From: Patescibacteria group bacterium
Lineage (GTDB): Bacteria; Patescibacteriota; Patescibacteriia; SCPX01
Direction of reading: 5' to 3'
DNA length: 40,423 nt
Assembly: GCA_004298615.1 (NCBI GenBank)
Contig: SCPX01000066.1
Location: 1 to 40,423 of the forward strand
Shown here in pieces: positions 1-40,423 of this stretch. The position numbers were made by a program, and so were the translations under genes. The notes below the pieces were generated by a model. That model worked only from the letters and a program-made list of their open reading frames with translations, had not been told where the DNA came from and made no database searches. Position 1 is the stretch's first letter. Every line of letters starts with the position of its first letter.

Positions 1-1
1 G

Positions 2-73
2 GAGGAGGGAATTCCTAACGAAATCAAAGGAGGGTTTATACCAACCAACGAAGCACCGGAAGAGCATTTCTAA
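2..73 (+). CDS. 3' end of an unrecognised gene (partial)
   Basis: A reading frame open from the window edge encodes a 23-residue C-terminus (EEGIPNEIKGG... ending APEEHF) and stops at TAA 71-73. A canonical terminator begins 24 bases later, so this is probably the end of a real gene. A second frame is also open to about 86, but its Arg/Lys/Ser-rich translation looks less protein-like. Too little remains to name a family. Confidence 0.45.
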   Translation, partial: EEGIPNEIKGGFIPTNEAPEEHF

Positions 74-96
74 TCTTAACGCTTAAAATAGCATAT

Positions 97-138
97 GGGA
101 GACTCTATTTTCTAAAGTCTCCCTTTTTATTTTTTTTA
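97..138 (+). terminator. Rho-independent terminator
   Basis: A perfect 8-bp stem, GGGAGACT (97-104) with AGTCTCCC (116-123), has an 11-nt loop and is followed by a T-rich run (124-138). It ends the transcript of the partial gene upstream and insulates the phosphodiesterase gene that follows. Confidence 0.85.
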
Positions 139-141
139 AAT

Positions 142-175
142 TGTCGTATATGAGACGATCGTCTGATTCACGACA
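142..175. promoter_or_regulatory. Concentric 34-bp palindrome, probable operator
   Basis: The inner perfect 12-bp palindrome AGACGATCGTCT (153-164) is flanked by TGTCGT (142-147) and ACGACA (170-175). Both pairs share the centre 158.5. The element ends 12 bp upstream of the -35 box at 188. It has no T tract, and the real terminator lies further upstream, so a binding site for a dimeric regulator of the phosphodiesterase gene is the likeliest reading. Confidence 0.5.
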
Positions 176-187
176 TTTGTGTGAGTA

Positions 188-217
188 TTGATTATAAACA
201 TATTTTTAAGATATAAT
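188..217 (+). promoter_or_regulatory. Sigma70-type promoter for the GDPD gene
   Basis: TTGATT (188-193), an 18-bp spacer and a perfect TATAAT (212-217) predict transcription from about 224. That lies downstream of a possible TTG start at 188 and upstream of ATG 251, which supports ATG 251 as the true start. Confidence 0.7.
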
Positions 218-250
218 TCAGTTATTGATAATTTTAATTATTCCTTAAAT

Positions 251-928
251 ATGCTGAAAATCGGACATCGCGGGGCGTGCGGATACGCGCCGGAAAACAC
301 TTTAAAATCATTTCAAAGGGCCATTGATTTGGGCGTTGATATGATTGAGCTGGATGTTCATCTTTGCAAAAGCGGTGAATTAATCGTGATACACGATGAC
401 ACTGTAGACCGTACTACAGACGGTAGTGGTTTTGTAAAAAAATTAAAACTCAAGGACTTAAAAAAAATGAATACCGGAGAAGGGGAGAGGATCCCGACCT
501 TGGAGGAAGTTTTAGATTTGGTTAATCGCCGAGTCAGAGTGAATATCGAATTGAAGGGGCCGAAAACCGCCAAACCGGTAATGAAATTAATTGAAGAATA
601 TGTGAAGAAAAAAGGGTGGAATATTGATGATTTTATTATTTCCTCTTTTAGCCGCCGCGAACTTAAAAAAGCGCGCGCGATCAATCCCTTGATTCAAATG
701 GGATTTTTAATTTCACGATTTCGTTTACTTGACTATTGGTGGCTCTCGTTTGCAGAAAAAATCGGGGCATATTTTATCGGGCCTAGTTTGAAAATTACCT
801 CAAAACGCTTGATCCGCAAAGCTCATAAACACGGATTGCGCGTTTATATATGGACTGTCAATGATCCAAAAGACATTGAGAGGATGCGGAGATGGGGAGC
901 AGATGGCGTTTTTAGCAACTTTCCCTGA
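251..928 (+). CDS. Glycerophosphodiester phosphodiesterase (GDPD family)
   Basis: This 225-aa cytosolic protein is expected to hydrolyse glycerophosphodiesters to glycerol-3-phosphate and an alcohol. It has the GDPD TIM-barrel signatures in order: GHRG (5-8) and PENT (14-17) with the first catalytic His, ELD (33-35) with the metal-binding acids, and VIHDD (46-50) with the second catalytic His. C-terminal barrel motifs include NIELKGP, SSFSRREL and YIWTVND. The length is normal and there is no signal peptide. ATG 251 is chosen because the protein then begins one strand before GHRG and because the promoter's predicted start site lies between 188 and 251. No Shine-Dalgarno is visible. It appears monocistronic. 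The substrate cannot be told from sequence. Confidence 0.92.
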   Translation: MLKIGHRGACGYAPENTLKSFQRAIDLGVDMIELDVHLCKSGELIVIHDDTVDRTTDGSGFVKKLKLKDLKKMNTGEGERIPTLEEVLDLVNRRVRVNIELKGPKTAKPVMKLIEEYVKKKGWNIDDFIISSFSRRELKKARAINPLIQMGFLISRFRLLDYWWLSFAEKIGAYFIGPSLKITSKRLIRKAHKHGLRVYIWTVNDPKDIERMRRWGADGVFSNFP

Positions 929-940
929 TAGGGCATAGGG

Positions 941-969
941 TTGACAAAAGGTGAAAAAATAAGTAAAGT
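941..969 (+). promoter_or_regulatory. Promoter for the zinc-ribbon gene pair
   Basis: TTGACA (941-946), 17 bp, then TAAAGT (964-969). It begins 12 bp after the GDPD stop and gives a leader of about 40 nt before ATG 1015. The -35 is perfect and the -10 matches at 4 of 6 positions. Confidence 0.65.
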
Positions 970-1014
970 TATTTTGATTTGTACATTAAAACAACTAACC
1001 ATGGAGGTGGCAAG

Positions 1015-1227
1015 ATGAAACCAGAGGAGAAAAAGGGGGTTAAAGTTCCTTTAGTCGGAAATCCAAAAGGATCGCCTGAAACGGAATTCAGCAAGTGTTG
1101 TACTATGCCGATAATCCTGTCGTCCGCCAAAGGAGGGGTAATTAAGATTTGCAAAAAGTGCCGGATAAAAATATCCGAGAAGGAGGTGAAAAATGACGCG
1201 AAGCGAGAAGAAAGCTGCATCAGCTGA
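1015..1227 (+). CDS. Small cysteine-pair protein, 70 aa (unknown)
   Basis: I do not recognise the family. The start is ATG 1015 because GGAGGTGG (1003-1010) sits just upstream; an in-frame codon at 979 would start before this site. The protein is Lys-rich, with C28-C29 and C46-x2-C49 spaced like half of a small zinc-binding fold, plus a lone C68. There is no signal peptide or membrane segment. It shares a promoter and terminator with the next gene and overlaps it by 35 bp, so the two are almost certainly translated together. A strong Shine-Dalgarno is uncommon among the housekeeping genes of this window. Confidence 0.65.
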   Translation: MKPEEKKGVKVPLVGNPKGSPETEFSKCCTMPIILSSAKGGVIKICKKCRIKISEKEVKNDAKREESCIS

Positions 1228-1432
1228 GGCAATGTGTGTTTGGCGCTATACTACGCCAATTCCGTGCCCGATTTGCAGCGAGCCGACTGTTTCAACTTGG
1301 GATTCCAATCACAGAAATGAGTCAGATCAATTAATATTCTTGCGCGGATGCATGGGATGTAATAAGGTATTTACACCGGAGCTCATACTTATTCCGGAAT
1401 TAACCCTCGTACAAGACGGGAATAAAAAATAA
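1193..1432 (+). CDS. Small zinc-ribbon protein, 79 aa (unknown)
   Basis: Two CxxC knuckles, CPIC (25-28) and CMGC (53-56), form a classic zinc ribbon followed by a hydrophobic tail (FTPELILIPEL). No named family is recognised. GGAGGTG is placed just before ATG 1193, inside the preceding gene, so the start is well defined. The gene overlaps its upstream partner by 35 bp in another frame and ends 25 bp before a strong terminator. A nucleic-acid or protein-interaction role would be typical of a zinc ribbon, but that is inference. Confidence 0.7.
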   Translation: MTRSEKKAASAEAMCVWRYTTPIPCPICSEPTVSTWDSNHRNESDQLIFLRGCMGCNKVFTPELILIPELTLVQDGNKK

Positions 1433-1456
1433 TAATTTATAGATATCATTTACTTA

Positions 1457-1491
1457 AGAGGCCTGAACCTAATACAGGCCTCTCTTTTTTT
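1457..1491 (+). terminator. Rho-independent terminator after the zinc-ribbon pair
   Basis: A 9-bp stem AGAGGCCTG (1457-1465) / CAGGCCTCT (1475-1483), with a 9-nt loop, is followed by C and a T7 run (1485-1491). It lies between convergent genes, and its T run touches the stop codon of the recombinase on the other strand. The minus-strand side has no good T tract. Confidence 0.85.
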
Positions 1492-2446
1492 ATTCATCTT
1501 TTTCAGCAAGCGGGTGAAATTTTCTATGCGTGCTTTCGGCGAATTTATCAGAGGCATGGACATAGCGCGTGGTCGTGTCAAGCGATTCATGGCCTAAAAG
1601 AATCTGAATCGCGGCCGGACTGGCGCCTTGCTCGGCCAAATAAGTGGCAAAACCGTGGCGCAAAGAATGCGCCGAAGTCGGAACATTGATTCTTAATAAT
1701 TCGCGATATTTTTTTATTTTATCTTGGAAATAATTAGTTGAAATTCGTTTTTTGGCGTCTCCGGCATTGCGGCCGCGATAGGGGATAAAAAGGCCGGGAT
1801 GATTATCTGTTCTTAAATTTGAATATTCATCTAAATGCAGTTTGGCGCGGGGCGTTAAATAAACAAATCTTTGTTTTTTTCCCTTTCCCATAATAAATAT
1901 TTTTCCGGTCTCGTCAATTTGATTCCGATTGAGATTAACTAACTCTGAAATACGCATACCGGTTGAAAATAAAAGCTCAAGCATTGCGCGGTTGCGCACG
2001 GCTATAATTTTCTTTTTTTCGAATTTTGACGGCGCTTCAATGAGTTTGACCAATTCGTCAAATTCGGCCACGCGAGCGTGTTTGCGCTCGTTTTTAATGA
2101 GCTTGATATTTTCCGGACCAATTGGCGTTTTATAATCCAAATCAATTAAATATTTCAGATAGGTTCGCAAAGACGAGAGCATTCTATTCAGGGAATAACT
2201 CGATAATTTTTTTACTTCATTATCGCCGCCTTTAGCGGTTTTACGATCTATAGAGTTAAGATATGCTTTATAGAGATCAATATCGCGCTTGTTAATATTG
2301 TTAAATTCCTTTTTTATTTCGTCCCGCAAAAATAAAGAAAAGACATTCAAGTCTCTTTCATAATTATAAATTGTTTCATCGGAATAATTATTCACCCTAA
2401 GTGATAGCAGGAAATCATCTAAATGAGGCAATTCAGCGTTATTCAT
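1490..2446 (-). CDS. Tyrosine recombinase, XerC/XerD/XerA-like
   Basis: This 318-aa site-specific recombinase has the usual Xer length. The N-terminal SAM-like core-binding domain spans about 8-105. The catalytic domain carries R165 (STGMRISEL), a lysine in the GKGKK turn (187-191), H260-x2-R263 (HSLRHGF), H286 (LLGHES) and the nucleophile Y295 (TTRYVHAS), so the active site is complete. The expected role is resolving chromosome dimers at dif. The gene stands alone with its own strong promoter, and a dif-like palindrome overlaps that promoter. There is no Shine-Dalgarno. An integrase of a mobile element is less likely, because no phage or conjugation genes adjoin it. Confidence 0.9.
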   Translation of the reverse strand: MNNAELPHLDDFLLSLRVNNYSDETIYNYERDLNVFSLFLRDEIKKEFNNINKRDIDLYKAYLNSIDRKTAKGGDNEVKKLSSYSLNRMLSSLRTYLKYLIDLDYKTPIGPENIKLIKNERKHARVAEFDELVKLIEAPSKFEKKKIIAVRNRAMLELLFSTGMRISELVNLNRNQIDETGKIFIMGKGKKQRFVYLTPRAKLHLDEYSNLRTDNHPGLFIPYRGRNAGDAKKRISTNYFQDKIKKYRELLRINVPTSAHSLRHGFATYLAEQGASPAAIQILLGHESLDTTTRYVHASDKFAESTHRKFHPLAEKDE

Positions 2447-2486
2447 AGTATTATAAAGTTTTATCGCTAACGAAAGTGAGTGTAAG

Positions 2487-2514
2487 AGATATTATACTCA
2501 ATTATATAATATCC
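2487..2514. promoter_or_regulatory. 28-bp palindrome, possible Xer binding (dif-like) site or operator
   Basis: GATATTATA (2488-2496) and TATAATATC (2505-2513) are perfect 9-bp inverted arms around an 8-bp centre. Read as 11+6+11 the element has exactly the dif/XerA-site geometry. It overlaps the -10 box of the recombinase promoter, so binding would block the gene. Autoregulation, a recombination site or an unrelated operator are all possible. Confidence 0.4.
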
Positions 2515-2529
2515 AATAAAATGTGTCAA
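2501..2529 (-). promoter_or_regulatory. Consensus sigma70 promoter for the recombinase
   Basis: On the minus strand: TTGACA (2529-2524), a 17-bp spacer and TATAAT (2506-2501), a perfect match. The leader is about 48 nt. A second TATAAT-like box lies further downstream within the palindrome. Confidence 0.85.
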
Positions 2530-2549
2530 ATACCCCACTCCGTGATGTT

Positions 2550-3953
2550 TTAAGGCAAATATTCCAACGGATTGACCGGGATGCCGTTGAGGCGGACTTC
2601 AAAGTGCAAATGAGGGCCGGTGGTGAGGCGACCGGCGCCGGCCGTGCCCGGAAGACCGCCGCTGCGGCTAATGGTTTGACCCTTTTGAACAATCTCGCCT
2701 TCTACGACATTTACGCCGCTCAAATGGCCGTATACGGTTGATAATCCATTCTCGTGAACTATTAGGACAAAATTATACGCCGGATAAATTATCTTGCCGC
2801 TGGAATTTTTCACCCAATCAAGTTTTTTGGCGATTGCCACCACCCCCCCATCGGCGGCCTTAATCGCTGTACCCTGCGGCGTGCCGATATCAATGGCCGG
2901 ATGCTCAAAATATCGGCGATACACATAAGTCGGATCATGAAAAGTCGCGGTAACACGGCGCGAATCAATCGGCCAATCAATAACGCCCGTACCGGCCTTG
3001 GCAATCAAATCGGTGGAATCCTTGTCGCCGGTATTTGAATTTTGCGCTTCTTTTTGCTTTTGCTCTTCCAGACGCTTGCGGACAGTCTCCGACATTGCTG
3101 CGATTTCCGAACTGACGCTGTCTTGTTCCGATTTTACATCCTGCACTAAATCCTGGAATTTTGATTCATCGCTTTGTGTTTGCTCAAGGATATCTTTTTT
3201 TGCGTCTTTTTGCGCCAATAGCGTGTCCTTTTTAGTGGAAAAATCAATTTGCAAATTTCCCAAATCAGCGATCTTTACCTCCAACTCTGATTTCTTTTCC
3301 TCCAATGTGGTTTTTAAATCTTTGACCTGCTGGACCGTATCGGTAAGCTCGCTGTTTAATGAAATCAAAGAGTGCGAATAATTGTAATATTCGGAAAAGG
3401 AATTGTTTTGCAAAATTATGTCAAGAACGGATTTTTGGTCATTGCGATATAAAATCCGCAAAAGCTCTTCCAATGTATCTCTATGCTCGGCGATTTTTTC
3501 CTCTTGAGCGCGTATGTCAAGTTTTAAATTCTCTATTTCCAATGTAGTGGCGTCAATCTCCTGCTGAAGCTTTTCAATTTCCAATTCAACCGAGTGAATC
3601 TCGTCGTCTAAAATCGCGATGTGATTTTTTAAAGTAAGCGCTTCGGTGCGCTTGGCCGCGATTGCCTGTTTATAAACTTCAATGTCTTTGGCTAATTCAT
3701 CTATTTTTGATTTTTTTTGCGTAATTTCTTCATTTAGCTTGCCAATATCTTCCGGATCGGTATTAACCGTGCTATCTTGAGCGGTTACCGAGACAGATTC
3801 GTTAGTGTTAGCATCAGTTGAATCAACCTGTTGCGCAAGCCCGGTCAAACTAAAAAAACCGCCTAATAAACTTGTGACAACAAAGGCGGCAAAGACAATT
3901 TTTGCGCTAAGATTAGCTATTTTTAACGATTTTTGTGTTGATTTTTTAAGCAT
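2550..3953 (-). CDS. Murein hydrolase activator / M23 (LytM) peptidase with coiled coil
   Basis: This 467-aa exported protein has an N-terminal signal or anchor (hydrophobic about 17-40, ending GLAQQ), a Ser/Thr-rich linker, a long Lys/Glu/Gln coiled coil (about 70-305) and a C-terminal LytM domain (about 325-467). The zinc-site residues are present: H351 and D355 (HPAIDIG), YGH at 408-410, and HLH (448-450) in TGPHLHFEV. This is the EnvC/NlpD-like layout, but with metal ligands intact, so it may itself cut peptide cross-links during cell separation. A TATAAT at 3991-3986 gives a short leader; no Shine-Dalgarno is visible. No terminator is visible between its stop and the recombinase promoter. 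Confidence 0.9.
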   Translation of the reverse strand: MLKKSTQKSLKIANLSAKIVFAAFVVTSLLGGFFSLTGLAQQVDSTDANTNESVSVTAQDSTVNTDPEDIGKLNEEITQKKSKIDELAKDIEVYKQAIAAKRTEALTLKNHIAILDDEIHSVELEIEKLQQEIDATTLEIENLKLDIRAQEEKIAEHRDTLEELLRILYRNDQKSVLDIILQNNSFSEYYNYSHSLISLNSELTDTVQQVKDLKTTLEEKKSELEVKIADLGNLQIDFSTKKDTLLAQKDAKKDILEQTQSDESKFQDLVQDVKSEQDSVSSEIAAMSETVRKRLEEQKQKEAQNSNTGDKDSTDLIAKAGTGVIDWPIDSRRVTATFHDPTYVYRRYFEHPAIDIGTPQGTAIKAADGGVVAIAKKLDWVKNSSGKIIYPAYNFVLIVHENGLSTVYGHLSGVNVVEGEIVQKGQTISRSGGLPGTAGAGRLTTGPHLHFEVRLNGIPVNPLEYLP

Positions 3954-3985
3954 AGCAATGGTATTATGATTTTTTGTATTAAATA

Positions 3986-3991
3986 ATTATA
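3986..3991 (-). promoter_or_regulatory. -10 element for the M23 peptidase gene
   Basis: A perfect TATAAT on the minus strand lies 32 bp before ATG 3953, in the gap after gltX. No clear -35 box is seen; it would fall in the 3' end of gltX. Confidence 0.4.
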
Positions 3992-4009
3992 CCACAAATT
4001 TACTTAGAT

Positions 4010-5488
4010 TTAAAGAACCGAGATTGCGCGATTTATACGCTCCACGCACTTCTCTTTGCCTAAAATTTCCATAATTTCAAAAGCTCCGGCACTCGCTTCT
4101 TTTCCGGTAAAAGCGGCGCGCAAAGGCCAGAGAACTTCAATCGGCTTGAAATTATTTTGCTCGCAAAATTTATACCAAATATCTTTTAATTTATTCGCTT
4201 CAAAATCAGCATTATCAATCGTCATAATAAATACTGCCGATGCATCAAGAGCTTTTTTGGTAGTTTCGGCATTCCCTTTTTTAGGAATCAGAATTTTTTG
4301 ATCAATTTGCGGTTCTTTAAAAAAATAATCAATATGTCCGCTGATTTCTGAAATGGTCTGGATGCGCGATTGTTCCAAAAGAATTATTTTTTCCAATCTT
4401 GCCAGCTCTTTTTCCGAAGGCGCCAAAACCATCAGACTCGCTTCCTGCAGATAAGGAATACACAATTCAGTCAATTTATCGATTTTTAAATTCCTGATAT
4501 AATTGCCGTTCAGCCACTTTAGTTTCTCAATATTAAAAACCGCGCCGCTTTTTTGAATCCGCTCAAGAGAAAATTGTTTGATCAAATCTTCGCGCGTAAA
4601 AATCTCCTGATCCGTCCCAGGATTCCATCCCAAGAGAGAAATGAAATTTACAATCGCGTCCGCCAAAAAGCCCTGATTCTTATAATCGTCAATAGAGGTG
4701 GCGCCGTGCCGCTTGGAAAGCTTGCTCTTATCCGGCCCCAAAATCATCGGAATGTGGGCGAATTGCGGAGGTACCGCTCCCAGCGCTTCGTATACAAGAA
4801 TTTGCTTGGGCGTATTGGAAAGATGATCTTCGCCACGAATCACATGGGATATTTTCATTTCAATGTCATCCACGACATTGGAGAAAATAAAAATCGGAAC
4901 GCCGTCGCTTTTCACCATTACGAAATCGCCGAAAAGCGATGAGTCAAATTCGACATTGCCGCGGATTAAATCATTGACGATTATTTTTTTCGGCTCAATA
5001 ACAAAACGAATCACATGCGGTGTATTTAGCGCGATTAATTTTTCCGCTTCATCTTTGCTTTTATTTTTGCACTTGCCGGAATAGCGCGGCGCTATCCCCT
5101 CTTTCATTTGCGCTTCTCTTTCCTTTTCCAGTTCTTCCGGCTTGCAAAAGCAATGATATGCTTTATTTTCCACCAGCAATTTTTGCGCATATTTTTTATA
5201 AATACCCAACCTCTCCATTTGGCGATAATGCCCGAATGGCCCTTCCGCATCCGGACCCTCATCCCAATCAAGTCCCAACCACTTCATACCTTCAATGATA
5301 TTATTCTCCGATTCAATGGTGGAACGGCCTCGATCCGTGTCTTCAATGCGCAAAATAAAGGTCCCGCCAGTATGTCTGGCAAAAAGATAATTAAATAACG
5401 CCGTCCGCGCGCTGCCAATGTGTAAAACACCTGTCGGCGACGGTGCGAAACGAACTCTGATATTTGGATCGCTGTGTCTATTTTTCAT
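4010..5488 (-). CDS. gltX: Glutamyl-tRNA synthetase
   Basis: This 492-aa class I synthetase charges tRNA-Glu, and possibly tRNA-Gln if it is non-discriminating. It shows the HIGH-type motif LHIGS (22-26) after RFAPSPTG, and KLSKR (256-260) as the KMSKS loop. The zinc-binding cluster has C113-x-C115, Y136 and C140, as in bacterial GluRS. The C-terminal anticodon-binding helical domain is full length. It lies 11 bp downstream of the WecG-like gene and is probably cotranscribed with it. In genomes without GlnRS this enzyme makes Glu-tRNA-Gln for GatCAB; a tRNA-Gln gene lies at 12517, but GatCAB is not in the window. Confidence 0.96.
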   Translation of the reverse strand: MKNRHSDPNIRVRFAPSPTGVLHIGSARTALFNYLFARHTGGTFILRIEDTDRGRSTIESENNIIEGMKWLGLDWDEGPDAEGPFGHYRQMERLGIYKKYAQKLLVENKAYHCFCKPEELEKEREAQMKEGIAPRYSGKCKNKSKDEAEKLIALNTPHVIRFVIEPKKIIVNDLIRGNVEFDSSLFGDFVMVKSDGVPIFIFSNVVDDIEMKISHVIRGEDHLSNTPKQILVYEALGAVPPQFAHIPMILGPDKSKLSKRHGATSIDDYKNQGFLADAIVNFISLLGWNPGTDQEIFTREDLIKQFSLERIQKSGAVFNIEKLKWLNGNYIRNLKIDKLTELCIPYLQEASLMVLAPSEKELARLEKIILLEQSRIQTISEISGHIDYFFKEPQIDQKILIPKKGNAETTKKALDASAVFIMTIDNADFEANKLKDIWYKFCEQNNFKPIEVLWPLRAAFTGKEASAGAFEIMEILGKEKCVERINRAISVL

Positions 5489-5499
5489 ACAGTATAAAT

Positions 5500-6246
5500 T
5501 TACCCTATTTTCTCCTTTAAAACAAGCAATGGAAAGATAACGACTGCCCTGAAAATCCGATTAAATCTCCCCGGTTGTTTAAAAAGCCGCCAGAGCCATT
5601 CTAAGCCCATTTTGCGCATAAAAATCGGCGCGCGGGTTATTTCTCCCGCAATATAGTCAAATGCGCCGCCGACGCCCATAGCAGCTTTAATGCTATTTAA
5701 TCTAGGCAAATTTCGCGCGATCCATTTTTCTTGCTTGGGCGCGCCATAGGCCACGAAAACGACTTTCGCGTTTGTCGCGTTTATAGTACTGGTCGCCTCC
5801 CTATCCCCCGCCTCGTTTGCCTTTCCCTCAAAAATACCGGCAATCTGCAAATCGGGAAATTTATTTTTTAGTTTTTCCGCGCATTTTTCTGCTGCTCCAT
5901 TTCTGCCGCCCAAAAGAAAAATCGGAACTCTAAGTTTAGCGAATTTTTCGCACAATTCTTGCATAAAATCAGTTCCGGTAATTCGCTGCGGAATAGGCAG
6001 TCCCAGAAATCGTGCAGCCAATTGTATCCCCCGTCCGTCCGTTATTGATAAATCGGCGTTTTTTAAAATATCTCTAAATTCATCATCCTTTTGCGCCGCT
6101 ACGACAAATTCCGGATTGGGCGTTGTGATATGGCGCTTCTTGCCGTCTTTTAACCAATCGCAAACAATTCCCGCAGCTTGATGAAATCCGACCAAATCAA
6201 AACGCACGCCAAGAATTTCAATACTTATTGATTTGCTCGCAGCCAT
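5500..6246 (-). CDS. WecG/TagA/CpsF family glycosyltransferase
   Basis: This 248-aa GT26 enzyme is expected to add an N-acetyl-hexosamine to a polyprenyl-linked glycan at the inner membrane. Recognisable motifs are ITTPNPEF near the N-terminus, the ITDGRG acid motif, ITGTDF, FLLGG, VAYGAPKQEKW, GVGGAFD and the C-terminal APIFMRKMGLEWLWRL module. ATG 6246 is preferred over TTG 6252 because AGGAGAA lies upstream at suitable spacing. It probably heads the gltX transcript. A 12-bp palindrome ATTCGCGCGAAT (6266-6277) lies just upstream. The sugar donor cannot be assigned. Confidence 0.9.
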   Translation of the reverse strand: MAASKSISIEILGVRFDLVGFHQAAGIVCDWLKDGKKRHITTPNPEFVVAAQKDDEFRDILKNADLSITDGRGIQLAARFLGLPIPQRITGTDFMQELCEKFAKLRVPIFLLGGRNGAAEKCAEKLKNKFPDLQIAGIFEGKANEAGDREATSTINATNAKVVFVAYGAPKQEKWIARNLPRLNSIKAAMGVGGAFDYIAGEITRAPIFMRKMGLEWLWRLFKQPGRFNRIFRAVVIFPLLVLKEKIG

Positions 6247-6301
6247 AAACAAAAACTATTCTCCTATTCGCGCGAATTAGAGATTACATGACGACATTGG
6301 T

Positions 6302-6787
6302 TTATTCAATCGCCTTCAGGAAAACTTCCGCAAAATCTTCGTGCGGCGAATAATGGATTTCCAATTTTCCTTTGCGGGATTTTTTGATATGCTTTCCGAT
6401 CGTTACGGCCAATTCTTTCGTTAAAGTGTTAACGACGACTTTATCTTTGGTCAAGTTTATTCCAATCAGTCGTCTAAGCGGATCACGGTTGAATTCCTGA
6501 CCGGCAATATTGCGGATCTCATTTTGAATTTCTTTCGCTCCAGAATCAAAAATCGCGCGATCAATCGTCAGCACGCCCTCCGCAATCCCCTCTTTTTCTT
6601 TGCGGCAAGCCGGGCAAAGCGTTAGTGTTAATTGATTGAGCTTTCTATGCTCTTTTACCAGCGCGTCATTTTTTTGCCAGCGGCCGCGATGCAAAATTAT
6701 GCCGCACCGTTTGCATACTTCATGATTCGGCTTTTTAGAATCCTTATTCGGCTTGTGATGATGAGGCGGCTGTTTGATGTACTTCAT
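6302..6787 (-). CDS. BCAM0308/NMD3-like zinc-ribbon protein
   Basis: A 161-aa protein with a His/Lys-rich N-terminus and a treble-clef or ribbon made of C25-x2-C28 (CKRCG) and C58-x2-C61 (CPAC), separated by the GRWQK segment. After this come GVLTID, an EIxNEIRN helix, NRDPLRRLIG, TLTKELAVTIGKHI and KGKLEIHYS. This order matches the bacterial BCAM0308 family, whose N-terminus resembles eukaryotic NMD3, a 60S export adaptor. A nucleic-acid or ribosome-associated role is plausible but unproven. There is no Shine-Dalgarno. Confidence 0.7.
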   Translation of the reverse strand: MKYIKQPPHHHKPNKDSKKPNHEVCKRCGIILHRGRWQKNDALVKEHRKLNQLTLTLCPACRKEKEGIAEGVLTIDRAIFDSGAKEIQNEIRNIAGQEFNRDPLRRLIGINLTKDKVVVNTLTKELAVTIGKHIKKSRKGKLEIHYSPHEDFAEVFLKAIE

Positions 6788-6817
6788 AATCGTAAAATTT
6801 AAATTAATAATAAAATT

Positions 6818-7249
6818 TTATTTCGCTTCATTAATACACTTCATTAATTCTTGCGTTTGCGTCCAGCCGCAAAGCCCTGTCGGCTGTTTTTCGCACCGGG
6901 CGGTTTTATAACACGCATATTCCGGCCGGTATTCACAAGTCGTGATAATATCTTCGGCGTTTTTATCAACGCATAATTGGCCGCTGCAACCGGAGATTTT
7001 ACAATCGGGCGATGTAATATTTTTGTTATTATTGGCCGGTTTATTCGCGTTTATGTCTTCAACAAATATCTTATCTCCGGCGCGGCATTGCCTCGGATAT
7101 GACTCCATAATTGGAAACCCGAGTTTTGCGCATTGCTCGAAATTATTCACCTTGCCAACGCTCGTTCGATTAATAATGTAAGCAAACAAAAACGCGGCAA
7201 TGGTTAAAATAATAATTATTATCGCGATAATCGCAATTTTCTTATTCAT
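6818..7249 (-). CDS. Membrane-anchored eight-cysteine-cluster protein
   Basis: A 143-aa protein with one N-terminal membrane segment (about 4-26, very Ile-rich) and an extracytoplasmic remainder. Two modules are visible. The first, FEQCAKLGFPIMESYPRQC, is frequent in CPR surface proteins. The second is a cysteine-dense C-terminal domain (CKISGCSGQLC...CEYRPEYACYKTARC...GLCGW...C) typical of the eight-cysteine cluster. The cysteines suggest disulfides outside the cell or metal binding. The gene begins 2 bp after the adenosyltransferase stop, so it is cotranscribed. Function unknown. Confidence 0.75.
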   Translation of the reverse strand: MNKKIAIIAIIIIILTIAAFLFAYIINRTSVGKVNNFEQCAKLGFPIMESYPRQCRAGDKIFVEDINANKPANNNKNITSPDCKISGCSGQLCVDKNAEDIITTCEYRPEYACYKTARCEKQPTGLCGWTQTQELMKCINEAK

Positions 7250-7251
7250 AT

Positions 7252-7812
7252 TTATTTTTTATTATCTGACGGCGTCCAGACGGCGTCTTTTATCCCTTGA
7301 TTATAATTAGCCGCGCGGGATAAAATAAACAAAAGATCGGACAAACGATTTAGAAATTTTACGGGGATCTCGCCGATATTTTCTTGCTGGGAAAGTTTTA
7401 CGGATATTCTTTCTGCCCGGCGACATACTGTTCGCGCGATATGCAGAGCCGCGCCGCTTAAGCCGCCGCCCGGCAAGATGAATTGTTTAAGCGGCGGCAA
7501 TTTCATATCGTACCTGTCAATAATTTGCTCCAGCCGTTTGACATCGTTTTCTGACAAGCGAGGAATTTTTCGGCCAATCTTGGCGTCCCGCGGAGCGGCC
7601 ATATCCGATCCCAGCACGAAAAGATCGCTTTGCAATTCATTTAACACTCGATCAATTTCCAAAGACGGCCTTTGCGCTCGCGCAAATCCAAGCGCCGCAT
7701 TCAATTCATCCACCGCTCCGTACGCCTCCACGCGCAATGAATCTTTCGCCACGCATTCATTATTAAACAATCTGGTCTTTCCCTTATCGCCTTTTTTCGT
7801 GTAAATTTTCAT
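7252..7812 (-). CDS. PduO-type cob(I)alamin adenosyltransferase
   Basis: This 186-aa enzyme transfers adenosyl from ATP to cob(I)alamin to make coenzyme B12. The family signatures are complete: N-terminal TKKGDKGKTRLF (ATP site), VEAYGAVDELNAALG, the CRRAER helix (130-135) and LNRLSDLLFILSR (154-166). ATG 7812 is taken rather than GTG 7821 because family members start MKIYT. It lies 12 bp after the SRPBCC gene and 2 bp before the eight-cysteine gene. No B12 biosynthesis genes or B12 enzymes are in the window; a class II ribonucleotide reductase elsewhere is the usual partner in such genomes (inference). Confidence 0.92.
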   Translation of the reverse strand: MKIYTKKGDKGKTRLFNNECVAKDSLRVEAYGAVDELNAALGFARAQRPSLEIDRVLNELQSDLFVLGSDMAAPRDAKIGRKIPRLSENDVKRLEQIIDRYDMKLPPLKQFILPGGGLSGAALHIARTVCRRAERISVKLSQQENIGEIPVKFLNRLSDLLFILSRAANYNQGIKDAVWTPSDNKK

Positions 7813-7824
7813 AAACTGCACAAA

Positions 7825-8271
7825 CTACACACTTTTCGTAGTTTCCAAAATTTCCTTAAGTTTGGCAAGCGATTGCTTGAGATTGACTTGATGGATTCCG
7901 TCTACCACGACTGCAGCTAATGCGGCCAGCGCGCCTTTGAGCACAGTACTTTCAACAATTATTGTTAATTTTGTTCCATCGCCGGAAGGTTCAAAACAGT
8001 AAGTTCTGAAACTGTCGGCGTCTCCGCAAGTTTTGACCACCCACTTTTTCAATGGCTCCAGCTCCATCACTTCGCCTTTGCCGTGAAGTTCAACGCCTAT
8101 CAGATTGACATGCCAATCCCATTTTTGGCCGACTTTAGCCGTCTTCGGCGAAATGTTGGTTTGCTCAATAATTCCCGGGACAAATTTCGAGCCATTCGCC
8201 GGATCGGTGACATACCCAAACACTTTCTCAATCGGTGCGTTGATAATTATTGATTCGGTGATATTCGCCAT
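7825..8271 (-). CDS. SRPBCC (START-like) family protein
   Basis: A 148-aa single-domain protein of the polyketide cyclase/dehydrase superfamily. The N-terminal strand and helix SIIINAPIEKVFGYVTDPAN, the GQKWDWHV/GEVMELEP beta-strands, the WVVKTCGDADSFRTYCFEPSGDGTKLTIIV hairpin region and a long C-terminal helix are typical. These proteins hold hydrophobic ligands in a helix-grip cavity, but the ligand cannot be predicted. A TATAAT lies about 10 nt before the ATG with no clear -35. It heads a short run with the adenosyltransferase and marks the end of the accessory island. Confidence 0.85.
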   Translation of the reverse strand: MANITESIIINAPIEKVFGYVTDPANGSKFVPGIIEQTNISPKTAKVGQKWDWHVNLIGVELHGKGEVMELEPLKKWVVKTCGDADSFRTYCFEPSGDGTKLTIIVESTVLKGALAALAAVVVDGIHQVNLKQSLAKLKEILETTKSV

Positions 8272-8301
8272 AAGTTTGTGTATTATAAATTTATTTATTT
8301 T

Positions 8302-8583
8302 TTAATTTTTTCTGCTCGTGGTTTCCGCGTATGCCGAGTCAGTTAGATAAAATTTGCCGTCAGAAGCTTGCATTTTCAGTTGGTTACATTTTGTAACCAC
8401 CTCGCTCCCCTCCTGTTTTAATCGATTTTTGAGCACTTTCCAATAATTTCTTGGATTTTCACTCGCATTTAATGCGCCTATTATATCAACTACCGAAAAA
8501 AACCACAATTCTTTTTCCTCGTCCCAATGGCGGCGAATTTGCTTGCCTTCAAAAATTGTGATTTGTTTTTTGCTTTTTTCCAT
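8302..8583 (-). pseudogene. Truncated BRO-N / DinD-like protein (93-aa N-terminal remnant)
   Basis: From ATG 8583 the frame carries a well-preserved BRO N-terminal domain: KQIRRHWDEEKELWFFSVVDIIG, ENPRNYWKVLKNRL and DGKFYLTDSAYAET. Full BRO/antirepressor-like homologues are usually two to three times longer. Here the frame stops right after the YLTD-xxA-x-ET segment, and the following AT-rich DNA shows no continuation in any frame. It begins 4 bp after the preceding stop. BRO-N domains bind DNA in phages and mobile elements. Truncation, and probably loss of function, is the best reading; a shortened functional DNA-binding protein is not excluded. Confidence 0.7.
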
Positions 8584-8587
8584 AAAA

Positions 8588-9100
8588 TTATGACTGTCTG
8601 AGTTTGTCGCAAAAAATTTGTCCGAAGCTACCGGAACAAACATCCTTATCGTTCAACATTACCTCCCGTACTTTCATCCAGTTTGCACTGGGAAAGTTTT
8701 GTTTTTCAAAAAACTCTTTGAAATCTTGGTTAAAGAAATCAGCAAATTTTTCAAAAGTAGTAAGACCTCCTGCGCGTTGTGCAATATCCCACGGCCTCGC
8801 GTTCATATTGCTAATACAATACTCAATTTTTGGATAAAGCGTGATCGACTGAAATTTTCCGTATTCATTTTTGAAGTAGGTGTACATCACTTGGTCAATA
8901 AGAATCGTGAATGCGAGACAATACAAAAATCTCATAGTATGCCAAGGATCGGTTTTAACATGGGACATGGTATTTTCATTCAAATCTTGAATAGGAATAT
9001 AAACATCCTCGCCCGGATGTTGGTGAACCATTTTTGATTTCGCCATAAATTCGGCAAAATCAGCGCGGAAATTTTTGCAATAATAATCTTTTGGTTCCAT
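8588..9100 (-). CDS. Unknown 170-aa island protein
   Basis: No family recognised. It appears soluble and is rich in aromatic residues and acids. Notable segments are MVHQHPGEDVYIPIQDLNENTMSHVKTDPWHTMRFLY in two halves near the N-terminus, a central hydrophobic helix (LAFTILIDQVMYTYF) and a Phe-rich stretch (FADFFNQDFKEFFEKQNF). There is no signal peptide. It lies 12 bp after the DUF262/DUF1524 gene and 4 bp before the BRO-N fragment, so it is in the same transcript. An open frame on the opposite strand here is an overlap shadow. A partner role for the nuclease is only a guess. Confidence 0.65.
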   Translation of the reverse strand: MEPKDYYCKNFRADFAEFMAKSKMVHQHPGEDVYIPIQDLNENTMSHVKTDPWHTMRFLYCLAFTILIDQVMYTYFKNEYGKFQSITLYPKIEYCISNMNARPWDIAQRAGGLTTFEKFADFFNQDFKEFFEKQNFPSANWMKVREVMLNDKDVCSGSFGQIFCDKLRQS

Positions 9101-9112
9101 ATTATTTGAATA

Positions 9113-10894
9113 CTACTTTCTATCTATGTCAAATATCTCCAATGCAATACTTACAAGCTCCTTGGTTCTATTTTCTATATCATTAATTTTCCATTCATCT
9201 TTTATGGCTAACACATTATTTAAAAACAATTGATTTTTATATCCTATATTTTTACCTTTAGAATCTTTTCTATCTCGCTTTTTTATAAATTCAAAATTAG
9301 ATAGACTTTGGTTATAAATAGTCAAAGTTAGGTTTCCCAATTTATGTACGTATTTTTCTTGTAATGCTTCTGCTTTTTCCCTATCACCGTCCGCTATCAT
9401 TTCAAGCCAATACTTAGGTATATTTTTTCCTTCCGGAAAAACATGTTCTATAGACCAAATGAGTTTATTACTTCGATCTTTTTGCCAAAAGTTCGGATTG
9501 ATTTCTTTTGTTTGCCTTTTAACTTCCTCGATTTTGCTCAAAATGAATCTAGTCGCCTCAACATTCATCTCATAGAGGTCGCCATTTAGATATTCTTCAA
9601 ATTTATCCTTAGGAGAAAATCGCTCATTATTTGTAAAATACTCTACTAAATATTTGATATTTACTTTTTCTTTATCATTATGTAATTCCTCAACAATATC
9701 AATAAATATTTGGTCTAGGTTTCTTGTATTCGGGAAGTCGGTTATATTTCTTCTAATAAAATATTTCACAAGTAGCCGTATAATTTCTTTGTAGAAAGAA
9801 ATTTCTTGTCCTTTGTAGTTAGAAAATAGAAATAATAGAAATGCGTACGCTGGCGCTGCTTGAACATTAGATAAATCTATAAGCTCCGCCTTTATACTAA
9901 TGTAGGGTTCTAATTCTAAATCGTCTGGGAAAACAAGCTCATTATAAATTGATGATTTTTGAATCAATTGATCAAAAATATAGGTTGGATTTTTAGCAAT
10001 TAGCGTTTCGTATATTTTAATGATATTTGATCTTGTAGCTTTTGAATAATTACCCACTTTTATATCAGCACTTGATTTAAAAGCATTGTAAAATTGTCTG
10101 ATGAATCTTTCTTGAATCGTATATTCTGGTAGAGCATTGATAATCTTATTCCACTTTGTAAATGATTCATCAATCGTCAAGCCCGCCTTTTTTTCTAGTT
10201 CTGAAAGCATCTTATTTTTAATAAGATCAATTGCAGATAATGGTACGCCTCGATTATTTAAACTTTCAAAAAGGAGAAAAGCGTCAGAATGAGAGCTAAC
10301 CTCAATTTTCACAATCATTGTCGCTTTTATTTTTTCTAGCAGACCGAATAACTCCTTTTCGCTAAAATTTTCTAATTTATTTAAAAAATATTTGTATGCT
10401 TTATATATTCTTCTGTTTCCAATATTTTTTAGGCTTGTATCGCTAAAATCAATAACTCCAATTTCACTTAAAACTGCTTGATAATCCTGATGATTATTGT
10501 TTTGGTAAGACAATTCTATCCGTAGATTTTTATTATGTTTAAGAATCAAGCTCCATTTTAAATTAGTTAATTCTGATTTTAACTCATCATCATTATCTTT
10601 AATTTTATCTTTCAATAATTGATAGATTACTGAAAACACAAGAGAAACCGTCGTCAATCTTTGTTGCCCGTCTATTAATTCAAGTTCTGGATTGAAAGTG
10701 TCAGTTCCTTTGTTGATGCATATAATTGAACCGATAAAATGATTTCCGTCACTTTCTAAAACATCGTTTAGTAATTCTTCCCAGTTATCTTTATTCCAAA
10801 TATATTCTCGTTGAAATTTTGGAATGATATATTTAGTTTTGTTGTCGGGGGCAAAAATTTCGGACAACAAATATTTATTAGCGTTATTAATCAT
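9113..10894 (-). CDS. DUF262-DUF1524 protein (GmrSD-like nuclease)
   Basis: This 593-aa single-chain protein joins a ParB/sulfiredoxin-like DUF262 NTPase domain (about 5-230) to a C-terminal DUF1524 HNH/His-Me nuclease domain (about 440-590). DUF262 motifs are PKFQREYIW (25-33), LIDGQQRLTT (73-82) with the DGQQR signature, and FESLNNRGVPLS (209-220). DUF1524 shows IEHVFP (482-487) with catalytic H484 and HKLGNLTL (517-524) with N521. This is the GmrS-GmrD architecture of type IV restriction enzymes that attack modified phage DNA; the real target is unknown. Its start overlaps the stop of an XRE repressor remnant by 8 bp. The AT-rich composition differs from the flanking housekeeping genes. 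Confidence 0.88.
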   Translation of the reverse strand: MINNANKYLLSEIFAPDNKTKYIIPKFQREYIWNKDNWEELLNDVLESDGNHFIGSIICINKGTDTFNPELELIDGQQRLTTVSLVFSVIYQLLKDKIKDNDDELKSELTNLKWSLILKHNKNLRIELSYQNNNHQDYQAVLSEIGVIDFSDTSLKNIGNRRIYKAYKYFLNKLENFSEKELFGLLEKIKATMIVKIEVSSHSDAFLLFESLNNRGVPLSAIDLIKNKMLSELEKKAGLTIDESFTKWNKIINALPEYTIQERFIRQFYNAFKSSADIKVGNYSKATRSNIIKIYETLIAKNPTYIFDQLIQKSSIYNELVFPDDLELEPYISIKAELIDLSNVQAAPAYAFLLFLFSNYKGQEISFYKEIIRLLVKYFIRRNITDFPNTRNLDQIFIDIVEELHNDKEKVNIKYLVEYFTNNERFSPKDKFEEYLNGDLYEMNVEATRFILSKIEEVKRQTKEINPNFWQKDRSNKLIWSIEHVFPEGKNIPKYWLEMIADGDREKAEALQEKYVHKLGNLTLTIYNQSLSNFEFIKKRDRKDSKGKNIGYKNQLFLNNVLAIKDEWKINDIENRTKELVSIALEIFDIDRK

Positions 10895-10973
10895 ATTGTA
10901 ATTTATTTAAAAATTCTATCATTGGAACGCCTAATGATTTGGCGATTTTTGCTATAAATTTAAAAATATTTAT
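10887..10973 (-). pseudogene. C-terminal remnant of an XRE-family HTH regulator
   Basis: Between the 99-aa gene and the nuclease gene a short open stretch encodes FIAKIAKSLGVPMIEFLNKL and a few more residues to a stop at 10889-10887. This is the last helix pair of a Cro/CI-type helix-turn-helix (the usual pattern is LxKIAKALGVxxxxLL). No start codon or N-terminal HTH precedes it, because an in-frame stop lies just upstream. Its TAA overlaps the nuclease ATG by 8 bp, the spacing of a coupled regulator-effector pair. The N-terminus was probably deleted when the 99-aa gene was joined next to it. Confidence 0.6.
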
Positions 10974-11259
10974 TTATTGCCAAATCTCTATTCAGTACGC
11001 CGCCTTCTCTTTCCTTTATATCGTAAGTCCAATATTTTCTATTTTCAAAATATAAATATCTGAAAGTGGTTTGATGAAATTTTTCATCAACGCCATTTTC
11101 TTCAATTTGTTTTATAAACCAATCGTATTCTTTCTGACCTTCCGTATCTAAGTTGTCGTAAACCACATATTCATGCGGCGCGGTTTTTGCGTATGTTTTG
11201 GCGAAAATCCAGGCATTGCCGTCAATAAATTTTTTCAATCTGATTTCATTTTCTGTCAT
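10960..11259 (-). CDS. Conserved small protein, 99 aa (unknown)
   Basis: A soluble protein rich in aromatic and charged residues, with AWIFAKTYAKTAPHEYVVYD near the N-terminus and FRYLYFENRKYWTYDI followed by LNRDLAINKYF near the C-terminus. The FAKT...PHEY and Y-x-Y...YWT...NR pattern resembles a widespread small hypothetical family, but I know no function. It is complete, with no signal peptide. It sits between the two nuclease genes, 33 bp from the DUF91-like gene, so it may share their transcript. Its stop overlaps the XRE remnant region by a few bases. Confidence 0.65.
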   Translation of the reverse strand: MTENEIRLKKFIDGNAWIFAKTYAKTAPHEYVVYDNLDTEGQKEYDWFIKQIEENGVDEKFHQTTFRYLYFENRKYWTYDIKEREGGVLNRDLAINKYF

Positions 11260-11292
11260 ATTCTAAACATTCAAAACATTTCTCAAGTACCG

Positions 11293-12363
11293 TTATTTTT
11301 TAATGAGTTCCTCAATTACTTCTATTAATTTGTCAGTAAATTCGCCCCATTCTTTTAATTTATATGTTGCAAAATGTTCTTTCCAATCGTTTTGTAATTT
11401 AAGTCCGGTTTTTTCTTCTATTAGTTTCCCAAATAAATCTCTATACTCCTCGGTATTTTTAGACTCATGCAGCCAATGGAAATTCAGACTTAGCACACCA
11501 TTTGAACGAACGGTAATAATTGACTTATTTTCACTTATCTTTTCAACGACGGGATTAAACGATCCTCTAGTATTACCAGTCCCCCAATAAATTATGGAAT
11601 TGCCCTTACAAAAGTTATACAATTTTTTGATAGAATCTAGTTCCTTGCCGCTAAAATTCTTATTAACTTCATTCATGAATTGCTCTTCATCCCAGACTTT
11701 TCTTTTAGAACTAGATCTTATTATATCCTTCTTCACCTCCGCTCCGAATATTCTAGGAATTATAATCTCGTATGTATCATGCTTGTAATATTCAAGCTCC
11801 ACGGCATAGATATCAAATTGGCTGTTTTGGTTGACATAAAGGATTAAGTCCTTAAGTCGGGCATCAAGACTATCCATTAGAATAACAAAATGGAGAACGC
11901 CGCCGCTTAAATTGTTTTTGACCGAATCAAGATGTTGACTTAGCTCTTCATCGGATAATCCGAAGTATTCTTGGAGTTTTTGGTTGAGCGGGATTTTGAA
12001 TTTTTTTTGGACGCCATCGTCAAGAATTGAAATAAACTCACTGGAATCCCCCGAGTGTTTCCAGAGCGCCGCGCCGTAATCAAGCGCTTGCGCGATAACC
12101 GTGCGCTTGTCCGGATTTTTATACAGTTTGGTTTCTACGATGTAGATCTCCCCGTCTTTATCTATACCGATCGCGTCAATGGGTCCGCTGTTTGTCGGAA
12201 ATTCGCGCGCGAGAATGAGCAATTTGATATCTTCTTTGATGTCGTAAAGAGGGATGCTCTCCGGATTTTCATGGATATACCGTTGAAGATCATCTTCTTT
12301 GTCAAAATCCGACTTGTCCACTCGTACCGCGTTTTTACCGTTTTTGGAAATAATGATTGACAT
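11293..12363 (-). CDS. PD-(D/E)XK nuclease family protein (DUF91-like)
   Basis: A 356-aa protein whose first 100 residues form a restriction-endonuclease-like fold: E-rich helix 1 (DKEDDLQRYIHENPE), GPIDAIGID with D63, YIVETKL with E77-x-K79, and AQALDYGAAL with Q92. This D...ExK...Q set is an intact PD-(D/E)XK active site of the NucS/DUF91 type. The C-terminal half (about 225-356) includes SIIYWGTGNTRGSFNP and a Trp-rich FHWLHE segment, and looks like a separate recognition domain. It is the first gene of the accessory island and begins 43 bp past the broken tRNA-Gln copy. A role in defence or repair is inferred from the fold and the neighbouring DUF262/DUF1524 nuclease. Confidence 0.82.
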   Translation of the reverse strand: MSIIISKNGKNAVRVDKSDFDKEDDLQRYIHENPESIPLYDIKEDIKLLILAREFPTNSGPIDAIGIDKDGEIYIVETKLYKNPDKRTVIAQALDYGAALWKHSGDSSEFISILDDGVQKKFKIPLNQKLQEYFGLSDEELSQHLDSVKNNLSGGVLHFVILMDSLDARLKDLILYVNQNSQFDIYAVELEYYKHDTYEIIIPRIFGAEVKKDIIRSSSKRKVWDEEQFMNEVNKNFSGKELDSIKKLYNFCKGNSIIYWGTGNTRGSFNPVVEKISENKSIITVRSNGVLSLNFHWLHESKNTEEYRDLFGKLIEEKTGLKLQNDWKEHFATYKLKEWGEFTDKLIEVIEELIKK

Positions 12364-12405
12364 AATGATTCATCGCGTTTATTAGCTGCTAGATTCCATC
12401 CGCGC

Positions 12406-12499
12406 CTGCGGGACTAGGATTCGAACCTAGATTAGCGGATTCAGAGTCCGCTGTCCTACTTCACCCCGCCAAAGGCGGGGCAAGTTAGACGATCTTATT
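12406..12499 (-). pseudogene. tRNA-Gln(CTG) pseudogene with palindromic insertion
   Basis: The 3' half is a normal tRNA: anticodon arm GCGGA-CTCTGAA-TCCGC, T arm CTAGG-TTCGAAT-CCTAG and 3' acceptor strand TCCCGCA, the last two identical to the intact copy next door. The D stem (GTCT/GGAC) also survives. The 5' acceptor strand reads AATAAGA and cannot pair with TCCCGCA, and a GC-rich hairpin of about 26 nt fills the D loop. The anticodon stem differs from the intact gene by compensated changes, so the copy once evolved as a working tRNA before it was damaged. Confidence 0.8.
12458..12485. repeat. Palindromic insertion (hairpin) in the tRNA-Gln pseudogene
   Basis: ACTT-ca-CCCCGCC-aaa-GGCGGGG-c-AAGT: a 7-bp GC stem (12464-12470 / 12474-12480) with a 3-nt loop and an outer 4-bp stem. 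It interrupts the D loop. GC-rich hairpins of this form look like dispersed small palindromic elements of CPR genomes (inference from memory). No second copy was noticed in this window. Confidence 0.7.
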
Positions 12500-12516
12500 T
12501 TCATTCCTTTCCAGAG

Positions 12517-12587
12517 CTGCGGGACTAGGATTCGAACCTAGATGACCAGATTCAGAGTCTGGTATCCTACCATTAGATGATCCCGCA
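12517..12587 (-). tRNA. tRNA-Gln (anticodon CTG)
   Basis: A complete 71-nt cloverleaf: acceptor TGCGGGA/TCCCGCA, D arm with AATGGTA loop, anticodon stem CCAGA/TCTGG around loop CTCTGAA (anticodon CTG, codon CAG), and T arm CTAGG-TTCGAAT-CCTAG. The discriminator is G and CCA is not encoded. It begins 6 bp after the dnaX stop on the same strand, so it may be processed from the dnaX transcript. The damaged copy lies 17 bp downstream. Confidence 0.95.
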
Positions 12588-12593
12588 ATAATA

Positions 12594-13676
12594 TTATTCG
12601 CTCGTCAATTCCACTATCGCCATTTCTAAAGGCAGTTGCGGAATGTCCACTAATTTCATCCGGCCCTGGGCGATGATCAAATTGTCCAAAATTTTTACCA
12701 ATTGCTTTTCGGTTGATTTTTCCGCCAGAGTGATTAACTCTTTTTCCGCTTCAATTTCCACATCGAAAAATTCGGTCAATTCTTGGGCGCCGGCGGATTT
12801 CAATACCATTAACTTGCGGGAAAATTCAATCAATTCTTTCAATAACTCTCCCGCATCCGTGCCGCCGTCAATGGCTTCATTTAAAGTAAGGATCGCCTGA
12901 CGCGCATCTTTTTGAATTATGCCGGAAAGAATTTTCAGGAGCTGATCGGTTGATTGCCTGGGCAAAATCACATCCACCGTTTCATCGGAAATTTTATCAT
13001 CGCCAAGCGAAAAAAGTTTCCCTAAAATTCCCTCAGCGTCACGGAAAGATCCGCCCGCGGCTTTGGCCACTCTTTTTAAGCCGTCATTTGAAATGATCCG
13101 TTTTTCTTTTTGGGAAATTTCCGAAAGCCTTTTGACAATGTCCTCAATTCCGGCGCGTGAAAAATCAAAACGCTGGCACCGGGAAACAATGGTTTTTGGG
13201 AGTTTGTTTATTTCCGTGGTGGCAAGAATAAAAATCGCGTGCTTGGGCGGCTCTTCCAGAGTCTTCAGCAAAGCGTTGAAAGACTCGGTGGTCAGCATAT
13301 GCACTTCGTCAATTATATACACTTTGTACGGAAACACAGATGGAAGAAATCTGACATTTTCCCGCAAATCCCGGGCTTCTTCAATGCGACGATTAGACGC
13401 ACCGTCTATTTCAATCAAATCAATCGCCCGATTTTCCTGCATTGCCCGGCAGTTATCACAAACCGTGCATGGTTCGCCATTTTTTTGATTCAGGCAATTA
13501 ACCGCTTTGGCGAAAATCCTGGCAGTCGTAGTTTTTCCAATTCCCCGCGGCCCGCAGAAAAGATACGCATGCGCGATGGATTTCTCCTCAATTTCATGCA
13601 TCAGAGTCATCTTGATGTGATTTTGCCCCGTGATCTCGGAAAATTTTTGAGGACGGTATTTTCTGTATAAAGTCAT
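12594..13676 (-). CDS. dnaX: DNA polymerase III subunit gamma/tau (gamma-only form)
   Basis: This 360-aa AAA+ clamp-loader ATPase opens the sliding clamp for the replicative polymerase. Motifs are Walker A GPRGIGKT (42-49), zinc module C61/C70/C73/C76, Walker B with sensor IIDEVHML (121-128), LATTE and the SRC arginine-finger motif (165-167). Domain III helices follow and the protein ends near 360, so the tau C-terminus that binds DnaB and the polymerase is absent. No slippery A-run programmed frameshift is needed or seen. The leader carries dense inverted repeats, and tRNA-Gln follows 6 bp after the stop. Confidence 0.95.
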   Translation of the reverse strand: MTLYRKYRPQKFSEITGQNHIKMTLMHEIEEKSIAHAYLFCGPRGIGKTTTARIFAKAVNCLNQKNGEPCTVCDNCRAMQENRAIDLIEIDGASNRRIEEARDLRENVRFLPSVFPYKVYIIDEVHMLTTESFNALLKTLEEPPKHAIFILATTEINKLPKTIVSRCQRFDFSRAGIEDIVKRLSEISQKEKRIISNDGLKRVAKAAGGSFRDAEGILGKLFSLGDDKISDETVDVILPRQSTDQLLKILSGIIQKDARQAILTLNEAIDGGTDAGELLKELIEFSRKLMVLKSAGAQELTEFFDVEIEAEKELITLAEKSTEKQLVKILDNLIIAQGRMKLVDIPQLPLEMAIVELTSE

Positions 13677-13713
13677 AACTAAAGATTTTGTTAAAAGTTG
13701 TACGCCATAGTTG

Positions 13714-13797
13714 CCCGTACGGTCAAACGGTTTGATTTTACGGTTTTATACCGTTTGACGAAACCGTATAACAATACGGGTGGCGAAACCGTTAAAC
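13714..13797 (-). repeat. Dense inverted and direct repeats in the dnaX leader
   Basis: Between the 191-aa gene and dnaX lie a 10-bp inverted repeat GTCAAACGGT (13722-13731) / ACCGTTTGAC (13750-13759), a second pair CCCGTA (13714-13719) / TACGGG (13775-13780) and a direct repeat CGAAACCGT (13759-13767 and 13784-13792). ACGGTTT or its complement occurs four times. The block reaches into the end of the upstream gene. It could fold as nested hairpins in the dnaX message; no U tract follows, so it is not a classic terminator. Confidence 0.7.
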
Positions 13798-14367
13798 GAT
13801 TTTTGTCTCCGTCGCGGTTGACGACTGACTTTCTGCTTTAATTATATTCTCCACCGCCGCCCATTTGGTAGGCGGCCCTTCCGGCACTAAAAGAACAATC
13901 TCATCGCCCTCCTGTCCTTTGAAATATGTAATGCTTGCCACCAAAACATGATAAATATGCCCCTCGGCTTCGGCGCGGAATTCCTGCGATGCTTCATCCT
14001 TGATTATTTTTCCCACGACGCGCTTACGCGCGATCGGACCGGTCTGCTTGTATATGAACTTGCCGTCTTTTGTTATGACGAGTTTAAGCTTGTCCCCTTC
14101 AATTAATTTTGATTTAGACGCATAATTGGCCGGCACGGTATAGACTTTGCTCTCGGCGTCAATCATATGCTGGCCGTCAAAAATTCCTTCCACCACCCTC
14201 TCGGCCGACTCGGCGGAGACTTCGGCATGCGGAATATGAGATGCTTTTTCGTGAACCAAGTCAGTGCCTCCGGTCACTTGATTGATCATTTGCGCGGCCG
14301 CATTCAAGCTTTCCCGCGCTCCGTCTATCAATTGTTTTATCACTAATATTTTTTCATTGTCAGACAT
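13792..14367 (-). CDS. Conserved protein of unknown function next to dnaX, 191 aa
   Basis: No named family recognised, though the middle (VVEGIFDGQHMIDAESKVY, VPANYASKSKLIEGDKLKL, IYKQTGPIARKRVVGKI) has the look of a conserved beta-rich core seen beside dnaX in related genomes. An N-terminal helix (about 1-30) precedes it, and the C-terminus is Ser/Thr-rich and flexible. There is no signal peptide or membrane segment. A promoter lies upstream and dnaX follows after the repeat block, so the two may form one transcript. Gene context hints at a nucleic-acid role, which is inference only. Confidence 0.7.
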   Translation of the reverse strand: MSDNEKILVIKQLIDGARESLNAAAQMINQVTGGTDLVHEKASHIPHAEVSAESAERVVEGIFDGQHMIDAESKVYTVPANYASKSKLIEGDKLKLVITKDGKFIYKQTGPIARKRVVGKIIKDEASQEFRAEAEGHIYHVLVASITYFKGQEGDEIVLLVPEGPPTKWAAVENIIKAESQSSTATETKIV

Positions 14368-14424
14368 ATTTTTTTTAATTTTAAGTTTAATTTTCTTTGT
14401 TTTTTTAACCTTTGAGGTATTATT

Positions 14425-14453
14425 ATCCTACAATAATCAATCGTTCCAGTCAA
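14425..14453 (-). promoter_or_regulatory. Promoter upstream of the 191-aa gene (and dnaX)
   Basis: Minus strand TTGACT (14453-14448), 17 bp, TAGGAT (14430-14425) with a TGT just before it. The leader is about 50 nt and very AT-rich. Confidence 0.45.
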
Positions 14454-14455
14454 GG

Positions 14456-16342
14456 TCATCGCATCACCACTCCGCTGTTGTTAAAATGCGACCAATTGGC
14501 TGAAAATTTTTCTTTTGGCCAATACAGAATCCCCGACAAAGGATCATTGATAATCAGAGTGCGCGGATTTATCCGGCTGCCGATAAAGCCGACCAAAGTC
14601 CTTGTATGTTCGCCTTTCCAGGCGTCAATTGTTTCGCCGGCCGGAGTTTTCCATGAATCTTGCTTGGCCGGATCCACCACTCCCCAGAATTCAACCGGAT
14701 TGCCATTGGCCACTTCGGCGATTATTTTTTCCAGAGTCCAATTTGTAAAACTTTCCGAGTCAGGCCGCCATTTTTTTGCGGCGCGCGCGATCGGCCCCCA
14801 GTAGACTCCGTAGCCGGTTGTATTCTGCTTTCCATTGATATCGCCCACAAAAGCGCCGTTGGGATTTCCCCAAATTCCGTTTGAGCGCTTGGTCGGATCA
14901 TAGCTCACTATTTTCATTATGTCGTTTTCCGACACTTTGATTCCCTTTCCAAAAAGCGCCATTTTGAGCGCCGCCGCTTCGCAGGACAGCTTTTTATCTT
15001 GATAGTCCATCGGAATATTGAGTTTGAAAATTTCCGGTTCGGTTTTGAATGAAAATGAAAATTGCGCCGATTCCGGGGCTCCGGCGACACTCTTTATGCC
15101 GGATTCCAGATTGACAGCGTAATTGCCGTCAAAAAATAAAGAGCTGATCGGATAAACAATCACCGCGGTGTTATCGCTCCATTCATAACGCAGGGCAGTT
15201 TCCGGATAAAATCTAATTTTCTCTTCGGCCGACGCTTTATCAACCTCCTGATTGAATTTTATTGATACGGGCGAAGAAACGGCTATGCCTTGCGAATTAT
15301 TTTCCGGATCAAATGAAATGATACTTACTTGTCCTATAGTTGAAAAATTATGCTTGATTTCTTTTTCCAATGTCGCGCCATCGCTAGCGTGAACAGCGGC
15401 CGGCAAAGATAATTCATATTTTGTTCCGAAAGACAATGCGGGATCGGCGATAATTTCAGCGCTCTGATCGTCAAGCCAATTGAATTTCAAATTTAACGGC
15501 GGATTGATTGAAAAATTTTTTTCAACTTCGTCGCGAACCATTGATTTTAAAAATTTTATTTTAATCGGGGCATTTGGCAAGACTTCATTCCCCAAAGGGG
15601 TAATCTCCGAGACCCCGGCCGGTTTGACGATTGAAAATGAATTTTGCAATATTTTTTCCGGTTCGCTTTTTCGCAACACGGAATTTTCCCGATCGTAAAT
15701 TATGTAAGATCGCTCTATTTCCAAATCATAATCAATTCCTTGAGAAAAGCCGTTTTTAGGCTGTAAGGATAATCTAATTTTAGATTCGTCCCAGACCTCT
15801 TCAGTCTCAATCGCCGGAGAAAATATGGCGCGAATTTGAGTGAATTTATCAATCGGTTTGTTGAATTTTACGGATATAATCGCGCTTGGCAGCAGCGGAT
15901 TATCAAGATTATTATCAATTTTATCAGTATCGGGGAGAGGCAAAGTTTTAAAAACTATCGGCCCGATCGGATATTTATTTGAAGATAAAAAAGGATCAAT
16001 ATTCCCAAGATGCGCTTGATATTCGGTATCCGGCGCCAAAGTTTGGAAAGGAACAAACACTATGGAGGTGTACAAGTGGCCGCGGATCAGCGGATCGGCA
16101 AATTTCCATTCGCCCGGAATATCGGGAGCAATAATCGGCTGAAAACTTCTTCTGATAATCGGGCGATTGAATTTAATTTTAATCTCGCCGCTGTCAAGCG
16201 GCACTATGTCCTCGGAAGGATAAATTTCCACGGCGCTCAAAGGATAAACAAAATAAAAAAGAGCGGCCAAAACGATTATGAAAACGAGGCTTAAGAAAAC
16301 GAAACGGTGCTTTACATGAAACGAATGATAAAATTCAAGCAT
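14456..16342 (-). CDS. Surface protein with Ig-like (Big_5) repeats and C39-like peptidase domain
   Basis: A 628-aa exported protein. An N-terminal membrane anchor (about 13-37) is followed by about four Ig-like bacterial repeats, each with the IxIKFNxPI strand pattern (about 40-430). The C-terminal cysteine peptidase-like domain (about 440-628) has IPMDYQDKKLSCEAAALKMAL with a candidate catalytic Cys, GEHTRTLVGFIG with the His, and IINDPLSG with the Asp. This is the C39_2 layout, a papain-like fold that cleaves or binds peptides outside the cell. ATG 16342 is used because it lies 2 bp after the DUF3048 stop; an earlier start would overlap that gene. Confidence 0.82.
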   Translation of the reverse strand: MLEFYHSFHVKHRFVFLSLVFIIVLAALFYFVYPLSAVEIYPSEDIVPLDSGEIKIKFNRPIIRRSFQPIIAPDIPGEWKFADPLIRGHLYTSIVFVPFQTLAPDTEYQAHLGNIDPFLSSNKYPIGPIVFKTLPLPDTDKIDNNLDNPLLPSAIISVKFNKPIDKFTQIRAIFSPAIETEEVWDESKIRLSLQPKNGFSQGIDYDLEIERSYIIYDRENSVLRKSEPEKILQNSFSIVKPAGVSEITPLGNEVLPNAPIKIKFLKSMVRDEVEKNFSINPPLNLKFNWLDDQSAEIIADPALSFGTKYELSLPAAVHASDGATLEKEIKHNFSTIGQVSIISFDPENNSQGIAVSSPVSIKFNQEVDKASAEEKIRFYPETALRYEWSDNTAVIVYPISSLFFDGNYAVNLESGIKSVAGAPESAQFSFSFKTEPEIFKLNIPMDYQDKKLSCEAAALKMALFGKGIKVSENDIMKIVSYDPTKRSNGIWGNPNGAFVGDINGKQNTTGYGVYWGPIARAAKKWRPDSESFTNWTLEKIIAEVANGNPVEFWGVVDPAKQDSWKTPAGETIDAWKGEHTRTLVGFIGSRINPRTLIINDPLSGILYWPKEKFSANWSHFNNSGVVMR

Positions 16343-16344
16343 GG

Positions 16345-17652
16345 TTATTTTTTTATAACAACTGTTTTTCCAACCGGCACGACCTCCACCCAAGTAGCTC
16401 CCCGATTAAATTCAACCTCTTTTTTATTGGGATAGTAAAACACGGTGCGGCCGGACGGCGCTTTTTTCTTCCAGGAAATATTTATGAATTTTCCGTCTTG
16501 CATGATCATTCCTTTTCCGGAACCCGTCGTCTTTATTTCCAGCCGGCCCTTGCGGTCCAAAACTTTTTCTTTCGGAACATATTGAATAACGACATTTTTC
16601 GCAAACAGCTGTTTTTTAGTATTGGCATCCTTTTGAATCTGCCCGCCGTTCCAGCGAAGATAAATATTTTTAGCTTTATCGTATTTGTATTCGGCGTCAA
16701 AGGCTTTTGCCCCGAATTTGATTAAAACGGAAGACTTATCTTTCCCTCGTTTATTTTCAACCGCTTCTTTTTTAAATTTCCAAGACTGAAAATTAGGTAT
16801 GCGGTCACCCAAAGAAAAATCAACCAGCATTTGCTTTATTTTTTTATCGCTAGTCGCCAGATTATGAACCGAGAGCGACCTGTCCGTGCGCCAAAAATAT
16901 TTTGCCGTCTTGCTCCGTAAATAATCGGCATCAGTCATCAAAAGCCGCCTGATTTCCCACACTCCGTCCGGGCTGCCGCCGGCGTGCATCAAGACCGCTC
17001 CATACTCCCTTGCCCATTGCGCGTAATAAGGCCGCACGCTTCTGACCGGCATAATTTTATCCGCTTTGATATTTTCACCGTCAAAAATCGCCAAAAATCT
17101 GGTGGCGCCCCCTTCGGCCAATGTTTCATAAACCACCGATGCTTTGGATAGTCCGCCCTGGCTGTATCTCACTTGCGACAAATTTTCAATCATCACGCCC
17201 ACCGGCCAAGAACGGTATTTCTCCAAAGGAATAATCGCGCCGTCCAAACTTCTTACCACATCTTTCGGAATATTGAACGATACTTTTGCGGAGCTGATGC
17301 TTCTCTCTTTCCGGCGTTCCGCGACCGCGTAAACTGTGTGCTTTCCCGTCTTGAGAGATTTCTTTGGTTTAAACTTAAAACTGCCGGTCTTTTTGCCATT
17401 CTTGGTTTTTACTGATCCGACGATTTTGTCGTCAATGACAATCAATATTTTTGTGTTATTTTCCGCCACTCCGGCAATTGTCGGAGAAAATGTCAAAATC
17501 CGCTCGTTTATTTTAGGCGCAAGAACCACCGGCGCTTTCGGCGCAACTGCTAAAGCGAAATTATCGGACAGCAGAAAAAAAGAAAAAACGGAACAAGCCG
17601 TCAAAATTATAATTCTAAATATTTTATATTTATTACTTTTTTCACTATTCAT
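16345..17652 (-). CDS. DUF3048 (YerB-like) exported protein
   Basis: A 435-aa protein with a signal peptide (hydrophobic about 12-35, cleavage likely after ALA), an N-terminal Ig-like domain (about 38-130), then the DUF3048 domain. Family signatures are WPVGVMIENLSQVRYSQGGLS, VVYETLAEGGATRFLAIF, MPVRSVRPYYAQWAREYGAV and MHAGGSPDG. YerB-type proteins sit on the outer face of the membrane; their biochemical activity is unsettled. The gene overlaps the permease by 8 bp and is followed 2 bp later by the C39-domain gene, so all three are probably cotranslated in one envelope operon. Confidence 0.88.
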   Translation of the reverse strand: MNSEKSNKYKIFRIIILTACSVFSFFLLSDNFALAVAPKAPVVLAPKINERILTFSPTIAGVAENNTKILIVIDDKIVGSVKTKNGKKTGSFKFKPKKSLKTGKHTVYAVAERRKERSISSAKVSFNIPKDVVRSLDGAIIPLEKYRSWPVGVMIENLSQVRYSQGGLSKASVVYETLAEGGATRFLAIFDGENIKADKIMPVRSVRPYYAQWAREYGAVLMHAGGSPDGVWEIRRLLMTDADYLRSKTAKYFWRTDRSLSVHNLATSDKKIKQMLVDFSLGDRIPNFQSWKFKKEAVENKRGKDKSSVLIKFGAKAFDAEYKYDKAKNIYLRWNGGQIQKDANTKKQLFAKNVVIQYVPKEKVLDRKGRLEIKTTGSGKGMIMQDGKFINISWKKKAPSGRTVFYYPNKKEVEFNRGATWVEVVPVGKTVVIKK

Positions 17653-18877
17653 ATTTCAAAGCCTTGATCGGATCAAGCCTGGCCGCTCTTATGGCCGGCG
17701 CGACGCCGAATATCACCCCGATTAAAACAGAAAAAGCGATTGCCAAGATTATAAATTCCGGCGTAATGACCGGCTCAAAATCAGCTTTTGTTTTTACAAT
17801 ATAAGCGGCGCCAAAGCTTAACCCCAAACCGACCCCTCCGCCCAGCAATGAAAGGATCAGACTTTCAATCAAAAATTGAATCAAAATGTCAAGCTGGGAA
17901 GCGCCAATGGCTTTGCGGATGCCGATCTCACGAGTGCGCTCGGTGACGGACACAAGCATTATATTCATAATGCCGATACCGCCCACCAAAAGCGAAATGG
18001 CTCCCAATGCTCCCAAAAGCGCCCGCATTACATCAAGAATCGTCCCGACCAAGTCCACCATATCTTCCTGCGTAAAGACTGTGAAATCTTCCGAATCTTT
18101 ATGGTTTTTCAGTATCACTTTTTTTATTTCTTCTTTGGCTTCTTTCACATCCGTATCGGATTTTATCTTCGCCACAATGCGAAAGACTTGCTCCGTATTA
18201 GTCAATTCAATTCCCGCGGAAAAAGGCAAATAAACCGCATCGTCAAAACTTTGCCCGCCAAAGGGGCTGGCCGATTGTTTTGGTTTTTCCAAGACGCCGA
18301 TTACTTCAATCTCTTCTCCGCGGATAATCACTTTCTTGCCAATCGCGTTTTCATCGCCGAAAATGGATTGAGCGATCGGATATCCCAAAACAATCACCCG
18401 CTCTTTTTCATCCTCGTCTTTTTGCTCAAATACGCGGCCCGAATCGAGTTTGGTGTCGCGCACCTTGAAAATATCCGGCGTCGCTCCTAAAACAAGCGCT
18501 GAAGGCGCTGATTTGTCTCCGTATTTGATGGGACTTGAGATAAGCATCATCGGCGAAACGGCTTCAATGCTGGAAACATCTTCTTTCAGCACCCTCACAT
18601 CATCGTTGGTCAGCGTGCTTACGCCAATGCCGGAAGAAGGATTGAATTGCCCGGATTCCATTTTCCCCGGCAAGATAGCGATCAGATTTGAGCCCAGGCC
18701 TTCAATTTCCTTTGTGACAAATGATTTCACCCCTTCGCCTATAGCCAAAAGCTCCACAACGGCGAAAACCCCGATGATCACACCAAGCATTGTCAAAAGA
18801 GCGCGCACTTTATTGCTCCAGATTGAGATAAACGCCAATTTAATATTCTCCCAAAGTTTATAAAACATATTTTTCAA
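17645..18877 (-). CDS. MacB-like ABC transporter permease
   Basis: A 410-aa type VII ABC permease. TM1 (about 25-47, MLGVIIGVFAVVELLAIGEG) is followed by a large extracytoplasmic MacB core domain (about 50-270), then three TM segments in the FtsX domain (about 283-400), including GGIGIMNIMLVSVTERTREIGIRKAIGA, the coupling-helix motif, and the closing APAIRAARLDPIKALKYE. Such proteins drive mechanotransmission or export of peptides and lipoproteins rather than classic transport. It is 11 bp downstream of its ATPase and overlaps DUF3048, whose product may be a partner. Confidence 0.93.
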   Translation of the reverse strand: MKNMFYKLWENIKLAFISIWSNKVRALLTMLGVIIGVFAVVELLAIGEGVKSFVTKEIEGLGSNLIAILPGKMESGQFNPSSGIGVSTLTNDDVRVLKEDVSSIEAVSPMMLISSPIKYGDKSAPSALVLGATPDIFKVRDTKLDSGRVFEQKDEDEKERVIVLGYPIAQSIFGDENAIGKKVIIRGEEIEVIGVLEKPKQSASPFGGQSFDDAVYLPFSAGIELTNTEQVFRIVAKIKSDTDVKEAKEEIKKVILKNHKDSEDFTVFTQEDMVDLVGTILDVMRALLGALGAISLLVGGIGIMNIMLVSVTERTREIGIRKAIGASQLDILIQFLIESLILSLLGGGVGLGLSFGAAYIVKTKADFEPVITPEFIILAIAFSVLIGVIFGVAPAIRAARLDPIKALKYE

Positions 18878-18888
18878 TAAAGATCTGA

Positions 18889-19593
18889 TTATTTCAAATG
18901 CAAAACTTCCAAAATACCCTTTTCGTGAATTTTGCCGTCTTTAAGATAAATGATCCGTTCCGCCGATTTGGCAATATGCGAATCGTGAGTGATCATAACA
19001 ATCGTCACCTTGCGCTCTTTGTGTATTTGCGTCAGCAGTTTCAAAATCTCCTCTCCGGTTTTTGAATCCAAATTGCCGGTCGGCTCGTCTGCTAAAATTA
19101 TGCGGGGCTCGGAGACCAAAGCTCTTGCTATGGCCACGCGCTGTTTTTCTCCGCCCGAAAGCTGGGTTGGTTTATGGTCAATGCGGCGCTCCAGTCCCAC
19201 GGCATTGAGCATCTCGCGAGCCTTGCTTTGCCGCGCCTTAGGACGATACCCCTGATAAATAAGCGGCAATTCAACATTTTTCAATGCGGACAAACGCGGT
19301 AAAAGATTGAAATCCTGAAAAATAAAGCCTATTTTGTGGCGCCTGATTTTTACCAGTTGTCCGGAATTCAATTCTTTTACTTCCTCATTGTCAAAGCGGT
19401 ATGAGCCGGAGGTAGGCTGATCCAAACACCCTAAGAGATTCAACATTGTTGATTTTCCCGATCCGGAGGGGCCCATTATGGCCGTGAATTCTCCTTCGCG
19501 TACATCAAAAGACACGCCGTTTAAAGCGCGTAATTCCTGATCGCCGATCTGAAAAGTCTTAACGAGATTTTTTACGCTGATTATATTTTCCAT
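18889..19593 (-). CDS. MacB/LolD-type ABC transporter ATPase
   Basis: A 234-aa ATPase with Walker [10 protein letters not shown] (41-49), Q-loop Q93, signature LSGGEKQRV (145-153), Walker B IILADE (165-170), PTGNLD and the switch His in MITHD. Length and sequence fit the MacB/LolD/FtsE group, and the cognate permease follows after 11 bp. The upstream promoter would place the transcription start at the A of the ATG, giving a leaderless message. It heads the operon through the C39-domain gene. Confidence 0.95.
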
Positions 19594-19599
19594 TGTTCC

Positions 19600-19628
19600 A
19601 TTATATCATTTTAATGAACAAAAGACAA
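19600..19628 (-). promoter_or_regulatory. Promoter giving a leaderless transcript (MacB-type ATPase)
   Basis: Minus strand TTGTCT (19628-19623), 17 bp, perfect TATAAT (19605-19600). Six bases later comes ATG 19593, so the predicted +1 coincides with the start codon. No Shine-Dalgarno is present. Confidence 0.75.
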
Positions 19629-19634
19629 CCTTTT

Positions 19635-20612
19635 TTATGATTTCGCCGTAAACATTCGCCTGATGACATCTTCAATGGGAACTTCCTCAACCAAAATATC
19701 GCTCGCCGGAAGTTTTGCCAAAATATTACTCACTCTTTTGGCTGTCTCGGTTTTTGGAACGCGCAATGAAGCGTATGTATTATTACTTTCAATTATTTCT
19801 CCATAAGGCGCAATATCCGCAGAATCAATGGCTTTTTCAAAAGTCATTTTGATGATTTTATAATCCGCGTATTTTTTAATAATTTCGGCCAGCGTCCCAT
19901 CGTAGATAATTTTTCCGTCATTAATCACAATCACGCGCTTGCAAAGTTTTTCCACATCCTTCATATAGTGCGAGGTGAGCATAATTGTAGTCTGGCGCGT
20001 CTCATTGTAGTGTTTGATAAATTCCCACATTTTTTGCTGGCTGACCACATCCAGCCCGATTGTCGGCTCATCTAAATAAATCACCTTGGGATTGTGCAAG
20101 AGCGCCGCCACCAATTCGCACTTCATCCTTTCTCCCAGCGACAGCTTGCGCACCGGCGTATTGACTAAATCACGGACATTCAAAAGTTCCACCAGCTCGT
20201 CTCGCGTTTTTTTGTAATCCTTGTCGCTCACCTCATAAATCTCTTTATTTAAGACAAACGAATCTTCGGCCGGCAAATCCCACCAAAGCTGCGCCTTTTG
20301 ACCCATCACCAAACTAAATTTTTTCTGATACTCCGGCTTTCTTTCCCATGGAACATATCCCATCACCCGCGCTTCACCGCCCGAAGGATAAAGAATTCCG
20401 GAAAGCATTTTCAAAGTCGTGGTTTTTCCGGCGCCATTGGGTCCCAAAAATCCCACCAATTCCCCTTCTTTAATATTGAAACTGATGCTCTTCGCGGCCG
20501 GCACTTCAATCTTTTCGCGCTTAAACAAGCTCTTCATAGACGCCAAAAGCCCAGCCTCTTTTTTAAAAGTGGTATAAGTTTTTGACAAATTTTTCACTTC
20601 AATAATAGGCAT
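19635..20612 (-). CDS. ABC-2 exporter ATPase (COG4586-like)
   Basis: A 325-aa ATPase with Walker A GPNGAGKT (57-64), signature LSLGERMK (157-164), Walker B VIYLDEPTIGLD (177-188) and SHYMKDVEKLC. The roughly 25-residue insert before KSISF and the WWDLPAEDSF segment after the Q-loop region are typical of the COG4586 group, whose partners are two six-TM permeases. Those partners lie upstream at 21205 and 22005, separated by an unrelated small gene and a terminator. The ATPase may therefore need its own weak promoter in the AT-rich gap. The substrate is unknown. Confidence 0.9.
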   Translation of the reverse strand: MPIIEVKNLSKTYTTFKKEAGLLASMKSLFKREKIEVPAAKSISFNIKEGELVGFLGPNGAGKTTTLKMLSGILYPSGGEARVMGYVPWERKPEYQKKFSLVMGQKAQLWWDLPAEDSFVLNKEIYEVSDKDYKKTRDELVELLNVRDLVNTPVRKLSLGERMKCELVAALLHNPKVIYLDEPTIGLDVVSQQKMWEFIKHYNETRQTTIMLTSHYMKDVEKLCKRVIVINDGKIIYDGTLAEIIKKYADYKIIKMTFEKAIDSADIAPYGEIIESNNTYASLRVPKTETAKRVSNILAKLPASDILVEEVPIEDVIRRMFTAKS

Positions 20613-20639
20613 AAGTTTGATGAAAATTATTAATCCAAA

Positions 20640-20685
20640 AATTAAAAAAGGAAAGGACTCAAGCGAAACTTCCGCGAGAGTCCTT
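20640..20685 (-). terminator. Rho-independent terminator after the small regulated gene
   Basis: Minus strand: 8-bp stem AAGGACTC / GAGTCCTT (20685-20678 with 20660-20653), an inner GCG/CGC pairing, then a T-rich tract (20652-20640). It ends the 20748 gene and should reduce read-through into the ABC ATPase. Confidence 0.8.
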
Positions 20686-20747
20686 GATACTGCAAGTAAT
20701 CGGTTGCGCCTACAGCGTGTAAACTACAACCTTCTTCCTGGAGCGAG

Positions 20748-21125
20748 CTATCCCACCGAGGATCGCGAATACATCGGCGCCTCCCATATCTGACCGACTA
20801 TGCCCGCGCCCATAAGAACTATAGCGATTGTTTCGTTGTCCGGGACATCGAGCGAGTCAAGGCACTTGGTAACGATCTCAGCCGTTTTCTTCCAGCCGTC
20901 GCTACCGAGCGAGTGACAGACAAGGGCATGAAAAATTTTTCCCTTTCCATTTTTGCTTAACACTTCACCGAGCTTTTTCGGGCCGGTATTGGCCAGTTCG
21001 GGCCAGTAGAGGGATGAAACTACCCCCGCGAATCCGGCATCGTTGAAGCCCTCGATGTTCACCGCGAAGACGATGTGCTTGTCCGGTGTTTGAAACACAT
21101 CACTGCGAACAGTATTTATTATCAT
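20748..21125 (-). CDS. Small independently regulated protein, 125 aa (possible macro-domain relative)
   Basis: No confident family. The pattern DVFQTPDKHIVFAVN, EGFNDAGFAGVVS, YWPELANTG, KKLGEVL and VLMGAGIVGQIWEA loosely follows a macro domain, with an NxxG loop, FAG and a C-terminal GAGxVG loop, but several usual residues differ. It looks soluble and lacks a signal peptide. It has everything needed for separate expression: a TTGACA/TATCTT promoter, a 15-bp palindrome at the start of the leader, a strong Shine-Dalgarno (GGGGG about 8 nt before ATG 21125) and its own terminator. It sits between an ABC-2 ATPase and its permeases, so it looks inserted. Confidence 0.7.
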   Translation of the reverse strand: MIINTVRSDVFQTPDKHIVFAVNIEGFNDAGFAGVVSSLYWPELANTGPKKLGEVLSKNGKGKIFHALVCHSLGSDGWKKTAEIVTKCLDSLDVPDNETIAIVLMGAGIVGQIWEAPMYSRSSVG

Positions 21126-21153
21126 TACTTATCCCCCTTTCAAGGTACAAATT

Positions 21154-21168
21154 TAAGCATTATGCTTA
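21154..21168. promoter_or_regulatory. 15-bp palindrome near +1 of the small gene
   Basis: TAAGCAT-T-ATGCTTA is perfectly symmetric and lies about 5-20 nt after the predicted transcription start. It could be a repressor operator or a 5' mRNA hairpin. Confidence 0.5.
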
Positions 21169-21179
21169 GATTTCACTCA

Positions 21180-21208
21180 AAGATAGCACATTAGACCATT
21201 TTTGTCAA
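21180..21208 (-). promoter_or_regulatory. Extended -10 promoter of the small gene
   Basis: Minus strand TTGACA (21208-21203), 17 bp, TATCTT (21185-21180) preceded by TGC. The -35 overlaps the stop of the ABC permease gene at 21205, so the unit is tightly packed. Confidence 0.75.
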
Positions 21209-21996
21209 GAACTTGCGCTGGAGTAATGGCGCAAAGCATAATTCCAAAAGCGGAAGGCGGTAAACGATAAAATAGCTGTAAAAATAATCAGAAAAGAAAT
21301 ATGCGACCATACGAATTTGCCGAGCAAAACATCTGCCGGCGCTGAAACCACCAAGCCGACCGGCACGATATAAAGCAAAGCGATTCTCGCGGGACCTTTG
21401 AAAATATCACCGGGGAATCGCGCCGCGCGAAAAACGCTTTCAAAAAGCCGGCCAGTACCCGTTGCCGTGATTGTCCAAAATGAAGCGGAAGCGATAATCA
21501 GCAAAAGCGAGAATACGAAAATTACGGCGATCGCCGAAAGAATTAAAAAAACGCCGATTTCCAGAAAAGAAGGAGTGATAATTTGTTTTGAAAATATATA
21601 CCACCATAATAAAATCACCGAGGTTGACGAGGCGGTAATGTCAAAAGCGTCTATTATTTTAAAACTGGTTTGAAAAAGAGGAGAGATCGGCTTGGTCAGA
21701 AAAAAATCAAAACTCCCGTCTTGCAATCTGGCGGGAAGCCAAAACATCAGATTTCTATGAAAGGTTGTTATAATAACAGCTTCAACGGTAAAATACGAAG
21801 CTGTCAAAACCAAAATATCGGAATAATTCCATCCGGCAAGAATCGATGTATGCAAATAAATCGCTTGAAAAAATACCAAAGTAAGTCCGATGCGCAATAC
21901 TTTCCCAATAATAGCCGCGAAAAAACTCGGCGGATACGCCGTCGCTCTGATAAAACCAAATTTGATCAATGTTTTAAATAATCTAAAATATCTCAT
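21205..21996 (-). CDS. ABC-2 type permease (COG3694-like)
   Basis: A 263-aa membrane protein with about six TM segments. MRYFRLFKTLIKFGFIRA opens the protein, the motif LPARLQDGSFDFFLTKPISPLF is characteristic of this permease group, and the C-terminal hydrophobic pair ends in FRFWNYALRHYSS. ATG 21996 is chosen because earlier in-frame codons would run far into the upstream permease gene and add an atypical N-terminus. It starts 8 bp after the other permease and should form the export pore with it and the ATPase at 19635. Confidence 0.88.
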   Translation of the reverse strand: MRYFRLFKTLIKFGFIRATAYPPSFFAAIIGKVLRIGLTLVFFQAIYLHTSILAGWNYSDILVLTASYFTVEAVIITTFHRNLMFWLPARLQDGSFDFFLTKPISPLFQTSFKIIDAFDITASSTSVILLWWYIFSKQIITPSFLEIGVFLILSAIAVIFVFSLLLIIASASFWTITATGTGRLFESVFRAARFPGDIFKGPARIALLYIVPVGLVVSAPADVLLGKFVWSHISFLIIFTAILSFTAFRFWNYALRHYSSASS

Positions 21997-22004
21997 AAAA
22001 TAAT

Positions 22005-22808
22005 CTAGCCGCCGTAGCCGACATAGCGGCGCACTCCCCTTTTCCATAAGATAAAAAACAGACAGCTTAATATTAACAGCCATGCCAAAATAGAAACAAA
22101 ACCCGTAAAAATTCCGCCGATATCGATTTTGCCGAAATAAATTTGCATTGGAAAGTAGATGAAATATTGAAACGGCAGAATTTCAAAAATCGTCCGCCAA
22201 AAGCCGGGAAAAAGAGACAGCGGGATTATCGCTCCCGCGGCGACTTCCATCACTATCCTCATAATAAATCGCCAACCCCAAGTCTCTTCAAACCAAAAAG
22301 CGATAACGCTCAAAATGGCAAAAAGCAAAAAATGAAGAATGGCGGCTAAAATTATCGCGAGACAAAAAAGAGTCAGATTTAAAATTGAGCCCGGGAGGAT
22401 AAAATAATCTCTAAAAAGAAAAATTATCATTGACAGTTCTGCTACTCCGAGAATCAGCGTGAAAAATTTGCGCACAAAATCGCGAGTTAACCAAAAAAAC
22501 GGCACATTGATCGGCTTGATTATAAGCGCTGATATTGTACCGCGATTGATGTCGTTATTGATATCGTCGCCTTGCGCGGTGAGAAACATAATAGTTGAAA
22601 TAACTCCGGCGATAAGAAGATATGTGACCATTTGCGCCAAAGTGAAAGTCCCGATTGCTTTTGCGCCATCGCCGTCAAAAACCGCATACCAAACGGCAAT
22701 AGCGATAAGCATAGTGAAAATCCCGCCAATCACTTCAAGAAAGAAATTCAAGCGATAAGACAAATATTCCTGCCAAGTAGCCTTAGCGATATGCCAATAG
22801 ATTTTCAT
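22005..22808 (-). CDS. ABC-2 type permease (COG4587-like)
   Basis: A 267-aa permease with about six TM segments. The N-terminal MKIYWHIAKATWQEYLSYRLNF amphipathic helix leads into TM1, and the INNDINRGTISALIIKPINVPFF motif parallels that of the neighbouring permease. Later come SLFPGFWRTIFEILPFQYFIYFPMQIYFGK and a final TM with a basic tail. It is the first gene of the exporter set. It begins 41 bp downstream of the ribosomal operon terminator; no convincing promoter is visible in that gap. Confidence 0.88.
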   Translation of the reverse strand: MKIYWHIAKATWQEYLSYRLNFFLEVIGGIFTMLIAIAVWYAVFDGDGAKAIGTFTLAQMVTYLLIAGVISTIMFLTAQGDDINNDINRGTISALIIKPINVPFFWLTRDFVRKFFTLILGVAELSMIIFLFRDYFILPGSILNLTLFCLAIILAAILHFLLFAILSVIAFWFEETWGWRFIMRIVMEVAAGAIIPLSLFPGFWRTIFEILPFQYFIYFPMQIYFGKIDIGGIFTGFVSILAWLLILSCLFFILWKRGVRRYVGYGG

Positions 22809-22849
22809 AATTCTATCTTCGTCTATGATTGAAGTTTAACTAATATTCG

Positions 22850-22881
22850 CCAAAAATAAAAGACCCCCGAGAACGGAGGTC
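22850..22881 (-). terminator. Terminator of the ribosomal-protein operon
   Basis: Minus strand: GACCTCCG - TTCT - CGGGGGTC (one G-U pair) followed by TTTTATTTTT. It lies 21 bp after the rpsI stop. Confidence 0.9.
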
Positions 22882-22901
22882 CCTTTTTGAATTTTCAAAT
22901 T

Positions 22902-23462
22902 TTACCGTTTGGAGAATTGCGGAGCTCTTCTGGCGCGTTTGAGGCCCGGTTTCTTTCTTTCTTTGACTCGCGGATCCCTGGTCAGAAATCCGGAAGCGCG
23001 CATAGGTTTTCTAAAATCTTCATTGAATTTTACCAAAGCTCGGGCAATACCCAAGCGCACCGCGTCCGCTTGTCCGGCCACTCCGCCGCCCTTCACATAA
23101 GCGCTTACATCATAAATTCCCTTTGCTTCAATTTTTTCCAAAGCCTCGCGGGCGATTTTTTGGCTTTCAAATGTTGAAAAATACGCTTCCACGCTTTTTT
23201 TATTAACCGTAAATGATCCGGTGCCTTCAGTAAAAAGCCGCACTCTGGCCACTGCCGATTTCCGCCGTCCTACAGCGTAAATATAATCGCGTTTTTCCTC
23301 GGGCTTTTCAACCGGCTGGACCGCTTTCATTACCGCCGCTACTTCCACCGCTTCGGCAACTTTCTTAGCTTTGCGCACCGGCGCTTTGCGGGCGGTTTTT
23401 TTCGGTTTTTCTTCTTTTTCGCGATCATCTTTTGATTCTGTTTTCTTGGTTCGGGGAGACAT
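22902..23462 (-). CDS. rpsI: 30S ribosomal protein S9 (uS9)
   Basis: A 186-aa protein. Residues from about 58 are canonical S9: YIYAVGRRKSAVARVRLF, VKGGGVAGQADAVRLGIARAL, and the C-terminal KKPGLKRARRAPQFSKR tail that reaches the P-site tRNA. The first 55 residues are a Lys/Glu/Ala-rich extension absent from most bacteria and probably disordered. It is the last gene of the alpha operon, directly followed by the terminator. There is no Shine-Dalgarno, and the spacer to rplM is a low-complexity AT repeat. Confidence 0.96.
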   Translation of the reverse strand: MSPRTKKTESKDDREKEEKPKKTARKAPVRKAKKVAEAVEVAAVMKAVQPVEKPEEKRDYIYAVGRRKSAVARVRLFTEGTGSFTVNKKSVEAYFSTFESQKIAREALEKIEAKGIYDVSAYVKGGGVAGQADAVRLGIARALVKFNEDFRKPMRASGFLTRDPRVKERKKPGLKRARRAPQFSKR

Positions 23463-23466
23463 ATTT

Positions 23467-23510
23467 ATGAAAATTCAAAATTTAAAGTTCAAAATTCAAA
23501 GTTATGGTTT
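23467..23510. repeat. Degenerate A/T-rich short-period repeat (rplM-rpsI junction)
   Basis: Units resembling TTTGAATTTTGAACTTTAAATTT repeat with a period of about 7-13 bases on the minus strand. A related stretch follows rpsI at 22885-22903. The repeat overlaps the last codons of rplM. Confidence 0.5.
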
Positions 23511-23867
23511 TATAATAAGTCTGGCCATTCGATTCTTGCGCAAACGATTGTTCGGAAGCATATTATAAACCACCTTGCGCAAAAGCATATGGGGCTGTTT
23601 GTCTAAAAGCTGGCCTAATGTCGCTGACTTCATCCCGCCCGGATATCCGGAAAAACGGAAGTATTTTTTTCCGCTGCCTTTTTTCCCGGTCACTTTCAAT
23701 TTCGCGGCATTTTCCACCATTACTTTGTCTCCGTGATCCAAATAAGGAATATACTTGGCGTCTGTTTTGCCGATCAAATGCATGGCAATATCGGTAGCCA
23801 ATCGGCCCAGTATTTTTCCGGATGCGTCCAATGAGTATGTTTTTCTTTGAAATTTTTCAGCGCTCAT
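23502..23867 (-). CDS. rplM: 50S ribosomal protein L13 (uL13), short form
   Basis: A 121-aa protein with the L13 core: TYSLDASGKILGRLATDIAMHLIGK, DHGDKVMVENAAKLKVTGKK, YFRFSGYPGG, the PHMLLRKVVYNMLPNNRLRK region and a short end. Typical L13 is about 140 aa, so about 20 C-terminal residues are missing, in line with reduced ribosomal proteins in CPR genomes. It lies 17 bp after rplQ and has no Shine-Dalgarno. Confidence 0.95.
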   Translation of the reverse strand: MSAEKFQRKTYSLDASGKILGRLATDIAMHLIGKTDAKYIPYLDHGDKVMVENAAKLKVTGKKGSGKKYFRFSGYPGGMKSATLGQLLDKQPHMLLRKVVYNMLPNNRLRKNRMARLIIKP

Positions 23868-23884
23868 ATTTCAGATTTAAATGA

Positions 23885-24313
23885 TTAAGTTTTTTTCTTA
23901 TCGCTCTTTTCGCTTTTTTTCTCAACCGTTTTTGCGCTTTTTACCGGCTTGTCCGCCTTTGGCTGAAGCAAGTACTCCAAAACGGCCATTTGCGCTCCGT
24001 CCCCGAAACGAGATCCCAAATCAGTTATTCGCGTATAGCCGCTGGTGCGATCCGATAATCGCGGCGCCACTTCGGAGATCAGCCGTTTCATGGCGATCTC
24101 GCTCAAATATCGGCGCAGCATTCTTTTCCCGTGCAGGTCATTCAGTTTGCCCCAAGAAATCAGATTTTCGGCCAAGCCCCGCGCGGCCATGGCTTTTGTT
24201 TTGGTCGTTTTGATTTTCTCATGCAAAACCAAACTTTGCGCCAAATTCTTGATCAATGAATTTCTCGCCGCCGCTTTGCGATCCAAAGTGTATTTGCTTT
24301 TTCTGTGCCGCAT
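23885..24313 (-). CDS. rplQ: 50S ribosomal protein L17 (bL17)
   Basis: A 142-aa protein. MRHRKSKYTLDRKAAARNSLIKNLAQSLVLHEKIKTT is split here as the standard L17 N-terminus (residues 1-37), followed by KAMAARGLAENLISWGK, a globular core with RLSDRTSGYTRI and GDGAQMAVLEYL, and a Lys-rich tail (from about 118). It follows rpoA by 5 bp, as in most bacterial alpha operons, and binds near the peptide exit tunnel. Confidence 0.95.
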   Translation of the reverse strand: MRHRKSKYTLDRKAAARNSLIKNLAQSLVLHEKIKTTKTKAMAARGLAENLISWGKLNDLHGKRMLRRYLSEIAMKRLISEVAPRLSDRTSGYTRITDLGSRFGDGAQMAVLEYLLQPKADKPVKSAKTVEKKSEKSDKKKT

Positions 24314-24318
24314 AAAAT

Positions 24319-25128
24319 TTATTCGGATTTCTTCTTTTTAGTTTTCTTTTCTTCTTTTGATTCGTCCTTTTCCGGTTCTTCCGATTTTTCCTTTGATTCT
24401 TCGGCCGGCACTTCTTCGTTTATTTCGGTTTTTGGCAATTCTTTGTAATTTTTCAAAAAATCAAAGTGCTCCAGCAAAATATTGGCCGAGCTGTAAAATG
24501 CATCTTCCGGAGTAATTGATCCGTCCGTAGTCACATCCAGCATTACTTTATCCCAGTTTGTCATCTGCCCAACGCGCACATGCTCTGTCTTCAAGCTCAC
24601 GGCGCGGACCGGAGTAAAAATTGCATCCACATCAATCAATCCGATTTCTTCCCGTCCTTTGCCGCGCGATTCAATCGCGTCAAAACCGCGCCCGCGGCGC
24701 ACATACAAATCCATTTCAAAGGAAGTTTTTTCGTCCGTAATGGTCGCCAAGACCAATTCCGGATTCAGAATCTCCACGCTGCTGTCCGGCGCGATATCGG
24801 CCGCCTTCACCTTTCCTTCGCCTTTTTTCTTAACCGTCAATTTGATTTCCTCCTGATCGCCCAATATTTTGATTCTCAAATTTTTTGCGTTCAAAACAAG
24901 CTCCAAAGCGTCTTCTTTGATATTGGGAATGGTGGAAAATTCATGCGAGGCGCCTTCCACGCGCACCGCCACGACCGCCGCCCCGTCCAGCGATGACAGC
25001 AAAACTCTCCGCAGCGCGTTGCCGATAGTCAATCCGTATCCCGGATAGCACGGCTCAATCGTCACGCGGGCCTGATTTTTTTCCAGCTTGCTAATGGAAA
25101 TTTTATTGGGCAATGTAATGATAGGCAT
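24319..25128 (-). CDS. rpoA: RNA polymerase alpha subunit lacking the C-terminal domain
   Basis: A 269-aa protein. The alpha-NTD is complete (about 1-230): YGLTIGNALRRVLLSSL dimer helix, VEGASHEFSTIPNIKEDALELVLNAKNL, and the TDGSITPEDAFYSSANILLEHF closing segment. After residue 235 only an acidic and lysine-rich tail (EEVPAEESKEKSEEPEKDE... KKTKKKKSE) is present. The helix-hairpin-helix alpha-CTD, which binds UP elements and activators in about 70 further residues, is missing, and the stop is followed normally by rplQ, so this is not a frameshift. Transcription activation through the alpha-CTD should not occur here unless a second gene exists. Confidence 0.95.
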   Translation of the reverse strand: MPIITLPNKISISKLEKNQARVTIEPCYPGYGLTIGNALRRVLLSSLDGAAVVAVRVEGASHEFSTIPNIKEDALELVLNAKNLRIKILGDQEEIKLTVKKKGEGKVKAADIAPDSSVEILNPELVLATITDEKTSFEMDLYVRRGRGFDAIESRGKGREEIGLIDVDAIFTPVRAVSLKTEHVRVGQMTNWDKVMLDVTTDGSITPEDAFYSSANILLEHFDFLKNYKELPKTEINEEVPAEESKEKSEEPEKDESKEEKKTKKKKSE

Positions 25129-25153
25129 ATCTTTAAAATATTGATTTAAAAAT

Positions 25154-25783
25154 TTAGCGCGAATAAAATTCTACAATTAAAGAAGTGTTGTAATTATTTT
25201 TCAAGACTGAAACATCCGGCGCTGTTTCGATTTTTCCCTCAATCTCCGTTCGGGAAAGCCATTCGGGCAAGCCACGCTTTTTCATCAAATCCTCCGAACT
25301 CTTAATCATTTCTTTTTTATCGGAAATTTTCTGGACTGTACTGATGACATCATTAACTTTGACTTGATACGAAGGAATCGTCACTATTTTACCGTTCACC
25401 TTGATGTGGCCGTGCCCGACCAACTGACGGGCGGATCGCCGCGATTGCGCGAATCCCAAGCGATAAACAATATTGTCAAGCCTTAGCTCCAAAAAACGCA
25501 AAAGCGCATCGCCGGTTTCAGCCGGATTTTTCGCGGCTTTTTCCACATATTCGCTGAATTGGCGCTCCAAAATACCGTAAACTCTTTTCACTTTTTGCTT
25601 TTCGCGGAGCTGCGTGCCGAATTCGGACAATCGGGGCCGTCTGGCAGTCGGACCGTGCTGTCCCGGAATATAATTGCGCGAAACAATCGGGCATTTCACC
25701 GTGAAACATTTCTCCCCTTTCAGGTATAATTTTTCGCTTTCTCTGCGGCAAAGCCGGCATTTTGCTCCTGTTTGAGTGGCCAT
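25154..25783 (-). CDS. rpsD: 30S ribosomal protein S4 (uS4), zinc-binding form
   Basis: A 209-aa primary 16S-binding protein. The N-terminus has an intact four-cysteine zinc site (C9, C12, C26, C31). The S4 core follows with RRPRLSEFGTQLREKQKVKRVYG and the S4 RNA-binding domain (LELRLDNIVYRLGFAQSRRSARQLVGHGHI). It is in the alpha operon between rpsK and rpoA. The cysteine-containing form does not need the zinc-free paralog some bacteria have. No Shine-Dalgarno. Confidence 0.97.
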   Translation of the reverse strand: MATQTGAKCRLCRRESEKLYLKGEKCFTVKCPIVSRNYIPGQHGPTARRPRLSEFGTQLREKQKVKRVYGILERQFSEYVEKAAKNPAETGDALLRFLELRLDNIVYRLGFAQSRRSARQLVGHGHIKVNGKIVTIPSYQVKVNDVISTVQKISDKKEMIKSSEDLMKKRGLPEWLSRTEIEGKIETAPDVSVLKNNYNTSLIVEFYSR

Positions 25784-25796
25784 AAAATATTAAAAT

Positions 25797-26246
25797 TTAA
25801 ATGCGCCGCGGTTTGGGCGGACGCGGTCCATTGTGCGGAACCGGAGTTTTGTCTTTAATTGATACGACATTGATTCCGCAACCGTGCAAAGCGCGAATAG
25901 CAGCTTCGCGTCCGGATCCGGCTCCCTTTACCGTCACATCGGCTTGAGTAATCCCGAATTCCCTGAATTTATCAATTGCCGCTCTCACCGCTGTGCTGGC
26001 CGCGTACGGGGTGGCTTTTTTCGGACCTTTAAAGCCTGACCGGCCGGCGCTGATTTGAAATAAAACTCCGCCCTGCTGATCGGCCACATTGATTATCGTA
26101 TTATTGAAAGTGGATTGAACATAAACATGAGCGCGCGGAACATGCCGTTTTGCTTTTTTCTTTTTCTTGGCAACGGTTTTTTCGGAATCTTTCGCTTCGG
26201 CCGTTTCAGCGGCTTCTGCCGATTTTATTTTTTCCTCATCACTCAT
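25797..26246 (-). CDS. rpsK: 30S ribosomal protein S11 (uS11)
   Basis: A 149-aa protein with a roughly 30-residue Lys/Glu/Ala-rich N-terminal extension, then the S11 core: AHVYVQSTFNNTIINVAD, FKGPKKATPYAASTAV, VKGAGSGREAAIRAL and the closing KDKTPVPHNGPRPPKPRRI. It forms part of the 30S platform with S6 and S18. It lies 13 bp before rpsD and 46 bp after rpsM; the latter gap is an AT-rich short-period repeat (26254-26290). Confidence 0.97.
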   Translation of the reverse strand: MSDEEKIKSAEAAETAEAKDSEKTVAKKKKKAKRHVPRAHVYVQSTFNNTIINVADQQGGVLFQISAGRSGFKGPKKATPYAASTAVRAAIDKFREFGITQADVTVKGAGSGREAAIRALHGCGINVVSIKDKTPVPHNGPRPPKPRRI

Positions 26247-26292
26247 AAAAAATTCTGGAAATTAGATAATAGAAATTAGAAATTTTTTACGC

Positions 26293-26682
26293 TTAGGTCT
26301 TCTGTCCGGCGTCTTTCCTTCCCGATCCCATGGTGCGCCGCGTATTTCCGCGCACGGTGCGGGAATTTGTTTTTGTCCTTTGGCCGCGGACTGTCAATCC
26401 TTTGCTGTGCCGCGATCCCCGATAACTCCCGATCTCTTTCAACCGCTTGACATTCATCAGTATTTCACGGCGCAATTCTCCCTCCACTTTGTGATTTTTT
26501 TCAATGATTTGTTTTAATTGATTGACTTCTTCCTCGGAAAGTTCGTGAGTTCTTTTATTGGCGTCAATTTTCGCTTCCAAAAGAATTTTGCGCGACAAAC
26601 TTAATCCAATGCCGTAAATATACGGCAGGGCCGCTTCAACTTTTTTTTGCGATGGGAGATTGACGCCTGCGATACGAGCCAT
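26293..26682 (-). CDS. rpsM: 30S ribosomal protein S13 (uS13)
   Basis: A 129-aa protein with MARIAGVNLPSQKKVEAALPYIYGIG, the helical H2TH region (LSLSRKILLEAKIDANKR, LREIL-like helices) and the basic C-terminus GSYRGSRHSKGLTVRGQRTKTNSRT. It contacts the A- and P-site tRNAs and the 50S head bridge. It is third in the operon after infA and rpmJ. Its leader contains a low-complexity repeat and no Shine-Dalgarno. Confidence 0.97.
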   Translation of the reverse strand: MARIAGVNLPSQKKVEAALPYIYGIGLSLSRKILLEAKIDANKRTHELSEEEVNQLKQIIEKNHKVEGELRREILMNVKRLKEIGSYRGSRHSKGLTVRGQRTKTNSRTVRGNTRRTMGSGRKDAGQKT

Positions 26683-26686
26683 AACA

Positions 26687-26726
26687 TTTGACTATTAACT
26701 ATTGACCATTAACAATTATTTGTTAT
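26687..26726. repeat. Degenerate A/T-rich repeat (rpmJ-rpsM junction)
   Basis: Short units TTTGACTATTAACT, ATTGACCATTAAC and similar repeat here. The 14-mer AGTTAATAGTCAAA (minus strand, 26700-26687) recurs exactly at 39434-39447 in the start of miaA on the plus strand. Confidence 0.55.
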
Positions 26727-26840
26727 TCAACCTTGTCTTTGTTTGTGTTTAGGATTTTCGCAAATAACCCGAACGCGGTTTTCGCGCCGAATTACCTTGC
26801 ATTTCGGACAGATTTTTTTTACAGACGCTCTTACTTTCAT
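26727..26840 (-). CDS. rpmJ: 50S ribosomal protein L36 (bL36)
   Basis: A 37-aa protein, [20 protein letters not shown]... ending KQRQG. The zinc ligands C11, C14, C27 and H32 are all present, so this is the zinc-binding form. It lies 11 bp after infA and before rpsM, the standard place. It starts at ATG 26840 and stops at TGA 26729-26727. Confidence 0.96.
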
Positions 26841-26851
26841 AAAATTTGATA

Positions 26852-27100
26852 TTAGATTCTCCTAGTCACCCGGCCTTTGGTGAGATCATAAGGCGACATT
26901 TCAATAATCACTTTATCGCCCGGCAAAAGACTGATTCGATTAAGCCTCATTTTTCCTGACAAATGCGCCAGAATCTCATAACCGTTGGGGAAACGCACGC
27001 GAAAAGTCCCAGCCGGAAGCGTTTCAAGCACTTCGCCATTGCATTCCAAAAATCCTTTTTTATTTGTTGTGACTTCTAATCCTTGTAATTGTTGGGTCAT
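26852..27100 (-). CDS. infA: Translation initiation factor IF-1
   Basis: An 82-aa OB-fold protein with [28 protein letters not shown], the [25 protein letters not shown] core and the [14 protein letters not shown] end. IF-1 blocks the A site during initiation. It is a little longer than the usual 72 aa because of its N-terminus (MTQQLQGL). It is the first gene of the alpha operon, with a consensus promoter about 100 bp upstream and a leader of about 90 nt without a clear Shine-Dalgarno at the ATG. Confidence 0.97.
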
Positions 27101-27196
27101 TTAGACACAAATAAATCATCCTTGTTTTCTTATTCCCGTTTACAAGGAAGAAAATTGCTTTTAATTTATAAAAAATTAAGTAAAGCGATATGAATT

Positions 27197-27225
27197 ATTT
27201 TAAATGAATTTAGAAAATCTGTCAA
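27197..27225 (-). promoter_or_regulatory. Promoter of the infA-rpsI ribosomal operon
   Basis: Minus strand TTGACA (27225-27220), 17 bp, TAAAAT (27202-27197). The transcription start is near 27190 and the AT-rich leader is about 90 nt. Confidence 0.85.
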
Positions 27226-27261
27226 GCCTTTCTATGAGTAATAGGTTCTAGGCACGAATCA

Positions 27262-27277
27262 TGGCTAAAATTAGCCA
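27262..27277. promoter_or_regulatory. 16-bp perfect palindrome between alaS and infA
   Basis: TGGCTAAAATTAGCCA is perfectly symmetric, 37 bp upstream of the operon's -35 box. A second hairpin (27296-27318, around CTGACAGTCAG) lies between it and the alaS stop. Neither has a T tract, so weak termination of alaS or an operator for the ribosomal operon are both open. Confidence 0.4.
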
Positions 27278-27320
27278 AAACATTCCTACCGCCTATCTAC
27301 TGACAGTCAGGGCAGATAAA

Positions 27321-29111
27321 TCACTCAATCACCGCCTTGATCCGTCTGACTCCGGCCGAGACAGCCTCTTCTTTGATAATCCTAAACTTTCCAATTTCGC
27401 CAGTATATTTAATATGCGGTCCACCGCAAATTTCCTTGCTATAGTCTCCAATAGAATAAACCGATACATTTTCTCCGTATTTTCCCTCAAAAAGACCGAT
27501 AGCGCCCAGTTCTTTCGCTTCATTAATTGTTTTTACCTCGGAGCGAACATTCAAATTCTCCTTTATTTTTTCATTTACCGCGTCTTCCGTTTTTTTAATT
27601 TCTTCCAGAGTCATTTTTTGCGGATGCGAAAAATCAAATCTCATACGCTCGGCCGTAATATTGCTTCCTTTTTGGAATACGTGATGTCCCAAAACATCCC
27701 GCAAGGCTTGATGCAAAAGATGCGTGGCCGTATGATAGCGCGCGGTAATTTCCGAATGATCGGCCAATCCTCCTTTGAATTTTTGTTCGGATCCCGCTCG
27801 AGAAAGCTCCTGATGCTTTTTAAATTCATTTGAAAATTCATTTTTATTTATGGCAATATTTTTTTCCCGCGCCAACTCCATAGTCATTTCCAAAGGAAAT
27901 CCGTAAGTTTGGTAAAGATTGAACGCATCAATTCCAGAAATACTTTTTTGCCGCTCAATCATTCGATCAAATTCTTTTATTCCCCTGCCGATAGTTTTGG
28001 AGAATTTTTCGGATTCTTGAGTTAATTCTAGCCAAATCCGATCTCTTTTGTCGTTAAGTGCGGGATAAATATGCCCATATTGATCTATGATTGTCTTCGC
28101 AAGTTCAGCAATAAGGCCGCTTAACGAAATATTGATATTATACCAATGACGGATAGCCCGACGAATTAAGCGTCTTAAAATATAACCGCGCTCGATGTTA
28201 GATGGCGACACTCCATCCGCAATAAGAAAAACAGACGCGCGCAGATGATCTGCTACAATCCTGAATGAATGAATATTGTCTTGATATAATTTTCCGAGCA
28301 ATTCTTCCGCTTTTTGTATAATCGGCCAAAATAGATCAGTTTCGTAAATACTTGCTGTTTTTTGCAAAATATGCGTTATTCTTTCCAGACCCATTCCGGT
28401 ATCAACATTTTTTTGTTCTAACGGCTCAAAACTTCCATCCGGCTTTTTCTCGTATTCCATAAACACATCGTTCCATATTTCCAAATACCTTCCGCAATCG
28501 CAATTAATGTGGCAAATCTCTCCGTACCGCGGATCGTGTTCAATACCCGTAAAGTAAAACATTTCCGAGCACGGTCCGCAGGGGCCGGTTAATCCTGCCG
28601 GGCCCCACCAATTTTTTTTCTTCGGGTACATGAAAATTCTCTCGCCGATTTCTGCGTCAATTCCCGATTTTTTAAAAACTTCCCGCCAAATCGCGATTGA
28701 CTCGTCATCGCGCGGCGCGTCCTTATCGCCTTCAAACACTGAAACAAAAAGCAAGTTCGGATCCAAGCCGAGCCAATCTTTTGAAGTCAGGAATTCGAAA
28801 CTCCATTCTATGGCTTCTTTTTTAAAATAATCTCCCAAAGACCAATTCCCTAACATTTCAAAAAAAGTATTATGACGGCTGTCTCCCACTTCGTCTATAT
28901 CATCGGTTCTCAAACATTTTTGAAAATTAACCAAACGATTTCCGGCCGGATGCGGCTGCCCGAGCAAAAAAGGAACCAAAGGATGCATACCGGCCGTGGT
29001 AAAAAGCACAGTCGGATCATTTTCCGGCACAAGCGAAGCTGACGGGATCACAACATGTCCCTTGCTTTTGAAAAAATCCAAAAATTTATTACGCAATTCT
29101 TGTGCGGTCAT
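27321..29111 (-). CDS. alaS: Alanyl-tRNA synthetase, without C-Ala domain
   Basis: A 596-aa class II synthetase. The catalytic core (about 1-240) has GMHPLVPFLLGQPHP, RTDDIDEVGDSRHNTFFEMLGNWSLGDYF (residues 68-96) and GMGLERI (239-245) as motif 3. The tRNA-recognition helices follow, then the editing domain (about 440-596) with the zinc or water-binding set H460, H464, C562 and H566 (HTATH, CGGPH). A typical AlaRS is about 875 aa; the C-terminal C-Ala domain is absent, as in other reduced bacteria. A near-leaderless promoter precedes it. Confidence 0.96.
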   Translation of the reverse strand: MTAQELRNKFLDFFKSKGHVVIPSASLVPENDPTVLFTTAGMHPLVPFLLGQPHPAGNRLVNFQKCLRTDDIDEVGDSRHNTFFEMLGNWSLGDYFKKEAIEWSFEFLTSKDWLGLDPNLLFVSVFEGDKDAPRDDESIAIWREVFKKSGIDAEIGERIFMYPKKKNWWGPAGLTGPCGPCSEMFYFTGIEHDPRYGEICHINCDCGRYLEIWNDVFMEYEKKPDGSFEPLEQKNVDTGMGLERITHILQKTASIYETDLFWPIIQKAEELLGKLYQDNIHSFRIVADHLRASVFLIADGVSPSNIERGYILRRLIRRAIRHWYNINISLSGLIAELAKTIIDQYGHIYPALNDKRDRIWLELTQESEKFSKTIGRGIKEFDRMIERQKSISGIDAFNLYQTYGFPLEMTMELAREKNIAINKNEFSNEFKKHQELSRAGSEQKFKGGLADHSEITARYHTATHLLHQALRDVLGHHVFQKGSNITAERMRFDFSHPQKMTLEEIKKTEDAVNEKIKENLNVRSEVKTINEAKELGAIGLFEGKYGENVSVYSIGDYSKEICGGPHIKYTGEIGKFRIIKEEAVSAGVRRIKAVIE

Positions 29112-29120
29112 AATGTGATA

Positions 29121-29148
29121 ATCTTAGCAGAAATCAAAGAAAAATCAA
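29121..29148 (-). promoter_or_regulatory. Promoter of alaS, near-leaderless
   Basis: Minus strand TTGATT (29148-29143), 16 bp, TAAGAT (29126-29121) with a TGC extension. ATG 29111 is 9 nt past the -10 box, so the leader would be only 2-4 nt. Confidence 0.5.
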
Positions 29149-29589
29149 CTATTTCCTTTTATATAATCCGATCAGTTCCGCTTTATCTAAAATATGCCCT
29201 ACCATAGCTTTTTCAATATCTGCGGCTTTGGCGGATTGGGGCAAATCTAGAATTGTGTCCAAAGCGTATAATTTAAAAAAATAACGATGGGTGCCGGATG
29301 GCGGACACGGGCCTCCGTATCCACTGTTTCCAAAACTGGTTATACCTTCAACCGCGCCTACAGGAGCGCTATTCTCTCTTATTTCTTTGGTTGCCGGAGG
29401 AATATTCCACGCGGTCCAGTGAACCCAAGTACCCATTGGCGCGTCCGGGTCATCGGAAATTAAAACCAAACTTTTCGCATTGGCCGGAACATCGGAAATT
29501 TGGAGCGGCGGATTGATATTTTCTCCGTCGCAAGTATATTTTGAGGGGATTGTTCGATTAGCCTCAAAGGCCGGACTTGAGATTTTCAT
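29149..29589 (-). CDS. YbhB/YbcL family (PEBP) Raf kinase inhibitor-like protein
   Basis: A 146-aa single-domain phosphatidylethanolamine-binding protein homologue. Ligand-site motifs are KYTCDGENINPPLQ, SLVLISDDPDAP with WVHWTAWNIP, and GYGGPCPPSGTHRYFFKLYALD. Bacterial members are small cytosolic or periplasmic proteins of uncertain role; no signal peptide is present here. The ATG overlaps the stop of the PNPOx-like gene by 4 bp (ATGA), so the two are translationally coupled. Confidence 0.93.
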   Translation of the reverse strand: MKISSPAFEANRTIPSKYTCDGENINPPLQISDVPANAKSLVLISDDPDAPMGTWVHWTAWNIPPATKEIRENSAPVGAVEGITSFGNSGYGGPCPPSGTHRYFFKLYALDTILDLPQSAKAADIEKAMVGHILDKAELIGLYKRK

Positions 29590-30017
29590 AATATTTTTAC
29601 TCTATAAAAATGTCCGAAAAATTCTTGATCAATGTAATGAATTTCCGCTGGCTTGATGATATAAAGCGAATGATCCGGAAATTCTTCGGCCCACGGAAAA
29701 CGCTCGCTATATATTAGAAAATACTTCTTTTGTTGTTTTGCCGGAACCTTTGAAGCGATTCCGGTCATTTGCAGACCTTTCACAAGTCCCGGTTTTCCCC
29801 AATCCTGATTTATCGCGATTGATACATATTTATTTTTCTTAATATTTTGGCAATGCCTTGTATCTTCGCGCGAAAAAAATAAAATATTAAAATCATTATC
29901 AAACGCGAAAAATACCGTAGCGCTCCACGGGCGATCCTTGAAGCTCGTCCCAAGAGCCATCAGCCTATTTGTTTTAAGATATTTTAAAGCCGATTTAATA
30001 AATTTAGTCGTTTCCAT
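29586..30017 (-). CDS. PNPOx-like (pyridoxamine 5'-phosphate oxidase family) flavoprotein
   Basis: A 143-aa split-barrel protein. The N-terminal helix ALKYLKTNRLMALGT, then RPWSATVFFAFDNDFNILFFSREDTRHCQNI, the NKYVSIAIN strand and GLQMTGIASKV follow the FMN- or F420-binding split-barrel pattern. The catalytic substrate is not deducible; many such proteins are not true PNP oxidases. It is coupled to the PEBP gene and follows the small membrane protein gene by 4 bp. Confidence 0.82.
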   Translation of the reverse strand: METTKFIKSALKYLKTNRLMALGTSFKDRPWSATVFFAFDNDFNILFFSREDTRHCQNIKKNKYVSIAINQDWGKPGLVKGLQMTGIASKVPAKQQKKYFLIYSERFPWAEEFPDHSLYIIKPAEIHYIDQEFFGHFYRVKIL

Positions 30018-30021
30018 ATTT

Positions 30022-30324
30022 TCATTGCGGTTTTTTTGAAAAAAATAATCTTCCCAAAAAAAATCCTCCGAAGAATATTAGGATGGCGAGTATTATGAAA
30101 ATATAAAAATTAACAAACATCGGAAATGGTCCGGCTGAAAATTGGGTCACCTTATTGATCTGGTCTGCGCCATAGACGCATATTTCTCCGGTCGACAAAG
30201 AGCAAAATCTCTCTTCGGGGCACTTAGTCAAGATTTTTTGCGGCAAACCTTCTCCGCAGCGCGCGCCGCTTTCTTTTAATACTTTTAGCGTAATTTCCGG
30301 ATATCGTGAAATGATTTCGGGCAT
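30022..30324 (-). CDS. Small membrane protein with N-terminal cysteine domain, 100 aa
   Basis: Unknown family. The first 65 residues are soluble with four cysteines (ARCGEG, KCPEERFCSLSTGEICVYG) and read like a short disulfide or metal module. A single C-terminal TM segment (about 70-93, VNFYIFIILAILIFFGGFFLG) ends in a basic tail, so the N-terminal domain would lie outside the cell. The gene starts 9 bp after the LTA-synthase-like gene and leads into the PNPOx-PEBP pair. Confidence 0.68.
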   Translation of the reverse strand: MPEIISRYPEITLKVLKESGARCGEGLPQKILTKCPEERFCSLSTGEICVYGADQINKVTQFSAGPFPMFVNFYIFIILAILIFFGGFFLGRLFFSKKPQ

Positions 30325-30333
30325 ATTTCAATA

Positions 30334-32601
30334 TCATTTATTCCACAGCCGGCCTTCCTCAAAGACTTGCCTCTTCCATTGATAATAGCTTTTCAATTCG
30401 CAGAGCGTTAGCGGCGCCTTGGGATCTGATTGCAAATTTTCCGGGCAATCCAATTGACTGGGTACGCCATAATCAATGGCGCGGCCGCCCTTATCATCTG
30501 AACGATTTATAAACAGCCCGAATTCGTGCATTCCGACGAGATTCTGATATTGTTCTCTATCGTCAAAAATGGAATGGCCGTCAAAAGCGTTATTGGCATT
30601 CAGCCCGAGAATATGGAGGATCGTCGGCGCCAAATCCATGCTGGAGGAAAAAGTCTCCACCTTATCGGGCAGGACCGAATCCGGCACATACATCATAAAG
30701 GCGATTTCGTCGTAAAAAGTCGCTTTACCGGCGTATTCCGGAAAAACGCTGCCCTGAATTCCGCCCGGAAAAATCGCGTGATCGGCGATTACCGCGACAA
30801 TCGTATTTTCAGCCAATTCGCTGTTATTAAATTTATCCCAAAAAATTCCAAAAGCATCGTCGGTCGTATGCACGGCATCCAGCACATCGCTTTTGCCGTT
30901 TTCCCATTTAATCAAATCCTTGGTCATTGTGTACGGAAAATGCAAATCAACGGTTGCAAGCATCATCAGAAAAGAATCACCCGACTTATTATTCATCATA
31001 TCAAATAAGACTGGAAACATCTGATGATCCGAATATCCCCAAGACAAAGGCTCGCCCTGAATTGTTTTTGCGAGATCCTCTTTTCCAAAAACTTCATCCA
31101 CGCCCATGCCGGTAAAAATCGTGTCTTTGCTGGAAAATTCGCGGCTTACCGCCGTGGTGTATGACGAGTATGAATATCCATGTTCTTTCAATATTTTAGG
31201 CAAGCAAGTTAGCCGGAATTCGCGTATGCCTTTTTTCTTATGAATTTCATCGTGGCCCGTTGGCGGCAAATAAGAGCAGAGCTCGGCTAAAGTCCCCGTG
31301 ATCGTGGGAGTTGAAGCATTGTAAACATTTTTAAAAACCGTAGTATCGGGGTCGGCCGCCATTTTATCAAAATTGGGCGTCAGATCATTGAAGCGGTTTC
31401 CATTGTATGTATTGACGAATCTGGCGGAAAGCGATTCCACAAAAATTATCACAATATTGGGCTTAGTATTTTTCAATCTTTCCGGCAATAGATTTTTTCC
31501 TTCGGAATAAACTTTATCTTTTTGCGCCACCAAAAATTTATCCGGCTTGTAGAATAATCCGTATTTTTCCAATTTTCCGAAAAGCTCTTTGGATAAAACG
31601 ATTTCCTTTGTTTCGCCCGTAAAATATTTATAAAAATTTTTGGCAATGGCGTATTCGGGCGTGGTATAAAAAGATCTCGTGCTGAAAAGAATTAAAATCC
31701 CGGCCGCCAAAATCAGAGAAAAATAAAAATACCAATACCGGCGCGGAGAAACTTTAAAGGCGCGCAAAATCTTTCTGATAACATAAATGATCACCGCCAG
31801 ACAAAGGGCGTAGCCGAAAAGTAAAAGAAAGCTCAACCAGTTCCAAATCACCATGCCGGCGCCTTTGGCATGCTCAAAAGCCACCGGATTTACATAAAGT
31901 CCGGAAAAATACAGAATGCCGATATTGATTACCCAAAAAAACATAACCGCGGCAAATAGGACGCCCCATACTCCGAAACCGATCCACCGCCGGCGAGGAG
32001 AAAGGCGCAATGAAATAAATCCGCTGATGGAAAGCCCAATCATCCAAATCATGGTAATGGACAACGATCGGAATAATAAAGTATTGGGCACAAGATGGCG
32101 CGATTCAAAAATATTATACTGATGAGCGTAATATTGCAGGCCGCTATTCAGGGCGAATAAAACAAATGTGACCAAAAATATTCCGCGATTGACGGCGCGT
32201 ATCGCCTCAAAATTTGGATGCTTGGATAGCTGCCGATCCAAAACAAAAAATAAGACCGATAGAATAAAGACTAAATAAATAATGCTTAGGACATCCGATT
32301 TTAGAAAGAAAATGGCAAATAAAAGCGAAGCGATGAAAAACAAGCGATCCAAAATATCATAAAATTCATTGTGCCAAAAATCATTAAAACCCAATCGTTT
32401 CATCAATATTTTATACAAAAACTTTCCGATTCTGTACGAAACATAAATCGCGGTCCAAACTCCGGCCACGATCAAAACAAATCTCCAGGACGGATCTCTC
32501 TTCGCGTGATACCAGTTCCAGCCAAAAGATATGATAAACGAACCGACAATGGCGTATATTGCCGGAATAATATTTTTCATCCTGCCAATTATTGATTTCA
32601 T
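30334..32601 (-). CDS. LTA synthase-like sulfatase-family membrane protein
   Basis: A 755-aa alkaline-phosphatase-superfamily protein. Many TM segments lie in the first half (about 10-310), then a large extracytoplasmic sulfatase domain: NIVIIFVESLSARFVN (metal-binding Glu near 389), LTPNFDKM, ASTPTITGTLAELCS with the Thr nucleophile, and VAVIADHAIFPGG with the late Asp-His pair. LtaS enzymes polymerise glycerol phosphate; others transfer phosphoethanolamine or phosphoglycerol. It has more TM segments than classical LtaS, so the substrate is open. ATG 32601 fits a leaderless promoter; TTG 32619 would overlap the -10. Confidence 0.9.
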   Translation of the reverse strand: MKSIIGRMKNIIPAIYAIVGSFIISFGWNWYHAKRDPSWRFVLIVAGVWTAIYVSYRIGKFLYKILMKRLGFNDFWHNEFYDILDRLFFIASLLFAIFFLKSDVLSIIYLVFILSVLFFVLDRQLSKHPNFEAIRAVNRGIFLVTFVLFALNSGLQYYAHQYNIFESRHLVPNTLLFRSLSITMIWMIGLSISGFISLRLSPRRRWIGFGVWGVLFAAVMFFWVINIGILYFSGLYVNPVAFEHAKGAGMVIWNWLSFLLLFGYALCLAVIIYVIRKILRAFKVSPRRYWYFYFSLILAAGILILFSTRSFYTTPEYAIAKNFYKYFTGETKEIVLSKELFGKLEKYGLFYKPDKFLVAQKDKVYSEGKNLLPERLKNTKPNIVIIFVESLSARFVNTYNGNRFNDLTPNFDKMAADPDTTVFKNVYNASTPTITGTLAELCSYLPPTGHDEIHKKKGIREFRLTCLPKILKEHGYSYSSYTTAVSREFSSKDTIFTGMGVDEVFGKEDLAKTIQGEPLSWGYSDHQMFPVLFDMMNNKSGDSFLMMLATVDLHFPYTMTKDLIKWENGKSDVLDAVHTTDDAFGIFWDKFNNSELAENTIVAVIADHAIFPGGIQGSVFPEYAGKATFYDEIAFMMYVPDSVLPDKVETFSSSMDLAPTILHILGLNANNAFDGHSIFDDREQYQNLVGMHEFGLFINRSDDKGGRAIDYGVPSQLDCPENLQSDPKAPLTLCELKSYYQWKRQVFEEGRLWNK

Positions 32602-32607
32602 ACAGAT

Positions 32608-32636
32608 AATATAGTACAAATTTTTACAAAAAACAA
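32608..32636 (-). promoter_or_regulatory. Promoter giving a leaderless transcript (LTA-synthase-like gene)
   Basis: Minus strand TTGTTT (32636-32631), 17 bp, TATATT (32613-32608), then 6 nt to ATG 32601. The -35 box is built from the T tract of the upstream gene's terminator. Confidence 0.6.
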
Positions 32637-32660
32637 GGAGAGGCGTTGAGCACCTCTCCT
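32630..32660 (-). terminator. Terminator of the coaD-HD operon
   Basis: Minus strand: AGGAGAGG (32660-32653) - 9 nt - CCTCTCCT (32643-32636), then TGTTTTTTG. It lies 22 bp after the HD gene stop. Confidence 0.85.
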
Positions 32661-32681
32661 AAAAGAATGCGTTTTGGATTA

Positions 32682-33302
32682 TTAAGCGCCGAATTCTTTT
32701 ATCCAGCGAGTCAGATTATCGCGCGCCTGTTCTTCATATTTCTTATGAAAAAATTGGGTTAAGAATATTGAAGGGCGTTTAAGGAATCTTTGCAGAATTT
32801 TAGCGCGTTCCGGGTAAAATATTTCATCCGGGATAAAAGAATATTCTTCTCTGATATTTTTTGAATCCCTTAAAAATTCAGTCCACGGTTTACCGAGCGA
32901 TGATAAATCTATATCAACCAATACTTGGGCGTCAATTTTTCGCGGCTGCCGCAAATGCCTGGTGTCCATTATCAGGGCATATACCGTCATACCGTACGAA
33001 TCTGAAAGCTTGGCTAATCTCATTACATTGAGAGCGAATTTTGCGCTGCGCAATTCATTATTTGATGATTTCGGATAATAAATCGCATCATGAAACCAAA
33101 TCGCCATCTCAACCGCTTCCGGATCATTTGGCAAGTGCCGCACATATTCAAATTGCTGAAGGGACTGGTGAATATGATTGGTATTATGATACTTCCTTTG
33201 CGGTTCGCTGTACAACTCTTTTAATTTGCAAAATACTACTAGACCATCGCCTTTTGCGTCAATCCTTTGCCATAAATCCAAAAATTTATCCTTGTCTGTC
33301 AT
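32682..33302 (-). CDS. HD-domain predicted metal-dependent hydrolase (COG4339-like)
   Basis: A 206-aa soluble protein with the features of the COG4339 group: [18 protein letters not shown], where the first His sits, [12 protein letters not shown] with the HD doublet, [11 protein letters not shown], and [12 protein letters not shown] with the last Asp. This gives a complete H...HD...D metal site. Substrates of the group are unknown; phosphohydrolase activity is typical of the HD superfamily. The start overlaps coaD by 17 bp, so translation is coupled. Confidence 0.9.
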
Positions 33303-33786
33303 TGTACCACCTCCTTAAGCGTTCAAATACCGTTTCCGGCACATATCGCTGAACTACAAGATCCCATCCTTCGGGTCCGACCAATCCTTTGACAAAGCTT
33401 GAGCTGATTTCAGCTATCTCGCGCGGCGGGATAAGGAAAACAGTCGTGATATTTAAATCCAGGTCGCCGTTGACATAGCGCATCTCCCGCTCGTATTCAT
33501 AATCTCTTTGTGAACGGATGCCGCGCAAAATATACCGCGCGTGTGTTTCTCTGGCATAATGGACCAAGAACTTGTTCTCAAACGAAGTGATTTCGACGGT
33601 TCGATATTTTTTTAATACCTCATTCATCATATCCAGCCGTTCGTCCATTGTAAATGTATATTTTTTCTCAGGATTCGTTCCTAATGCCACCACCAACTCG
33701 TCGAAAACCTCAACTCCCTTTTTAATCATCCATAAATGCCCGTTTGTTATCGGATCAAAACTGCCGGCATACACCGCTCTTTTCAT
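33286..33786 (-). CDS. coaD: Phosphopantetheine adenylyltransferase
   Basis: A 166-aa enzyme for the penultimate step of coenzyme A synthesis, making dephospho-CoA from ATP and phosphopantetheine. It shows [11 protein letters not shown] (7-17) with the catalytic H17, [22 protein letters not shown] and the ISSSFVKGL end motif. AGGAGG precedes the ATG at good spacing, one of the few strong Shine-Dalgarno sites in the window. It heads a two-gene operon with the HD hydrolase. No other CoA genes are near. Confidence 0.97.
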
Positions 33787-33851
33787 TTCAACCTCCTTTT
33801 GTTATGGTTATTATTGAATGAACATATGCTTTATTCAAGCACCAACAGCAA

Positions 33852-33880
33852 ACCTTAGCACCTTCGCGAATTTTTGTCAA
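33852..33880 (-). promoter_or_regulatory. Extended -10 promoter of coaD
   Basis: Minus strand TTGACA (33880-33875), 17 bp, TAAGGT (33857-33852) preceded by TGC. The leader holds an imperfect inverted repeat TTGAAT (33814-33819) / ATTCAA (33833-33838). Confidence 0.65.
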
Positions 33881-33905
33881 TAATAAAAGTCTTTTGTCTT
33901 ACCGA

Positions 33906-34786
33906 TTACTCCAAAATCTCCTTTATCCACTTAGCGACTTCACGCGCGACTTCTTTTTCATGATTAAAATAACTATGAGACGCGTTGTCTATAATCAGAG
34001 TTTTGGAATTATTGCTCCTGATATGTTTCTCAAGTGATGCCAAATCTTTCTTTGGAGAAAATACGGTCGCGTCGTCTTTTCCGCCGTAAAATGCAAAGAT
34101 GGGTATTTTAATGCTTTCTAATTCCTTAAAATTCCGCCCCGCAAAATAGGAAACACATCAGTCTTAGCGCCATCCGCGAAAATATTCAGAAAGCTTTTGG
34201 CTGATTTATAATACCAACCCCAAATTTTACGAGATAAAATATGATCGCCTTTTCCTCGGGCAATTAATTTTTTGGCCTCGCGTAAAAATTGATTGAATGA
34301 TTTTTTCAAAAACTTTTTTCTAGCCAAACCGAGCATATCGGGAGGCGAAGCTAAAACCATTGCTTTTATTCCGCTTTTATGATTTTTATATTGATAATAA
34401 ACCGCCTTGCACGCGCCTAAACTGTGTCCTTGCAAAATAATTTTATCGTATCCTTTGGATTTTAAAAAATTAATCCAAGCTTCTATATCTAAAACGCAAT
34501 CTTCAAATTTTTAAAAAATCTGACCGGCCCGTTTGTATTTTTCTTTTGGACCGGCTATTTTGAAATCAGCGATAAAATCATGGCCGCGCGTATTTCCCGG
34601 TAAAAATGCATATCCGGCAGCTGTGAATTGTTTTGCCATTTGATCTAAGAAATAATTTTCGTAAAAATTTCCGGCCATTCCATGAATGTGCAAAACAACG
34701 ATCCGTGATTTTTTATCCGGCTCAAAAATCAGCCCGTCAAGCTGCAGTTTGTCCGATGTATAAGTTCTGACTAAAGTTGTTTTCAT
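33906..34786 (-). pseudogene. Alpha/beta hydrolase, broken by a stop codon and a frameshift
   Basis: From ATG 34786 the protein has VVLHIHGMAGNFYENYF (oxyanion region), then an in-frame TAA at codon 92 (34513-34511). The same frame continues at once with KFEDCVLDIEAWINFLKSKG and QGHSLGACKAV, the nucleophile elbow. It stops at 34118, but a -1 frame picks up with FKELESIKIPIFAFYGGKDD and runs to NASHSYFNHEKEV with the final His and TAA 33908-33906. One G-to-T change (GAA to TAA) and one lost base, probably in the A-run near 34125, explain the damage. The start overlaps the stop of the intact hydrolase gene by 1 bp. Confidence 0.9.
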
Positions 34787-35562
34787 TATATTTTATTATT
34801 CTTTAACCATTGATCAAGTAAATGATTTAATTCCTCCAGATGAGTATCTTCACGGAAAGTATGCGGCGCGCCTGATATTATGTGCAATTCTTTGGGTCCC
34901 GGTAAGGCATTATAAAAAATCCTTTGATGTTCCAGAGGAGTTGTTTCGTCTCTTTCTCCGACAATAAGCAGTACCGGCATGGTCAATTTGGAAGCATTTG
35001 GCAATAAGTCATATTTTAATCTGTCTGCCATATGAGACCACTTTAATTTTTTTATTACATCCGGTTTTGATACGCTTTTTTCAATCCGCCAACCGCTTTC
35101 TTTCCATTCTTTTTCTCTCTCTTTATGATTAGCCGTTTCCGTTGTTAATTTACCAGAAACTACCGTAGAAATCGGCGCAAGGCATTTTACTCTTTTAGAA
35201 TGATTTTGCGCATACAATGCCGTGCAAATGCCGCCTAAACTGTGGCCGGCTAAACAAAACGGCTCCTCGTACCACTTTTGCGTTTCAGTCCATTTTATCA
35301 CATCTTCCAAGTCCTCGTAATAATTCGTCGTTGTCGCGTCTTCAAAATTTCCATCGCTCTCACCAATAGTATTGGTGGTATCAAACCGAATGGTCGTATA
35401 ACCTTTCTCTTGGAATGCGACCGCTATCGTCAAAATATGCGGCTGTTCTTTAAATCCGCCAAGCCCGTGCATCACAAACGCCAATCCTCTCTGATTTTCC
35501 ACCTGCTCTACAATTACCGCGATCTTTTGTCCTTTTCTATTTTTAATAAATTGCTTTTGCAT
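34786..35562 (-). CDS. Alpha/beta hydrolase
   Basis: A 258-aa serine hydrolase with VMHGLGGFKEQ (oxyanion loop, 30-40), the nucleophile elbow AGHSLGG with S108, acid D205 in VGERDETTP and H234 in SGAPHTF. The triad is complete. It resembles the cytosolic esterase or acylaminoacyl-peptidase-like group; the substrate is unknown. A cap insert rich in Lys/Glu/Trp spans about 140-190. It follows csaA by 9 bp and precedes the broken hydrolase, with stop and start overlapping. Confidence 0.92.
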   Translation of the reverse strand: MQKQFIKNRKGQKIAVIVEQVENQRGLAFVMHGLGGFKEQPHILTIAVAFQEKGYTTIRFDTTNTIGESDGNFEDATTTNYYEDLEDVIKWTETQKWYEEPFCLAGHSLGGICTALYAQNHSKRVKCLAPISTVVSGKLTTETANHKEREKEWKESGWRIEKSVSKPDVIKKLKWSHMADRLKYDLLPNASKLTMPVLLIVGERDETTPLEHQRIFYNALPGPKELHIISGAPHTFREDTHLEELNHLLDQWLKNNKI

Positions 35563-35571
35563 AAAATTTTA

Positions 35572-35904
35572 TTAATACAGCCTACTGCCGACAGGAGCGT
35601 CAAGATCCGGCGCGATTAAAATACAATTGCCGTTTGCGTCCGGCACACCCAGGGTTAAAACTTCGGATATTTCCGGTCCGATTTTTCTCGGCGGAAAATT
35701 TACAATACCCAAGATTTTCTTTTCCAAGAGAATCTCTTTCGTATAGTTTTGCGTCAATTGAGCGCAGGATTGCTTAATGCCGATCCCCTCCCCAAAATCA
35801 ATTTTAAACTTATACATAGGCTTCCGCGCCTCGGGAAAATCACTGATTTCAATAATTTTCCCAACCCTGACATCAAGCTTTTGAAGATCTTCTATCGTTG
35901 CCAT
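35572..35904 (-). CDS. csaA: tRNA-binding protein CsaA-like
   Basis: A 110-aa EMAP-II/OB-fold tRNA-binding domain standing alone. LDVRVGKIIEISDFPEARKPMYKFKIDFG (split about residues 9-38), IKQSCAQLTQNYT, ILGIVNFPPRKIG and SEVLTLGVPD are the CsaA signatures. CsaA proteins are dimers with tRNA-binding and proposed chaperone activity. A TATAAT at 35934-35929 (minus) gives a leader of about 20 nt. It probably starts the transcript of the two alpha/beta hydrolase genes. Confidence 0.9.
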   Translation of the reverse strand: MATIEDLQKLDVRVGKIIEISDFPEARKPMYKFKIDFGEGIGIKQSCAQLTQNYTKEILLEKKILGIVNFPPRKIGPEISEVLTLGVPDANGNCILIAPDLDAPVGSRLY

Positions 35905-35928
35905 AAATTCAATAAATTAACGGTAGTT

Positions 35929-35934
35929 ATTATA
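35929..35934 (-). promoter_or_regulatory. -10 element upstream of csaA
   Basis: A perfect TATAAT on the minus strand lies 25 bp before ATG 35904, in the gap after the DUF218 gene. No convincing -35 box is seen. Confidence 0.35.
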
Positions 35935-35940
35935 CACTAT

Positions 35941-36525
35941 TTAATCCAATCCTAAATTTCCTTTAAGCGCGTATTCCCCTATTTTCCTCACCTCATCTAT
36001 TAAATGATTTCTCAATTTCTTATTTTTCCACCAATTTTTAAGTTCGTGATTTGGCGTTTCAAAAAGTTGAAGCAGGTATTTGGTGTCTTTGGAAAGATTT
36101 CGGCGGATTGTCATAAGCGCTCTCCGGCCGTGAAAAACCTTGTGCAAAACAATAATCTTTTTTGGGACTTTCCCAAACTGTTTAATAATAATCGGTTTTG
36201 AAAATAATACATTCTCCAAACTATTTGTCGCCTTGGGTTCAATTAAAATCTTTTCCTCAGGCACGCCCATTTTTATAAGATTGTCCCTTTGCCATTTCGC
36301 TTCGGTGATATTTTGAAATGATTTATCAAATGCCTTATCAGGGGATTTGTTTACGCCTCCGGAAATTAGAATATAATCGCAAAAGCCGCTCTTAAACATT
36401 TTTGCCGCAGCTTCGTACAGCTCTTTTCTTGGAAATCCAAAGCAAAAGCACAACGGGGCTTTTTCAAGCTTGTCGCTTTTAACCATTAAAAAATCTTCTA
36501 TGGCTTTTACCGTTGATTTATTCAT
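35941..36525 (-). CDS. DUF218 / YdcF-ElyC family protein
   Basis: A 194-aa protein with the DUF218 Rossmann-like core: CFCFGFPRKELYEAAAKMF, YILISGGVNKSPDKAF, EKILIEPKATNSLENVLFS and KKIIVLHKVFHGRRALMTIRR. Unlike ElyC and SanA it has no N-terminal membrane anchor, so it is cytosolic. Family members are linked to envelope polysaccharide metabolism or nucleotide binding, but the reaction is not known. No Shine-Dalgarno is seen. The upstream 47 bp is AT-rich with several AATATT units. Confidence 0.85.
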   Translation of the reverse strand: MNKSTVKAIEDFLMVKSDKLEKAPLCFCFGFPRKELYEAAAKMFKSGFCDYILISGGVNKSPDKAFDKSFQNITEAKWQRDNLIKMGVPEEKILIEPKATNSLENVLFSKPIIIKQFGKVPKKIIVLHKVFHGRRALMTIRRNLSKDTKYLLQLFETPNHELKNWWKNKKLRNHLIDEVRKIGEYALKGNLGLD

Positions 36526-36572
36526 AAAGTCAAGTTATTTCTTCTATTCCAATATTATCAAGAATATTAGAA

Positions 36573-37328
36573 TTATTTATACTTCAAAAACCAGTCATAG
36601 GTTTCTTGGAGAAGTTTTTCTTCCGCTCCGTCCTCGTCAAAACAATGAGTGGCGTTTTTTATAATACTAAATGCCTTAGGTTTATTAGCAACTTTAAAAT
36701 ATCTTTTTCCGCCTTTAATCAATACGCCCTTACCAGCTACAATGATTTTAATTGGAACATTTACCGATCTAATTAATTCCTCGCATTTCTTAGCGGTCAA
36801 TTGTATTGCCTCATCTCTCATATATTTACCGATAATAAATGCCACTCCCCAATCTTCAATATAACTTTTATGACCTTGTATCCGTCCAAGATATTTTGCA
36901 TTTTTTAGAAACTTAAACGGATCAAAACTTGAATCCCAAAGCACCACGGCGTCATATCTTTTCTTTTGTGACATCAGTATAGTCGGGCCGCCGTAACTAT
37001 GTCCGGCAACAAAAATCTTCTTTACGCCTTTGTTTTTAAAATAATCAATAACTTGATCTAGATCTTTGGCGTGCGTATCCAAGGTACAATTTTGCAAATG
37101 TCGTGAATATTTCTCATCACCATATAAATCAAATCGGAACGATGGCCAGTCGCAATTTGCAAAAAAACGCGAGCCATTAAAAAAAATATGCTCATTTTTG
37201 TGACCAGTAAGCCCATGAACAAAAATGATCAATGGCCGTTCGCGTAAGAGCGTTCCATTATTCGGGAGGCGCAATACTCCATAAATATATTTTCCGTCGC
37301 CGGTTTTAATCTTAATTTCTTTTTCCAT
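36573..37328 (-). CDS. Alpha/beta hydrolase with atypical acid position
   Basis: A 251-aa serine-hydrolase-fold protein with FVHGLTGHKNEH (36-47), nucleophile elbow AGHSYGGPT with S111, and a late His in NATHCFDED (H228). Where the catalytic acid normally falls after the sixth strand, the sequence reads VAGKGVLIKGG, with Gly at position 201 instead of Asp. Another acid such as D230 or E231 may serve, or the enzyme is a variant. A lid of about 130-190 is rich in Lys and aromatics. It follows DUF5667 by 24 bp. Confidence 0.85.
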   Translation of the reverse strand: MEKEIKIKTGDGKYIYGVLRLPNNGTLLRERPLIIFVHGLTGHKNEHIFFNGSRFFANCDWPSFRFDLYGDEKYSRHLQNCTLDTHAKDLDQVIDYFKNKGVKKIFVAGHSYGGPTILMSQKKRYDAVVLWDSSFDPFKFLKNAKYLGRIQGHKSYIEDWGVAFIIGKYMRDEAIQLTAKKCEELIRSVNVPIKIIVAGKGVLIKGGKRYFKVANKPKAFSIIKNATHCFDEDGAEEKLLQETYDWFLKYK

Positions 37329-37352
37329 AAATTTATCGCCACCGTATGAAAA

Positions 37353-38012
37353 TTATTCCAAATCCTCGTTGGTTAATTGATTCTGAACTTGATTTTTAAT
37401 CGTCTTTGCTTTATTGATGGCGCCGCTCATAACATCGGGATTGGTGAGCCGTTCCAAAAATCCTGGGAGTTTGTCTTCGGCTTTTTGCAATACTTTTTGA
37501 AGCGCTTGCTTTGCCGGTTCGGGCGCTTTTTGATATACTCTAGACATTACCTCTTGATGCTTTACAATTCGTTCGGAGACTTTGGCAGAAATTGCGTCAA
37601 CATTCTTTTTCGCTTTTTTCAGCTTTTCAATGTCGCTTTGAATTTTATCCGCTTGCGTTTGATAATCATTAAGAATCTGCGACGCTTTATCAATATTGCC
37701 TTTATCCAAAAGCTGCCCGTATTCAGCCAATCTGATTTCTGAAAATTTTAGCCGTTTTTCAATCTTTTTTTCCGCGTCAAAAGTGAAAAAAAATTCAATC
37801 CCCTCTTTCCATTTTTTAAGAAAATACAATTTGCTTTCCGGACTCAATCCCACCGAAAGATTGAAATTGGTGGCTTGCGAAAAATTTACATTCAGGGTAT
37901 CGTTTACGCTTGCGTTCGCATTCGCATTTGCATTCAAATTACCATTCGCATTTTGCGCCAGAACCGTTAGCGGAGCAATGAGAATAATCAATAATATTAA
38001 AATATATTTCAT
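37353..38012 (-). CDS. DUF5667-domain exported protein
   Basis: A 219-aa protein with a signal peptide (MKYILILLIILIAPLTVLAQ), an Asn/Ala low-complexity linker made by hexanucleotide repeats, then VGLSPESKLYFLKKWKEGIEFFF, FDAEKKIEKRLKFSEIRLAEYGQLLDKG in two parts, the DUF5667 signature, and a long alpha-helical C-terminus. Such proteins are common on CPR cell surfaces; function unknown. It is divergent from miaB, with 41 bp between the starts. Confidence 0.88.
   Translation of the reverse strand: MKYILILLIILIAPLTVLAQNANGNLNANANANASVNDTLNVNFSQATNFNLSVGLSPESKLYFLKKWKEGIEFFFTFDAEKKIEKRLKFSEIRLAEYGQLLDKGNIDKASQILNDYQTQADKIQSDIEKLKKAKKNVDAISAKVSERIVKHQEVMSRVYQKAPEPAKQALQKVLQKAEDKLPGFLERLTNPDVMSGAINKAKTIKNQVQNQLTNEDLE
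37908..37952. repeat. Hexanucleotide repeat encoding an Asn-Ala linker
   Basis: Minus-strand units GCGAAT, GCAAAT, GCGAAC recur about six times with one interruption. They encode NANGNLNANANANAS just after the signal peptide of the DUF5667 protein. Unit-number changes would alter linker length in frame. Confidence 0.75.
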
Positions 38013-38053
38013 AAGTTTTTAGTTTTTCGCTTTGAGTCTTAAGCTAAATTAAT

Positions 38054-39424
38054 ATGTCAAAGTATCTCATTTTGACCATTGGATGTCAAATGAATAAGTC
38101 AGATTCAGAAAGACTAGCCGCGGTTTTGGAGAACATCGGATTCATACAAACCGAAAATGAAGCCGAAGCAAAACTGATTTTTGTAAATGCTTGTTCGGTG
38201 CGCCAGTCGGCCATTGATCGGATTTTCGGTAAAAAGAAAAAATGGAACAAGCGCCGCGAAACCGGCGATCTGAAAACATTTCTCTTAGGTTGCGTCTTAC
38301 CAAAAGACAAACCTAAAATGGAAAAAATTTTTGACGCGATTTTTGACATCAAAGACATTGTAAATTTACCAGAAATTCTTAGAAAAAGCGGCGTAAAATC
38401 CAAGTACGGTAAAAAAGACGGACAAAATAGGTTCGCGCCGGATTCCGACTACTTTCACATAGCGCCCAGTAATTCTTCAAAAGTCAGCGCTTTTGTGCCT
38501 ATTATGCGCGGTTGCGACCATTTTTGCGCTTATTGCGCCGTGCCGTATGCCAAGGGTCCGGAAATTTCCCGTCCGGCTCGCGATATTGCCAATGAGGCGA
38601 AAAAATATATTGAGCAAGGATTTAAAGAGATTACGCTCTTGGGGCAAAATGTAAATTCTTACGGACTGATCCGACCGCGCTGGAAAATGGTTGATGAAAA
38701 AACAAAGAAAACTTATCCGCCGGAATCTTGGGTATTGGATCCAAAATCTTCAAAACCGCCATTTGTCCAGCTGATTGAAGAAATTGATAAAATCCCGGGC
38801 AAATTTTGGATTCGTTTTATCACCAGCCACCCGATGGATATGTCGCTTGATTTAATCAAAGCAATTGCGGATGGGAAAAATATTACTCCGTACATTCATC
38901 TGCCGGCGCAATCCGGTAACAATGAAGTGCTTAAAAAAATGAATCGCCAATATACGATTGAGTGGTACAAAGAAATTATAAAAAACATAAAAAAATATGT
39001 TTCGGATGCGATGATTTCCACGGATATCATAGTCGGATTCCCAAATGAAACAAAGAAACAATTTCAGGACACGATGGATCTTTTTGATTATGCGCAATTC
39101 GATATCGCCTACATCGCCAAATACTCTCCGCGTCCGGGCACAGCCGCGACTCACTTTAAAGACAATATTACGCTTGAAGAAAAAAGATGGCGTGAAAAAG
39201 TTTTAACAAAAAAATTGTCCGAGATCGCTTTGGCGCGCAATCAAAAACTGGCCGGCAAGGAAGCTGAAGTGCTGGTAGAATCCATTCACGGACAAATCGG
39301 TTTCGGCCATACGCGCGAATTCCGCGGAGTTAAATTTCCATACAGCGGCCCAATAGGCGAATTTGTCAAAGTGAAGATCACTAAGGCTAATCCCTGGGGA
39401 CTAATGGGAGAAATAATCACATAA
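38054..39424 (+). CDS. miaB: tRNA-2-methylthio-N6-dimethylallyladenosine synthase
   Basis: A 456-aa radical-SAM methylthiotransferase that adds the methylthio group to i6A37 of tRNAs reading UNN codons. The N-terminal UPF0004 domain supplies cluster ligands C11, C47 and C80; the radical-SAM motif C154-x3-C158-x2-C161 (RGCDHFCAYCAVPY) follows, and the TRAM domain ends the protein (about 390-456). A roughly 20-residue insert (RPRWKMVDEKTKKTYPPESW) sits after NVNSYG. The next gene, miaA, makes its substrate and begins 1 bp after the stop, so the pathway is encoded as one unit. Confidence 0.95.
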   Translation: MSKYLILTIGCQMNKSDSERLAAVLENIGFIQTENEAEAKLIFVNACSVRQSAIDRIFGKKKKWNKRRETGDLKTFLLGCVLPKDKPKMEKIFDAIFDIKDIVNLPEILRKSGVKSKYGKKDGQNRFAPDSDYFHIAPSNSSKVSAFVPIMRGCDHFCAYCAVPYAKGPEISRPARDIANEAKKYIEQGFKEITLLGQNVNSYGLIRPRWKMVDEKTKKTYPPESWVLDPKSSKPPFVQLIEEIDKIPGKFWIRFITSHPMDMSLDLIKAIADGKNITPYIHLPAQSGNNEVLKKMNRQYTIEWYKEIIKNIKKYVSDAMISTDIIVGFPNETKKQFQDTMDLFDYAQFDIAYIAKYSPRPGTAATHFKDNITLEEKRWREKVLTKKLSEIALARNQKLAGKEAEVLVESIHGQIGFGHTREFRGVKFPYSGPIGEFVKVKITKANPWGLMGEIIT

Positions 39425-39425
39425 T

Positions 39426-40331
39426 ATGTTAAAAGTTAATAGTCAAAAGTCAAAAGTTATCGTTATTTTGGGTCCGACAGCCTCCGGCAAATCATCGTTG
39501 GCTGTGAAATTAGCGGAAAAAATTCATGGAGAAATCGTGAACGCTGACTCAAGGCAGGTATACAAAAAAATGGATATTGGGACTGGAAAAACCGATTCTC
39601 TCGGCAGTAAAATCCCCCATCATCTTCTTGACATTGTTTTTCCGGATAAACCGTTTTCGCTGGCGCAATACCAGAGATTGGCTTTTCGCGCTATTGATGA
39701 TATTTTACGGCGCAATAAAATACCAATCCTCGTTGGTGGAACCGGATTGTATATTCGCGCGGTAGTTGACAATCTGGATATTCCAAAAGTTAAACCAAAT
39801 ATTACCTTACGCCAAAAGTTAGAAAAGCAAACCGCTGCCAAACTTTTTTCTCAATTAAAAAAATTGGACCCAAAAACCGCAGAAATTATAGATTACCACA
39901 ACAAACGGCGCTTGTTGCGCGCTCTGGAGGTGGTGCTAATCAAACACACTTCATTTGCCGAGCTTCAAAAAACAAAAAAACCGCGCTATGATATTTTGCA
40001 AATCGGCTTGAAAACCGATCGCGCGATTCTGCGCCAAAGAATTGAGAAACGATTTATACAAATGATTAAAAACGGACTACTTGAAGAAACAAAAAAACTT
40101 TTAAAAAAATATCCGGCTAATTTACCATCAATGAGCGGGATCGGCTATTTGGAAATAGGTCAATATTTGGCCGGTGAAATCTCGCTTCAAGAAGCTGTCA
40201 ATCGCGCGGTCTCGCGGACTTACCAATATGCAAAACGGCAAACGACTTGGTTTAAAAAAGACGAAAGAATCAAGTGGATTTCAAAGACCTCGCAAGCCGG
40301 CAAATATATTTTGAATTTTTTGAAAAAATAA
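39426..40331 (+). CDS. miaA: tRNA dimethylallyltransferase
   Basis: A 301-aa enzyme that prenylates A37 of tRNAs. P-loop GPTASGKS (16-23), NADSRQVYKKMDIGTGK, HHLLDIVFPDKPFSLAQYQ, GGTGLYIRAV and the C-terminal RQTTWFKKDERIKW are diagnostic. Residues 2-11 (LKVNSQKSKV) are encoded by a low-complexity AT repeat whose core recurs upstream of rpsM, so the N-terminus seems to have been extended by repeat DNA. It converges with pcm 9 bp after its stop, with no clear terminator in between. Confidence 0.95.
   Translation: MLKVNSQKSKVIVILGPTASGKSSLAVKLAEKIHGEIVNADSRQVYKKMDIGTGKTDSLGSKIPHHLLDIVFPDKPFSLAQYQRLAFRAIDDILRRNKIPILVGGTGLYIRAVVDNLDIPKVKPNITLRQKLEKQTAAKLFSQLKKLDPKTAEIIDYHNKRRLLRALEVVLIKHTSFAELQKTKKPRYDILQIGLKTDRAILRQRIEKRFIQMIKNGLLEETKKLLKKYPANLPSMSGIGYLEIGQYLAGEISLQEAVNRAVSRTYQYAKRQTTWFKKDERIKWISKTSQAGKYILNFLKK
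39429..39460. repeat. AT-rich short-period repeat within the start of miaA
   Basis: Units AAAAGTTAATAGTC, AAAAGTC, AAAAGTTA repeat every 7 bases or so. A 14-nt core (39434-39447) matches 26687-26700 on the other strand exactly. Confidence 0.55.
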
Positions 40332-40340
40332 TCTAAATAT

Positions 40341-40423
40341 CTAATACCCAAACTCCCCTACTAACGGCACGAATTGAACGGAAACAAGTTCTTTTTCGAT
40401 AAAACCATCTCCCTGTTTTGTGA
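40341..40423 (-). CDS. pcm: Protein-L-isoaspartate O-methyltransferase, C-terminal end (partial)
   Basis: A minus-strand frame open from the window edge encodes 26 residues ending GDGFIEKELVSVQFVPLVGE-FGY before TAG 40343-40341. The VxFVPLVGxxG(Y/W) ending is the usual C-terminus of bacterial Pcm, which repairs isoaspartyl damage using SAM. Only the last part is in the window, so the name rests on this tail alone. Confidence 0.65.
   Translation of the reverse strand, partial: TKQGDGFIEKELVSVQFVPLVGEFGY

Follow-up and report, generated by a model that had tools for sequence, protein, structure and literature searches.

A broken tRNA-Gln gene with a hairpin in its D loop in a Patescibacteria genome, a probable member of a recurrent family of tRNA-loop elements

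In the window analyzed here, meaning the whole 40,423-nt stretch of contig SCPX01000066.1 from a Patescibacteria group bacterium, an intact tRNA-Gln gene (copy 1) is directly followed by a broken one (copy 2). We consider it probable, at roughly 0.6, that a small palindromic element from a loop-specific family struck the D loop of a tRNA-Gln(CUG) gene, of which copy 2 would be the dead remainder on the downstream side. As part of the same reading, and with the same confidence, members of this family would disable the tRNA gene that they enter, leaving an intact tRNA with the same anticodon inside or beside it. By sequence comparison, the ends of the copy 2 insert and its position in the D loop match inserts in other tRNAs, both in the same genome and elsewhere in the phylum, and intact tRNAs are found between or beside the halves of broken ones with a fixed polarity. 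Judged from these loci, the case of copy 2 is one member of a recurrent family of tRNA-loop elements, and that such hairpins recur in broken tRNAs adjoining or enclosing an intact tRNA for the same codon suggests a small mobile element of a kind not described before.

Results

Anatomy of the two tRNA-Gln copies

The features of the locus are as follows.

12594–13676, minus strand: dnaX-like clamp loader gene, immediately preceding copy 1 (Pfam DNA_pol3_delta2, E 1e-44)
12516–12587, minus strand: copy 1, intact tRNA-Gln, anticodon CTG (ARAGORN tRNA-Gln(CTG); Rfam RF00005, 62.7 bits)
12500–12515, minus strand: linker between the copies, about 16 nt, too short for an ORF (sequence)
12406–12499, minus strand: copy 2, tRNA-Gln(CUG), anticodon CTG, directly after copy 1 (sequence)
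12493–12499, minus strand: AATAAGA, where copy 2 should have its 5′ acceptor strand (sequence, and a fold without acceptor stem)
12485–12494, minus strand: retained 5′ D-arm segment of copy 2, GATCGTCTAA (start near tRNA position 6–10, recurring at other loci)
12459–12484, minus strand: D-loop insert of copy 2, CTTGCCCCGCC-TTT-GGCGGGGTGAAG, in place of TGG (sequence and motif scan; ends match the genome's own tRNA-Asn locus)
12464–12480, either strand: core of the insert, a perfect 7-bp palindrome, CCCCGCC-AAA-GGCGGGG (sequence)
12406–12458, minus strand: remainder of copy 2, with the 3′ D strand, anticodon arm (CTG), T arm, 3′ acceptor strand and discriminator

The sequence, coordinates and anatomy of copy 2 were as the preliminary description of this DNA had given them, with the 5′ acceptor strand lost, the anticodon and T arms intact, the D stem good and a palindrome in the D loop. 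Where TGCGGGA would be needed as the 5′ acceptor strand AATAAGA is present instead, giving only two Watson–Crick pairs and one wobble pair out of seven against the 3′ strand TCCCGCA. The predicted RNA fold of copy 2 (−37.9 kcal/mol, z −4.3) consisted of a single long hairpin made up of the D stem and the insert, an anticodon arm and a T arm, with the acceptor stem absent. The tRNA prediction that had been proposed for both copies also set them apart, as ARAGORN run on the window called copy 1 only, with no call for copy 2, and as copy 2 scored 34.7 bits with the Rfam tRNA model, compared with 62.7 bits for copy 1, and this only because the model mistook GCGGG of the hairpin for a 5′ acceptor strand. 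Copy 2 thus has neither a 7-bp acceptor stem nor a predictor call with a normal D loop (G18–G19), and it is not a plausible tRNA. It is 89% identical to copy 1 over 54 nt, and relative to that copy its anticodon stem differs by compensated changes at two pairs (C-G to G-C and A-T to G-C) and its D stem at one (A-T to G-C), in agreement with the earlier suggestion, made from the anticodon stem, that copy 2 was formerly a functional gene.

The insert, in full CTTGCCCCGCCTTTGGCGGGGTGAAG (12459–12484), is a 26-nt hairpin, and on the plus strand the palindrome comprises ACTT (12458–12461), CA, CCCCGCC (12464–12470), AAA, GGCGGGG (12474–12480), C and AAGT (12482–12485). It had been described as an insertion, which was correct with regards to its location in the D loop, but since the conserved TGG of that loop (G18–G19) is gone it must be regarded as an insertion-replacement rather than a pure insertion. 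The linker between the two copies holds neither an integrase nor a GIY-YIG ORF, and the dnaX-like gene abuts copy 1 so closely that there is no space for a host 5′ tRNA fragment upstream. Downstream of copy 2, a 356-aa protein without a Pfam match is encoded at 11293–12363 on the minus strand.

Hairpin ends and broken tRNAs in the same genome

The pattern CCCCGCC-N3-GGCGGGG occurred exactly three times in the 1.15-Mb genome of the window (G000), once in copy 2 and twice in ordinary terminators (C58:26667 and C68:10761), and the core alone is therefore uninformative, whereas the ends of the insert are informative. This identical 7-bp core is also what speaks for the hairpin being a transcription terminator or attenuator reused after copy 1, an explanation that we nonetheless find extremely improbable, as the transcribed strand has no following U run (GGCGGGGTGAAGTAGGAC) and as both the D-loop location and the conserved CTTG/TGAAG ends would be left unexplained. 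An ordinary terminator alone was rejected, because the two terminators share only the core while the flanks and the D-loop position are conserved. Palindromes with the shape of the copy 2 insert, allowing at most two mismatches, numbered 17 in the genome, and the full motif TTGCCCCGYC-N3..33-GGCGGGGTRAA occurred once.

Scanning the same genome with AAATTTNGGCGGG revealed arm pairs flanking tRNA genes. At the genome's own tRNA-Asn the layout is AA/CTTGCCCGCC..intact tRNA-Asn..GGCGGGTGAAG/CAGAGC, with the locus in full reading TTCCGGTGTAGCTCAA / CTTGCCCGCCCAAATTT ... intact tRNA-Asn ... AAATTTAGGCGGGTGAAG / CAGAGCAGCTGACTG..., so that a broken tRNA-Asn is interrupted in its D loop by an element having the ends seen in copy 2 (CTTG...TGAAG), with an intact tRNA-Asn between the arms; the T loop of this broken tRNA-Asn holds another hairpin. 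At tRNA-Val(TAC), Ala(TGC) and Met, reverse-complement ends (TTCACCCGCC ... GGCGGGCAA) enclose an intact tRNA within the anticodon loop of the broken copy, and broken pieces also adjoin tRNA-Arg(CCG), Glu(TTC) and Ser(GGA), with about 8 of the 45 tRNA loci of the genome being affected. Paired stem changes between the broken and the intact copies, seen for Val, Ala and Met as well as in the window, indicate that both were formerly working genes and not fresh duplicates.

That inverted repeats generally flank tRNAs for their processing was rejected as an explanation, since CCCGCC arms were present at only a few of the 45 tRNAs and in every case inside a broken one. A general dispersed repeat was rejected as well, since the double-hairpin pattern described below had a single occurrence here, inside the T loop of a broken tRNA-Met. 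The Y1_Tnp profile (PF01797) gave no match in G000, on which ground a RAYT/REP system was rejected. Short GIY-YIG ORFs were found at four places elsewhere in the genome, two of them beside tRNAs. One such ORF lies between tRNA-Ser(GCT) and tRNA-Ser(TGA) (G000:C4:2519–3036) and one lies 73 nt after tRNA-Gly(GCC) (C11:23397).

The same hairpin in D loops of other genomes

Searching the genome and its relatives for the palindrome, as had been proposed, gave eight sites with the exact motif TTGCCCCGYC-N3..33-GGCGGGGTRAA in 5 of 380 genomes of the phylum, with none for a reversed control, all of the relatives searched coming from outside the window genome's own family. Besides the window, four of the seven sites were in D loops of broken tRNAs (Gly, Thr, Thr and Thr) adjoining intact tRNAs, and three were outside tRNAs. 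The D-loop hosts were tRNA-Gly(CCC) and a tRNA-Thr in G525, and tRNA-Thr(CGT) in G518 and G365, with the insert flanked by constant D-loop bases, either CAG or TAA before it and TA after. Taken together with further loci, D-loop inserts were seen in copies of tRNA-Gln, Thr, Gly, Asn and Val. That the same insert, with the same ends and at the same point of the D loop, is found in other tRNAs and genomes argues for a real element and not noise, as anticipated when copy 2 was first described as a dead tRNA copy that had received a small palindromic element beside an intact gene.

In G518 and G365 an intact tRNA-Thr is followed by a GIY-YIG ORF, then by a tRNA-Thr starting from TTAGCTCAGC, without 5′ acceptor strand, then by the hairpin and the remainder of that tRNA. 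The ORF runs into the D-arm piece and hairpin, where it has its stop codon, and the arrangement equals that of the window with an ORF added in the linker. Pfam assigned the G365 protein to GIY-YIG (E 4e-12) and confirmed GIY-YIG also for two proteins from tRNA-Gln loci. Versions of tRNA-Gln lacking the acceptor strand and having D-loop hairpins were present in G039, G192 and G137, and the start of the copy-2-type remainder, at about tRNA position 6–10, was the same in six loci (the window, G039, G192, G137, G518 and G365), a shared point that random decay would not give. These results bear on tandem duplication followed by decay, whereby copy 2 would descend from an old duplication, its acceptor strand having been lost and an unrelated GC hairpin acquired. 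The adjacency and similarity of the two copies would fit that explanation, as would the commonness of GC hairpins in these genomes, exemplified by the 17 palindromes mentioned above. However, the insert ends CTTG...TGAAG and the D-loop position recur in tRNA-Asn, Val, Gly and Thr at other loci, and the identical 5′ boundary at six loci together with the strict fragment polarity described below also speak against it. We thus regard it as unlikely, and plain tandem duplication and decay of copy 2 is already disfavoured.

The acceptor strands had different fates in different hosts. In the tRNA-Gly host of G525, which has a second break in its anticodon loop made by an element holding an intact tRNA-Gly, the acceptor strands GCGGGTA / TACCCGC are still paired, and those of a tRNA-Val host in G052 still pair despite a whole interrupting tRNA. 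Relatives having a D-loop insert together with a conserved acceptor stem had been named in the preliminary description as counting against its interpretation, and on this point the loci are divided, the stem being kept in these two hosts and lost in G518, G365, G039, G192 and the window. Such retained pairing would agree with an intron-like or otherwise functional RNA, a reading under which transcription proceeds through the interrupted host tRNA, the insert, whether or not it contains a nested tRNA, is then either excised or retained, and the resulting RNA serves some function; so would the fact that the arms remain complementary within each insert although their sequences differ between loci. 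Against this, a search of the window and 16 loci at Rfam gathering thresholds gave tRNA only, with no group I or group II intron core, the window copy lacks both the 5′ acceptor strand and G18–G19, and several hosts have T-loop hairpins and mismatched stems, making a role of that kind distinctly unlikely.

A pattern requiring 85–115 nt between the D-loop arms gave two matches in the 380 genomes, both in tRNA-Val anticodon loops and neither in a D loop, and is thus too strict for counting. At one locus (L406, G551:C22) a single broken tRNA-Val contains two different intact tRNA-Val(TAC) genes, one in the D loop and one in the anticodon loop. Carriage by viruses was rejected, as viral contigs gave zero matches for either hairpin pattern and the phage matches were ordinary tRNA-Gln.

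Polarity of tRNA-Gln fragments and association with GIY-YIG ORFs

For tRNA-Gln we surveyed 113 distinct loci of the class with flanks of up to 1.5 kb, using a cutoff for partial copies of E 0.002 per locus. Partial tRNA-Gln copies were found at 34 of the 113 loci, with about 0.2 loci expected by chance, although this 30% rate is not a population estimate because the sample was drawn by similarity rank. All fragments having a 5′ end were upstream of the intact tRNA-Gln (20 of 20), all those having a 3′ end were downstream (14 of 14), and breakpoints fell in the D, anticodon or T loop in 27 of 34 cases (29% expected, P 2e-9). Such polarity and loop breaks are the pattern that an intact tRNA nested in a broken one would leave. 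With acceptor loss and a D-loop hairpin recurring in at least five other loci, and with this polarity, the earlier notion of a one-off accident, tolerated through a nearby spare copy, was not upheld.

The same data concern the possibility that the locus is the relic of a tRNA-integrated island, with the block from D loop to 3′ end as att, copy 1 as the restored tRNA, copy 2 as the distal att fragment and the body of the island deleted. An intact tRNA followed by a 3′ fragment downstream is the usual layout at att sites of integrative elements, and the 3′ blocks are identical between the copies in G039, G192 and G365. There is, however, no integrase between the copies, 5′ fragments upstream of intact tRNAs are not produced by att sites, and loop-internal hairpins are foreign to the att layout, and we consider such a relic improbable.

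A GIY-YIG ORF within 700 nt, always on the same strand, was found at 12 of the 34 loci with fragments compared with 3 of the 79 without (Fisher P 2.6e-5). One of the halves expected of the broken tRNA was missing at some loci, and nested repeats could in places be due to misassembly; the nested architecture recurs across independent assemblies, including contigs of 460–860 kb (G192 and G138). Two loci had further arrangements. At L094 (G032:C4:13600–15000) tRNA-Gln is twice nested, with inverted-end elements in T loops, one within another, and at L092 (G029:C52) two identical 372-nt units, each with a tRNA-Gln carrying an anticodon-loop palindrome and a GIY-YIG ORF, precede an intact tRNA-Gln.

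A related double hairpin in T and anticodon loops

Of 240 genomes of the class, 29 contained a double hairpin, GCGCC-N3-GGCGC-N3-CGCC-N3-GGCG, with 53 sites in total and again with none for the reversed control. Among the 33 sites that were read, 23 had an intact tRNA no more than 700 nt away (tRNA density would lead one to expect an estimated 6% or so), with typical contexts in broken tRNAs being GGTTC-hairpins-GAATCC in the T loop and TTT-hairpins-GAAGC in the anticodon loop. Scanning GTDB genomes for the double hairpin with its flanking bases, which bias that scan towards tRNA loops whereas the class scan is unbiased, gave 106 sites on 94 contigs, 76 of them within 500 nt of a tRNA. These were mostly from Patescibacteria, and also from Ignavibacteria, Acidobacteria, Bacteroidetes/Chlorobi, Omnitrophota, Margulisbacteria and one Nanoarchaeota bin.

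Double hairpins outside recognisable tRNA copies were also observed (L278, L285, L288 and L306), often at TTT^GAA-like sites, which suggests that insertion favours certain sequences. Tandem repeats of tRNA 3′ ends having a double hairpin in the T loop were found in an Ignavibacteria bin (3 × 105 nt for tRNA-Asn and 2 × 151 nt for tRNA-Pro) and, as two tandem tRNA-Arg 3′ ends each with such a hairpin, in a Magasanikbacteria bin; these repeats (L319, L327 and L352) resemble the rtT repeats of E. coli.

Discussion

A mechanism can be proposed that would account for the window. The hairpin element would be mobile, as the sequence comparisons suggest, and at sites of the window type its right end would consist of a mimic of the 5′ D arm followed by the hairpin. 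Insertion would leave the part of the tRNA from D loop to 3′ end on both sides, whereby copy 1 would combine the 5′ part of the resident tRNA with a second 3′ part, thus staying functional, and copy 2 would be the D-arm mimic with the hairpin and the old 3′ part, without acceptor strand. The D stem is self-consistent in either copy, and the fusion therefore requires that copy 1 underwent one compensatory change afterwards. Some copies of the element encode short GIY-YIG nucleases, which may cut tRNA genes and drive insertion, as their association with fragments would allow, and the window copy would be an ORF-less form, possibly moved in trans. The cell would then depend on the supplied tRNA, and the element could become fixed since its loss would be harmful. 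Speaking against this reading is that the element in the window has no ORF, that no host 5′ fragment is found upstream of copy 1, that three of the seven other exact sites lie outside tRNAs and that two ordinary terminators of the genome have the same hairpin core.

More tentatively, and with less than even confidence, the loci may together represent a new class of minimal bacterial mobile element, in which a hairpin may be accompanied by a tRNA and a GIY-YIG nuclease. Such an element would enter the loops of tRNA genes, kill the gene and make the cell depend on the supplied tRNA, giving a nested tRNA-within-tRNA architecture across Patescibacteria and other phyla. Genes for tRNA are usually viewed as docking sites for large islands, and here it is the tRNA genes that very small hairpin elements appear to capture, the broken gene having nested in it or beside it an intact tRNA with the same anticodon. 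If true, this would give a simple path to tRNA gene replacement and addiction in streamlined genomes, would account for the GIY-YIG genes abutting tRNAs in these bacteria, and would mean that tRNA annotation in these bacteria overlooks dead and nested copies. In the searchable literature, the coverage of which is incomplete, we found no description of such a family of tRNA-loop hairpin elements.

Several known systems share features with these elements. Rickettsia palindromic elements (RPEs), which insert into genes, and REP/BIME repeats are likewise bacterial palindromic elements, but those described here have few copies per genome and are position-specific in tRNA loops. Integrative elements attaching at tRNA genes also leave an intact tRNA at one end and a tRNA fragment at the other, whereas the present ones are tiny, lack an integrase, have broken 5′ parts upstream as well and carry loop-internal hairpins. 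In the rtT repeats of E. coli tyrT, an intact tRNA is likewise followed by a tRNA 3′ end repeated in tandem, neither loop hairpins nor a nested tRNA being known in them. Homing endonuclease cassettes of the Allomyces atp6 type restore their target gene. Another known case of homing is that by GIY-YIG enzymes in phage T4 (PMC2988022). The resemblance is that several of the relatives have a GIY-YIG ORF adjoining a broken target and a restored copy. Unlike in those systems, the target here is a tRNA gene, the ends are hairpins and many copies, including that of the window, are ORF-less. As expected of mobile palindromic elements of the kind of double-hairpin elements (DHE), repetitive hairpin-forming elements (RHE) or RPEs, the same palindrome was found at unrelated loci and inside otherwise recognisable genes. 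The DHE and RHE of fungal and sponge mitochondrial DNA (PMC2800124) are, like the elements studied here, short and GC-rich, form single or double hairpins in which the stems are constant and the loops vary, reside within RNA genes and are probably mobile; they are dispersed and free of cargo, whereas those found here are insertions in tRNA loops with or beside an intact tRNA of the same anticodon, in bacteria.
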